Below, piece by piece: positions 1 through 64,000 of a stretch of 64,000 nt of DNA. The translations under genes were made by a program, and so were the position numbers. The notes under the pieces were generated by a model. That model was not told the DNA's origin and made no database searches. It worked only from the letters and a program-made list of their open reading frames with translations. Position 1 is the first letter of the stretch, and each line of letters opens with the position of its first letter. Origin of the DNA: Mrakia gelida (lineage: Eukaryota > Basidiomycota > Tremellomycetes > Cystofilobasidiales > Mrakiaceae); NCBI GenBank assembly GCA_024345305.1, contig BRON01000002.1, forward strand, positions 1 to 64,000. The letters are read 5' to 3'.

Positions 1-2878
1 CTTGATCAAGGAAGCGGCTGATGCGATGGCTCCCTTGGCTGCGTCGGCGATAGCGGTGAGGGAGATGAAGCGGTTGTAGGAGAGGAGAGGGAGGAGGTGG
101 CCTTCGACTGGGTCGTGAAGAGGTTGGATGGAGACGACGGGTCCAGCAGCGGCAATGGCGTGGGAGATGGGATAGCGAGTAGCTCGAAGGACGACGAAGG
201 GTGTGACTTGAGCTCCGTTGGGGTGAGCTGTGACGAGTTCGAAGAGCGGCGAGTCGAGACTGAGAAAGAAGAAAGAAAGAGGTGAGCGACGCGTTTCGAA
301 CCCCAAAGCGATCAAGACAACCGACTTACCCTCTCGACACTGGCACTGCTCCAACCTCAGCTTCATCCAACTCCCTAACCTCTCCCCATCCAATCTCGTC
401 CAGCACTAGGCGGTAGACGACGAGTCGAACGAAGAACTCGCAGGACGCGAGCTGAGGTCCGAACGATCCGATCTCCCGAAAGCCTCCTCCGGCGGCGAGG
501 GAAAGGCAGATTAGGAACTGATCTAGGACCATCTGGCCCCGAGGAGGAGTGGATGAGTATCGAGGGGAGTAGATCGCAAGGAGGAACTGGAGAAGGGCGT
601 CCTGAACCTCCTTCGACTCCTCGACTCCTCCTCTTCCTTCTCCTCCGAAGACCCCGTTCGGCTGGGTGAGGACGTCCCTCTGGAGGATCTGACGGAGGGT
701 GTTGGCTGCGAGTACCATCCGCTCGGTGGTGTGCAAGGAGGGAAGGTCGATGGAGGTGGAGAAGGAGGAGGAGGAAGGAGGAGGGGAGATGATGGGAGGA
801 GGTGCGAGCTCGCCCTGAGGGATGGGGATGGGGTTTCGGTAGACCGTTGGCGTGACCCTGAGGGCGAAGAGGATGAGCGAGCTTGCGTCCCTGCTGTATC
901 GTTTGAGGGTCGAATCCGCAAGCCGCGGCTTGAAGATCCTCGTCGGTCCCTTCCCTCCTCGCTCTTCCTCGACCATGTCCTCCGAGATCTGCACCGACCC
1001 GTCCCCCATCCCGATCTTCCTCGCCACAGCGAACTCGCTCGGGTTCGTCCCGTACTTCCGAACCCCTAAGGCGAGATCCTGAACGTGGACCCAGACGTTT
1101 CGCAGAGGGTCGCGGTCTTCGATTCGAGTCTTGTCCGAGGATCGGTAGTTGTGGGCGGGGGAGATGGCTGAGCGAAGGATGGCGAGAGGGTAGGGTCGGA
1201 TGAAGGAGCCGTAGCCGAGAGGGTTCTGGTAGACTGGTTGATGGTAGAGGGAATTGTCGAGCTTGTCGCTGGGGATGGGAAGGGAGGAGAGTATCTCGTT
1301 CTGCTGCTTGAGAAGGAAGGCTGCTGATGCCGAGAGGGGATCCGATCGTGGGACCTTGGGAGGGGGAGGAGGAACAAAGTTGGTGGAGTCGTGGGAGGGA
1401 GGAGGAACGGCGAAGGCGGGGAGGTGAGCGTCGGGGAAGAGCCGTTGGAAGTAGGCGGGAGTGGGAGCGAGGTTCGTTCCTCCGTGCCTCTTGTGACGGT
1501 GGCTTCGGAGGGAGTCGCCATCCTTGTAGACAGCTCCACAGCTCCCACACCCTATTCCTGACCTCACAGCGAGTCCCTCGACCATAGGGAAGGTCGAGCC
1601 TGAACTCGTCGAGAGGAGGAGGCCGATCGCGTCTTGGTTGTTGGCGAGGGAAGCGTAGTCGGAGGTGTCGAGAGAGGAAGAGAGGTTGAGGAGGCGGGTG
1701 GCATCTCGGGTGAGAGTCTTCCGCTGGGAGGAGGAGAGGGACGGAGTGTGGAGTGCAAGATGGTGTCCGATGCGAGAGGGACGAACACCTCCTCCGTGAG
1801 AGTCCTCGTGGGTTGAGATGACGAGGCCGATGCGAGTGTTAACAGCAAGAGAGGCGATATTGAGAGCAGGAGTGGCTGAGAGGAGGAAGAGGAGAAAGGT
1901 CAGGGTCAGGAAGGAAGGGGGAGAGCAAGGAGGAGGGAGGAGAAGAAGAACGAACTGGCGAGATGAGGTAGCTTCCAGAACGCGTCTCGAACGAAAGATC
2001 CTCCGATCGTGAGTCCCCTGAGGCTGTTGTTCCCAGCCCTGTCGTCTCTAGGAACCAATGCTGTTGAGCCTGATGGAGGGAAGAAGGGTTTGAGGATCAG
2101 CACGAGTCCATACTCTCAAGCGAGAGAGCAAACGAGAGTGACGGAACAGAACGCGAGAAACTCACCATTGTCCGAAGAGACCTCGCCCTCGACTCCATCC
2201 ATCCCACATGCAGCACCAACCCCTCCACCTTCCGAAGGGTTCCCATCCTCCCCACCACCACCCTCTCTCCCACCAACAACCACGCGGTCCTTCCCCTTCC
2301 TCGTCCCACTCAAGCTCAACCCACTCGCACTCCCTCCAACTCCCTCGCCACCACCTCGCTCGGTCTCTCCCTCTCCCTCCCCTATGTCCATCCCAGAACC
2401 AAACCCTTCCCCATCCCCTAGGTGAGCAGGGTAAGCAGGCACCTCCTCCTCCAGCTGATCCTGTGTTGGCGGAGGGGTAGTGTCGGGTTGGGGAGAAGGA
2501 GATGAAGAGTGAACGAGAGGAGAAGGGAAGAGCGGATGCAGAGGTTCAGTCACCGTGCAGGTCTTCCAGTGCTTATGAAACGCATCCGGGGTACGGGAGC
2601 AATGAGGTTCCGAGTGAGGTCGAGGGCAGAAGAACGATCCGTTGCTTCCACGAGGAACTGAGAGGAGAGGGGATGGAAGAACGAGAGGGAGGGAGGAAGA
2701 AATGGGTGTTGAGCTTGAACGAAGCGAACACGGTGATGATGCATGCAAGCGCACCTTTGAGACCTCCAGAAAGACGGACTTCAGCTTGGTGGATATCCTT
2801 CACATGCTGAGTGAGTTTAGCGAGGGTGGAGAAGGGCGAGAGGCCGTGGCAGATAGCTCTCGGGCACGGGAAGCTCAT
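1..2878 (-). CDS. OrsD/RecQ-type telomere-linked helicase-like gene, left copy (3' part outside window)
   Basis: This is the left copy of the array gene. The ATG at 2878 directly follows a splice acceptor, and the first exon encodes a C2H2 finger (MSFPCPRAICH... then HVKDIH). The next exon has a second Cys/His cluster (CPRPHSEPHC, HKHWKTC) and a long G/E-rich linker. The large exon covering 326 to about 1900 contains GIGCGSCGAVYKDGDSL followed by HRHKRHGG, the Cys-Cys-His-His signature of the OrsD (former DUF3505) region that precedes RecQ-like helicases in many basidiomycetes. The helicase exons lie to the left of the window. Compared with the right copy, the differences are mostly single substitutions plus a few residues in the acidic linker. 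Upstream exons beyond 2878 look non-coding. A role in telomere or subtelomere maintenance is known only by family analogy. Confidence 0.75.
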
Positions 2879-4243
2879 CTGCTCAAGCACGAACAAGAGC
2901 AGGCCAATCGAGAGTCAGAACAGAACCAAATGGTGGATGGGTGGTATGGGAGGATTGGTGTATGCAAGAGGGACATACAGTATTGAAGGAAAAGCCTGAG
3001 AGTGCAAGGGGAAGGAGGGAGAGCGAGTGGGGTGAAGGGAAGGACGATGGTCAGCTCGGGCTCGCAACTCCTCCTTCCTTCTTTGTTCCCCCTCCCTTTC
3101 CTCCCCTTCCCAAGGCAAATCACACCTCATCCGACCTTTCCCTACCCCCACCTCCATAGCAGAAAGCAAAAGACTCACTTGAATCCTACGAGAAGGTCTC
3201 TCGAGCGCTCGTTCAGCGAGGGTTCCAAAGGGGAAGGAGGTTTGGCTGAGGTCGCTTTCGAAGGAAGCTCGAGAGGGTGATGAGAGGGGATCGGGTCCGT
3301 TGGATGGATAGGAGTAGAGGAGGAGTGATGAAGAAGTTCCTGGTAGGAAGAGAAGGGGAGGAAAGAGAGTCAGCATCGAGCTTGCTCGTGGAGGAGGGAA
3401 GGGAAGGAGGAGGGCAAGACCGAGTCATGAGCGAGCGAGCGAGCTCCTCCTTCCTTCCTTCCAACGCGAGACCTTCCCAGCATACATCCAGGTTCTCAGT
3501 GGGTTCTATTAACCCCAAATGATGCTCTCCCAACATAGAAGCTGGAGAGAAAGGACTTCCCTCCTTTGCGAGAGGAGGAGGGGTTGAGGAAAGGGAAGCG
3601 ATAAGGGAGCGATAAGGCGAGGGAGCTCACCAAGTCTGCCGTTCGAGCACTGCTCCAGTGGGTCCTTGGGAAGGAGGCTGGTCCCTCGTAGGATCTGACA
3701 AGTTGTTGGTAAGGGGAAGTGGAAATGGAAAGGAAGGTGTCAAGGGAAGAGGTCGATGTCGATGTGGTTGGGGGAGAGAGAGCAGCTCCGCGACTTCTCG
3801 TCGAAGACACGCGATTGACTCGGAGCACGTCCCCTTCGGTCTACGGCTTCGTAGACCGATTTAAGGGAAACCACCCTCCCATCACCCAGGTTGATCCTAG
3901 AGCATCAAAGAGGCAGGAGGTCCAGGAAGAGTGCAGCTGCTGTTGTAGGAGGTAAGCGAGAGAGGAGGGAGAGAGGGGAGGAGGTCGATGTTGAGCTTGA
4001 ACGAACGAGAAGGCCCTTCCATCGACAGGTTCGCTACCGCTGCGCAACGATTCTAGCAGTAAATCGAAATCTGAAAACAGATTAGTCATGTGGCCGGGTA
4101 TAGAGAACACGTTCCTCCTTCGAGCAAGCAACTTTTCTTACCACGAGGCTCAGACTCGCATAGGAAAAAGGAGGAGGAGCTCAGAGGTGAGCTTGAGCTC
4201 ATACCTTTCAACCTCGAGACGTCGGCAAATCTTCACTCTAGAG
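2879..4243 (-). promoter_or_regulatory. 5' leader/intergenic region of left copy, with conserved splice-like blocks
   Basis: No convincing coding exon, but the block is conserved with 9734-11075. In both copies there are matching GT...CTGAC...AG segments on the minus strand. One is a 17-nt exon-like piece at about 2980-2996 between two intron-like segments, with an acceptor immediately before the ATG at 2878. The frame leading into that ATG is closed by a TAG, so these are best read as spliced 5' UTR. A short motif GGCCGGGTATAG lies at about 4091. Confidence 0.4.
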
Positions 4244-7200
4244 CTAAGCCCTCTTTACGGGACATACTAGAGCTATGTACCAACGACTCCAGCCCTTTAC
4301 AATCCGCGGTTTCGGCCTTGAGTATACAGAGAAGCTGAAAGAGAGAGGATGGAGCTCCTCCGAAAAGAACTCGCGGAAGTCAGCTCGAGCTCGCCCTCTC
4401 CTTCGTTTTGAGGTACCTCTCGGGAGAATAGCTGTCGGCGATGCAGCTTTTTTTGTATGGAGCTGTGCTTCTGATACATTTTGCTTCATGGGTAGATCTC
4501 GCTGGTCGTTTTTCCCGTTTGCGATTCGGTGGGGAGGGGAGGGAGAACGAAGCGACGCAAAGTCCGTGGAGTCCGAGGAGGCTGCTGGAACGGTCCGGAC
4601 TCCACGGATCCGTGGAGTCGACTCCACGGAATCGACCGTTCCTGGAGGCAGGAACGGCGCGCATACCGTTAGGAACGTGACTCCAGGACGACGAAGAGGG
4701 AAGTTGAGCTCGGTGAGGGTTGAGTGAAGGAGTGTTCCGGCGTGTCTCCGTGCTCCCTCAGTCCAGCTGCCGGAGAGAAGGAGGAAGGGAGCTCGCGCGA
4801 GTCGAGCGAGGGAGACGTAGCCCATCGACGGCCTCCAATCCGACTGAGTCGCCCAGGTGTGAGCCTCATCCCCGACGAACTGGAGGACCTTCCCTATGGT
4901 GCCGAGGGAAGCGAGGTCCTCTCGAAGCTGCTTGTTGCCTAGCTGCTCGATCGAGATGAGGAGGACACCTCGGAGGCTGACGAGAGGGGTTTCGGGAGGG
5001 AAGGGGTGGGTGTGGACGTCGAGACTGCTGTTCCGACATCGAGCGTGAAGCGTAGCGAGGATGGAGCGGAAGGGTGTTATGAAGACGACGAGACGACCAG
5101 TAGGGTGACTGCGGTCAAGGAGAGCTCGAAGGAGGGAGAGGAAGGTCTTGCCCGACCCAACGGGGCTGCTGAGAAGGTAATCGGTTCCTCCGCGGATGAT
5201 CTTGGCAGCAGCTTCGAGCTGGTTCTCGTAGAGCTCCGCTGATGGGTTGCCGGTCCACTCCCGAAGAAGGCTGGTGATGACGTCCGCTTGGGAGTAGGGA
5301 GGAGGAACGAGGAGAGGGGAGGGTTTGGGAGGAACGCGAGGAGGCGGAGGAGGAGGAGGAGGGGGACTGGATCCGTCGAAGTCGTCCATGTCGTCGTCGA
5401 AGTCGACACCGTCCGTGAGAGCTTGGAGATCGAGAGGAGTCCGGCTTCTTGAGGATACTTCCACCGCACTTGGTGGAAGAATCGAAATCCTCTCCTCCTC
5501 CTCCGAGACTGGATCTCCTCCTCCTCCTGCCGCGTCGTCGCGACTTAGCTCCATCGGCTCGGATCCTTCGTCGTCGTACCCTGAGACTGGAGGAGGGGAG
5601 GGTGGTGCTGGTGTGGGACGTTTGAAGAGAGGTTGGGAGGAAGAGAGAGAAGAGGAGGAGGGACGCTTGGAGGAGAGCTGAAGAGAAGGAGAGGAAGAGA
5701 GACGCGTCAGTCAGGCGAGGGACGTCGCCAGAAGAGAGAAGGGAGGAAGGACTCACCGACGGATGAGAGCTACGCCCAAGAAACAGATCCAGCCTGTCGG
5801 GCAAGCGGTCGATCTTGAGAACCTGCGTAGCGTAGCGGAGGAGGGGGAAGAGGAGGGTTGGTCAGAACGAGGTGTCGCGTGAAGATCGAGAACGAACATG
5901 GAGGCAAAGACTCACAGGATCCACTCCCAACGCGAGTTGGTACAGGCTCACGACCCTCATCGCATTCGTCGCGTCTCCAAAAGCAGCCAAGTCCCGAATC
6001 CCACCACTGGAGTCGGTGTTTCCGTAAGCGGCCTCGTCCGTCTTGAGCGAGTGGCCTCGTTGGCTCGACTGAGTCTCCAGAGCAACGAGGAGTCCGTTAG
6101 TGTCTGATCCGAGGAGAGGAAGGATGATCCGACTGATGAAGACTTCGGCGTGTCGAACCGTTTGGAGCCCGACTCCCGACGACGAGCCTGACAAGACGAA
6201 GGCGAGCTTGAGGTGGGATCTGAGGTCGGCGGCGACGATCTGCTTCCCGACACCGTTCGTCCAAAGGAACGTCCTGAAGGTGGTCTGAACGTCGAGGTTG
6301 TTGTCCAGAGGGCTGAGAGAGTGGAGGAGGGAGAGAAGGTAGAGAGCGAAGGGTTGTACGACTCCGAAGAGCTGGATGACGAGAGGCACGAGGGTCGGCG
6401 ACACGAAGCGATGGATGGTCTTCGTTCCTGTCTTGTTGACCTCCGTACGAACGGCGAGTCGGTTGGAGGTGATGAAGAGAGAGGAGCCGTGGTCGACCGT
6501 TCGGGTGAGCTGCTGAGTAACGAGTTCCGAAGCTCGACCTCCAGGGGAGGAGAGGTGGATGGCGACGAGGAGGTTGAGCTTCGCGGCGGCGAGTGAGTGA
6601 AGGAAGGCTCGGGCGTGAGGAAGGTTGAGCTGGGGTTTGAGAGGATCCGAGGGGTTTGAGATCCAGAGCTTGGAGTTGGAGAGAGAGAGGGAGAGGAGGA
6701 GAGCCTGTTGGTTCCGAGGTATCCCGAGCTTGATGCAGTTCGATGGATCCGTGAAGATCGATCCCCCAACCTCTCCCGCAACTCCTCCGACCGTCACTCC
6801 TTCCATCGTTCGGCCAACTTCTGAGAGGTCCGCCGAGAAGGTGAGGGCCTTGATCAAGGAAGCGGCTGATGCGATGGCTCCCTTGGCTGCGTCGGCGATA
6901 GCGGTGAGGGAGATGAAGCGGTTGTAGGAGAGGAGAGGGAGGAGGTGGCCTTCGACTGGGTCGTGAAGAGGTTGGATGGAGACGACGGGTCCAGCAGCGG
7001 CAATGGCGTGGGAGATGGGATAGCAAGTAGCTCGAAGGACGACGAAGGGTGTGACTTGAGCTCCGTTGGGGTGAGCTGTGACAAGTTCGAAGAGCGGCGA
7101 GTCGAGACTGAGAAAGAAGAAAGAAAGAGGTGAGCGACGCGTTTCGAACCCCAAAGCGATCAAGACAACCGACTTACCCTCTCGACACTGGCACTGCTCC

Positions 7201-9733
7201 AGCCTCAGCTTCATCCAACTCCCTAACCTCTCCCCATCCAATCTCGTCCAGCACTAGGCGGTAGACGACGAGTCGAACGAAGAACTCGCAGGACGCGAGC
7301 TGAGGTCCGAACGATCCGATCTCCCGAAAGCCTCCTCCAGCAGCAAGGGAAAGGCAGATTAGGAACTGATCTAGGACCATCTGGCCCCGAGGAGGAGTGG
7401 ATGAGTATCGAGGGGAGTAGATCGCAAGGAGGAACTGGAGAAGGGCGTCCTGAACCTCCTTCGACTCCTCGACTCCTCCTCTTCCTTCTCCTCCGAAGAC
7501 CCCGTTCGGCTGGGTGAGGACGTCCCTCTGGAGGATCTGACGGAGGGTGTTGGCTGCGAGTACCATCCGCTCGGTGGTGTGCAAGGAGGGAAGGTCGATG
7601 GAGGTGGAGAAGGAGGAGGAGGAAGGAGGAGGGGAGATGATGGGAGGAGGTGCGAGCTCGCCCTGAGGGATGGGGATGGGGTTTCGGTAGACCGTTGGCG
7701 TGACCCTGAGGGCAAAGAGGATGAGCGAGCTTGAATCCCTGCTGTATCGTTTGAGGGTCGAATCCGCGAGCCGCGGCTTGAAGATCCTCGTCGGTCCCTT
7801 CCCTCCTCGCTCTTCCTCGACCATGTCCTCCGAGATCTGCACCGACCCGTCCCCCATCCCGATCTTCCTCGCCACAGCAAACTCGCTCGGATTCGTCCCG
7901 TACTTCCGAACTCCTAAGGCGAGATCCTGAACGTGGACCCAGACGTTTCGCAGAGGGTCGCGGTCTTCGATTCGAGTCTTGTCCGAGGATCGGTAGTTGT
8001 GGGCGGGGGAGATGGCTGAGCGGAGGACGGCGAGAGGGTAGGGTCGGATGAAGGAGCCGTAGCCGAGAGGGTTCTGGTAGACTGGTTGATGGTAGAGGGA
8101 ATTGTCGAGCTTGTCGCTGGGGATGGGAAGGGAGGAGAGTATCTCGTTCTGCTGCTTGAGAAGGAAGGCTGCTGATGCCGAGAGGGGATCCGATCGTGGG
8201 ACCTTGGGAGGGGGAGGAGGAACAAAGTTGGTGGAGTCGTGGGAGGGAGGAGGAACGGCGAAGGCGGGGAGGTGAGCGTCGGGGAAGAGCCGTTGGAAGT
8301 AGGCGGGAGTGGGAGCGAGGTTTGTTCCTCCGTGCCTCTTGTGACGGTGGCTTCGGAGGGAGTCGCTATCCTTGTAGACAGCTCCACAGCTCCCACACCC
8401 TATTCCTGACCTCACAGCGAGTCCCTCGACCATAGGGAAGGTCGAGCCTGAACTCGTCGAGAGGAGGAGGCCGATCGCGTCTTGGTTGTTGGCGAGGGAA
8501 GCGTAGTCGGAGGTGTCGAGAGAGGAAGAGAGGTTGAGGAGGTGGGTGGCATCTCGGGTGAGAGTCTTCCGCTGGGAGGAGGAGAGGGACGGAGTGTGGA
8601 GTGAAAGATGGTGTCCGATGCGAGAGGGACGAACACCTCCTCCGTGGGAGTCCTCGTGGGTTGAGATGACGAGGCCGATGCGAGTGTTGACAGCGAGAGA
8701 GGCGATATTGAGAGCGGGAGTGGCTGAAAGGAGGAAGAGGAGAAAGGTCAGGGTCGGGAAGGAAGGGGGAGAGCAAGGAGGAGGGAGGAGAAGAAGAACG
8801 AACTGGCGAGATGAGGTAGCTTCCAGAACGCGTCTCGAACGAAAGATCCTCCGATCGTGAGTCCCCTGAGGCTGTTGTTCCCAGCCCCGTCATCTCTAGG
8901 AACCGATGCTGTTGAGCCTGATGGAGGGAAGAAGGGTTTGAGGATCAGCACGAGTCCATACTCTCGAGCGAGAGAGCAAACGAGAGTGACGGAACAGGAC
9001 GCAAGAGACTCACCATCGTCCGAAGAGACCTCGCCCTCAACTCCATCCATCCCGCATGCAGCACCAACCCCTCCGCCTTCCGAAAGGTTCCCATCCTCCC
9101 CACCACCACCCTCTCTCCCATCAGCAACCTTGCGGTCCTTCCCCTTCCTCGTCCCACTCAAGCTCAACCCACTCGCACTCCCTGCCATTCCCTCGCCACC
9201 GCCTCGCTCGGTCTCTTCCTCTCCCTCCCCCTCGTCCATCCCAAAACCAAACCCTTCCCCATCCCCTAGGTGAGCGTTCTCCTCCTCCTCCTGTTGATCC
9301 TGTGTTGGCGGAGGGGGAGCGTCGGGTTGGGGAAAGGGAGAGGGAGAGTGAAGGAGGGGAGAAGGGAAGAGCGGATGGTGAGGTTCGGTGACCGTGCAGG
9401 TCTTCCAGTGTTTGTGTAGGGCGAAGGGCTTGGAGCATCGGTGGGGGTGTGAGTGAGGTCGAGGGCAGGTTAGAGAACCATCGTCTCCGCGAAGAACTGA
9501 GAGGGGAGGTCGGGAGAGAGAGAGAGAGGAAGGAGAGAGGAAGGGAAAGAGATGAGCTTCGTGCTTTGCTTGGTGGGAAGCGAGATGTAGGCAGAAAGGG
9601 AGAACTCACCTCGGAAACCTCCAGCAAGAAGCACTTCGGCTTGGTGCCAATCTTTGGTGTGTTGATTGAGCTGAGATCGAGAGGAGAACGGTGGTAGAGT
9701 GGTACACAACCACTTCGGGCAGGAGAGGCTCAT
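4244..9733 (-). CDS. OrsD zinc-finger plus RecQ-like DEAD helicase (telomere-linked helicase-like), right copy, helicase truncated after motif III
   Basis: This is the complete array gene, roughly 1,600 residues in about eight exons. The N-terminus (ATG at 9733) has a C2H2 finger, then a second Cys/His cluster, a G/E-rich linker and the OrsD-type CGSCGAVYKDSDSL/HRHKRH finger in the 7174-8433 exon. The long exon at 5930-7104 is in frame after the intron at about 7105-7173. The last exon (about 4244-5690) has an acidic and poly-proline lead and then a helicase lobe: YENQLEAAAKI (Q-motif-like), SPVGSGKT (motif I, near 5160-5144), FITPFRS (Ia), VGDEAHTW (DEAH, motif II, near 4870-4859) and LLSGSWT (motif III). 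Motifs IV-VI are absent: homology to a helicase ends near 4678, and a 145-residue tail encoded by the next unit's leader and cassette runs to a stop at 4244. Frames join cleanly at the introns I checked, so the gene may be expressed. ATPase-only or non-functional helicase activity is inferred. Confidence 0.75.
4563..4657. repeat. Palindromic junction cassette, left copy
   Basis: Four 11-bp arms alternate in orientation: TCCGTGGAGTC at 4563-4573, a 24-bp spacer, then GACTCCACGGA at 4598-4608, its reverse complement at 4609-4619, and the direct word again at 4620-4630. Two overlapping perfect 22-bp palindromes result (4598-4619 and 4609-4630). Five bases later comes a hairpin with stem CCGTTCC (4636-4642), loop TGGAGGCA and stem GGAACGG (4651-4657). 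The spacer contains another GGAACGG that could pair with the same CCGTTCC. The cassette lies about 20 bp from the point where unit homology ends, at the 3' end of the full-length helicase gene. Confidence 0.95.
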
Positions 9734-11075
9734 CTGCTCGAGCACTAACGAGAGAAGGCCAATCGAGAGTCAGAACTGAGCGGAGTGGTGGGTGGATGGT
9801 ATGGGAAGATTGGTGTAGGCGAGAGGAACATACGTGATCGAAGAAAGAACCTGAGAGGGAAGGGGGAAGGAGGGAGAGCGAGTGAGGTGAAGGGAAGAAC
9901 GATGGTCAGCTCGAGCTCGCAACTCCTCCTTCCTTCTTCGTTCCCTCTCCCTTCCCTCCTTTTCCAAAGGCAGGTCACACTTCATCTGACCTTCCCCTAC
10001 CCCCACCTCCATAGCAGAAAGCGAAAGGCTCACTTGAATCCTACAAGAAGGTCTCTCGAGTGCTCGTTCAGCGAGGGTTCCAAAGGGGAAGGAGGGTTGG
10101 CTGAGGTCGCTTTCAAAGGAAGCTCGAGAGGGTTGTGCGAGTGGATCGGGTCCGTTGGATGGATAGGAGTAGAGGAGGAGTGATGGAGAAGTTCCTGGTA
10201 GGGAGAGAAGGGGAGGAAAGAGGGTCAGTATCGAGCTCGTTCATGGAGGAGCGGAAGACCGAGTCAGGAGCAAGGAAGCTCCTCTCTCCTTCCTTCGAAC
10301 GAGAGACCTTCCCAGCATGCATGCACCTTCTCAGTGGGTTCTGATCACCCCAGAGGATGTTCTCCCAGCATAGAAGCTCGAGAGAAAGGAGTTCCCTCCT
10401 TTGCGAGAGGAGAAGGGGGTTGGTTGGGGAAAGGGCGATAAGGGAGCGATGAGGCGAGGGAGCTCACCAAGTCTGCCGTTCAAGCACTGCTCCAGTGGGT
10501 CCTTGGGAAGGAGGCTGGTCCCTCGTAGGATCTGACAAGTTGTTGGTAAGGGGAAGTGAGAAATGGAAAGGAAGGTGTCAAGGGAAGAGGTCAATGTCGA
10601 TGTGGTTGGGGGAGAGAGCAGCTCCGCGACTTCTCGTCAAAGACACGCGATTGACCCGGAGCTCGTCCCCTTCGGTCCACGGCTTTGTAGATCCACCAAT
10701 TTATGAAACCACCCTCCCATCACCCAGGTTGATCCTAGAGTATCAAAGAGGCAGGAGGTCCAGGAAGAGTGCAGCTGCTGTTGTAGGAGGTAAGCGAGAG
10801 AGGAGGGAGAGAGGGGAGGAGATCGATGTTGAGCTTGAACGAACGAGAAGGCCCTTCCATCGACAGGTTCGCTGCCGCTGCGCAACGACTCTAGCAGTAA
10901 CTCAAAATCTGAAAACAGATTAGTCAGGAGGCCGGGTATAGAGAACGCGTTCCCCCTTCGAGCGAGCAAATTTTCTTACCACGAGGCTCAGACTCGCATA
11001 GGAGAAAGGAGGAGGAGCTGGGAGGTGAGCTTGGGCTCATACGTTTCAACCTCGAGACGTCGGCAAATCTTCACT
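9734..11075 (-). promoter_or_regulatory. 5' leader/intergenic region of right copy
   Basis: Conserved with 2879-4243. It repeats the same splice-like blocks, including a 17-nt exon-like piece at about 9832-9848 and an acceptor directly before the ATG at 9733. It also carries the GGCCGGGTATAG motif near 10930. No open reading frame here looks coding. Divergence from the left copy is clearly higher than in the exons, which suggests that coding sequence is under constraint or that conversion tracts favour it. Confidence 0.4.
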
Positions 11076-11518
11076 CTAAAGGTAAGCCCTCTTTACCAGA
11101 CATACTAGAGCCACCCCTCGACGACTCCAGCTGTTTACATTCCCTGATTTCGGCCTTGAATATACAGGGCAGCTGAAAGAGAGAGGATGGAGCTCCTCCG
11201 AAAAGAACTCGCGGAAGTCAGCTCGAGCTCGCCCTCTCCTTCGTTTTGAGGTACCTCTCGGGAGAATCACTGTCGACGATGCAGATCTTCTCGTACGGAG
11301 CCGTGCTTCTGATACATTGTACTTCATGGGTAGATCTCGCTGGTCGTCTTTCCCGTTTGCGATTCGGTGGGAAGGGGAGGGAGAACGAACGGGCGCAAGT
11401 TGCGTATCCCTCCAAAAGGGCTGCTGGAACGGTCGAGGGATACGCATGCGTATCCCGAGGGATACGCAGAGGCCCGTTCCTGCCTCCAGGAACGGGGCGC
11501 ATACGGTTAGGAAGCGTG
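11076..11518 (-). pseudogene. Orphan copy of the helicase C-terminal tail at the right edge of the array
   Basis: An open frame on the minus strand (stop at 11076) encodes the same tail as the end of the full gene (shared RIANGK, GTSKRRRGRARADFREFF and ARFLTVCAPFL versus TFLTVCAPFL). There is no helicase lobe to its right: homology ends near 11518 and unrelated sequence follows. It is either a remnant of a lost third unit or simply the leader sequence that happens to be open. The part over the cassette is translated into different residues in the two copies, so this stretch is unlikely to be selected as protein. Confidence 0.5.
11401..11495. repeat. Palindromic junction cassette, right copy, with different arm words
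   Basis: The geometry is identical to the left cassette at a constant offset of 6838. Arms are TGCGTATCCCT at 11401-11411, then a 24-bp spacer, AGGGATACGCA at 11436-11446, its reverse complement with one mismatch at 11447-11457, and AGGGATACGCA again at 11458-11468. Five bases later the stem CCGTTCC (11474-11480) and stem GGAACGG (11489-11495) enclose the loop TGCCTCCA, the reverse complement of the left copy's loop. The spacer GCTGCTGGAACGGTC is the same in both. Length is preserved exactly; only the arm sequence differs. Confidence 0.95.
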
Positions 11519-12540
11519 CGAGCGCCTCAGTTCGAGCGTTGTGATTTCCGGTTTCTGACTCGCCCAAGGATGGAGAATGGGAGGGAGAAAGCTTTTCGAG
11601 GGTCCTCTCTTTCGAGTGGACGAGGTATGGCTCGATTAAGCCACCAAGGAAAGTTTGCGCTCAGGGAAGATGGATTGATGTCAAAGACGCATAGGTTCTG
11701 TTTGAGAGGAAAGCAGGGTGCTCAGAAGAGCGAAGTGGGAGCAAAAGCGTTGGTTTGTTGCCTCTCCACTGGACGGGTGAAGATTTTCACTCGAGACCCG
11801 TTTCAGATGGTGAGATATCTAGTACAAGGGTTAGTTCGCGGATTGAACTGGTTGAAAAGCTCAAAGGACACGGAGGATTTGCCCGATTCGCTTTGAACGG
11901 ATTCTGAGCACTTGATGAGATCTATACAATCGAGTCCTGCTGGGACGAATTCTAGATCTATACTTGTTTGAGTGCTAGCGACTTGTATGCTAGTAGAACA
12001 TCGAAGGAGAGAGTTGGCGTTCACTTTCAGCTCAATCTGAGCACTTTGGCTCGTTTTCGTTTTCGTTTCCAGTCTCCCTCGTTCGTTCTCGAAGATTTTA
12101 TCTCGCGAGTCTTTTCAGAACGCGAGATCTATGGCTCGGGGCGTCCTCATTTCTGCAGCTTTGCGTCCACGATCAGGTAGAAGTACAAAGCTGCGAACCT
12201 AGCGTTTGAGCTGAACTAGGCCTGTTCTGAGATCTGTGCAACCCGATCCTCTTGAGGTTGGTCGAAAGGCGCCAACCATTCAGTTGGCATTGACATTAGG
12301 GTGGACGTACCCTGATGTACAGAAGTCCCAACAACCGCAACGACGTTGGTTTGTGCTTTGAGGTGGTTTGACCTTCCTTCGGCTCTCTTTTCCTTGCAGC
12401 AGAATGAGTTCGAGTTGAACTCTCTCTCGTCTGAAGGAGTTTGATAGATCAAAGAACGCAGCTTCGGACGCTGCTTGACAGAAGGGGGGGGGGGGTTTAG
12501 GGTTATTCGAACAGATGTGACTCCTCGGGTCTTCCTCTGC
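11519..12540. other. Unassigned sequence to the right of the array
   Basis: I find no exon chain that I can support. The sequence is less GC-rich than the array, contains a repeated GATCTATAC near 11917 and 11953, and has a G-run (about 12 Gs) at 12485-12495 followed by TTTAGGGTTA. It behaves like a buffer zone between the repeated subtelomeric units and degenerate genes. Confidence 0.4.
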
Positions 12541-13675
12541 AGTCTTCTTGTCCTTCCAACGGTCATTGAGAAGCTCACCGGCGCCATCCCATCAGCGTGC
12601 GTCGCGTTCCTTTGTTATCCTTGTTTCAAACGCGTTGTCGCTGAACTCGCCCGTCGAGCCTCGCGAGTGGTCACCAAAGCCGAACGAGGAACGGTCGCGT
12701 CCAACGAATCCGTCATCCAGCTATACGAGATCGGGATCGCCTCTCTCAAGGCTCAACTCGCTGTCATCCAGGTCCCTCTCGCGACGAGACTTGCCGAATC
12801 CGGACAACTACAGCGGTAGCGAGGATGAGCATCAGGAGGAGCTCGAGTCGGAGAAGGAGAGGTTGAGAGAGGTTCAGTCGGAGAGGGCCAAGGTGAGTTG
12901 TTTGCGAGCGGGTTTCAATCGTTCTCTCTTCTCGACCTGACTAGGGCTTTGGTGGTGGTTGATGCAGTCCGAACAAGAGGTCTACCAACTCGAGCTGCGA
13001 CGAACAAAGCTCCAGAGTCAGATTCACGCGATGTGAGCTCCCTTGTCTCCTCTTCTCCCATTCCCCCTTCTCGACGACGCTCCGACTCGATCATCGTTTC
13101 CACCCTAGAAGTCCGAGTTCACCCTCCGAAGACCGGAGGGATGGATGCGCTGAAGGAGGAGGTTTCGAACGTGAAGGTGAGCTCGCATTTGGTCGAGGCT
13201 GAAAGGAATTAGGGTTAGTCCACCGAGCGAGAAGAGTCAGCTGCCGCCATCTCGAAGGACCTCGACTCGGTCTCGACGGATCGAATCTCGTCGAACGAGG
13301 AACTCGCAAGACTTCAGGCTCAAGTCAACGAGCTCATCAAGCTTCGGGAGCAGGATGGGATGTCAGCCAAGGCTCAGTCCTCCTCAGGGCACCATCGCTT
13401 CTCTCCGAGCTCTGATGAGGGAACAAGGCGACCAACCAAGTCGGACGCTTCAAGCTCAGTTCCTCGCCGCCGACTCAGCGAGGAAGCAGGTAACGAGACA
13501 CCCTCATCGCGACCACGGAACCTTCGGACGTCGTTCAGCTAAGGATCTTGATCTTAGTCAGCGAGTAAACTGCTTTGTCAAGCTTCCGAACACGAGGTTG
13601 AGGCTCAGACTCTTGATATCCAAAGTTAACGAGGCGAGAAACAGTCGAAACCGAAAGTCACAACGCTCGAACTGA
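12541..13675 (+). pseudogene. Degenerate coiled-coil protein fragment
   Basis: Several exon-like pieces read as a serine-rich region (SPLSRLNSLSSRSLSRRDLP), an acidic patch (YSGSEDEHQEELESEKERL) and heptad-type coiled coil (EVYQLELRRTKLQSQIHAM; SSNEELARLQAQVNELIKL). These are separated by GTGAG...AG segments as in other genes here. The chain is interrupted by in-frame stops near 13155 and 13630 and by frame changes, and no start or end could be fixed. I do not recognise the parent family; a Golgin- or kinesin-like coiled coil is possible but unproven. Confidence 0.45.
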
Positions 13676-14255
13676 GGAGGGAGAGAAAGACTTGGGTTCC
13701 ACGCTTTTTACAAACGTGACACTTTGAGGTATCCCAGCGCTCAAGAGGGTGAGCGAAGGAGAGGGCTCGGATACTAGTAGAGCATGATCAAATTCGTCTG
13801 TAGGGATGGTGGAGTCCAACAACAGCACCCTCCCTCGTTCGACTTCCCAAGAGTGAGCAGCCCACACGCTTCCCTCTCGCTTCCTTGCTTATCTCTCCAG
13901 CTCGTATGCCTCGAGGTTGACTCGACTCTTCGCTCTGCAGTTCCTCGAACAGCTCAAGACTCGTTCAGCGGAACCTGGAGCAAAGTATCTCAAGAGGTTC
14001 GTCGTCCCCCTCCTGTCACCTCTCCTCCTTCTTCCCTCCCTGGATTTGGGTCGTCAGAGTTCACTTCCTATCTCCAGCCTCCTCACCAACCTTGCTGACC
14101 TCGTCTCGTTATGTTCCCCCTTCAAGCAAAGCCTTTTAACGACTTCTGGGTTGCGGTTCGGGCGAGGGGCGAGAGCGAGAGAGGAGAAGCAAGTGAAGAG
14201 GAGAGGGGTGCGACGACGCGTCGAGCAAGATCCCTCTCTTTCCTTTTGAGGTGAG
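13676..14255 (+). other. Short exon-like remnants of unknown origin
   Basis: Two pieces look coding: FLEQLKTRSAEPGAKYLKR at about 13938-13997 and KPFNDFWVAVRARGESE at about 14130-14180, separated by an intron-like stretch. The surrounding frames contain stops, so this is probably a decayed gene or the tail of the preceding coiled-coil fragment. No function can be proposed. Confidence 0.3.
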
Positions 14256-15870
14256 ACCTCTGGTCACGGACTCTCTCGATGCCATGAATCCAATTGAGTA
14301 CGGCCAGCTCGTCTATGTTCAACGGCGCAGAGTCGTTTCTTGGGAGCCGCTGAGTCCCAGCGAGGAGCTGTAGAGTCACACTCACCAAGCCATCAGTTCT
14401 CTTTTGTTGGCCCTCATGGACTCGGATAGACGTCGGCCAGCGATCGAACAACGATGAGTTCGAAACTCGACGCGTCGTTCGTCGAAAGGAAACGAAAACT
14501 CACGGCAAACCCCGTCGTGGGATCCAGCAAGAAGGACGTATGAGCCAACCCCTGCCATGCCCCACTCCCAGCCTTCCTCCTTCCCTCCCAATCCACCTCG
14601 TTCACCATCAACGCCGTCGACCAATCGTCAGCTACAATATCCGAAGGTCCTTGAAGTGATGCGGACGCAGGGAGAAAGAGAGGTGGGATGCGTCGAACAA
14701 ACGGGTACTCCTTGATTGAGTGTTTGCTTCGAAAGGATCTCCACGATCCGACCGAGATAGTCGGTCGCAGGAGAGTAGATGAATTTGGTCCCTGGCTCGT
14801 GGATGAGAGGTTGGTTGAAGTGACGCTTTGAGAAAAGAAAGACGGCGCGTCGACGGATCAGCGTTCGGGTTCGCGTCGGCTTTGCCTTTCAGCGTTCCTC
14901 TGACTCACCTCCTCTTTAATGATGTTCGTCCAGTCCTTTACAGAGTTGTATCGCTTCAGATCTGGGGAGGGAACGAAGAGCGTGAGCGTCAGTTCGAGAC
15001 GTGGGCGAAGAAGACAAGCAAAAGGATGCAGACGAACCAGGAGAGTTCTTGTCGAGAGATAGACCAGACGAGTGGTTGAGAAGATGTCTAATGGTGACCT
15101 TGTTCTTAGCGGGTACGAAGACAGGTTTCCCCTCTGCTGACTAGCCCGTGAGCATCTCAGGAGCGACGAGCCCAGGCAAGATGGTCCCAGCTTCAGTGTC
15201 GAGAGTGTGGCGACCTTGGTCGATGAGTTGGAGGATTGCGAGCTGCCGGAGAGCAAGCAAGGGATGATAAGAGAAAAAGGTAAGAGCTCGGTCTTCGTCT
15301 CTGGAGTTTAAGAGCCAAAAGCAGACGCTCGAGAAGCATCGGAGACAAGTGACGGAGGAAGCAGTCGGTTGAGCTCGTCTTTGCGCTCGCTCTACGGGCC
15401 CCTCGCCCGGTCTTCTCCATCGCTCTACTACTCCCGACAAGGAGAAGATGGACCTCTTCTCGTACTCCTGAAACCCCGTCTTGGCCCGAGAACTGCGGGC
15501 ATGTCGAGGGAACGAGACATGCTCTTGTTCACTTCGCTGCGAGCTCTTGCTTCCTCCCTCCCCTCCTCCTCTTCCTCCCCGAAGGACAGTCAGAACCGAA
15601 AGAAAGACGGAAACTCATGAAGATCCTGAGCACCGTATTCGTGTTGATATCCTCGCCGTTCTTGTCCTTTCCGAACGAAGTCGAAAAGAGCTCGCTGTTC
15701 GCCGTGAGGACAGATGCGAAGAAGGGTCCTCGACCTGGGTTCGAAGGAGGGTGGAGATCTTCTTCTGAGCTGAATGAGAGAGGGAAGAAGGAGGAGGAGA
15801 CATCTGATGTGAAGGGAAGAGGAGAGGGTGAAGGGAGTAGGGCGAGAGTGATGGAAATCGGAGGGACGAA
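14256..15870 (-). pseudogene. Class C beta-lactamase-like / serine hydrolase pseudogene (PF00144 type)
   Basis: Minus-strand exons line up, in order, with landmarks of the beta-lactamase/LovD-type hydrolase family: ASVLTANSELFSTSFGKD (about 15718-15660), LAILQLIDQGRHTLDTEAG, LPGLVAPEMLTG, KNKVTIRHLLNHSSGLSLD (about 15100-15055), QPLIHEPGTKFIYSPATDY with LGRIVEIL (about 14800-14740), and GLAHTSFLLDPTTGFAV (about 14550-14500). A TAG at 15141-15143 interrupts the frame between MLTG and SAEGKPVF. A frame change separates the LGRIVEIL exon from the DWSTAL/GLAHTS exon. The catalytic SxxK segment is not recognisable, although the Tyr of the YxN-like motif is. The order of landmarks makes the family assignment firm and the lesions make loss of function likely. 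Confidence 0.8.
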
Positions 15871-17640
15871 AGGCGTCTTCATCCAAATGGCCGTCCTCGT
15901 TGTAAAGTCGTGACTAAACGAGTGCGAGGGCTCGCAATGTTCGATGACGAGAAGATCTGGTATGCAAGCTCTCTAACTCTACTTGCAAGACCCGCCTAAC
16001 TATTGGAGCCCGCCCACAGATCAGGGATGGACGCGACGTGGTGTGTCATCTTTGCGTTCTTGTCGGTTGCTCTGACTTCTCCTTTTCGCTTTCCCAAGAC
16101 GCTGGCTAATGTAGAACAAAACATGGATGCACATAAGAACAGAAAGTAAAGCTAATAGATCTACTCTCCAAGCGGAATTGAACTCGGACTCGGAAAGAGA
16201 AAACGAAGGTGAGACTCGGATCAGGTCGTCGCGTTCTCGTCAAGAAGCAGGGCGACCATCTTGACAAGTCCCTCCTTCCCCTCCTTGGAACGCACATCTC
16301 CGTCTCGAGCCCAACTGTCAGCGGAAGAGAGAGGTCCATCTCTTCTGCTGGCGAAGGACGAGACTCGGTGGTAAGATGGTCGTCCCAGTGTCACTCGCGT
16401 CGATGGATCTCGTCCTCCTCCTCCTCCTCCTCCTCTCCTCCCGAAGTCCTCGAGTCACCTCGCTTTGCCTCTACTAGCCGCAAATGCTCCTAGTGATCCT
16501 CGTCGCCGTCGGGTGTTATGAACCCTCCCTCCTTTCACCCTTCCCGTCGCTGTCGTCGGTTGTCGAGATCCGGGGACGAGCCGTCGAGTCTTCATTCCAG
16601 TTCAGAAAGAGTTCAAGTCGACCGAGGTGACCTGTGACGCGGAGAGAGAAGAAGGGTGGGGGGGAGAAGAGGAAAGGGAAGAGCTCTCGGGCGCGTGAGC
16701 ACGAGAAAAAACCGCAAGGGGGACAAAGATTGGACAAACTCACCTTGTCTCGAAGATGCGTCATCTTCTCAGCGTTCCAGAAAAGCTCAGTCCGCGTTGG
16801 CCGCGCCTTCGAGCCTCGTCGCGTCTTTGAGATCCAGCTCTGAAGGATCGATTGAGACTTAGACTGTTTGGCTCCGAAGGGGGTCTTCGAGAAGAGAGAA
16901 GACGAGGACGAGTGCTCGAAAAGGGATGAGCTCGAAGGAGGCTTTGGGTGAAGGGTTGACTTTCTGTGGAGCTGAGTCGGGTGATGAGATGAGTTTGAGA
17001 CGAGAGAAGTGAGTCGAGAGTTTAGTGCTTGCGAGAAGAGAAGTTGAGTCGAGAGAAGTTGATCAAATCGTGCGGTGCAAGTGATGGTTTGTACGAAGGA
17101 AGCTAATCACGATTTCTTTTATAGTAAATCAAGGGGGTTCCGCAGCCGGGTACGAAAGAGAGAGCAGGAGGCCGAGAGAGAGGACGTATGTATGGGGATG
17201 GGGACGAGGCCGAGGCAAAACGAGAGAGAGAGAGAGCAAAACAAAACGACACAACGGAGGAGAGCATTACCGAAAAGAGTGAGGGTTGGCGAGTTGGACG
17301 AGGGTTGACGAGATGGAGGGGACGGTGGAGTTCACTGCTCGTAACTATCAGTGTTCGAGAGGAAGAAAAGGAAGTCAACGGAGGAATACGGGAAGAGATC
17401 GAGCGACGAGGACCGAGGACGCGTCGAGGAGACTCACCCGAAGACCGACTGGTGAGAGGGTATCCGCGAGATCCGAGTCAAGTGGCTAATGGAAGGAGAG
17501 AAAAGACTAGCAAGCCGTGACCAAGGTGGGAGGGAGTCTGCAAAGTGTACAAGATAACTGGAGATGGGAGCGAAGCAAGCCGGCGACGCGTCGAGAAAGA
17601 CTAACCTAGCTCAGGATGACGAGGGCTTGTACTGGCGTAG
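15871..17640. other. Gene-poor stretch with simple repeats
   Basis: No exon chain that I trust on either strand. It contains a (CTC)n tract at about 16412-16435, a (GA)n tract at about 17222-17238, and several ACGCGTC words. A T-arm-like string near 16170-16190 (minus strand) has no matching acceptor stem, so no tRNA is called. Confidence 0.4.
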
Positions 17641-18900
17641 AGTTGGGTCGTAGATCTATTTAGGACGAAAGGGTAAACGAGTCAGCGAGAAGAGACGCGA
17701 AGGGAAGGAGTCGAGAAAGGAAAAGAAAGAGACGCGACTCGTCGAGCTGACCTTGAGCGAGTCCGGTATAGCGAGAGATTAGGGTGGCATGGCCGGGTAT
17801 AGTAGAGAAATAATAGCATTTTGGAGAAGGGAAGAAGAAGAAAAGAAAAGGAGTCAGTAAGAAGGAAGAGAGAGGGAAGGTGAGACACGACGCGTCGAAC
17901 GAAAGCCAAAAATAAAAGAAGGGAAGATCAGCGAGCTCGCCTGGAATCCCCACAAAGCTCACAGTGTCCTTGGTCGTGTCAAAGATCTTTGAGTCCTCGG
18001 GAGAGAAGAAGATGACGGTGGGAACTCCAAGGGGCAAAGTTGAGGAAGTGATGGTCTCCAAGGACAAAGTCGACGCAACCTCAGACGTCGACGCGGGAAA
18101 GAAAGAGAATCAGCTTCGAGCGAGAGATTGAAAGGGTAGAGAGAGGGACGACTCACTCAAGCCAGGTTGGGAGTTGAAGCAGTCCCGCTGCAGAAATGGC
18201 TGCTGTTTGAGTCCAAGGTAAACTCGTCCGACGAGGACGAAGACGAGTCGAACTCGGGCGATGCTGGGTCGAGGTTGTTGGTCGCTCATTGGATCCTGGC
18301 CTCCTCGAGGATCATTCCATAGGACATCTGAAAGAGGAAGGCATAGATGAGAGCGGCCGTTAGCTTGAGGCTCAAAGGACGCTGAAATCGAGGAGAGAGA
18401 AGAGACCGAGGAACTGCTGCTCACCTTGATCGAAGGGACATTGACGCTGTCGAAGAAGAAGCCTCGGGCGAGTCGTAGATGACGGCTTGATTTGCCTCCT
18501 TGTTCTCTTCGTAGTCTTCAAAGTCGTTGATGGCGGAAGTCTCCGTGAGTAGCCGGTTCTGGGAGAAAGAAGGGAGGCAGACAAAGGTGAGCTCGACCGA
18601 GAGGGAAGACAAGGGCGGCCAAGAAATAGACGACGGACGAACCTGAGTACTCTCAGCTGCTTGGTAGTTCTCGAAGTTGAAGCCAGTGGGGGTAAGAAGT
18701 GCCGATGAGGCTGGCGAGAGGGTCTGGAAGGATTGAGGAAGAAGAAGAGGAGGAGGAGGTCAGCGAAAGGGTCGACGCGACTTGACTTGATCCGAACGGA
18801 GAGGAGACAATCAACCTGGCTACTCTCTCTCACCAGCAGCTCTGTTCCCACTTGAGCGGCACAACCTGGAAGAGGCAAAGTCAATGAGAAGAACGGTCAG
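17641..18900 (-). pseudogene. Uncharacterised multi-exon gene remnant
   Basis: Well-formed introns separate minus-strand pieces reading GFNFENYQAAESTQ (about 18700-18650), NRLLTETSAINDFEDYEENK (about 18560-18500), DSPEASSSTASMSL, SYGMILEEARIQ followed by TGA, LDSNSSHFCSGTASTPN, and then GVPTVIFFSPEDSKIFDTTK with VSFVGIPG (about 18035-17942). The intron grammar is good, but an in-frame TGA (near 18288) and an uncertain 3' end (the exon with YFSTIPGHATLISRY near 17820-17760) point to decay. I do not recognise the family. Confidence 0.35.
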
Positions 18901-20560
18901 CCACGGAAAGCAAAGGAAAGAAGGGAGGAGCAGAAGGACGGGTCAAGATTGAAGCCTTCAGACTGCTAACCCTTTCTTTCCTTCGGCCTTCAATTGACTG
19001 TCTCCTTTGGGTCCACGAAAGGAACATCACTAACAGAGCGCTTCTGTTTGTAGGGCAATCTCAAAAAGAAGAAGAGGGCAGAAGGGAAGAGAGATACATG
19101 GAGAAAACGGCGCGACGGGTCCAACCAGAAAATGTAGAAGATGGGAATGGAAAGGGTGTCATGTCATTCGGTTCAAATATCTTCAGTAAAGGGTCTCACG
19201 AGAACCAGAAGGGAAGAGGACAAACTCCTTGACGACGACGGCGCCTTCTCCATCGCTTCCATTCGCTTCGACGCCCGTCCAACAACCAGCATCCACTCAA
19301 CCTCACCTATCCCTCCCCCTCTCCACCCCTCTCCCCCGTTATACGGACCGTCATCAACCTCCGTCTCTCCATACATGCTCTCCTTCGTTCGTTCGGCCGC
19401 GGGAGGAAGAAGTGAAGGAAGGGAAGAGCGACGTCGAGCTCAACCCTCCTTCTTCTCTTCTTACGAAGCTCGACACTCATCAAGCAGTCTCATCCTACCC
19501 GTCTCTTGCTGGGATACGGAGAGGATATATAGGGAGCTGCGTCGACGCTGAGGTTCGGCCGTAGACTCGATCTGGGGCACGTGGTGTGTTCGTTCAAAGG
19601 AGGGGAGGGAGGGGAGGTCGAGCTCGACGTTCCCCCTTCCCTTCCTTCGTTGGACGTTCGTTTGCAGCTCATCCTCCTTTTGCCGGTTCGTCTCCGCCGG
19701 ACGAGAATGCTAGGAGCTTCAGGGATGTGGTCAATCTGCTTGTTGGGAGGCTGGGAGGTGGATGGGTGGCTTGGTGGAGGAGGGTGGAAGGAAAGGAAGG
19801 GAGGTTGAGCTCAATGTTTGTCGTTCCTTCCTTCGTTCGTTCAACACTTGACGCTCGCGTGGAGTTCACGGCCCTCCACTCTGCTCAATTTCTTTAGGGA
19901 GGACAGGCGGGCTGTTGACGTGTTGTCGGACAGCTGGGAAGTGGTTGTATAGGTTGTTCAAAGGAAGGGAGAGGAGGGAGGGGAGAAAGGAGGGTCGAGC
20001 TCGGCCTTCGTTTGCTGGTTCGTTCATCCTCTACTTTGGCCCTTTCTTGACCTACTTTGCGGGAAGATGTCCCAGTGAGGGAGGACCTCCCCAACATGGA
20101 CAGACAGGGCTGCTCAGGGTCTTGGGATGTGGAGGGGAGCGGTTGAGGAAGGAACGGCACGTTGAGCTCCAGCTCAACCTTCCCTTCCTTCCTCCTTCGC
20201 TCCTCCCCTTCAATCCTTTATCCCCTTCCGCTTTCACATCGGATAAAGATACATCCTAACGGCCCTTGGGTATCCTGCCTTTCTTCTCCTACTCTCCTTC
20301 TTTTCTTTATCTCCTTCCGTCTTGTTTTTTGCTCTCCTCCGTCACTCTCTGCTCACGCCCTTCCTTGCTCCTTTCCAAGCGCTCAAGAGGTTGAGCAGGA
20401 AGGGTGGTCAAACAATCTCGACGCGTCTCTTTCTCTTCCCCTTCCCGTCGCTTCCCTTTTGATGAAGAGACATACAACATACAAGCCAAGAAGACCTAAA
20501 GAACAACCAAAACTGAGCCCAACTAGATGTAGAGCTAAATGAGGGGGAGCCGAAACAAAT
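18901..20560. repeat. Stretch with five loosely similar blocks spaced ~160-190 bp
   Basis: Blocks centred near 19430, 19620, 19805, 19995 and 20165 share the pattern purine-rich GGAAGGGAG, then TCGAGCTC or TTGAGCTC, then pyrimidine-rich TTCCTTCCTTCG. The spacing of about 160-190 bp resembles an exon-intron alternation. Minus-strand pieces between them such as FPAVRQHVNSPPVLPKEIE and LTTSLKLLAFSSGGDEP could be exons, but no frame continues from one to the next. The blocks could equally be relics of introns of a decayed gene. Confidence 0.3.
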
Positions 20561-20619
20561 GTAGAAACCGAAGCGAAGGCAAACCGAACAAAAGAAACCT
20601 CCGTTCCTCCTCCTCTCCT

Positions 20620-22440
20620 TCACTCCAATTCCATCCCCATCCCCTTCAGCTTCCAAATTCCCTCCTTCGTCTTCTGAAACCACCTCCCCTGGCTCAGAAC
20701 TGCTTTTGTGATCCCCTTCCATTGCGTTGAGTGAGGAGGCAAGAGGTTCGGGTTGGAGGTGGAGAGGGATGTGTAAAGAGCAGCGAGGCAGAGTTGGGTT
20801 TGAGGGGAGTTGCCAAGGATTTGGATGAGTGCAGTGGTGATGGTTTGGCTGGTGGAGGAGGTAATGTTGGTGGAGGGAGGTGGAGAGGAGGAGAGGGAGG
20901 AGGCTGGTGATGGGCTGTGTCTTGCTCGTTTGGGAGGGTTCGGTGCTGCTGAAGGGGCGGGATCCTGGCTAGTAGAGACATGACGGGTCAGAGGCGGTGA
21001 TGGTGGTGATCCGAGCAGGTTTTCAACCTCTTCAACCTCCACGAACTCCCTCTTCCTCGTCCCTTTCTTCCTCCCCTCGTTCCCTCCCACAGCTGCTGCT
21101 CCCATCCCCTTCCCTCCCTGCAGCTCCACCATCCACGGCTCAATCCTCCCCTGCTTCACCAACCACTTCCCAACCGATATCCTACACTTCCTCTCTGTCG
21201 ACAAGGGGGTGAGGCCGATGGGAGTCGTCTGTCCTGCAAGGTACGTGAAGGGAGTGGACCCCCTTCGAGGGTGTTCTCGTGAGAAAGAGGAAGGAAAGAT
21301 AGAGAGTGGAACTTAGGATACGAGACCGAGTCAAGTGTTTCAGGTCGTAATGTCAGTCGAGAAGACTAAGGTCGAAGTTAGAGAGAAAGAGAAAGAGAGG
21401 AAGGTCGAGAAGTCGTCCGACTCGAAAAGAGGGAGTCGCCTCCGCAGGCTGAGCTCGAGGGCCGCGAGCAAGAGATTCTAAGAACGTACTTCAAGTGTAG
21501 ATAACGAGAAGATAAGAGAAGAGAGAAAGAAAGAAAGAAAGAAATAAAGAAATAAAGAAAGGAAGGGAGAGAGAGAGAGAGAGAGACAGAGATCTAAGCG
21601 ATAGCTGGAGCAGTCGCTGCAGTACGCGTCTCTGATGAAGGTGTAAGAAGCGACGGAGATGTGCTGGGTGAGGCGGTAGGTGTTTTCGATGGGAGTGAGG
21701 AGGTTGGAGGATGAGGAGGGTGTGAAGTGTTTTGAAGGGCGGGAAGCTCGTGGTTGGGTGGGGTTCTGAGCATAAAGGGAGGGGAGCGAGGTCAGAAGAT
21801 GGCTGGTTTGTTGTGTAGAAAGCAATACAAGCCGTATTCCCTACTGACCTTGGGTCTCTTGGGTTGGTTTGTAGACTTCAGAGAGGAGGAGGACAAGGAG
21901 GTTTGGTTGGGAGGTGTGGATCGACCAGATCTTGTTTCTCGAGCTTGTTTCTTTGCGAGCTGAACAGAGACAAGGAAGGAGTGGTCAATATTGTGTGCTG
22001 GGACGGTGGTGATGGGTGAAAACAGATAACAAGACTCACAAGAGAGGTCTCCAGCTCTCTATGAGCATCCCTGAACACCACAGCTCCCTCGCCAGCCCTG
22101 ATCCTTCTGAGGTCAACCTCCTCTGGAACCTTCTCCGCCTCCTCCCTCCTCCTGCTCTCAGGACGAAGAAGGGGTTCTATAGAGAACACCCATTCTTCTC
22201 CCTTCTTGAGCGTGGAGATAGGGAAAGCGTAGTCTCCGAGGTAATCCTTCGAGGTGTTGAGCTGTGAGAGCGGAGACAAAAGGAAGGGAGGGGCTGTGCG
22301 TCAGCTTCCCTTCTTTCCCACTCCTCTCGCTATGAATTCCCTGTCCAACTCACCTCGTCTCTGCATCTCGAGACCTCCCACGGCCAGTCCATCAGCAGGG
22401 CATGGACCTCCTGAAAGTGAAGGAATACCAGAGGTGAAAG
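20620..22440 (-). CDS. Uncharacterised protein, S/P-rich with a basic C-terminal globular segment
   Basis: A plausible minus-strand exon chain: EVHALLMDWPWEVSRCRDE (about 22430-22375), then LNTSKDYLGDYAFPISTLKK with EEWVFSIEPLLRP (about 22262-22100), a basic linker (LAKKQARETRSGRSTP), a Pro/Ser segment ending IENTYRLTQHISVASYTFIR (about 21690-21620), a long unresolved gap with a purine simple repeat, and a last exon 21204-20620 containing ISVGKWLVKQGRIEPWMVEL and the C-terminal WKGITKAVLSQGRWFQKTKE. The last exon resembles a small winged-helix-like fold, but I cannot name a family. The 5' end is unknown because sequence beyond 22550 belongs to a degraded QNS1 on the other strand. The gene could be two genes or a pseudogene. 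Confidence 0.4.
21521..21593. repeat. Purine simple repeat (GAAA)n/(GA)n
   Basis: Tracts of GAAA and AATAAAG units are followed by (GA)n ending in GACAGAG. It lies between the last two exons of the uncharacterised minus-strand gene. Confidence 0.85.
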
Positions 22441-22555
22441 GGAGGAAGAACGAAGCAAGAGAAGAGGGAAGGAAGGCAGAGGGGCTGGTCAGCTTCAAGC
22501 TCAATGCAAACACCCTTCCGCTTGCTTCTTCGTACTTACCTGCATCTCCTTAGGA

Positions 22556-24635
22556 AGAGTAGACCATCGACACGTCGGACGAAACAGATTGGGACCCGCC
22601 TGCCGGATGCGGGACTATCTTCGTCGTTCTTGGTTCTTGAACTCAGGGATACTTCCTTCCTCTCAGTGGTGAAACCAACTTGTGTGTTACGGCTGTGATC
22701 ATGCACTCAATGTGTAGGCTCGTCGTTGAGGCTTGTGAGAGGGGAGGTGAGTCTCGTTTCATATTCCAACTCCTCGACTGCCATCGCTTTCCCTTCCTTC
22801 CTCTCCCTCCCACCCCTCCTCTCTCTCACTGACCTCTCCTTTGTTCTTGCCTCTTTCCGTTCCACAGAAACCCAAGTCATCTCCGACACCCGTCGAGTGG
22901 CAGGAGAACCCGAGTCCTCAGCCTACACTCCCTCCAACGCTCAAGAGTTCGCTTCGAGGATCTTCCACACTTGCTACATGGGAACGGAAAACTCTTCCCT
23001 TGTTACAAGGAAGAGGGCTAAGGACCTGGCGGAGGTGATCGGGAGGTAAGTTTCGACCCCGAACCCGACGAGAACCATCCCTCTGTCTCGACGACCGAAT
23101 CTGACGACGCGACTTCGTCTCCTTCGGTTTGTTCGGCAGCTACCACGTCGATCTCAACATGGACACGGTCGTCACGTCGGTCAGGAACCTGTTCGGGATG
23201 GTGACGGGGGTGAAACCTCAGTTCAGGGTCCACGGAGGAACTCAGGCGGAGAATTTGGTGTTGCAGAACATTCAGGTGAGTCGACTGCCGACTTTCAATC
23301 TTCCGTCTTGGTTCTCTGGAAGCGAGCGAGACCCTGAGCTCACTCCTTTGCTTTCGTCTTTTGTCAGGCTCGTCTTTGAATGGTTCTCGCCTACATGTTC
23401 GCTCAGCTGCTTCCGTTCGTTCGAGGAAGGGGAGGAGGGCTGTTGGTTTTGGGAAGTGCGAACGTCGACGAGAGGTGAGTCTCGCTTCGGCTTTCTTCTT
23501 TCTCGGAAAGTTTGCGCTGACTTCCATCTATACTTATCTCACCAGTCTGCGAGGATACCTCACCAAATACGAGTAAGCTCCCCTTGCATCTCGTCTCGTC
23601 TCGTCGCGTCTTCCAAGCTCACCTCATCCTTCCTTTCGACGACGCCCATCTCAGCTGCTCGAGCGCCGACATCAACCCCATCGGAGGGATCTCCAAGACC
23701 GACCTGAAACACTTCATCGCCTACGGAGTCAGTGCTTTCGACATGCCTATCCTCGACAGGTTCGTTCTACCCTATTCTCTTCCTCTGCTTCTTGTCGACT
23801 TGACTCGAGCTGACTCACCTTCTTTCCTTCCTCAGCTTCCTTACCGCCGTCCCGACAGCCGAGCTGGAGCCTATCACGGAGAACTACGTTCAGGCTGATG
23901 AGGTGAGTCGTCTCCACCCAGCTGGACGCGAAGAGGACGGGGGAGTTGTTGAGTTGGGCTGACGTGTTTCGAACGAACGACGCAGGCCGACACGGGGATG
24001 TCCTACCACCAGCTCTCCATCTATGGTCGACTGAGGAAGATCCAGAAGTGTGGACCTTACAGCATGTTTGTTAAGTTGATCCAGGAATGGGGTGGAGTGC
24101 TTTCGCCTGTGGAGGTGAGTTTGGTGTTCCGTTCTGCTCGACGCGTTTTCGCAGACGAAAGACGGAGCTGACCCTCATTCTCTCGTTTTGCCTTTACTTC
24201 ACCTTGGGTTTCTTGCTCTCAGATTGCCGAAAAAGTCAAGCTGTTCTTCTTCGAGCACGCGAGGAACCGACACAAGATGACCACTTTGACTCCTTCGTAC
24301 CTCGCTGTTCGTTCTCTCCTCCTCTCCTCTCCCTTCCCCCTTCTCCGTCTCTTCACCTCCCTCCTGACCGTTTTTCTTTCCTCTCATCTCTCGAATCAAC
24401 AGGAACCCTACTCCCCAGACGATAACCGTTCATCCCATCTCTTCTTCCACCTTCTCGTCGCGTCGCGTCCCCCGAACTGACTCCTTCCTCGTTCTTTGTT
24501 CTCGCAGGCTTCGACCTCTGACCTTTCCTCTACCCATCTCGATTCCCCTTCCAGTTCAGGAGGATCGATCAGCTTGCGGCGAGGCTGCAGAAGAGGTCGC
24601 TTCGGCCAGGAGCGGAGAAGTCAAAGTTGGAGTGA
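22556..24635 (+). pseudogene. QNS1: Degraded C-terminal half of glutamine-dependent NAD(+) synthetase
   Basis: Exons encode the ammonia-ligase (synthetase) half of QNS1, which converts nicotinic acid adenine dinucleotide to NAD. Landmarks run in order: GPAC...[161 protein letters not shown] and FDL. The whole N-terminal CN-hydrolase (glutaminase) domain is missing upstream. The P-loop, which should read SGGIDS, reads SGETNL (about 22665-22682). There is a frame change just before it, and a TGA at 24519-24521 replaces the Arg codon expected in FDLRPF. Splice sites remain intact throughout, which suggests recent decay. Confidence 0.9.
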
Positions 24636-25069
24636 ACGGCGAAACGAGACGACCCGAGATGCTTCGTCTTGGGGTTTAGCCTTTGATTGGAGTTGGGTTT
24701 CTTTCGGGACTCAGGTAGGTACTTTGGATGCGGTTTGACAGATATCATTGATGAGGGTCCAGATCGGTCTGCCTTGTCATGCCTCAAAGAAAGGGAGGAG
24801 GGAGACGGGGAGACGCGCTTTTCGAGACGGATAGAACTCTTCGCATTTTTTTTACTCACCTCCAAAGAATTAGACAAGGCCTTTCTCGGTTTCCAAACCC
24901 CTCCACGTCCTCCTCCTATACTTTCTCTCGGAAAAGAAACCCAAATCGATCCTCTTCGCTCTCGCGCGACTTCCCTTCTCTGGATCCGCCCAACGTCGAC
25001 CTCGCCCTCCTTCCTCCCCTCCCTCCTTCCTCTTCTCCCAGGGCTCTTCCCCCCCTTCCTCCCTCTCCG
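24636..25069. promoter_or_regulatory. Upstream region of COG1
   Basis: No gene between the QNS1 relic and the COG1 ATG. The last 150 bp are strongly pyrimidine-rich on the plus strand (CTCC/TTCC runs), a common core-promoter feature in fungal genes. No TATA box is obvious. Confidence 0.4.
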
Positions 25070-28000
25070 ATGTCCCACCGTCGCTCCTCGCACATCTCCT
25101 CTCCCCCTCCTCCTTCCTCCTCCCAAACAGCTCCCTCTGCTCTCCTTGCTCGTCGAGGCACTCAAACTTCCTCTTTCGGTTTAGGACTCTCCAACCTCGC
25201 CGCCTCGCCCTCCTCCCCTTCCTCCTCCTCCCCTGGCGGTCGTGGATCTCCCAGCTTGAAGTCGTCGCCTGTCCCTCAGCTCTCTCGTCCTCCGTTGAGG
25301 GCTCATCGTTCTTCAGCGTTCTCTCATCTGAGCGAGGAGGAGAGGAGGAAGCAGATGGTGTTGGCCGCCGAGGCTGGAAACATCGAACCGGATGATTTGT
25401 TCAGGAGGATGACCGTTGGGGAGGTAAAGAGGGTGGAGGGGAGATTGAGGTGAGTACGAGAGATGGGTTTCGGTATATATCCGGCTGGGGGTTGAAGGGA
25501 GAAGAGGGAGGAAAGGGAGGCGAAGGGAGGAAGGGGTGGAAGGGAGCAAGCGAGCTTGAGATGGACGAGACCTCGAGGGATCCGTCCGACTCGAATCCAT
25601 CTTGGAGCGACTTCTCGAGCCCTTCTATGCGTTAGTAGGACTCGCATGTTGTCGTGCGATGGTCGAACTTCTGCTGGATTGTTTGGGGAAGAGCTGGCAG
25701 GAGGGCTCTCACTGTTGAGCTCGAGTCGTGACGAGCTCAACCTTCCTTCCCATCTGCCCTCGCCGACCGCTCCTACTCACTCGTTATCGTCCCAGCTCGC
25801 TCGTATACATCTCAGAAACTGACTCGCCTCTTCTTCCTTTCCCTCTCCCAGATCCACCGCCATGTCGAAACAGTCTGAGCTTCGAAACATGGTCGGGTAA
25901 GCACGCATCCCTCCTCCCTTCCCTCCCAGCTCTCTCCTCCCTCTTTCGAACTCATTCCCCGTTCTGACCACGTCTTTCTTTTCCCGCCAACTGCAGAGAA
26001 CGATATCGGGATCTCCTCTCCTCCTCCGTAGCTCTCTCGACGCTCTTCTCCTCGTCTAGTCGGCTCTCAACGGGACTCAAGGACATGAAGGTCATCTCCT
26101 CCTCGGTCGGAGACATCGAAGCCGTAGGAACCAAGGGGAGCAGCTCCCATAGTGATGCTGGAGAGGATAATATAGCTCAGGGTGAGTCTCAGGCATATCG
26201 TCGCAGAGTGAGAGCTGGAAGTTGAGCTGACCTCGACTCTCCCTCCCTCCCTCTCCTCCCTCCTTCCTCTCAGAACTCTCGACCCTCCTCCCTCTCGCGT
26301 CTCAAACGAAACTCCTCCTCGACGCTCCCGAGACCCTCTGGAGGTTCCTCGAGAACAAGCAGTTCCTTCAGGCAGCTTGGCTGTTCTGCTTAGGGCGGGT
26401 GGTTCATCAGGAGGTCGGAGAGAACTTCGATGGGAACGTGAGCTCGACTTCTCCTTCCTCTCTTCGACCTCGAGAGCTACGACGAGCTGACCTGTTCTCG
26501 CCCATCACCACCTCTCCTCTCCTCCAGATCCAACTCCCTCTTCTTCAACGGCAATGGGAGTCGCTCAGCCAGTTTCGTTCTCAGATCGTTCATCGCGCGA
26601 CGCTGGGTCTTCGCGAGTTGTCGACCTCTCCATCCGTGAGTCCTTCGAGCTTCGACTCACTCTTATGACGAAGAAGCCTCGCTGATGGGCCTATCCTCTC
26701 ATCCTTCTACAGGAAACCTCTCAAACCCTCATCTCCATCATCCTCCTCGACTCCATCCCTCTCCCATCAGCCCTCTCCCTCCTCCTCGCTCAACGAACGC
26801 GTCTTCTTCGCGACGCCATCGCCAACTCCTCCATCCCCATCGACCCTTCCTCCTCCTCCCATCCCAAAAGACTCCTCGTCAACGGCAACGCCAACGGAAC
26901 CCGGAATCGTAGTGCTTCCTCAGCAGCAGCCCGACGAGCGACCGTTAAACTCGACGAAGCGGAGGTCAAGAAGGTGCTGGGCGAGATCGTTGGGGTGCTC
27001 GGAGGGACGGTTGGACTGGCGAGGGAGGTGTTTGGATCCGTGGAGGAGAAGAGTCTGATCGTCTGGATGATGGAAGGGATCGAGAGAGGAGAGGAGGAGC
27101 CCTCAGCAGTTCATCGTTCGTCGACTCCTCCACCTCCACCCTCCTCAGTCGACAGCGTCGGCGCTCTCCCTTCGTTCGGATCCAAGGAGAAGACCCACCT
27201 TCGACGAGCTTCTCGACTGGCTTCCATCTCCGCTCCCTTCTCTCTCCCATCACCCTCCTCACCCACAGCGAACGGACCCTCCTCCATCCGAACCCTCCCT
27301 CCAACACCCGTCATCTCGACTCCAGCGCTCCTCCTCACCCTCCCTTCGTCTCCCCTCCTTCTTCGATACCTCCCCTCCTCCGTCAAATCCTACACTCCCT
27401 TCCTCTCCTCCGACTCAGCACCATCGTCTCTTCCCTCCTCGGCTCTCAAATCGTCCCTCGCGTCCTGGCTCACCACCAACACCTCCTTCCTTCGGACGTC
27501 GGTCGAGGACCTCTCGAGTTCGCTGGAGAGTGTGAGAGCTGTTTGGGAAGTGAGAGAGGAGGTTCGAAACGTGTTGTTGGGAGTTGAGGGTTTGGAAGAG
27601 GAGGAGAGGGTCGCGTTGGGGAAGGTGCTCGAGGCTGGTTGGGAGAAGAGGGTGCAGGAGATATGGGACGAGAAGCTCGGTGCGCTGGCTGAGAAGTTGG
27701 GTTCGAGCATCAAGGACAAGATCGGGGTCATCAAGCTCGGTGCGAAGGAGTCGGATGGAGGTGAGTCGACCCACCCCTTCTTTCTCTGCTAGTGGTACGT
27801 CGTCGCGTCGAGCTCGAACTGATCTCTCTCGTTCGCTCTCCCGCAGACATCCACCCGCCGAACTTCCTCTTCTCGGCTTCCCTCCCCTTTCCCTCCAGCT
27901 CCTCCTCCATCCCGCCATCATCAAGTCTACCCACCTTCCGAACAGCCCTTCGTCGTCGGGTCGCCGTTCGAACCCCCCTTCTCGACTCGATCCTTCGCGA

Positions 28001-29462
28001 AGTGGAAGCTCTCGCCTCTCAACTCAAGTCGGACGTCGACGTTCTTCGACGCGTCTCGGGAGAGGGAGAGTCGGCGCTGCTCAAGGACTATCGGCCGAGA
28101 GCGGAGAAGGCGTTGCAGAAGCTCGTTGTGCTGCTGGGGAGCGAGTTGGATGCTCAGAAGGGAAATGGTGAGCTCTCGATTTTCTTCGTCGCGACCGTAT
28201 CTCTTTCCTTGTTCGAGGCATCGAGCTGACTGTCTCTCTTCCTTCTTCTTCTTATTAGGTGACCCCGCCTTCGCCGTCAACGCTGAGATCTTCATCGGAC
28301 GAGTCGCCATCCATCTCCTCGCGAGCAAGACCTTCCAGTCTGATCTGCTCGGAGAGGACACCGTTCTGGGTAAGTTCGACCTTCTCTCCCTCTCTTCGAC
28401 CGCGGCTCGAAGTCTCGTCGCTGACGCTATTTGCTTTCGTCCTTCTCTCAGAACCTCTTCGTGACGGACTCGTCGCTGTTCATTCTCGCTCGCTCGAGCA
28501 CTGGCGATCTCACGCCGTCGACCTCGCAATTGCTCGACTCGCACCGATGTTCGAAATCGATCCCATCGTGCTCGAGACGGCTCTTTCGTATCTTTGGAAA
28601 CGTGAGCTCCTCTCCCGACCTCTCTTTGAACTTCGGGCTTGCGCTGACTTTTGCTCCTCGTTCATTCCACCTACAGCAACACCCTCCGACCCGAACCACC
28701 TCCTCCCAACTCTCCCCTCCCGACCCGTCCTCCTCGCTCTCCACTCCCTCGTCTCCTCCGTCCAATCCCTCGGTCCTCCACCCTCCTCCGACCTCTCTAA
28801 CCACGGCCGAGACCTGTATCGAGCGTTCTCGAAGAAGATGGTCGACCTTCCTGGGTGGACGTCGCGGACAGGGAGGGGAGCGGTTCAGTCGCTGTGGGAT
28901 CTCAGGCTCCTGCAGGAGGTGGGAGGGCTGTTTGAGGAGGGGAAGGAGGAGGAGGATAAGGAGTTGAAGGAGAGTTGGAAGAGTGTGGTGCATGAGGTGG
29001 AGAAGGTGGTGAGTTCCTCGTCCCTTTCGTCGTTCGAACGAGAGAACGAGAGAGGCGCATTCGCTGACTCCGTTCGCTCCTTCTTTTTCGTCTACCCAGG
29101 CCCTCTCCTCAATACCCAAACCCTCTCGCCCAAACTTCACCTCCTCCATCACCTCCACCGTCACCGCCGAACTCCTCCGAACCCAAACCATCCTCTCTCC
29201 TCTCCTTCCTCGTCCACCGCCCTTCGTCGACCCAGCCTCGTCCAACCAACTTCCCTCAGCATCCGCGCTCACGCGTCGGCAGTCCACCGCCGACGGAGGG
29301 AAAGCGGATATGGACGCGAGGCATCTTAGTCTGTTGAGACTGGGGGTGCCGATGGTGACCAGTAGTACGAGTTCGAGTACGGCGGAACTGCAAAGCTCGT
29401 TGGCGACGGTGAGCCCAAGTCAGAGGTTTGGGTTGTTGAGTGTGGCGGTTTCGGCTAGATAG
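25070..29462 (+). CDS. COG1: Conserved oligomeric Golgi complex subunit 1
   Basis: Cog1 belongs to lobe A of the COG tethering complex, which captures retrograde vesicles at the Golgi. The S/P-rich N-terminus (ATG at 25070) leads into the diagnostic Vps51/Cog1 segment: DDLFRRMTVGEVKRVEGRLR, then after an intron STAMSKQSELRNMVG, then ERYRDLLSSSVALSTLF. The remainder is a long alpha-helical rod typical of CATCHR tethers, for example LWRFLENKQFLQAAWLFCLG and IQLPLLQRQWESLSQFRSQI. About a dozen exons are separated by 60-100 nt introns with CTGAC branch sites. The protein is about 1,100 residues, within the range of fungal Cog1. The C-terminus (SQRFGLLSVAVSAR, stop 29460-29462) is intact. It is the first clearly functional gene right of the degenerate zone. 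Confidence 0.85.
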
Positions 29463-29752
29463 GTTAGTTAGTTCCTGAGCTTTGGGCGGGTGAGTAGATT
29501 GGTCTGTTTTGTGCGATGGATCTCAGCTGGGCTTTCTTTTGTGAGGAGCTAGCTGGAAAGGACGAGTTCGAAGGACGAGCTCGCGTCGTCGTCGAAGAGC
29601 GAGAGAAACGAACTGTCGACTCGTGAAGTTTCTGCGCGCCTCTCTTTACCAAACCCTCCTGCACCCAAACTCTCTTCCGATCTCCACCACCTCAGGAACT
29701 CTCCGAAACCAAAACAAAAAATCCATCGTCACTTTCCCCTCCAGCCAAGGAG

Positions 29753-30457
29753 ATGCCCGACGTCTCCTTCGTCCTTCCCTCCCCCAAACGCCCATCCACT
29801 TCAGCCATGCCTTCCTCCCTCCCCACCCCCTCTTCCTCTTCGGTCCCAGCAACGATGCCCAAACCCCCTACAGCGCTCATGCACCCTCAACCTATACGTC
29901 CTGAAGTTCCAACACCTACTGGGAAGGTGAGTCAACCAACGAATTGAAGGGAGTGCGCGAGCTCAACGAACCTTCTGACACCTTCTCTTTCGCGCACTCG
30001 CTGCAGCTGTTCAAACCGACGGTGAGTTGCGTCGCTCGTAGAAAGGGGAAGGGTTGGGTGCTGACTTTTTGTGGTCGTTTTGGGGGAGAGCAGAGTGTGG
30101 TGATGCCTCTGTCAGCGTTTGGAAGTGAGTCGTCCCAGCTCGTCCCCTTCTCCTTCTTTCAGCCCTCCGTTCGTGCGAGCTCACACCCACTCTCTCCTTC
30201 CTTCCCTCCTTTTCCCCTCTTGCCCCCTTTCCCACCCGCCCTCAACCCGCCCCCCACCCTTCGCTCACGCAGTGGTCTTCGTCCTCGGCGCCGTGATCTG
30301 GTCGAACCTATCCTCGAATCAATGGGAGCTTCGAAAGACTCGGGAACGAGGCTACCTCGAGGCTCATGGGCTGCACGTACCAGGGGAGGATGTCAATCAC
30401 AAGGAGACCAGAGCGGATAGGAGGATCGCTAGTGGGGTTGATAAACATGTCGATTGA
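29753..30457 (+). CDS. Small single-pass membrane protein, uncharacterised
   Basis: Four exons encode about 130 residues: MPDVSFVLPSPKRPSTSAMP with a Pro/Ser-rich N-terminus, a 15-nt exon (LFKPT, near 30006-30020), a short exon SVVMPLSAFG, and a last exon VFVLGAVIWSNLSSNQWELR that begins with a hydrophobic helix and continues into a charged tail (KTRERGYLEAHGLHVPGED) ending at 30457. The layout (one membrane helix followed by a charged soluble tail) recalls small mitochondrial assembly factors, but I cannot name a family. Start chosen as the first ATG in the frame that splices cleanly. Confidence 0.6.
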
Positions 30458-30958
30458 GACGGGAGGAATGTGGGGAGGAGGAAAGAGAGGGGAACTAGGG
30501 AGAGGTTCTTGAGAGGTTGGGGATTGGGTGAGCTCATCATTCGGGGATCGTAGCTGCTTGCACTCTCTCTCGTAGCCGACGTGCCTGTCTATGTACCGGT
30601 TGAGACCTTGCGTCGATAGGACTCGTCTGGAAGCAGGGCTGGAACGAGCGAACGAGAAGCGACGACCGCCCTGAACGCGAGCTCACCCGACCCGAGCTCA
30701 TCATTTCTCGAACTCTTTCGGATCCTTCAACCAGCAGAATCGCGAGAACTACGAACTCCCGACCTGCCCCTTCCTTCCTATCTCGCAGGATCAGATCTTG
30801 TCTACCTCCTCAATCCCAGCCCAAACGACCAACACCAACAACTTCAACGGCGTCGCGTTCTCTTTGCCCTCCTCCCCTTCCCCCTTCCCCTCCCCACATT
30901 CCTCCCAACCCGAGTAGTCCAACTCATCATTAATCATAACACCCTCCTTTCCTGCTCT
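30458..30958. terminator. Convergent 3' flanks of the small membrane protein and the proteasome gene
   Basis: No exon is seen in these 501 bases between two genes that end towards each other. An AT-rich patch at 30925-30940 (CATTAATCATAAC) lies just downstream of the proteasome stop on the minus strand. No canonical AATAAA signal is visible. Confidence 0.4.
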
Positions 30959-32935
30959 CTACGAACTCGGCGCCTGTCCCTCTCCACTGATCATGGCCTG
31001 AGCACTCGCCGTCGTCGCCTGCACTCGCGTCTTCTTCCTCTCAGCCTCGACCTCCTTCTCCTTCTCGATCTCGGCGACGATGATTTCGATTTCGGGGAGG
31101 GTTAGGTTCTGTGGGTGGGTTGGGAGGGGGCGGTGGGAAGGAGGGGGGGAGGTGGATGAGAGTCAGTTTGAGCGAGATGCGAACGAGAACGAGAGTCGGC
31201 GAGCTCGAGAACGAGCGTTCGGGACTCAAAGGAGGGAAGAAAGGGAGCAAGGGAACGAAAACGTACCTGAATCTTGTTGAACCCGTCCATGACCCTAACG
31301 ATGGCGAAAACAAACAACAGCGAACAGACGGGAGTCAGCCAGCTGAGAGCGAGCGCAACGAACGCGCGTCGACCTCCCTCCCCAAACCACCGAAACCGAA
31401 GGAACAGGAGGAGGGAGTGAAACAACGCACGAAATCTCAATATTCTTAGCTCCCGTCTGCACGACCTCCAGCAGGGACTTGATCGCGAGCTTGATGGTGT
31501 CGTCTCGGGAGAGGTCGTCTCGGTGGTTCTTCTCGAGGAACTCTCGAACCGTTTTGGAGGAGCGTCCGATGGCGTTGGCCTGCGTGCGGAGGAAGAGGAA
31601 CGATGGGTAAGGGAGAGGTGAGGAGAGGGGTGGTGGAAGGGGCGAAGGAGCAACGAGAAGATGGGAGGAACATGAGGAGGGTGGGAGGAGATGGGAGGAA
31701 GGGAAGGAAGGAGGAGCGGTGAACTCGCGTTTCGTTTCGACCCTCAAGCGACCTTCCTCCCGTGCATGACCACCGCCAGCGAGAGAACCGAGCTCATAAG
31801 AAGGACGCGAGGGAGGGAAAGGGAAGAAGACTCACCTTCCAAGCAGAGTAGATTCCAGAGGGTTCAGTGAGGTAGAGACGAGGGGTTTGGTCGTTGGGAT
31901 CGAACCCCATGATGAGGCAGGAGATTCCGAACGGTCGAACTCCTCCAGATTGGGTGTAGCGCTGCAACGAACCGAGCCCAGAAGCAAACCGAGGGTTGGA
32001 GTGAGCTCTTGCGTTCGAGGAAAAGTGTGAAGAGGAAAGGGAGGAAGGGCGGGCTGAACACGAACCTGCTTGTGAGCGGCGATGTATCGAGTGATGAACT
32101 CGACGGAGACGGGATCCTCGACGGTCAAACGATGCGACTGGCACTCGACTCGGCCCTTGTCGATGATGATTCGACCGTCGGCGGTGAGACCTACGAACGC
32201 AACAGAGAGGTCAGCGTCGAAGAAGAAGGAGAGGGGGGGCAACGAGAGAAGGAAGGAGGGAAGGTAGGTGAGCTCACCAGCGAAAGCGAGACAAACGTGA
32301 TCGTCGAGCATGGCCACCTTTCGAACAGTTCGAGGATCCTGAAGCTGGAGCGCGGTCTTCTTCTCTACTCCGAGGACGACGCACGAGGAGGATTTGACTC
32401 CGACCTGAGGAAGGGAAAGCAAGAGGTCAGCTCGAGCGAGGAAGGCAGGGGGAGGTGATGGAGGTGGAAGGAGGAGGGAAGAACGAACAGCTGCTGTTCC
32501 CTTGGCCACGGCTTCGAGAGCGTAGTCGACCTGTAGATAAGGGAGAGCAAAGAGGTCAGTAGATGCGAGGAGGGTGGCGAGAGAGGTGAGCGAGGGCTGA
32601 CTTGGAAGAGCTGGAGGGATGGACGAAGGGAGGGAAGGAGAGTCAGCTTCGAGCTTCTTTCGATCTCATCAAGCTCAAGAACGAGACAGAGAACGTAGAT
32701 AAACAAACTCACATGTCCATCAGGAGAGAAGACGGTCAGGGCTACATGGGAGAGCAGAAAGGGGACGAGTCAGTTCTGAGCTTGAACGAGAGAGGACGTG
32801 CTGGAAGGGAAGGAAGGAGGGAGACGTGGAGAAAGCGAGATGGCTCCTCCCCTTCCAGCTCCCTCCCTCCTTCATCGTCGTCCCTTCGGATATGTAGAGA
32901 AGCCGGGACGTACCACGATCGTAAGAGCGCGACAT
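30959..32935 (-). CDS. PRE6: 20S proteasome subunit alpha type 4 (PRE6/PSMA7 type)
   Basis: It forms part of the outer alpha ring of the 20S core particle. The spliced protein (about 250 residues) starts [17 protein letters not shown], the alpha-subunit signature, followed by LFQ and [14 protein letters not shown]. Later landmarks are [90 protein letters not shown] and [29 protein letters not shown] and [11 protein letters not shown] are the strings that separate alpha4 from other alpha subunits. The C-terminus is a charged helix plus a short tail (stop at 30959-30961). There are about nine exons, including a 9-nt microexon. Head-to-head or shared regulation is not evident; the upstream neighbour on the same strand ends 318 bp away. 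Confidence 0.95.
32602..32610 (-). other. PRE6: 9-nt microexon of the proteasome alpha4 gene
   Basis: The conserved string [15 protein letters not shown] is encoded as ...GACAT, then an intron, CTCTTCCAA (three codons, LFQ) flanked by CAG and GTCAGC, a second intron, then GTCGACTAC. Both flanking introns follow the local GT-AG grammar. Without this microexon the universally conserved residues between PDGH and VDYA would be missing. Confidence 0.85.
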
Positions 32936-33252
32936 CTAGGCAGAAAAGAAGAGGGTAAGGAAGAAGGGGAGGGAGAGTGGGAAGGAGAAGGGTGATGGGT
33001 GAAGGTCAGCTCGACGCTCGAGCTTCGAAGTCGTCCAGGCGAACGAACACGCAGGCGGTGGAGGGCGCCTTCCATCTTCGTTTCTCTGGCCTTTCGAAGT
33101 CTCCGGGCATTTTCGCAACGGTGCGAGCGTATGCGAGAGCTGAAACAAAGCTGACGGAAGTCGTAAAATCGTGAATATCCCAAATCCATCAAGTCGAACA
33201 AGCGCGTCGCGTCTCCCTCCTCTAGCCATCCCCTCCCCCTCCCCAAGCGTCT

Positions 33253-34442
33253 TCAAACCCCCCTCCCCCCAACCGCACCAGCCCCCAACCTCTTCAAATC
33301 CCTCTCCACCTGACTCCTCTCCCTCCCAATCTCCTCCAACTCCTTCATCAACCCTTCGAACCTCTTCGCTTCCCTAACCCCCCCAAACGCCTCCTTGTAA
33401 CCCCCCAACTCCTTCTCCAGCACCCCAGCCTCCTTCTCGGCCCTTTGGATCCGTCGCTCGAGCGCCGCGCCGAGGGAGGAGAGGGAGGTTTCGAGATGGG
33501 GGTGGGAGTGCGAGAGGTTGGTTCGGGATCGGAGAGGGAGGAGGGAGAACTTGAGGAGGAGGAGGGAGAGGTCTTCAAGGAGCGTGGGGAGGGTGTGCGT
33601 GAGGTGGTGGGAGTGGAGGAGGGGTGGGTAGGTTTGGAGAGTTTGGCTGAGGAGGGTGAGGAGGTTGGTGAAGGACTGAAAAGGAAGAGGAGAGACGCGA
33701 AGGTCAACGATGGGTCGAGACTTTCGTTCGCGAGCGGAGAACCTGAAGGGACTTACCTCCTGTAACCCGTCCTGCTGTTTGACGAGCTGCTTCTGAAGCT
33801 TGTGAAGCTCTATACGCCGCTCGGAGTTGAGAGCCTGCTCGTCTCGGACGTCCTGAGCGGTTGTCGGCGTGTCGTCGTCGAGCTCGCCAGCGCTGAAAGG
33901 TCGGAAACCAGAGGTGAGAGCGAGCGTTTCGGCCAGCGAGGCTTCGAGAGCATCTATGAGGGAGGGAGTAGTGGGAAGGAAGGTGTTGTAGAGCGAAGAC
34001 TGTTGAATGAAGAGTAGGGAAAGAGGTCAAGACGCGGACGAGCTCGTCGAATGAATGAAGGAGGTCAAGCTCACCTCTTCCTCCAACGCAGTAGCACCCT
34101 TCCCAGCTTCCAAGGCTCGCTCAGCCATCAGACCCGTAGACTCTCCTCCCTTCAGGTAAGAAGCGATGGTAATCTCGAGTCCATGGTCCTGCCAGCACGA
34201 ACGAGACGAAGGGCAAAGATGAAGGAGGTGAGCTCGACTCGTTCCTTCCTTCCCTCCTTCAAATGAGCTTGAACGCGAGGACGAGAACTCACCTGAGCAC
34301 CTTGACTAGGATCGAGTCGAAGAGCATGATGAAGGATGAAGCTGAGCTCTGTACATCGTCGAATCAGCTCTTCTGGGTCCGTTGGAACGAGTTTCGAAGA
34401 GGGGGAGGAGGAGGGAGGAGGGAGGATGGTTGAGGAGGCCAT
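33253..34442 (-). CDS. Uncharacterised coiled-coil protein
   Basis: The ATG at 34442 opens MASSTILPPPSSSPSSKLVP and leads to a helical segment EELIRRCTELSFILHHALRL. Further exons read HGLEITIASYLKGGESTGL, SSLYNTFLPTTPSLIDALEA, and a coiled coil RRIELHKLQKQLVKQQDGLQ. The last exon has RIQRAEKEAGVLEKELGGYK and LMKELEEIGRERSQVERDLK before a Gly-rich end and a TGA at 33253-33255. The protein is about 330 residues, mostly helical, with no catalytic motif. A small dynactin- or kinetochore-type subunit would fit the architecture, but nothing identifies one. Confidence 0.6.
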
Positions 34443-35193
34443 GTCCGTTGGGCTGAGACGAGGCTGAGGGGGTCGAGGTCGATACGACGCGTTCTAGGTC
34501 TTGAGAGGAAAGAAGATCCGTGTTGGAGAAGTTGAGATCGATGAGGGATTGAGAAGGGGCGAGGTGGACGTAGAGATCAAGCTCACGTCGAGCTCGACGA
34601 GTTGAGCTTGCATTTGGTTGCTAAGGGACCATCCGAGGTGAAGAAACGCATTTTTTTCTCGAGATGTCGTTAATAGTTGACCTGGAGTACCCTTGAGGCT
34701 GACTGACATTTTTTTTTCTGACACGGAGGCAAAATGGACACTCAAGATCAACGAAGCGAAAGGTCGACCTGGTTCGCTCCGAACCGTCATCAGCTCGCTC
34801 TCCTTCCCTTCTCCTTGCTCTTCCACCTTTCCCTCTTCCCTTGGACTACGGAAGCCATCGGTTTCACGAGCCTATATCCATCTTCGTGTGTGAGTACTTC
34901 GTCAGTGACGCGGCGAGGGAAGGATGAAGCGATGGAGCGAGACCTCACCTCTTCTTACCCTTTCTCCCCTACCAGACTCCTTCTCGTACTCCGACAAGCC
35001 GCCCTTTTTCTCTTACCGCCTCCAATAGTAGCTAGTGTGTGTGAGTTTCGGTGCTGTTTCTCCTCTGGAAAAGAGGAGACGAGCATCATCGCGGGAGGAG
35101 GAAACGTCGAGCTCACCTTTCTTTCCCTCCCTTGCTTCATCCAGCTCTCTCCCTCGTCAAGACTCGAACATCCACCGTTCATCTCTCCCTACG
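34443..35193. promoter_or_regulatory. Divergent promoter region
   Basis: These 751 bases separate two genes transcribed away from each other. They hold two T-runs (34650-34656 and 34708-34717) and pyrimidine-rich blocks before each start. A long open frame crosses part of the region on the plus strand, but it has no coding character, and the downstream gene's start is better placed at 35194. Confidence 0.4.
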
Positions 35194-36224
35194 ATGACAA
35201 AGGTGATAATCCGCTTTCTCCAGCACCCAGTGACTTCCCCAAACCTGACTCTCGCCCACCTTTCCTCCCTCGTCAGCTCGTTCAACCTCCTCCTCGAGTT
35301 CGCTTGCCTTGGGACGCGCTCGTCCTCGTCTTCCAGCAGGCCGATCCCTCGACTCTCGCCGTTCTCGGTCGAGTCAGTTTCGACGTACTTGTTTCCACGG
35401 CACCCCTGTTGTATCGAGACATCGAGGTGAAGACGGTAGACGCTCTGGAGGCGTTGTTTTGCGCGAGGACGGCACCTCAGGTCAGCTCGAACTCTCCTCC
35501 TCGCCCGTCGATGTCCTGCCTTCCTTCTCACGAAAGTTGGTTCTCCTTGATCCTGATACAGACCTCCACACCCTCCCGAATCAATCCTCTCCTCACCATC
35601 TCCCACATGAACTCCTTCGTCCTCGATCTCACCGCTGTCTCCTCCGACGTTTTCGGACGCGACTACCTTCTTCTCTCCAACGCGAGGACCCTCGACCTGG
35701 ATCTCATCCCCATCCACCGACTTCAAATCATCCTCAAACAAGAGCACGCGCATTACCTTCAATCCATCCACTCCCATCTTCTTCCACTGTTCAATCCCTC
35801 CTTCCTCGAGTACGACCTAGGTCTCCGAGAACGCACGACCACTCGCTCGCCCTACATCGACGTCGGACCCGACATCCTCGATAAATACACTCGCCTCGAA
35901 CAAATCACGCTCAAAGGAATCATTCCCGTCTTGCGAGGACGCAACCCGAGGCTAGCCTGCCTTCCAGCTCCCACGGCCGTCGGTCGTCCTCGAATGGTTC
36001 GACTTCATCTCCGGTCGATTTTTGCCTCCATCAGTTTCAATTTACCCTTTATCATCATATTCTTCACTGAAGGCTGGGTACAGGTCACCACATCGGCGGG
36101 TGCACAGGACGGTTCCGTGATCCTCGTCGTTGGTTCGGAGGAGGAGAAGGGAGTCGTCCAAAAAGCCATCAAGGGCCTCGACGGGTCAGCCTATGGCAAG
36201 CTTCTTTCCGTTGAGATCGAGTAA
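35194..36224 (+). CDS. F-box-like domain protein, copy 1 of a two-member family
   Basis: A 9-nt first coding exon (MTK) splices to LVQPPPRVRLPWDALVLVFQ, then VLGRVSFDVLVSTAPLLYRD and EALFCARTAPQ, an F-box-like helical N-terminus. After an 81-nt intron, TSTPSRINPLL starts a leucine-rich body (SNARTLDLDLIPIHRLQIIL, DILDKYTRLEQITLKGIIPV) ending GSVILVVGSEEEKGV...LLSVEIE. About 290 residues. The start is supported by its alignment with copy 2, which begins MVHSRPYPRLSWDVLFLV. F-box proteins usually recruit substrates to SCF ubiquitin ligases; the substrate is unknown. A spliced 3' UTR follows the stop (GT at 36229, AG at 36315). Confidence 0.65.
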
Positions 36225-37013
36225 AAAAGTAAGCATACTCGTTTCGGCTGATCTTTCAAGTCTTGCTCTGACGCGCACGACACTGACACGCGTTCTCTCT
36301 CTCGCTGTTCGACAGGTTCGTTTTCCCTCGACGCGTCTTACCTTCCCCTCTCCCTCATCCCTCTCGCCAACTCGGATCCCCACTCTCATCAACGCCACCC
36401 TCGATTTTTTGATCAATACAACGATATCATGGTGAGTCCTTGCCTTACTCATTTGGATTCCTGACCTCGGCGAAACGAACTATGAGAACTGACCTCGACG
36501 CGTCCTTCTCTCTCTCTCGCCTCGTCTAGCCATCAGCTCCGCCTCGTCGTACACGGATCACCACTACATCTTCATCATGACTCTATTCACTCTACCTCTA
36601 ATTCCTTCGTAACTAGTCCGCTGTTGGGAGCAGTCGTCGTTCGTCGCGCCGTACGCGAGCCTTGCTCTCTGTACTTCGTTCGTGCGTTCGTTCTGCTTTG
36701 ATCCTTCGATCTCTCTCTTTATGTAGCTTTTCTCGTTACGATCTCACGCACACACGCTGTTCTCTCTAAGCACCTCGACGAAAGGGTCGCATGAGCGTTC
36801 GAAGCTGGGACATTTGAGTGTCTCCCAAGAACATCTCGTTCCCCTCTCTCGCTCAAGAGTCGCGACGAACTTCAAAACAAGTACATCGACTAGGTAAAGA
36901 CGCAAAGAAGTAGTAGATACCAATGTAAAGTATGGAGTTGAGGGTTCGAGATGTCAAGAAAGCATCGAGGAGAGAAGAAAGCAAGTCCGTTCTGCTCGAC
37001 GCGTCGAGCAAGC
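36225..37013. other. 3' UTR and convergent intergenic region
   Basis: Two GT-AG segments (about 36229-36315 and 36432-36530) follow the F-box-like stop codon, so the transcript appears to have spliced 3' UTR. The remainder to the TAF8-like stop holds nothing that I can support. Confidence 0.45.
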
Positions 37014-39060
37014 TTATCTTCTCCTCTTCCTCTCGAACGGAAGATCTGGATCAGCCCAGTTTCGTACGGGCGTATCCCACTGTGACGCAAAGGCAGAAAC
37101 AACGAAAGAAGGTCAATTTCGGGGTTTTGAGCTCTCTCTTCGCTTCGTCGACGCGACGCGACTTCGACTCAACCGTGCTCCCTCCCTCTCCTTCTCCCTC
37201 CTCCTTCCACCACCCACCCACCCCCTCCCACCACCTCCCCACCTCACCCAAGAACAAGATCGAGGAGAACTTACCGTAGCTCTAACCTCCACCTGCATCT
37301 CCTTCGCAACCACCTTCCCCTTTTCACTCTCATCCTCCGGACCCCACTCCTCCTCATCCCACACCTCCTCCCCAGGCTTCTTCTCCACCGGCCCTTCCAC
37401 CACACCCATAATACTCGCCGTCCCCCCATAGAACAACCTCTCCCCCCTCTCATCCTGCAGCACACCCGGATTCCCCATCCTCATCGTCCTCGCCACCAAA
37501 TTCGCAGGCGCGACGTAACCCAGAGCGAGGGTGAGGGCAGAGGGGTAGCGATGAGGGGTAGCTGGGTTAATGGCTCCTGAGGCGGAGGTGAGGCCTGCGA
37601 CGGGGAGGGTTCGAGAGAGTAAGGCGACGGTTGGGTCTGTGGGTTGGGAGGGGACGAGGTGAGAGTGACGAGGGGTTGGGACGGGAATGGCACCGAAGAG
37701 GGAGTTGGAGGAGGTGTAATATTCGGCGGAGCGGTGGGAGAAGTTGAGTGCTGTTCGGAACCTTTTTTGGTTTCCTCTTGAGAAGGAGGTGGGTTGGATG
37801 GATTGGAGGGAAGCGTTGGTTGCGAGGAGGGAGGGGAGGGTGGAGGTTGAAGGGTTGTGAGGGTTTGGGAGAGGTGGGAGCAGGGAGGTGAGGGAGGTGG
37901 AAGGGATGGGGAGAATGATGGGGTCTGCTTGGGGTGGGAAGGGTGTTGGGAGAAGGTAGGAGGGTTGGGAAGAGGAGGAGTTGGTGGGTCGGTCGTCGAG
38001 GCGATGTGAGCTTGATCCGGGGAGGAGGGAAGGAGCGCGGGAGTCGCGAGGGGTTTCGTTGCGTGAGGGTGGAGAGTTGGGTGCTGGGAGTTCGACGATG
38101 AGTGGGTGATGAGGTAGAGGTGGGGGTGCCATGGGGTTCATGTTGGGTAGCGGTGGCAGGAACGAGGTGATGCGTCCGAACGGAAGGTCATCGTCTCCTT
38201 CCTCCTCCTCCTCCTCGAGCTCCTCCTCCCTCGGCGTCGGCAGTCCTCCATACTCCTCCCTATCCACTCCTTTACCCATCCTTCTCACAATCCCAGTGTC
38301 CCGCTCGTGTCCGTAAGCATCCTTCCACGACCCGAGAGCTTTAGGTGTCTCTACGGCTGGTGAATCCTCGACTGTGAGGGCGATGGAGAAGGAGGTGGAA
38401 GCTGCTGAGCCGGTGTCGGATGCTGAACCGTCTACGTTGCTGAGCGAGTCTCCTTCCTCGTCCGATTCCATCTTGGTTCCGTCGAGGAGGTAGTGAGAGG
38501 GATCCTCCCGTTCTAGGAGTTCTGAGAGGAGTTCGGGAGGGACGTCGGTGAAGGTGCAGCGTCGATGGGAGGAGGTGTCCAGGTCCCTTCCTTCCTCGAG
38601 GTAAGCTGATAAAGCAAGGCAAAGGTGATATCAGCATGGAGAAGAGATGTATGCGCTTCGAATAAATGAGCTCGTGCTGACCTTTAAGAGCTTCTGTTCC
38701 TCCTATACAACCTCTCCCTGGTGTGTCCCTCATGAAGTCCTCGAGCTCATCCATTCCCAGACCGATTTCCTCCAACGCTTCGACGCCATCCAGAACTCCA
38801 ACGCTCGTTCTTCCAGAGGCAGCTGCGTAGTCCCCTGCTGTTGATGCGAGGAGGGAGATGTATCGTCCGAGGATGTCTGCGAGGGCGATGGAAGCTGTAG
38901 AGTGGGAGGAGGAGAAGCCTTGGTTGCTGTTGATCCGAGGAAGGAGAAGGGAGGTCAGCTCAGCTTCGAGTAGTCTGAAGGAAAGCGCATATACTCACGA
39001 AAGGGTGTGTAGAGTGATGAGATGGAGAAGGTGAGCTGGGAGAGCTGAAGGCGGAGACAT
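37014..39060 (-). CDS. TAF8: Bromo_TP histone-fold protein, TFIID subunit TAF8-like
   Basis: The N-terminus (ATG at 39060) reads HLLHLITLHTLSNQGFSSSH, then ALADILGRYISLLASTAGDY, AAASGRTSVGVLDGVEALEE and LGMDELEDFMRD. This is the complete Bromo_TP histone fold of TAF8/TAF3-type TFIID subunits. Exon 3 has CTFTDVPPELLSELLERED, followed by an acidic stretch and a long Pro/Ser-rich region. The reading frame appears to continue to 37113, but a GT donor after VEVRAT and an AG acceptor near 37074 give a better last exon, WDTPVRNWADPDLPFERKRR, ending with TAA at 37014-37016. About 550 residues. TAF8 rather than TAF3 is favoured because no PHD finger is present. The start is 127 bp from that of NUP53, facing away. 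Confidence 0.7.
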
Positions 39061-39187
39061 CTCTCTCCTAGTGCAGGAAGCCGTTGGTGGGCAGGAGGGG
39101 AAGGGAAGGCGAGTTCCTCTTGAATCGATTTCCCTCCCTTCCGAGCTCCCAACTTCGACCCCACCTCCTCCCAAAGCGCATACAACG
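39061..39187. promoter_or_regulatory. 127-bp bidirectional promoter between TAF8-like and NUP53
   Basis: The two ATGs lie 127 bp apart on opposite strands, so the genes must share core promoter sequence. Pyrimidine-rich TTCCCTCCCTTCC precedes the NUP53 start. No TATA box is seen. Confidence 0.5.
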
Positions 39188-40748
39188 ATGGCTTCTCCTT
39201 TCTCTTCTTCTTCTCGACCTACCTACGGAGGACTCACCGCCGCTTCTCCTGTCGCTTCTCGCTCTCAGTGGTGGACTCAAGACGCTCAACAGGGAGGAGG
39301 AGGTCAGGGACCTCAATCGTCTCTCTCTTCGACCTTGGATGACAGGATGGACGAACCTGAACAAGCGGCCAACTATCTTCCAGGTTTCCTTTCAGCGTCG
39401 TCAAGGGGAAGGGTAGGGTTATCTCTCTTCTCGTCGAGGAGGGATGGAGAGCGAAGGAGAACGACACGCTCACCCTCCTCGCGTTTGCTTTTGGATCTCT
39501 CTCTCTCGCAGAACTCGACTTCGGAACCCAACCCTCCTAGCTCTCAGCAGCAATGGCTCAACAACTCAGGTCCCAGAGGAATGCCATCACCTCCCACAGC
39601 AAGATTCGGTCAGGGAAGCCTCTTCGACAGGTTCGTTCCGCTCTCTCTCTCCTTCCCTTCCTTCATCAAGCTCAAGCTCACCCTGCTTCCTTCCCTCCCT
39701 TCTTCCGCCCATCTTCAGGTCCAACACCTCCCCATACAACTCCCCTCAAGCTCTTCACTCCCTTCCTGACTCTATGAACCACGAGGACGCTCCTCCCGTC
39801 GACTCCCTGGAAGACGGAGACATGTACGACGGACAGGAATCGTTCCAGCAACAAGACGTTCGTTCAACAACTCTCTCCCTCCCTCCCTTCCCGCCGCTCG
39901 CGTCTGACTCTTTTCTCCCTCGTCGTCTGTAGTACTCCTCTGCACCTACTTCTCGCATCGAGTACGTCTCGTCCCTTCTCTCAACCTTGCTCGTCACAGC
40001 TAACCTCTCGCTCTCCCTCCTTTCCCTCAGCCCACCACCTCCCTCAACCGCCAGCCCTCTCGACAGCACCGTCATCGTCTTCGGTCCTCCCATGTCCATG
40101 CTCCAACCCCTCCTTCAACACTTCGAACAGTTCGGAGAGATCATCGATTTCGCTGCCGATCAAGGAGGAGGGAACTGGGTTTCCATCACTTATCGGTGAG
40201 TCCGAAAGCTCGTTCGCGCTCCTTGTCCGTCGTCTTTCCTTCGAGCTCACCAACGCTCTCCTTTCTTCGCGTGTTTTTGTTGTCTTGAAACAGCCACGAA
40301 CAAGACGCCGCACGAGCGATCAAAAAGAACGGAGATGTCCTTGGTGGATCCTACATGATTGGAGTGAAGTGGGCTGTACGTCCATCCTCTCTTTGTCTCG
40401 TCCCTCTCTCCCCCTCCCCCTCCCCCTCCTTTCACTCACACCTCTCGTTTTACCCTTGTTCGCCGACAGGATCCCTCCCGCTCCCTCTTCTCCAACTCAA
40501 CCTCCCTCTTCCCCTCCCCTTCCACTTCGCCCAAACCTCTCAATCCTGTTTCCACCTCAACCCCCTCTGGAGGGAAAGGAACTCCCGTCCGACTCGCTCC
40601 TTCCTCCTCTGCGTTCAGGAGACTGGATCAGCAGGGGTCGTTGGTCGTTCCCAAACCGGTCAGCGCGGCGCCGCTCAGGCCTAGTGGGGAGCAGCAGGGG
40701 AAGGGAGGAGTGTTTGGTAAACTTGGGGAGTTGGTGTTTGGGTTCTGA
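39188..40748 (+). CDS. NUP53: Nucleoporin NUP53/NUP35-type with RRM-like (MPPN) domain
   Basis: Nup53 is an inner-ring nuclear pore component that binds Nic96/Nup170 and dimerises through its RRM-like domain. The N-terminus (MASPFSSSSRPTYGGL...) is unstructured with SQWWTQDAQQ. The RRM-like domain begins STVIVFGPPMSMLQPLLQHF, continues EQFGEIIDFAADQGGGNWVS and ITYRHEQDAARAIKKNGD and ends with YMIGVKWADPS, matching the VFGFP...FGEI...NW...Y...AL.KNG...GV pattern. The C-terminus SAAPLRPSGEQ...GVFGKLGELVFGF resembles the membrane-binding end of Nup53 proteins (stop 40746-40748). About 340 residues in seven or eight exons. Confidence 0.85.
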
Positions 40749-41026
40749 TGTGGGAGAGAAGAAGATGTCATGCGATTGAGATGATGTGAGGGGGCGTTAG
40801 AGTGTGGGCGTGCTAGATGAGTGAGTGGGAGGGCCAGCCGGTGGGATGCAAAAAGAGAGAGGGAGAACGAAAGGACGAAGCACGAGACAGCGACGGAAAG
40901 GGAAAGCAAAGATATGAAAGCAACGAAGGAAAGAGAGAGAGTGTGTGAGGAAGAACGAAGAACTAAGCAAGATGCGAAGACGAAACAAAAAGCAAACGAC
41001 GAAAGAAGAGTAAGGACGGGAGAAAG

Positions 41027-42752
41027 CTACTCCTGCGACGACGAAGAAGTCGACGCTTTCCCAGCGAGCGACGGCGAGGGTGAAGGTGAGGGTGAGATGG
41101 GTGGTGATCCTGCCGCCGCTGATGGGCCACCAGAACCTTTCTTGATCATTCGACGGAGGTTGGTGAGTTCTGGGCGAACGAAGGAGGAGAGAAGCGCGTC
41201 AGTTCTGATTCGTTCGTCGCGTCCGCGAGAAAAGGAGCGGATTGGTCGACTCACCCCCCAGCGCCTCCTCAACCCTCTTCCTCAACAACCCCTCCTCTCC
41301 TTCCTCCCCCTCCTCACCCATCAATCTCTCCACCCTCTCTTTCAACCCTCCCATCTCAGCCTTCACCACTCCCTCCCACTCCCTCCCAACCGCCTCCCTC
41401 TCGCCTCTCAACCTCCGTCCTTCCTCCTTCCTAGCCTCCCACACATCCACCTTCTCGTCCAACTTCTGCGCTTTTAGACTCGAGGACTGTTGGAGGAGGC
41501 GGGTGTAGTCTGCTTTGACGGCAGCGAGGTCGGAGGACCATTGGGTTTTGAGGGTTGAGAAGGAGGAGGAGAGGGTTGAGTAGGCCGCTTGGGATTGGGA
41601 GAGGCAGAGGGTGGTGGAGGTGAGGGAAGTTTGGAGGGTACTCAAAGATTTGGCCTGGTGATTTCAAAGGAGAGAGGAGGAGTGGGTTAGGGCGGAGAGA
41701 GGGAAGAGAGAGGACGACCAGACGAGAGACGTACTTCTTCTTTTTGAGCGTCGCGGAGGGTCTTGGCGTCTGCTTCTGCTGTGCGAGCTCGTTCGAGGGT
41801 CTTCCGGAGATGAGAGCGAGGAAGAAAAAGGAGTCAGCCGGGGGCTGAAGCGAGAAGATTCCATTCGACGAGAACGACGCGTCTCTCGCTTCCAACAACA
41901 AAAATCAAGCGAACTCACCTCCTGCAACAACCTCTCCTTCCTCGCCACCACCTGATTCAACCCCTCCGTCTCCAGTTTCCCTCTCTCACTCCTCTCCTTG
42001 AGTCTCTCATAATCACTACTCAGTCCCACGACCTGAGCCTGACTCGCTCTGAGCTCAGCTTGAGACGAAACGAGTTTCTCCCTCGTCGCGTCGAGGGCCT
42101 GCTGGAGGTCGAGGATGACCTTGGAGGATTGGTTGGTCCGGTTTGGAGAGGAGGGGGCGGCGTTGAGTAAAGGGGAGGATGGGAGTTGGGGGGAGCGAGT
42201 AGAGGGTGGAGGGGAAGAGGAGACGGAACGATAGGAGGAGGAGTGACCGCCGGGGAGGAGTTGAGCTTGATGAGGGGAGGAGGAACCGTCTGTGGGAGGA
42301 GAGGCGGAGAGAGTCAGCTTTTTGAGAAGGTCGTAGACATAAGAGTATTCATCGGGTCCGTAGATCGAGCTGGCCGTACTCGACAAAGCCCTTCCTTGAC
42401 CTAGAAAGGGAAGAAGAAACGAGAAAGAAGGAACGGAAAAGTGAGCTTCGACGTTTGACTCCCTCTCTTCTGCTCCCCTCCCCTCATTCAAAGCAACAAG
42501 ACCTGACTTTGTGAACTCACTGACGACAGATACGGGCAGCCTCGTCATTCCCAGCTTCGCATAGTGCTCTGGCCTGTGGTGATTCGACGGTGAAGGGGAT
42601 AGACCTGAGGAGGAGGAAGGAGCTGGCGAGCTTCGACCCAGTTTGATGGGAGAGTCAAGCGCCTGAGAAGCCAGATCCGCCGAGCCGACGTTCCTTGGAA
42701 GAGCGCTTATAGGGACGGGTATAAGGGAGGATCGTCTGTCCGAGAGAGCCAT
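41027..42752 (-). CDS. SHE3-like coiled-coil protein
   Basis: The ATG at 42752 starts MALSDRRSSLIPVPISALPR. A Ser/Pro-rich N-terminus is followed by YGPDEYSYVYDLLKKLTLSA, then KVILDLQQALDATREKLVSS and a long coiled coil with LNQVVARKERLLQETLERAR and EADAKTLRDAQKEEAKSLST. The RKERLL-ETLERAR stretch and the coiled-coil register match my recollection of the fungal SHE3 family (mRNA-transport adaptor linking She2-bound RNA to myosin), but SHE3 is poorly conserved and this remains tentative. The tail after LTNLRRMIKKGSG is low complexity and ends at 41027. About 430 residues in six exons. The gene converges on NUP53, with 278 bp between stops. Confidence 0.55.
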
Positions 42753-43101
42753 AGCTTGAAGAATTGAGTGGAGTGGGTGTTTGAGAGGAACGAGAAGGGA
42801 AGGGGGGAGTCGACGGACGACAGCGCTTTCTTTTGCGATCGACTCGAGCTCGGCCCATTTCCCTTCCTTTTCGTTTCCCTTCAAACCACCAGCTCCCCTT
42901 CAACCTCAAAAGTCATCATCGACACCTCAGGGCCCTCCCCTAGGTTCCTCTCAGTTTCCTCTACTCGATATCTAGAGCTCTAGTCTCTTCAGCACCCTCC
43001 CAAACTCGCCTCGTCACACCAGCTCCCCGACCTTCCTCCCTTCCCTTCCCTTCGACCTTCCCTCCAAAGGAAGCGAACTCTCTCTACTTCCTCCAAAAGA
43101 C
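42753..43101. promoter_or_regulatory. Divergent promoter between the SHE3-like gene and the ArfGAP
   Basis: These 349 bases are mostly pyrimidine-rich on the plus strand near the ArfGAP start (CTTCCCTTCCCTTCG) and contain TCGATATCTAGAGCTCTAG near 42964-42982, a short imperfect palindrome. No exon is seen. Confidence 0.35.
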
Positions 43102-44919
43102 ATGGCAGCCAAGGCTCGTAACGAAAGAGTGATAGAAGATCTGCTCAAGATCCCTGGGAATGGTCAGTCGAGACGAGCGAGAGAGGAGCGACGAATCCAA
43201 GCTGACTCTTCCCTTCCCTTCCCTCCTCCTCTTCCCTTCTTTCTCTCTCACTCCTGCCTCGACTCCTCGCTCTGTTTCTACAGAGATCTGCGCCGACTGT
43301 CGCGGTCCTGGCCCTAGATGGTGCTCGTGGAATCTCGGTATCCTGCTCTGCGTGCCGTGCGCTTCTCAGCATAGAAGACTCGGAGTTCGTTCCCCTTCGA
43401 CGCCTCCTCCCTTTCTCTCAAGCTCTCTTGCTGACTCAGTTCCCACTCTTCGCTTCTCGCAGACTCATATCAGCAAAGTCAAGAGCTTAACGCTGGACGT
43501 ATTCACTCGAGAGCAGATCGAGAGCATTCGGACGATGGGGAACATCAAGTCGAACGCTCTCATCAACAACGACGATCGAACCAACCCTCCCCCGACTTCC
43601 TGGGAGGACTCTGCTCGAGAGAGTGAGCTTGAAAGGTTGGTTCGACCTTCTGTCGGCTTCTCGAGCTCGCTCTGGTGCTAACGATACTTGCTTCATCCCT
43701 TGAATCCAGATACATCCGTCGGAAGTACACCTCCCATCCCAAACCCCCTCCTCGCCGTTCGCCATCTCCTCCTCCCCTCCCAGCTCGCACTTCCACCAAC
43801 TCTCGTCCAGCACCTCCTCCCAGCTCCTTTCCAACCACCTTCGAAGACACCTCCTCCACCTCCATCCCCCTCCGAGCTCCCTCACGAGCAAAATCAACCC
43901 CTCTCCCAGCTCCGACGGTGGAGGAGAGGAAGACTCCGATCTTTGGAGCGACGCTCGAGCATCGTCCGACTGGAGGACCTGTAGGACATCCCGGAGGAGT
44001 GGAACCGATGAGGAGAGGGAGACCTGGGTCGGCGATGAACAACCCTACCAACGGTGCTGGAGGAGGAGAGGCTCTTCAGCAGCAGCAGCAGGCGTATCAG
44101 AACGGTCAACAGCAGCAGCAGCAGTTCGCGTTGAACGGATACCAACAGCAGCAACAACCTCCCCTCCAGTACCTCACTCCTCAGCAGCAACAGCAACAGC
44201 AACCCTCCTCCTCCTTCCAACCTCAGTTCCAACCCCAGCAGCAACAGCAGCAGCAGCAGATCCCTCAGCACGGCGCGTGGGGAGACCTCATGTCCCTCGC
44301 GTCCGGCCCACCTCAACCTCCTCAGCAACACCCACAATCCTTCTACCAACCCCAGGCCCAACCCCAATCCCAATTCACTCCCTCCCCATCCCCTTACCAA
44401 CAGCAACAACCTCCCCAACCCTCCTTCCAACAACAACCTCAACCCCAAATCCAAAACCGAAGCGTCTCCATGCCCACCGCCGTTCCCTCTCCTTACGCTT
44501 CCACCACTCCCTCCCTCGTCGGTGCCTCCCAGTACTTAGGCGGAATGGCTACCATCCCTCAGCAGCAGACCGCCTCGCCGTACCAGCAGTTCGGTCAGGC
44601 GTCGTCGTTCCCGTTCCAGTCCCAACCCCAACCTCAACACACCGCTCAGTACCAACCCCAACAGCAGCAACAACAACAATTCGCTCAACCTCAGCAGCAG
44701 CAGCAGCAGCCGAACTACGGTCAAGGAGGAGGAGGAGCGTTCGGAGGAGGGCAGTACGGAGGAGCTCAGCAGCAACAGCAACAACCTCAGCAGCAACAAC
44801 CTCAACAGCCGACGTTCAACACCCCGAACGCGTTCTTTGGGAGTATGATGCCGACTCAGCAGGGTGGAGGGACGGGTGGTGGTGGGGGTGGAGGAGGGCA
44901 GAGTTGGGGTGGGAGGTGA
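43102..44919 (+). CDS. ArfGAP with long glutamine-rich C-terminus (AGE1/SMAP type)
   Basis: GTPase-activating protein for Arf, acting in Golgi/endosome vesicle coat cycling. Exons encode MAAKARNERVIEDLLKIPGN, then CADCRGPGPRWCSWNLG, ILLCVPCASQHRRLG, THISKVKSLTLDVFTREQIE, MGNIKSNAL and YIRRKYTSH. This is the full ArfGAP zinc finger (CxxC-x16-CxxC) with the Arg of the HRxLG motif. The rest, one long exon, is Pro-rich and then dominated by poly-Q runs interleaved with P, S and G, ending GQSWGGR. The typical family order GNxxxN is kept (MGNIKSNAL). About 530 residues. The Q-rich tail probably mediates protein contacts or condensation, by inference only. Confidence 0.85.
44070..44840 (+). repeat. 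CAG/CAA glutamine-codon repeats inside the ArfGAP
   Basis: Many runs of 4-8 Gln codons, mixing CAG and CAA, occur between 44078 and 44820. The CAG/CAA mix means the runs are not pure microsatellites, which limits slippage. Confidence 0.85.
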
Positions 44920-45622
44920 GAGGAGGGAGGGAGGGAGAGGTTGGTGCGAGGAGAGGTAGAGGCGAGCGAGGAGGTGGGATGAAGTGAGAGAGACGCTGGA
45001 TGGAGTGGAGATCTTGATTTTGATGTTAGGTTGTATACCTATCTCCAGGAACAGGGGTGTTGGGAAAGGAACGAGACAGCAGAGAGGGGGGCGAGGAACC
45101 GAAGACGCGTCTCGTTCGAACGCCCTGACTACCTCTCGACAGCAGCGTCGCTGAGACTTTCTCTTTAGCGAAGGGTTAGTCGCACGTAATAGCATGCGGC
45201 CAAGTCTCCATTGAGGTCTAAGAAAACAAAAACAAAGCAAACATCTCGAAGGAAACAAAAAGAAACGGACGCGCCGAAACCCAAAGTCAACAACTCTCGA
45301 AACCCGAGCTCGCTCCTCCTTTCGACCTTCGACCTCTTCGACCCTTCCCCTTCCCATCCAGCCCTCCAAGGCACTCTTCTCTATCCCTGGAGAGTAAATC
45401 CCCTCGACCCTTGTCTCCATAGAGGAGAAACCCAAGCGAACCAATAACAGCAGCAGCGAACCAACCAAGCGAGCTCAGCCCAACCCACCTCACCTCCCTC
45501 ACCTTCCTCCCCCTCCTCCCTCCCCTCACCTCTCTCCCGCACGCACCGTGTCTTCCTACACTCCCCCCTCCTACTCCTCCCTCAGTTTCGCCCCTGCCCC
45601 TCCTTCGTTAGCGCTCAAACCC
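44920..45622. promoter_or_regulatory. Intergenic region upstream of the CM1-domain gene
   Basis: No exon is supported over these 703 bases. The last 120 bp are almost pure pyrimidine on the plus strand (CCCACCTCACCTCCCTCACC). An open frame begins in it at a GTG codon, but the first ATG in frame is at 45623. Confidence 0.4.
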
Positions 45623-48600
45623 ATGGCCGCTCGTTCAGCCTTCACCGCCATCCTCTCTGCTTCTCACTCGAGCGGGGGAGAGGAAGAAGGAGATTCCACG
45701 ATGAACGCGAACGACACCTTGCCTTCGTTGGCGGATAGTTTTCATTCCGATATGGAGAGGGAGAAGGAGCAGAATGATAGGGAGCTGGGTGTGGGAGGGA
45801 GTAGGAATGGATGGGGAGGGAGGGAGTGGGAGAGAGAGAGGGCTGAGGAGCCTGGGACGGCGAAGAAGGAGAGAGGAGCTGGAGGGAGGAATGGTGAGTC
45901 GATCTTTTGAGCTTGTTCTTGGGGCGAGATGGGGGCAGATATAGTTGGAGGATGCCTCGGTCCGACGAGGAAGGTTTTCACTCCTCGAGATCGAGGTGGA
46001 TGCAAGGCCCAAACGAACTCCATCCATCCATCCAAAACGAGAGAAAGCTCACCTCACCTCCTTCCCTTCCTTCCTTCTCGTTTCGTTCCCAGCCCGACCT
46101 CGTTCCTCCTCCCCTTCAACACCCCATCAACATCAACCCCCCACCTCCTCCCTCGTCGACCTCCCCACCCCACGCTCCCCTTCCAACAACTCCTCTTCCA
46201 ACCTCCTCTCCGACGACGACGATGATCTCTTCGCCCAAGCTCCCATGGGCTCGCCTGTCAAGCGCTCAGGGTTCAATAGTAGTATTCAGCAGGATAGAGG
46301 GAGGGATGGGAAGCCTTTGAGGAGTGGGAGGATGAGTGTGGCTGGGGGGGAGATCGGAGGAATGAGGAGTATGACGCTTAGGGAGCAGGAGAAGGTGAGC
46401 TCGCGTCCCCTTCCCTTCTTCCGTCGGGCTTCCTTTTGAAGATCGAGCTCACTTTCCTCCCTTCCTCCCTCCCCCCACCCAACCCAATCCACCCACCGCC
46501 CGCTCGCCCACCCGCCCACCCCCACCCACCCTCCGCCAGGCCCTCCACGACAAAGACCAAGAAATCATCGGACTCAAGTTCTCCCTCACCTTCTACCAAG
46601 ACCGTCTCAAATCCCAATCGACCGAATCCCAAGAAGCCATGACCAAGGAGATCGGAGACCTTCGTCTCGCTTACGCTCGATTGAGGGACGAGTCCAAGAA
46701 GAACAAGAAGTATGCTCTTCAGTCCCAAGTCGCGATTGAGGCTCTCAAAGCCGAGATTAGTGCGTTGAGGAAGGCGGGTGCTGGGAAGGGCGGGAGGGAG
46801 GGTGAGGAGAGGGAGAGAGGGAAGGAGTTGGAGTTGGCTGAGCGGGTGAGGGAGGAGAGGGAGAGGAGGAAGGAGAGTGAGGCGAGGGCGGAGAAGGCGG
46901 AGAGGGAACTGAAGGAGATGAGGGAGAAGAGGAGGGAGACGGGGGTGGAGGAGGTGAGTTGGACGACTTCTTGTTCGACGACTCGTCCTTGTGCGTTGCC
47001 GCTCTCTGAAGAGCGGAGACTGACGTCCTTTCCCTCGTTCGATTTGTGTCAGGCCGAGCTCGCACGCCTCCGAACAGCAGTCGAGGAGCTCGAAGCAGAG
47101 AACGACGGTCTCGCCGGAGAACTCGAAACCGCGAAGGGAACCCTCGAGGACACCCAGGAGGATCTCAACAAGCTTCAGGACGAGGCTGATCGTCGGAACG
47201 AGGCTGATGAGTCGAGGAAGGGCGGGGAGGAAGAGGTGACGGAGCTGCAGGAGAAGGTGGAAGAGCTGGAACGGGTGAGTCCTCCTTTTTCGACGCGTCT
47301 GCTCCCTCGCGTGATCGTCTCGTTTCTTTCCTCGTACAACTCGAGACTGATCCTCGGCTTGCGTTTGGATTGCGCTCATGATTAGTTGGTCGACACCCTC
47401 GAAGCCCAAATCGCTACCAAGACGACCTCCATCGCTACCCTCGAGGACGAGAAGGAGGATCTCCTTGATCAACGAGACGAGCTCAACCACCAGCTGGACG
47501 CGATGGAGAACGGTCAACGAGAGAGGTCGATCAGTCGGGTGGGCGATGATGAGCAGCTGGAGCAGGTTCGTTCCGTTCCATCCATCATCTCCTCCTTTCT
47601 TGTTCCCTCGCCTTTGGACGCGACGAGCCTCAAAACTGACTCCTTCTTCGTCTTCGTTTTGCGATTTGCGTTTCGACAGGAGAGGAACGACCTTCGCGAC
47701 CGACTGGCTGCTGCCAACCTCGAACTCGAGAGGAAGGAGACGGAGCTCGATCAGAAGGAGAAGTCCCTGCAGGAAGCCTACGACGAGATGGACGGCAACG
47801 CCCAGCAGTGGGGAGATGAGGTCAAGGAGACTAAGGCTCAGAACGATGAGCTTAAGGATGTGAGTGGCTCGTTTTTCCTTTCATCGTCCCCCTTCCCTCC
47901 TTTCTTTCTCTCGCTATTCGTTCTCGAACTGACCGACTCGTATTCGTCGTGCGAAACCAGGTCCTCCAAGAACGCGAGAAGGAGAACGACGAACTTCGAG
48001 ACTCGCTTCAAGAACACGTCGCCGAGATCAACGAGCTTCGAGACAAGCTCGCCGATGTCGAGGCTCTCTGTGGGGAGGTTACCGAGAAGCTGGAGGAGCA
48101 TCTTGCTGGGTGTGAGCCGGAGAAGGCGGAGAAGGACGCGGAGCTGCTGGCGAACAACGAGGAGATCCAGAACGTGAGTTTCTTTTCTTCCCGCTTTTCT
48201 TCCTTCCCGTTCGTTCGACTCGACGAGGTTGAACCTTGAGTGCTGATATGTTTTCTGTTCGTGCTGGTCACACAGCTGGGTGAACGGATCCACGAACTTG
48301 AGGACGAACTGGAATCACGGCTCGCTACCATCCAGGAGCTCGAGGGAGAACTCAACGCTTCGGACGCTGCTTTCGAGGAGAACCAGCTCGTTCACGATCA
48401 GGTCGTTGCTTCGCTCAAGGAGGTTTGTCCCTCTTCCTTTCCTCTGCTCAATCTCGTCTCGTCTCGTCTCGTCTCGGTCGAGCGGAAGTCCTGACTGACG
48501 CGCGCCCCTTTTCTCTCTTCGTTCACTCAGAAACTCGCCAAAGCCAAACTCGATCTTCAAGAACTCGCCGAACTCTACGACGCTTCCCTCGGAGACAAGG

Positions 48601-50596
48601 AGCTTCACGAACAGCAGATTGGAGACCTCACTCGGAAGGTCATCGAGCTCGACGAGGCTCTTCGGTCGGCTTCTGCTTCGAAGAAGAGGGCGCTCGAGGA
48701 GAGGGAGGAGTTCTCGGATCGACTTCGGAGGGAGGAGGATGCTAGGGAGAGGGATCGAGCCAGCTGGAAGAGGGAGAAGGACGATGATGAGGCTCATTGG
48801 AGTAGGTTGCTGCAGGATAAGGAGGCTGTGAGTTCTCGTCTCTCTCTCGCTCTCTCTCTCTCTCGTTGTCGTTCATTCCCTCGCGTTCGTGGCTTGTGGA
48901 TGCTGACGCCTACTCCTCGTCGTCGGTTTCAGAGCGTCGCTCGTCTCACCGCCGAACTCGAACAGGTCCGAAGTCGTCTATCGTCGAGGGATCGCGATCT
49001 CGAAGCCATCCAGGAAGGATCTCGCCAGCTCGGAGAGACTCACACCAACGATCGATTCGCCCTGGAACTCGAGGTTGAACGGGTCAGGAGGGATCTCGAG
49101 AGAGCGGAGGAGGATCTCGAGAGGGCCAAGAGGGATCTGGAGAAGAAGGAGGGTGTGCTTGGACAGAGGGAGGATGCTCTCGCCGACATGGTGAGTCACA
49201 TTTCGAGTCGGACGTCCGAGGGGGAGAAGATCGAGCTGACTCGTCCATTCTCTCGTTTTACAGCATGCTACGAGTCGCGAGCTGGAGAACAAGCTCTCTG
49301 CCGAACGTCAAGCTCGACTCAACATCTCGGACAAGCTCGACGCCGTTCAGAAGGTGAGCCAGCACCACCGACGCGTCTCTGCCTTCTCCTTCCCTCCGAG
49401 CTGACTTCTCCTTCTTCTTTCTTCGCAGACCAACAAGACTGCAGAGAGCGAAGCCGCTTCGTTACGCGAGCGAGTGGACGACCTCGAGCTTCGACTCTCC
49501 AACGATCAGCGAGCTCTGCTGTTGACGAAGAACCAGAGCGAGGCCCAGAGGAAGGAGAGCAACGAGCTCCTCCTCGCGGTCTTCCAGAACGTCAACAAGA
49601 TCCTCGGTACCGAGGTTCGTCGTCTCTTTCATCTCTTTCGTCTTCTTCTTGTCCGATCTGACGTGCATCCTTTCCATTTCCTTTCGCCCGAACAGGAGCG
49701 AGGAACGACCGCCAACTTCGCCGTCTTCAAGGACACTCTCCTCACTCGTCTTCGTTCCCTCGGTCAACTCCAGAACTCGTTCGAGAAGAAAATCAAGACG
49801 ACCGAGTCTGGGTTCCTCGACAAGCTCAAGTGAGTCTTCTCTGCTCTCTTGCTGTTTCGTCGAATCGAAACTGACCCGTCCTTTCGTCTCGTCCTCACAG
49901 CGCGATGAAGAAGCAGCTCGACAACAAGTGGAGACAGCTCGATCAGTTCGAGACCTCGGTTCGGAAACTCGAGCTCGTCAAGACATCGTGGAGGAACAAG
50001 TTCGCTCAGAAGGAGGGAGAACTCGCTGCTCTTCAGGTGAGTCTCGTTCGTTTCTTCAACGCGTCGTCTTCCTCGTTCGCGCTTCTGACGCGCCTCCTTT
50101 CGCCCTTCCTTCCCAGTCCCAACACGCCGATCTCGCTTCCCAACTCGTCTCCCTCCGAGGCATGTCCCGTTCCGACTCCAACAACGACATCCGCTCAGCC
50201 AACACTCGCAACGCAACGCTCGAGAAACGTCTCGCCAACGCTCAGAACCAACTCTCCGCCTACGACGACAAGATGGCTTCCGCTCGAACCAAGATGTCGG
50301 CTGCTGAGGCTCGATGGGACGCCAGGGTCAAGGAGTACGAGAGCAGGCTCAAGGCTGCTGAGGAGAAGATTAAGTCGGAGAAGCAGGGTGGAAAGGAGAG
50401 AGCTGCTCAGTTGGAGTCGCAGGTTCGGTGAGTGCTTCGTTTTCCCTTCTTTCTTCGCCTGTCCACCCCAAAATCCCGAATTTGACCTAGTACCTTCATC
50501 TCGTCTCTTAGGGATCTGGAGAAACAGATCGAGATCGCCAAACGACGGAACGACCGAGTTCGAGATCTTCTCCCTCCGCCCAAAGTTATCTCTTGA
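45623..50596 (+). CDS. CM1 (Cnn_1N) domain coiled-coil protein, Mto1/Pcp1-type microtubule organiser
   Basis: After a disordered acidic N-terminus (ATG at 45623) the exon ending at 46394 and the next exon (from about 46540) encode MTLREQEKALHDKDQEI and GLKFSLTFYQDRLK. This is the CM1 motif (PF07989) that recruits and activates gamma-tubulin complexes in centrosomin, CDK5RAP2, Mto1 and Pcp1. Everything after it is continuous coiled coil over some 15 exons, for example LEAENDGLAGELETAKGTLE, VTEKLEEHLAGCEPEKAEKD and VRRDLERAEEDLERAKRDLE, ending QIEIAKRRNDRVRDLLPPPK (stop 50594-50596). About 1,200 residues. No PACT domain is seen at its C-terminus, which favours an Mto1-like (cytoplasmic array or septal) role over a Pcp1-like one. 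Confidence 0.75.
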
Positions 50597-51558
50597 TATT
50601 TTCCCTCTCTCTTCTGCCTTCTTCTTCGACGGTTTGTTTATTGTGCTTTCGTTTCGTTTACGTACCCGCTCTGCTACCTTTCACACCCACCCTCTCTCTT
50701 CGATTTCTTCGTCTTTGATCTCTCGTTTCTTTATCGACCTTCGTGCTTCGGATAGATCTAATGACGACCTTGCTACGCTCTCACCCTTTCTAACCTTCTC
50801 GCTCCTCAAGCTCTGGACTTCCGACCTCTAGAAAAACGGTTCTCCTGTAGCTTTTTCCCGCTCGACCTTCGTAAAGTTCAAGGAGAACGACGCGTCGAGC
50901 GAGCGAGGAGCTCGAAAGAAACGACGAGATTTCGACTTCACCATCTCCAGCTCTCACTCTCTGAGCAGATTTCTGCGTTTTGGCCCATTCAATCTCTCTG
51001 CTGTCGATGGCGAGCAGCGATGCGAGCCTGCCGTGACTAACCCAGGAGGAGGGAAAGGAAGCAAACTGCGAGAGTCGACTCTCCCGACGGCTAGGTTTCA
51101 AAAATCTCACCCACCTGCCTGTCTTTGCTCCCCTGCCAGGAGGAGATCGATTCTTGGCGAGTGTGGCAGCATAATGAACAGGGACCGAGTCCAACGCTGA
51201 TCGACGGCGAGCTAAAGGAGGAGAGAGAGAGCGGAAGGAAAGAGAGACGTCGAGAGTCGAACGTCGCCTTGGAGGAACCTGCCTCCCGAACTTCGAGGCG
51301 AAGATCTGCTATTCCAGAAGAGTCCAGATCTGATCTGCGAAGTTGATGTCGAACTTGATCCTGTCCGTCGCTCGCGCGAAAAATGTGCGTTTCAGGGTAA
51401 GACCCGGCGCCAGGGTGGATCAATTAGCGGAGCGACGATGGTCCCGGATCTGAGGTGAAGGGGAGGGGAGGGGCAAGGGAGCGAAAGAAACCTTCAACCA
51501 CCATCAGCTCTTCCGGTTCTCGCTCTTCGTTCATCTTCTTACCCCCTCGCCATCGACT
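50597..51558. other. Intergenic region between the CM1 gene and an F-box gene
   Basis: The first 230 bp are T-rich 3' UTR-like sequence. The rest contains an ACGCGTCGAGCGAGCGAGG block at 50891 and open frames on both strands with no coding character or splice pattern. Nothing else is seen. Confidence 0.4.
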
Positions 51559-54500
51559 ATGTTGCTCTCCCTCCCCAACGAGCTGCTCACGAACGTCGCC
51601 TACTTCCTCGCTACTGGTCCGACGACGCCTTGCATCGGCCCTCCTTCAGCTCTGCTCCCTCTCCTCCTCGCTCATCCAACCTTCAACGACGCCCTCTCCT
51701 TCGACAAGAACCCTTCCCTCTACGCTCAAATCCTTCACGAAACCTTCGATACGGACGCCATCGGTCGAAGATTCGGCAGCGACGTCCTGGGAGACTCAAC
51801 CAAGGCCGCGGGGGAGCTCAAGACTCGCTGGACCCTCCTTCACAGGATTCGAAGAGCTGCTGAGAGCGAGATCCCGATCCCTGAGAGGGAAGGAGGACTT
51901 CAGACGATAGCAGACGATCTCATGCAGGTCTTCATGATGTTGACGGAGAACGGTAAGTTTTTCTTCCTCCTTGAACACGCAATCAGCGTCGCTTCGGCCT
52001 CGTCCTTCTCCATTCGCCCGTCTCTTCACGCTGACCTCTTTCCGTCTTCCCTTCCTTCCTCTAGACGGTCGAAACTTGGGTCACCTCCTCGTCTGGGCGT
52101 GAGTATACGAGTCCTTGCCAGCTCGCATGCTCTTTCTGGAAGTGGAGAAACAGCCGTGCCAGTATGACTGGCGGAAGCTGACCGACTCCTTCTCCTCCCT
52201 CTCCCCCTCCTCCTCCCCTCCTCCCCGCCTCGGTGTAACCCACCCCAGCAATCTTCCCAACTACCTCCTCGCCTTCCATCATCAGGTTATGATCCCTATG
52301 GCTCTCGAGCCCGGCTACCCTGAGGACACTCCCGACAAGGCTCTTCACATCACCATCGCCTACTGGCTCGACGAGGCAGGTGAGTCTCTCGATCTCCTCT
52401 TCGCTTCGCGTCAGCGGCGGTTTCTGCTCGTCGATTCCTTACAGAACGCTAACTCACCAACCCTTGCCCTTTCTCAGCCTACTTCATGAAGCAGAGGAAC
52501 TACTCCGCTCTGTCTTCGAGAGAGGACGAAAACGCATCCTTGGCAGTCGAGAATTTCTACGAAACGGCGGCTCAGATCGACGAGAAGATCTTTGTGACCC
52601 GTCCCTTCGCTCTCGCTCTTCACAAGGTCAGCCCTTTCGCCTCCTCACCTATCTGAGGCCTCATACGAGGATATTGAATGTGCGTCTCTTTTTGTTCGTC
52701 CCAGTTCGACGCGTACTTCGGACCCTGGACGAAACGTCACCTCCCTCTCCCTCCCTCCGTCCAACTTCCACCGCCCCTCGATCCTTCCATCCCAGTCGAC
52801 CCTCATCTCGCAGATCTTCGACCTAGGAGACGCGCCGTTCAGATGACTCGCTTCAACCGAGAGTGGAGCGTCGCACCTCCGTGAGTCCTTCTTTCAACGA
52901 ACGCGTCTTCGTCTTCCCGTCTTCTCCTCTCTTTCTGACTCGTTTTCCCTCTCTTCTTCCATCCTTTTACGCATCTCAGCATCCTCACCCTCTCTGCTTC
53001 CATGGGTCTCATGAACCAACTCGATCAAACGCCCTGCGTCGGAGGTCTCTCAGCATCGAGCTCCAACTCTTCGACCGCGTCGCTCGACTTCCTCTACCCC
53101 TATTCCTCTCCACCCTCCTCTCCCACTGGCCGACCCTTCATCGCAGAACCCTCCACCGAAACGTACCTTCGAAAATCACTTCCTCTCGTCAACCTTCCGT
53201 CAACCTGCCACGACCTCGACGTCAAGAGGTTGCTCGCATGCGGAGATCCCTGGAAGGGAGGGTTGGACGCGTTGGCTTTCCGAGGGAAGATCGAGGGGAG
53301 ATAGTGGGTCCTTTCAAGAACCTCCATTCGTCCGACCTCGAAGCTGACCTTCGCCTTCTTCGTTCTTGCAGTCACGGAAGTTTCTCGTTCTTCGACTTCG
53401 CTGGTTATCGAGAGATGCTTTCGGGCGAGATGGGAGTCCTCTTCGAAGGTCAGCCCTTTTTTCCTCCCTTCCTTCCTCTCACCCCTATACCTTCAGCTGA
53501 TCTGACTTGCTCTCCTCGTCTACAGCCACCTTCGGTCAGCAAGCTCAGGAGATCATCCTTTCGGAACGCGTCGTTCGAATCCATCGAGACCTCGCAGGAG
53601 GATCCGGACCTCTCATCAATGCCGGTTTCCCTCTCCCAGGATCACCACCCGACCCTTTCACTCTCTGCTACTCGAAGGAGGAGGAGGACGCTCCCGAGCC
53701 GGAAGGATCCGAGTTCGTCAAGGAGATTCTCGTCGATGGAACGGGAAGGAGTGGGTGGGGAAACTTCAAGCTCACGGGGAGAGTTCGAGCATGGGATGGG
53801 ATGATCAGCTTGGTGAAGGAATACGTCGTGAGTTGCTGTTCCTTTGATGCGTCCGTTTGTTGGGTGGTGGGAGCGACGCAGTGTCCCTCAAAGGAGGTAG
53901 GAATCGACGCGTTCGAGAAACGTTCGAGCTGACTTTCGTTTCACCTTCCCTCGTCGTCAGACTCAGGACTCGGCTGGAAACGAGCCCACTACTCGAGGGA
54001 AATGGTTCTACAGAGGATACGTGATGCAGGATTCTCGCTTTGTCGGTTGCTGGAGAGATTGCTTCACGGACGAGTCCTTCAGAGGTACGTCTCCTCTTTC
54101 GCCTTCGCCTTCGCTTCGCTTCTCTTCTTCGACCAAACGCGTGCTGACTCCATCTTCTGTGTCCTCGCTCCAACAGGCTACGAAGGATCGTTCCACATGA
54201 GGAAACAAGACGAACGCTTCGTCGTTCCCCTGCTCTCGAACGGTTCGTTGGTGTCTCCTTCTCGAAACCTGCCGCCTCAGCTTCGAGCGAGCGACTCGTA
54301 TATCTGCTCCTGGCCTGAAAATGACAACGAAGCAGGTTAGCCTCGTGTCTGAGACTGGGCTGAACGTTCAGACTCCCTTGATCTGACCTCTGCCTTTCCT
54401 TTTCTCGCGTCTCAGCTGCCGCCGATTCGGACGAGCTTTGCGAACGCTCTCTCTCTCCGACCCCCGCTGCCATCAGCCGAACTTCAACGCCCACCCTCGG

Positions 54501-54927
54501 AGGTACTCTCGCCACTATCAACTTCGCTCAAGTCGCCAACTCCTCCCTTCGTCCAACAGCTCCCTCGTCCTACTCGTCGTCAGTAGCCGCTTCGTCGTCG
54601 TCGCGAGTCCCCCTCCCCGTCCCCTCCTCTTCCTCCTCCTCCAACTCCGTCGTCGGTCTCACCGGAGACATTGATCCTTTGGTCCTCCGGGACCTTCACC
54701 ACTCCGGCTTCCAGGAGGAGCTCAGCTCAGGAGTGTTCGGAGGGAAGAGGAAGAGGGAAGGGTCGCCCGAGAGAGCGAAGGGTGAGACTGGAGGTTCGCG
54801 AGGAGAGAAAGCAGCAGGCTCGGACGGTGGAGACGGAGCGGTCGGGTTGGAGCGAGTGGTGGGTTACCTTCACGAGAAGGTGGAACTGAGGAAGAAGGCG
54901 AAGGGCGAAGGGAGCAGCAGCTCGTGA
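51559..54927 (+). CDS. F-box domain protein, uncharacterised
   Basis: The N-terminus MLLSLPNELLTNVAYFLATG with LLPLLLAHPTFNDALSFDKN and PSLYAQILHETFDTDAIGRR is the basidiomycete F-box arrangement. Exon 2 onward encodes HHQVMIPMALEPGYPEDTPD, ALHITIAYWLDEA, FDAYFGPWTKRHLPLPPSVQ, RFNREWSVAPP and MGLMNQLDQTPCVGG. Near the C-terminus KWFYRGYVMQDSRFVGCWRD and GYEGSFHMRKQDERF look like a conserved globular domain seen in related basidiomycete proteins. The tail is Ser-rich and then basic (KRKREGSPERAK), ending at 54927. About 780 residues in about a dozen exons. Probable SCF substrate receptor; substrate unknown. Confidence 0.65.
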
Positions 54928-55387
54928 GGTGAAGGCTCTCAGTTGACGCGTTGTGATCGATAGTCTTCGTTTTTGGGTCCTGGTCTTCGTTGTATATCTA
55001 GTTCGTGATCTCTCCCCTTCTCATCTTAAGGTTTACGATTATGCTACGTCTCTATCTAACCCAGAAACGGGCAGGCAGGGAGAGAGCCGACGAAGTCGAT
55101 TTCGAGCCGACCTCCCTCCCTCCCTCCCAACTCCCAGCGTCGATTCGGACGCTTTCCCTTTCTTCTTCAGCTCAGCTCGTTACCCTGGATCAATCTCCGA
55201 CCGGTCGAAGGCTCCTGCGAGTCAGTCGTTGAGCTCGAGGGAGACGCAGAGGGAGGAGGGAGGAAGATGAATGGAGGGACGCAAGGAAGGGAGATGGAGC
55301 TGACCTTCTTCCTCTCATCCCCCCTTCCTCGCATACTCCTTTCTAGATCACCACCTCTCAAACTCGAGTCCCCAGCTCCTGTTCACT
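54928..55387. promoter_or_regulatory. Intergenic region between two F-box-type genes
   Basis: These 460 bases contain an AT-rich stretch at 54985-55070 with TATATCTAG and ATTATGC, then purine-rich and pyrimidine-rich blocks before the ATG at 55388. No exon is supported. Confidence 0.35.
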
Positions 55388-56355
55388 ATGGTCCACTCTC
55401 GTCCTTACCCTCGACTCTCCTGGGACGTCCTGTTCCTCGTTGCGAAGGTTTCGGATCCCTCGATGCGACCCATCCTCGGAAGGGTTTCGTTCAACCTCCT
55501 CGTGTCCACTTCGATCCTTCTTTATCGAGAAGTTGAGGTCAGGACAACGAAGGAGCTTGAGAAGCTGTTCTGTGAGAGAACGGCGAGGAAGAAGGTCAGC
55601 TCAAGCTCTCTCTGTCCCAGCCCTCGTTCCGACCTTCGAACCCGTCCCCGTCTTCAACTCGACGCTCACGTCTCCGTTTCTCTGTCTTCATCCAGTCCTC
55701 TCAGCCCTCCCGAATCAACCCCTCTCTATCCCTCACTCAAACAACCACCCTCTCTCTCAACTTCACCTCCGAAACCTACCCTCCCTCGTCCCTCAACCTC
55801 TCCTTCGACAGGATCGCCGCTCACGACCCTCTCCCCCTGGGCCTCCTCCACCTTCAGTGTCGAGATCGTCTTCTCCACATCTTCCAACTCGTCCATCACT
55901 CTTTGCTTCTTCACCTCAACCCGAGGAGGATCGAGTACGTTTCCAAGGAACAGAGGATCGCGAGGACGTCGACGTGTTGGACGAGACTGCAAGCAGCGCC
56001 GCTTCTCTCTTACTGGGACAGGTTGGAGACGATCGATTTGAAGGGAATCATTCCTTGGAGAGACGAAGGGAAAGCTTCGCTCCAGCTGGCGGCTCAACCG
56101 TCTCCGCATCTTCATCGACGACGCGTCCTTCGTTTGCATCTCACGACCCTTCTTTCTCCAAGACATCCCGCGTTTCGATGGATCCTTCGAGCAATGGAAG
56201 GACACTCGAAGTACTTCGGCTTGGACGCGATGCAGGAGGGTCCGATTGTGCTCGTAGTTCGCTCCGAGAGGGAGAGGAAGGAGGCAGACGCGGCGATTCA
56301 GTCAGAGGTGAAGGGAAGGTGGAGATCGCTCTTTGTCGTTCAGCTCGAAGACTGA
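55388..56355 (+). CDS. F-box-like domain protein, copy 2 of the two-member family
   Basis: The protein begins MVHSRPYPRLSWDVLFLVAK, then ILGRVSFNLLVSTSILLYRE and KELEKLFCERTARKK. After an intron at the same place as in copy 1 it resumes SSQPSRINPSLSLTQTTTLS and ends PIVLVVRSERERKE...LFVVQLED. Alignment with copy 1 is clear across the whole length (RVSF-LLVST--LLYR; PSRINP; LKGIIP). About 290 residues. It lacks the tiny first coding exon of copy 1. Like copy 1, it has a GT-AG segment immediately after the stop (56357-56450), so the 3' UTR seems to be spliced. Function inferred only from the F-box-like N-terminus. Confidence 0.65.
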
Positions 56356-57100
56356 GGTGAGTGCCTCGTGCTTGGGGTATCTATATATCTGGGGCTTGCG
56401 TTCTCGGCTGACTTATGTTGTCTTCGCGCTCTCGATTCTCGTCTGCTCAGCTCGCATTCGACGCGTCTCAGCACCACGACCCCTCCGCGCTCTTCCAACC
56501 TCGACTCCCTCAGGAGTTTCCTCTCTATTTCATGCAATCCTTCTTCGGTGAGTCCTCGTCGAGCGTTTCAACGTCCTCGAAAAGCGGCTCCCTGACGTCG
56601 ACGAGTTGGTCGCTTTCTTCCTTACAGTTTGACGTCGCGTCCCCATCCTCTCCTCGACGAGCCGTCGTCCCGCCTACAGGTCCCTCGTCGGTCCATCGGA
56701 CCCTAGCGCCCTACTTAATCGAACGATCCATGACTCGCTACCTCTCATCTCGCCTAAATCGTCCAGAGAAACCGCAAGAGCCATCGTAAAGTGAGAGAAC
56801 GAACGAACAAGAAAACGGATCCGAAACAAGGGTAAGAAAGGGAGAAAGAAAAACGAAGAGAGAAAGAGAAAGAGGTGCAAATAAGACCGAAGCTGAAAGT
56901 GAAAAGGCTGTACTACAACACGGACCAAAAAGAAAGAGCACGTGCGATGATGAAAGACGAGAAGAGAAACGCGACGCGACGTGCAAGAGAGATGAAGGCA
57001 GAACTAGGTATCTATGTAGAGAAAGGAGGCATGCGAAGACCGAAGCGGGAAGAGATGCAAGTAGAGAGTAAGAGGCGAAAATGGAGAGACGGGTATCTAT
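56356..57100. other. Spliced 3' UTR and convergent intergenic region
   Basis: Two GT-AG segments (about 56357-56450 and 56547-56627) follow the stop of the F-box-like gene. The rest is purine-rich on the plus strand with no coding sign and leads to the end of the PACT gene. Confidence 0.4.
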
Positions 57101-60100
57101 CTATCGCGATCGGTTGAAACCAGAGTTTGACGACGACCGAGCAGGAGGAGGAGGACCTTCGATCCTTGCCTCCTTCGTTCGAGCAGCCGCTTCTCGAAGA
57201 GCGATGGCGACTTCGTAGGTCTTCTTCCAGTTCTGAGCGTACATCCTAAAAGTGTCACAAGAGAGGGGGGGTCAGTTCGAGCTCGAGAAGGAAGCGAAAA
57301 GGGAGAGCGGGAGGGACAAACCTCGTTCGAACGATCATGAGCACGGCAAGAGCGACAGACTTGAAGGTCCTTCTTGGAGGAGGACCAACGGATCGAGGTC
57401 CAGGGTAGCCCATTTGAGCGATAGCGGCGTTGACTCGGGTTTGTCTGAGGGAGAAAAGAGCCAAGGGCAAAGGTCAGACGCGGGAACGAAGCAAGAGGAG
57501 AGGAGAGAAAGGACGAACTGTCGACTGAGTTTCCCGATCAAGATGAGAAGGTACTCCTTCTGCAGCGACAGATCCTCCCTGAAGGTGTTCTCCCTCGTGA
57601 ACTTCTTCTTGAGGTACTCGATGTGGAGGAGGAAGGATTTGCAGTGGAGTTTGTGTTGAGCTTTGAGAGTCGCGTCGCTGCGAGGGAGGGAAGAGAACGC
57701 GTCTAAGTCAGCCTTGCCGAAACGAAACCGACCTCAACCAGAGACGAAGCTCAGCGAAGATGGAAGAGAGAGATACTCACTCGTTCCTAGCCCTGTCCAA
57801 CTCTCTGTTCGCTCTCTCCAACTTGCCCTCGAGCTTGGCCATCAACTGCTCCAACAACTCCCTGTCCCTCCCCCCGTTCCCTCCCTCGCTCTTCAAGCTC
57901 AACAGCTCCCGTCCGAGCTTCTCAGCCTCCGATCGGACGACCTGAAGATCTGAACGAAGACCCTTGACGGTTCTCAGGATCTCGTTCTCCTTCTCGTGAC
58001 TGGCCCGGTCGGTTTCGTCGCGAGAGGAGAGGAGAGCTCGAAGTTGATGGCAGGTGAGTCGTTCGGCGGTGAGTTGGGAGGTGAGAGTGTCGGAGTGCTG
58101 TAGAGAGACAGAAGAGCAAACAATCAGCCTCGGTTCGATGTAGGGAGGGGGAAGTAGTGAGCACGAACCCTGGTCATGTCGAGCGAGCGTTGGTTCGACG
58201 AGCGAAGCTTCGCCTCGAGTTGCGCCTCGGATCGAACGAGCTCCTCGAGATCGCAAGACTTTCCGTCCTTCTGGGTGGAGGTAGCCTTGGTTCGAAGCTC
58301 GAGTTCGGTGAGAGCGGCGGAGCGAGCTGTAGAACGAGAGGGGAATGAAGGTCAGCGTCGAGGAAGGGAGGAAAGAGAGAAACGAGAGACGACGCGACTC
58401 ACAATCGACGACGTCCTGAAGAGACTCGACCTTGTCGCGAGCGTCCTGAAGTTTCGAGAGAGCGGAATCAAGTTCCTGGAAGAGCGTACAAGCCTACAGT
58501 CAGTACGGGGAGCGAGAGGAGAGGGGAAGGGACGCGACTAACCTCCTTGAGCGCGTTCCTTTCTCCCTCGGCCGAAGCCTTGTCTCGACCAGAACGAGCG
58601 AGTTCCTCCGAGAGCGAAGCCGTCTTTTTCTGCAGCGAAGCCACATCGGACTCCAGGCCGGAGACCTTGGCCTGAGATCGAGCGAGGTCCTGCAAAACGA
58701 GACACGAAGAGGGTGAGCGACGCGAAAGAAGGAACGAAGAGCGTCGAGAGCAGTGCTTACGGATTTGACGGTCCTCTGCTCCGTCCTCGTCTCACTCGCA
58801 GCCTTCCTCTGACGCTCAAGGTCCTCCTTAAGCCTGGTGATCTCCGTCTTAAGCGACGTCTCCTTCCTCTCAAACGAAGCCCGCTCGGTGTTCTTAGATC
58901 GAAGAGTCGAAGCCAACTCGTCCTTCGCGGAGGTGAGGTTTCGTTGAAGCGTCGAGAATTGGCTTGAGAGGCTGCACAACAACCAAAGCAGCACAAAGGG
59001 AGGTCAGTTGGTGTCACAAGAACGTGATCACAAGTGAAGATGGCGACTCACATCGTCCCACTACTACTCTTCTCCCCCTCCTCCCTCCTCCTCTCCTCCC
59101 TCTCTCCGTCCAACTCCCTCTGCAACCTCTCCACCTCCTCCAACGCCTCCTCCAGTTGTCCCAGAAGCAAGTTCTTCTGCGTCTCCCAGTTCTCATCGGC
59201 AGACTCGTTGCGCTCGTCTCGTTCGTGCTTGAGGCGGTCGATCTGAGCGAGGGTGGAGGCGATTCGAGTTGGGACGGGGGTTTCGTCGAAGATGGACATC
59301 TGAGAGAGAGAAGAAGCAGAGGTCAGGGAGGTTGCTTTGAGAGGAAGGGAGAGGACGAAGAAATAGGAAAGGGGCGTACCTGTCTCAGAGGACCCAAAGA
59401 CTTGGGCGTTTGAGGACTCTGGATCGATCCGTAAACGATAGTCGAGTTGAACGATCCGTTGGCTCCTCCTCCTCCTCCATTGGGCTCGACCGATTGACCA
59501 CGAAGGATACCCTTCCTGAGATCTCCGCTGGCGTTCGCCGACTCGAGCGCTCGGATCCTGAGGTCCCTCGACTCGATAGCGGTCCTCTTGAACGGCGACG
59601 ACGCGAGCTCCTTCTGAAGTCTCCCGATCTCGAAGTTGGCTGTTTGGAGTTGACCCTTGAGGGAGACGACGAGTGGAAGCTCGGCTTCCTCGGTGGAGAG
59701 AGTGATGTTGGTTGGGGTTGGGGATCGACGTTGTCGAGAGGAGGAGGAGGAGATGGGAGTGGGTTGAGGTTGAGGCGAGGGAGATCGAGCTGCTGCTGCT
59801 TTGAGGACCTCCTGGGTCGTCTCGAGTTCCTGAACGAGACTGTTGAGTCTCGAGATGGTGTCCTGATCGTCCGAGCTTCGTTCCTCAGCATCTTGAAGAG
59901 CCTTCTCGAGAACGTTGATCTGATCCTCGTACGAAGCCTGAAGGGACGCGGCGGCGTTCGAATGAGCCTCCTCCAGCTGAACGAGGGACTCCGCTCGAGA
60001 TTCCTGGAGAACGGTAGCCTCGGAGAGTTGACGTTCGACGTCGAGGACCTTCGCAGCGAGAGTCTCGATCTCCTCCTCGCAAGCCTGGTTCTGATCCTCC

Positions 60101-63100
60101 AGCTGAGCGATCTTGTCGTCCTGAGCGTCGAGCTGGTCCTGATCCTCTCCGAGCTTGGCGTGCTGCTCCTCGAGGAGTTCGTTGATCTCAGCGAGGTTCT
60201 GCTTGAGGGAAGCGACCTCCTTGGTGGATTCGGCGAAGTCCTCGGTGGTGGATCGAAGGAGTCCGTCGACGCGTTCGAGCTCGACCGTCCGAAGAGCAGC
60301 TTCGTCCTCGAGTCCTTGGAGCTTCTCCTGGAGATCGGCGACCTGGTTGTCTGACGAGGAGAGAACCTTCTCGAGGAGATCGACGACGTTGGTTTCCGGT
60401 GTTGACGAGTCGGCAGCTCCGAGCTTCTCGAGGATCGAGGTCCGTTCGTCCTGAGCCATCCCGACGGCGACCTTGGCGAGTTCGAGATCCTCCTGCTGGA
60501 CGTGGATGGTTTCCTGAGCCGAGCGAACCTCAACGGAGAGGGCCTCGATCTTCTCCTTCCCCTTCCCAAGCTCCTCCTTCAACGTCTCGACCTCGGCGCT
60601 CAGCCTCGCGACTCTCTCCTCTGCGACCGTCTCCCTCCCACCCTCCTTCATCTTGAGAGCCTCGTTGAGACTGTCCCTCTCCTGGCAAGCAACGGCGAGC
60701 TCGGCTTCCTTCTCGGTGAGGATGGTGGTGACGTCCGCTTCGAGCTTCTCGAACTTGAGAGCGTGGTCGGCGGCTTGACGCGATTTGGCTGCTTCCGTTT
60801 CGACGAGTTTGGTTCGGAGGGTGGAGAGTTCGTCAGAGTGCTGAGAGAGAAGCTCCTTGTGGGTCGAGAGTTCCTCCTGCGTCGAAGCGAGTTGGGACTG
60901 GACGAGTCGAAGTTGAGGCGAGAGATCCTCGACGATGGGTTCCAACGATCCTCCCCTCTTCGACGACGACGACAACGACGACGAAGCCATCGACTTGACC
61001 CTCTCGAGCTCCTTGTCCTTCGCTCCCAGCGCCTCCTCGAGTCTCGCCACCTGATCCGCCATCCTTCCCAGCAGCGCCAGATCCTCCTCCCCAACTCCTG
61101 CCGACGAAGTCGCCAAACTCCCCTCCCGATCGAACCTCGTAGGCATCGACTTCCCCACTCCCTCAGGCAGCTCATCCCCAACCGCGTCCCTCAGAGCCTC
61201 GTTCTCGTCCTGAAGCGTCTGGATGAGAAGATGTTGCTGCGTGTTGAGACTGTGAAGATGTCGTTGGAGCTTGATCCCGTTGTTTCGAGGCGTGTCCGAG
61301 ATGACTGGAAGGGAGGTGTTGGCTCGATTGACGTTGGTGAGATCTTCGGAGGAAGCGATGGAGACGGAGGACTGATCGCCTTGGAAGAGCTGGTCGTCCG
61401 GGTGGTGGATGGAGTGAAAGCTCGTCGTTCCTCCTGCGTAAGGAGAGGCTGAGGACTGTCGAATGGAGGTTTGGGACGCTCCTCCTGCTCCTGCTCCTCC
61501 GATGGATCGACGCGTGTGAGGAGTTCCTCGGATCCTAGGTCGACCGGTGGAGGAGAGGGTAGAGAGGACGAGGTCTCGTTGTCGTTCGGAGGTGGATCGG
61601 AAGGGAGGGACCTGCTTGGGAGTCGCGTAGGAGCCTGGGTGATGTTCGCTTCCGGATTGAGAGTTGGGCGAAACCTCCTGGAGAGGGACGAAGAACTCGG
61701 TGATGGGTCTGGAGGGGAGAGGAGTCGACTGGACGTGAGCGACGGAGGAGTTTCGTTGAGCGAGGGGAGTGTCGAGTCCTCCGATGCTGAAAGAGTACTC
61801 CTTGACGGGAGAGGTGAGGGAGAAGCCTTCCTGGTCGGGAGAGGGTCCTCCATCGTTCTCGTCCATGTCCTCCTGCTCCTGGTCGTAGGAGGTGCTGCTT
61901 CGAACGAGGGAGCGATGACCTGAGGTTTGAGACGCGCCGTTGGGAGTCGAGGCGTTGGAGGAGGAGGATGCTGAGACCGAGGCTGGGGAGAGAACGGGAG
62001 CTGGCATCATGGTTCGACGACGGTCTGCTTGAGAGCGGCGGCGACCCAGTTGGATGTAGGCGGATCGAGACTAGAAGGAAGAAGAGAGACGAGAAGACGA
62101 GAAGCGCCGAGTCAGTCCTAAAGTCTCGAACGGGCCGACAAGGAGAAGCATTCCGAGACGGGTGGCACTCACTGCTGGTTCTTCCGACCTCCTACTATCG
62201 ATGCTATCTTGATCCTGCTCCTCCTCTTCCTCAGATGCCTCGAGAACGAGCGACAACTCCGCCGAGGGAAGACGCGTCCTCGTCAGTCGATCCGACCTCT
62301 CCTGCAGCGATTCGGCAGCGACGAGAGCATCCTCCTGCTGCTGGTCCTCCTCCTCACGAAGAGAGTAGTCGACGCTCTGTTGGTGTTGAGAGGCATCGAT
62401 GATGTCGAACGAGCCAGCATCGACGTAGTCCTGTCCGTCGTCGTCGTCCTCCCTGAACGACTGTCCTTCCTCTCGACGGCTCACGAACGGCTCCTCTCCC
62501 TCCTGCTCCTGCTCCTCCTGATCCCCAGCTCCAGAGAGGCTTCCGAAGGATCCATTCGAACGTTCATCGTTTTCCTCTCGGATGGAGTGATCCTGCTGAA
62601 ACGAGGATGCGGGAGCCTCCCCCCCGAAGCTCAGCCCTTCCTCCTCCTCCTCCTCCTCCTCCGCTTCGTCCTCGAGCTCCCTGCTCTCGATGGGAGAGGT
62701 TCCGAAGATGTTGTTAGGCTTACTCGGTCCAGGGGTCTCTTGTGCCCAAGGTCCCGAGCTAGCGAATCTTCCTTTGGAGCTTGTCGAGGAGGATGGCTCG
62801 AAGTTGGCGTGAGGAAGGGGAGTCGAGGTCATGGGCGTGGGAGGGAGACCTTGGGATGAGGCAGGGGTTGCAGGGAAGGGGGTGGAAGGACCCGAGTTGG
62901 GGACGTGGAAGGTTGAGGTTGATGAGATGAGAGGGTTGGCGTTGGGGTTGGGTGTTTGTTGGGAGGAAGGGTGAGGGGAGGAGGAGGAGAAGGAGGTGGA
63001 CTGTTGTCTTTGGTTTCTGTTCCCAGATGATTGAAAGGAAGACTGAAAGAGGAGAGGGGAGAGCGACCGTTGAGCAACTTTTCTCTCGCATCTAGACTTC

Positions 63101-63353
63101 GTATCTTTTGGGGTAGGGGAGAAGATGGGTCTTACTGATAGATCTCCTGAACTCTCGTCCGAATCGAAGGGCTTCATGGAAGGCATCGAGAGCTCAACGA
63201 AGCTCTCACCCTCTCGAACCCTGGACAAAGGGAGTAAGCGGAGAAGAAGAAGCTCGTCAGCCCTTGAGAAGGCATACATGAAGACGAAGAGAGCAGGCCT
63301 GCTCACCTGGAAGCATAGCCTCCCGAGGAAGGAGGTTGAGCGAAGGAGGACAT
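57101..63353 (-). CDS. PACT-domain giant coiled-coil protein, pericentrin/Pcp1/Spc110-like spindle pole body scaffold
   Basis: Near the C-terminus, the exon at about 57520-57680 encodes HKLHCKSFLLHIEYLKKKFT, RENTFREDLSLQKEYLL and ILIGKLSRQ. This is the PACT domain (PF10495) that anchors pericentrin/AKAP450 and fungal Pcp1 to centrosomes or spindle pole bodies through calmodulin. Upstream exons form a continuous coiled coil; the largest (about 59380-62090) includes RLVQSQLASTQEELSTHKEL and KLGEDQDQLDAQDDKIAQLE. The N-terminus is Ser/Pro-rich with Glu runs (SRELEDEAEEEEEEEE near 62660). About 1,750 residues in 13 exons. The start at 63353 (MSSFAQPPSSGGYAS) follows the only splice-compatible ATG, but in-frame sequence continues a little upstream, so the true start may be earlier. 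No clear CM1 motif was found in it. Confidence 0.75.
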
Positions 63354-63678
63354 GTTGAAGGAGCGGTTGAGGTCGAAGCTCGGCTTGTCCTTTTGAGGAC
63401 CTTCGGGAGCGATTCTAGTCCGTTACGGGTGGATGGAGCGTAAAGAGGGGAGCAGGAAGTAGATGCTGAGAGCAATGAGGGTGAAGTGGGATGCTCGAAA
63501 GCGGGCAGGGAAGGGAGGGAAGGAGGACAAGGTCGACGTTGCGTGTTGTTTTGAGCTTCGCTTCAGTTGCGAAGAGGAGGCGCGTGCCCTCCTCTTCTTT
63601 CCTTGACGACCGACTCAAATTTCTCGCAAGCTCAGATCAAAAGCTGTAGCATCTACTTCATCATCCCAGTCTGTATCA
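63354..63678. promoter_or_regulatory. Intergenic region upstream of the PACT gene
   Basis: These 325 bases separate two genes on the minus strand. A short frame just upstream of 63353 (IAPEGPQKDKPSFDLNRSFN) is open back to a TAA near 63424 and could be an extra 5' exon fed by an acceptor at about 63414. Nothing else is seen. Confidence 0.35.
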
Positions 63679-64000
63679 TTACTTATCGATAGGAGTGAAA
63701 ACGACGTCCGACTTGTCCTCGTTCAGACTGAGCTTGAACGAAACCTCCTCATCCTCGCCTTCATCCTCCTTGGGTACGCTCCCCTCCCCTTCCTCCATGG
63801 TCTCGTCCTCCTTCTTCTCCGCGCCACTCTTATCCTCCAGAAGCATCCTTCCTACGAGCCAGCTCGCGACTTCCTGCCTCTCCATCATCTCTGCTTCTCC
63901 TACGGGTGTGCGTCCGGCTTGGTTCTTGATGTCGATGAGCGAGTCTCCTGGGCTGAGAGGGTGCAGGACGAGAGCTTTGACGATGGGGAGGTGTCCGTTC
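63679..64000 (-). CDS. Ankyrin-repeat protein, 3' end (gene continues outside window)
   Basis: The visible C-terminal 107 residues start with NGHLPIVKALVLHPLSPGDS and LIDIKNQAGRTPVGEAEMME. This is the end of one ankyrin repeat and the beginning of another (GHLPIVKALV and NQAGRTPVGEA are the typical helix and hairpin positions). A very acidic tail follows (EDETMEEGEG, DEGEDEEV) and ends SDVVFTPIDK with TAA at 63679-63681. Small acidic-tailed ankyrin proteins such as yeast Yar1 have this layout, but the assignment is only a suggestion. Confidence 0.6.
   Translation of the reverse strand, partial: NGHLPIVKALVLHPLSPGDSLIDIKNQAGRTPVGEAEMMERQEVASWLVGRMLLEDKSGAEKKEDETMEEGEGSVPKEDEGEDEEVSFKLSLNEDKSDVVFTPIDK

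Follow-up and report, generated by a model that had tools for sequence, protein, structure and literature searches.

Why many fungi keep helicase genes beside their telomeres is an old open question. In Drosophila the elements HeT-A, TART and TAHRE, which are based on reverse transcription and replace telomerase, attach to chromosome ends and form arrays by erosion. IS200/IS605 elements, Helitron ends and integron attC sites have single-stranded ends that are recognised as hairpins, in which the stem sequence is free and a short cleavage motif is conserved. As far as the accessible parts of the sources go, the described subtelomeric helicase genes include UTASa (RecQ) and UTASb (OrsD) of Ustilago maydis (PMC10532341) and the RecQ genes of Agaricus (PMC7473861). 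The same parts of the literature show that Terminons, Athena-type Penelope-like elements at rotifer telomeres, resemble the locus described here in a fold at the attaching end and in distally truncated head-to-tail arrays (PMC6431247), and that the MoTeR and FoTeR telomeric retrotransposons of fungi resemble it in truncated telomeric copies and in the seeding of telomeres at truncation points (PMC7367193, PMC12857005).

The window, the whole 64,000-nt stretch of DNA that was analysed, is the left end of contig C2 in the 34.9 Mb, 25-contig genome of Mrakia gelida. It is argued below that a folded cassette found twice in it is probably the proximal terminus of a mobile element that attaches to chromosome ends, a reading to which a probability of roughly 60% is given, the joining enzyme lying outside this figure.

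Two folded ends in the window

Two four-arm cassettes, each with 11-nt arms and a 24-nt spacer, lie on the minus strand at 4563..4630 and 11401..11468, where a sequence-only reading had placed them with this geometry. The arms of the first (4563-4573, 4598-4608, 4609-4619 and 4620-4630) read TCCGTGGAGTC / GACTCCACGGA / TCCGTGGAGTC / GACTCCACGGA and those of the second (11401-11411, 11436-11446, 11447-11457 and 11458-11468) read TGCGTATCCCT / AGGGATACGCA / TGCGTATCCCG / AGGGATACGCA, arm 3 of the second having G as its last base and hence matching at 10 of 11 positions. They belong to two elements, A and B, with the words GACTCCACGGA and AGGGATACGCA respectively. The cassette had been taken to mark the exact boundary of the repeat and it does mark a unit boundary, but the true boundary is 41 bp further out, at 4671|4672 in element A and 11509|11510 in element B. 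Beyond each cassette, again on the minus strand, are a terminal hairpin (4636..4657 in A, 11473..11496 in B) and the extreme end of the element, which reads outward as TAAC-G-GTATGCG-CG in A (4658..4671) and TAAC-C-GTATGCG-C.. in B (11497..11509), "outward" being the strand that reads from the chromosome interior towards the contig end.

Element A (1..4671, minus strand) is represented by its proximal 4.67 kb, the distal part being absent where the contig starts. At 4671|4672 it adjoins the helicase gene of element B (4672..11509, minus strand), which is distally truncated within that gene at the point of joining; the flank from 4672 on matches a copy on C18 in which the gene continues unbroken. 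The units at 1-4551 and 6849-11389 are 92% identical. When single strands were folded and compared with 200 dinucleotide shuffles per copy, both cassettes beat 200/200 shuffles as plus-strand RNA (z of -3.9 for the first copy and -5.8 for the second) and as minus-strand DNA (z of -6.3 and -5.7). As outward-strand DNA both copies form three hairpins, namely the terminal hairpin, arms 3-4 and arms 1-2; as plus-strand RNA the first copy gives the three-hairpin fold too and the second favours a nested fold.

The element end across the genome

The outward start of the element, C|TAAC-x-GTATGC-yyy-CCGTTCC-loop-GGAACG followed by the arms and then the 5' region, was extracted at 69 ends, which have 62 distinct flanks beyond a sharp boundary; this joining of one element end to unrelated DNA had been missed by the sequence-only reading. 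The 69 ends were retained out of 101 pattern matches, and those dropped included chance matches, internal arm matches and some real ends, among them the stub C1:3231375 and the two-arm C1:18618. With one mismatch allowed, the terminal 21-nt pattern occurs at 64 places in the whole genome and at none for a reversed control pattern, which together with the 69 ends shows that the cassette is no artefact of two loci. Sixty-one of these places are within 35 kb of a contig end, one is on C19 and is not placed relative to its end, and two (C23:131285 and C15:1069032) are clearly internal. The element body points to the nearer contig end in 68 of the 69 cases and 67 lie no more than 35 kb from the end that they face, the exceptions far from a contig end being the same two internal copies, one of which points away from the nearer end. 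Bodies were classed as helicase-type in 34 cases and short in 21, with 14 unclassed.

Shared flanks look like duplicated ends, and many flanks are the interiors of truncated copies of the same element. The flank at C7:2027442 was recognised by eye as Copia-type retrotransposon coding sequence, and telomere repeats form the flank at C1:4718, C12:1396572 and C22:241318 (one shared flank) and also at C1:3242899. At four places (C1:3231375, C2:3188131, C11:1551668 and C17:6293) a stub of 11-42 bp of an earlier element end precedes a new element. Repeated erosion and re-attachment at chromosome ends would be expected to leave such a set of flanks.

A homologous flank was available for comparison at 39 distinct junctions, of which four were set aside: two telomeric junctions, one self-match (C20) and the doubtful C2:3188173, a 43-nt hairpin match of 84% that goes on with T and can be read as an exception lacking C. 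All of the 35 usable comparisons show a C at the join in the other copy, followed by T in 20 of them; two of the 35 depend on 26-nt matches with element ends. Of the 60 flanks that are not telomeric, 97% end in C and 92% have C or T as their penultimate base. The A that would be expected next from CTAA is found in 9%, which is no enrichment, so that the rule looks like YYC|T and not like simple extended pairing. Telomeric joins read TTAGGGC|TAAC, and TTAGGGCTAGGG variants, which are present at the left end of C3, could be the source of the C in them.

The other end of the element is best seen in a short copy without the helicase gene (C1:4775-8786, 4012 bp), which runs from the cassette through the 5' region and a block with tandem repeats of about 330 bp to a terminal part, over 400 nt long, whose outward strand is nearly devoid of C. 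TTAGGG arrays were found at 12 of the 20 contig ends examined and all 12 begin inside this C-free tail, at element positions from 3780 to at least 4012; no telomere is seen at the other eight or at either end of C2. At the 12 telomere-bearing ends the most distal known element end is 3.1-5.4 kb (nine ends) or 11.4-11.6 kb (three ends) from the end of the contig. The short class may result from recombination between two copies of segment R, a 284-bp segment found in the 5' region (10828..11111 in element B and 3990..4291 in element A, both on the minus strand) and again downstream of the helicase gene, as in L056, L058 and L063.

The case for a terminus of an end-attaching element is thus built on features visible in the assembled sequence, that is, the sharp end, the outward bodies, the unrelated, truncated or stub flanks, the YYC|T rule, the telomeres on the C-free tail and the covariation of the arms considered below. 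The behaviour is like that of HeT-A and Terminons in that one end is precise, the other is variably truncated and the orientation is fixed.

Identity of bodies and the possibility of recombination

Nineteen element pairs with different flanks have bodies that are at least 99.5% identical, with 7 differences in 12,578 bp, and some bodies on different ends reach 99.8% identity or more. Of these 19 near-identical-body pairs, which overlap and come from few copy groups and so are not 19 independent events, 13 differ in the bases x or yyy; in the same pairs 4 of 1,824 positions in the loop and arms are different, and a single element contributes all four. The test of x and yyy was made with 44 of the 69 elements, 12 being too short and 13 being lost to a text filter that also removed forms with CCTGCG. 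Either every joining event gives new bases at x and yyy, or the end module is old and remains at its chromosome end while recombination replaces the body, and the reuse of the end module CCG/CGT/TGCTAGCA with two different words in part favours the latter. Ends and bodies are mosaic, and much of the spread could therefore be due to recombination and not to new joining.

A first rival, considered unlikely, dispenses with a joining enzyme altogether: chromosome ends would be repaired, either by end joining or by break-induced replication that copies other subtelomeres, and a fragile hairpin prone to breakage would account for the constant boundary. The bodies of at least 99.8% identity on different ends, the mosaic arms and modules and the short shared bases at joins all agree with this, and repair of this kind is documented for MoTeR ends in the accessible part of the source (PMC7367193). 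Pure recombination accounts for the identical bodies but not for one boundary in 69 ends with 62 different flanks, and break-induced replication from a donor would not halt at the donor's own junction.

The helicase gene and candidate enzymes

The helicase gene of element B (4672..8723, minus strand) comprises an OrsD-like region, a conserved central region and a DEAD/ResIII helicase. It was modelled as four hand-placed exons on the minus strand (8723-7178, 7107-5916, 5822-5757 and 5677-4672), which together stay open for 1269 codons as far as the junction, exons upstream of 8723 being outside the model. A Pfam search with the 1272-aa protein matched DEAD (E 8.1e-6) and ResIII, and OrsD (PF12013) was matched at E 6.7e-4 with 20.5 bits, below the Pfam cut-off of 26.6. 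Among solved structures helicase Q5 matches weakly (E 0.26), and weak matches were also obtained for a zinc-finger-like N terminus. As a DEAD/ResIII gene that is subtelomeric in the copies listed, apart from that at C15:1073470, it belongs with the telomere-linked helicases, and the description of the locus as a subtelomeric helicase array is upheld. At least 33 near-complete copies of exon 2 with 93-100% identity are among the matches listed, two of them with a stop, and C15:1073470 is the one clearly internal copy among these matches. A dN/dS ratio of 0.08 was obtained for exon 2 in one comparison and ratios of 0.14-0.70 for exon 1 in ten comparisons, four more having no synonymous change.

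None of the searches identified a joining enzyme. Pfam found no reverse transcriptase in the 1272-aa protein, a query that excludes the C-terminal part and the first exons, and of the 20 RVT_1 matches in the genome two were examined, one LTR-type with RNase H and one lone RVT_1, neither being shown to be a LINE or Penelope reverse transcriptase. No Helitron HUH Rep domain was matched by Pfam in the protein as modelled, nor any integrase in the element protein; no usual HUH motif was present in the model, from which the first exons are missing, and its one HTH, at residue 1156, is inside the helicase region. Exons 1 and 2 had no match in PHROGs or NCBIfam, exon 2 had none in a sequence search of the PDB, and no homologue was found at E<=1 in the protein collection searched, or in viral contigs. 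An Rfam scan of window positions 1-14000 at E<=1 gave no ribozyme, hammerhead included, and only sub-threshold miRNA/snoRNA noise. The Starship captain (PF11917) had no match, the controls being equally silent.

By eye the exon 2 motifs R..EL, RH and GHS..Y resemble those of a tyrosine recombinase, the last two being kept in relic L113. A Crypton-type recombinase was considered, but PF00589 gave no match, the HH score against 10 E. coli recombinases (17.6-17.9) was below the maximum of 200 shuffles (19.6), and a box PSSM was matched by 1637 of 5000 shuffles, a first version of the PSSM having been equalled by 603 of 1000. AF2 without an alignment gave a pLDDT of 33.7, and a search for XerD relatives returned close XerD proteins only. 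A tyrosine recombinase in exon 2 is not claimed, as no statistical test supports it.

These results bear on a second rival, likewise judged improbable, in which the element is copied from RNA, the route taken by Terminons and HeT-A. The template would be an antisense transcript with the end ...fold-CGCAUAC-x-GUUAG-3', primed by a chromosome 3' C or CT and reverse transcribed outward. This would explain a precise template 3' end with distal truncation and the C, often CT, at the primer, and the fold would adjoin the template 3' end as it does in Terminons according to the part of that account consulted (PMC6431247). Against it, the helicase gene is antisense to the RNA required, no reverse transcriptase is present in the element protein as far as it has been read and the two genomic RVT_1 matches examined were of the kinds given above. 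In addition, pairing with the primer stops short of the A at +2 (9%), and the 135 double changes and one wobble-type cell described below are unlike typical RNA helices.

Words, arms and covariation

Element cores were recovered from 67 of the 69 ends and fall into 24 distinct forms with seven words. The four 11-mers are all the same in 10 of the 23 distinct four-arm cores, and the remaining 13 have an arm that is off by 1-3 bases; there are also three two-arm variants without the central palindrome, and one two-arm core (C17:6272) was excluded from the pair count. In the three-hairpin pairing of the 23 four-arm forms, 96.9% of 667 cells are paired and 135 cells are changed on both sides. The paired fraction, the number of double-changed cells and the covariation score were each reached by 0 of 500 shuffles, figures which overstate the significance of covariation since the sequences are related. 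The number of pairs with a double change was reached by 204 of 500 shuffles and that of further pair types by 500 of 500, so that two of the five covariation measures are not above shuffles. When partners were slid by one column pairing fell to 49% or 35%, whereas a nested alternative gave 96.4%, and total pairing does not therefore separate the two folds. Only one cell has a wobble-type change on one side, compared with the 135 double changes, and DNA-level constraint or conversion fits this better than an RNA helix does.

That the arms change together is thus borne out genome-wide. The further claim that point mutation could not produce such a change fails, as words one base apart in all four arms (GAGGGTACGCA/GAGGGTCCGCA, and AGGGATACGCA/AGGGATACGGA apart from an end base), mosaics and mismatched arms all occur. 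Pairing is complete in arms 1-2 (253 of 253 cells); in arms 3-4 93.7% of cells are paired, part of the forms being mismatched there. A mosaic form (C3:2329718, identical to C10:6892) combines word 4, carried by its arms 1-2, with word 5 in arms 3-4, so that pairing is kept inside each hairpin and the words differ between hairpins. It is pairing that is conserved, most strictly in arms 1-2, while the arms themselves drift and recombine to some degree, an outcome that the sequence-only reading had listed as contrary to it.

This bears on a third rival, a quite improbable one, in which a protein binds at each of the four arms and the words shift together as its specificity shifts. The near-identical 11-mers in fixed geometry and the weakly matched zinc-finger-like N terminus would suit it, but the mosaic C3:2329718 pairs within hairpins despite its two words, and the unbroken pairing of arms 1-2 also speaks against it. 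Selection on a fold, a mobile element, or both, which the sequence-only reading had also put forward, are supported. Its templated rewriting of all arms, as hairpin-primed self-copying from one arm, is very doubtful: the word does run on into the spacer in C5:8727, C3:2306458 and C10:1570670, as slippage or hairpin copying would give, but there are words a single base apart, 13 of the 23 forms contain mismatched arms, and in the mosaic the breakpoint falls between arms.

A possible mechanism

If the cassette is the terminus of an end-attaching element, the following sequence of events can be proposed. A chromosome end would lose its cap, and erosion would bring it back to a YYC|T site on the 3'-ending strand, or a nick would be made at such a site. 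The 5' end of the element strand (TAAC...) would then be joined to the C of the site. The three tandem hairpins of the element strand may flag the end, or keep it in place, for the enzyme that does the joining, in which case the stem sequence would be free and the pairing constrained. The outer C-free tail would offer telomerase many start points, and repeated erosion and re-capping would produce head-to-tail arrays and short stubs. The OrsD-helicase protein of the element is the first candidate for the joining enzyme, and copies without the gene would be carried by those that have it. Words would change by mutation and then spread among arms and copies by recombination under selection for pairing. 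A fuller version, offered tentatively and as a possibility well short of even odds, is that chromosome ends are capped here by a transposon of the DNA-only, non-retro kind, whose OrsD-helicase joins the folded single strand to YYC|T 3' ends where chromosomes have broken, telomerase then adding TTAGGG to the C-free tail, that fungal telomere-linked helicases are genes of such elements, and that x and yyy are the scars of joining.

Comparison with known systems

The folded end is like those of IS200/IS605, Helitrons and attC sites, but no HUH or integrase relative was recognised in the Mrakia gelida element. It differs from HeT-A, TART and TAHRE in that TTAGGG repeats stay at the tip, the gene points outward and it is of OrsD-like/DEAD-helicase type. 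Terminons, in the accessible account of them, have a reverse transcriptase, a hammerhead fold and repeats complementary to the G strand, whereas here no reverse transcriptase was found, no hammerhead was found by Rfam in 1-14000 and the gene has the opposite orientation. MoTeR and FoTeR, on similarly partial accounts, carry a reverse transcriptase and sit in telomere repeats, whereas the element here is mostly joined to other DNA, with C as its last base.

No description of a folded end of a TLH element was found in the literature searched, a body that leaves out most subscription papers, the 2024 Fusarium TLH paper included. The accessible parts of the fungal TLH and UTASa/UTASb accounts do describe many-copy subtelomeric DEAD/RecQ-like helicase genes, as found here, and an OrsD domain, to which the match here is below the Pfam cut-off. 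The folded proximal end, YYC|T rule, C-free telomere-bearing tail and stub arrays of Mrakia gelida do not appear in those parts, and here one gene model has both an OrsD-like region and a helicase. The helicase gene shares its unit with a defined attachment end that is folded and covaries, with a rule for the junction and with a tail that bears the telomere. This leads to the testable proposal that the gene is that of an element which, having no reverse transcriptase itself, repairs lost chromosome ends or exploits them. Should the DNA-only capping version prove true, the telomere-linked helicases of fungi would be the genes of end-capping elements.

Variation among element copies

The element, a repeated subtelomeric unit carrying a helicase gene, ends on its outward strand in C|TAAC-x-GTATGC-yyy-hairpin-arms, and the bases denoted x or yyy were found to vary between copies with near-identical bodies in 13 of 19 pairs, the pairs being overlapping ones. 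Element ends with different words (11-nt arm sequences) at C5:2052379 and C16:1238782, on two contigs of the same assembly, lie at the identical nucleotide of the helicase gene, and this common position may mark either a hotspot or an end that has been exchanged. The cassette itself also varies, with two-arm variants at C17:6272, C1:18618 and C13:1347906 in which the central 22-bp palindrome is missing.

The short copy without a helicase gene, C1:4775-8786, carries tandem repeats of ~330 bp between its 5' region and the C-free tail, and these are matched, in several registers, by the right ends of C4, C9 and C18. The left end of C1 is without telomere sequence at positions 1-160, a stretch which we take to resemble phage lambda DNA and which is perhaps a sequencing spike-in remaining in the assembly.

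Helicase relic and reverse transcriptase matches elsewhere in the assembly

A divergent relic of exon 2 of the helicase gene (identity 59-73%) lies at C3:2252600-2254100, ~88 kb from the contig end, with the central conserved motifs retained. Matches to the reverse transcriptase domain RVT_1 occur at 20 places in the genome (e.g. C10:13161, C15:1255165, C18:26126), 14 of them no more than 50 kb from where a contig ends and in both orientations; the match examined on C23 is of the LTR type, with RVT_1 and RNase H.
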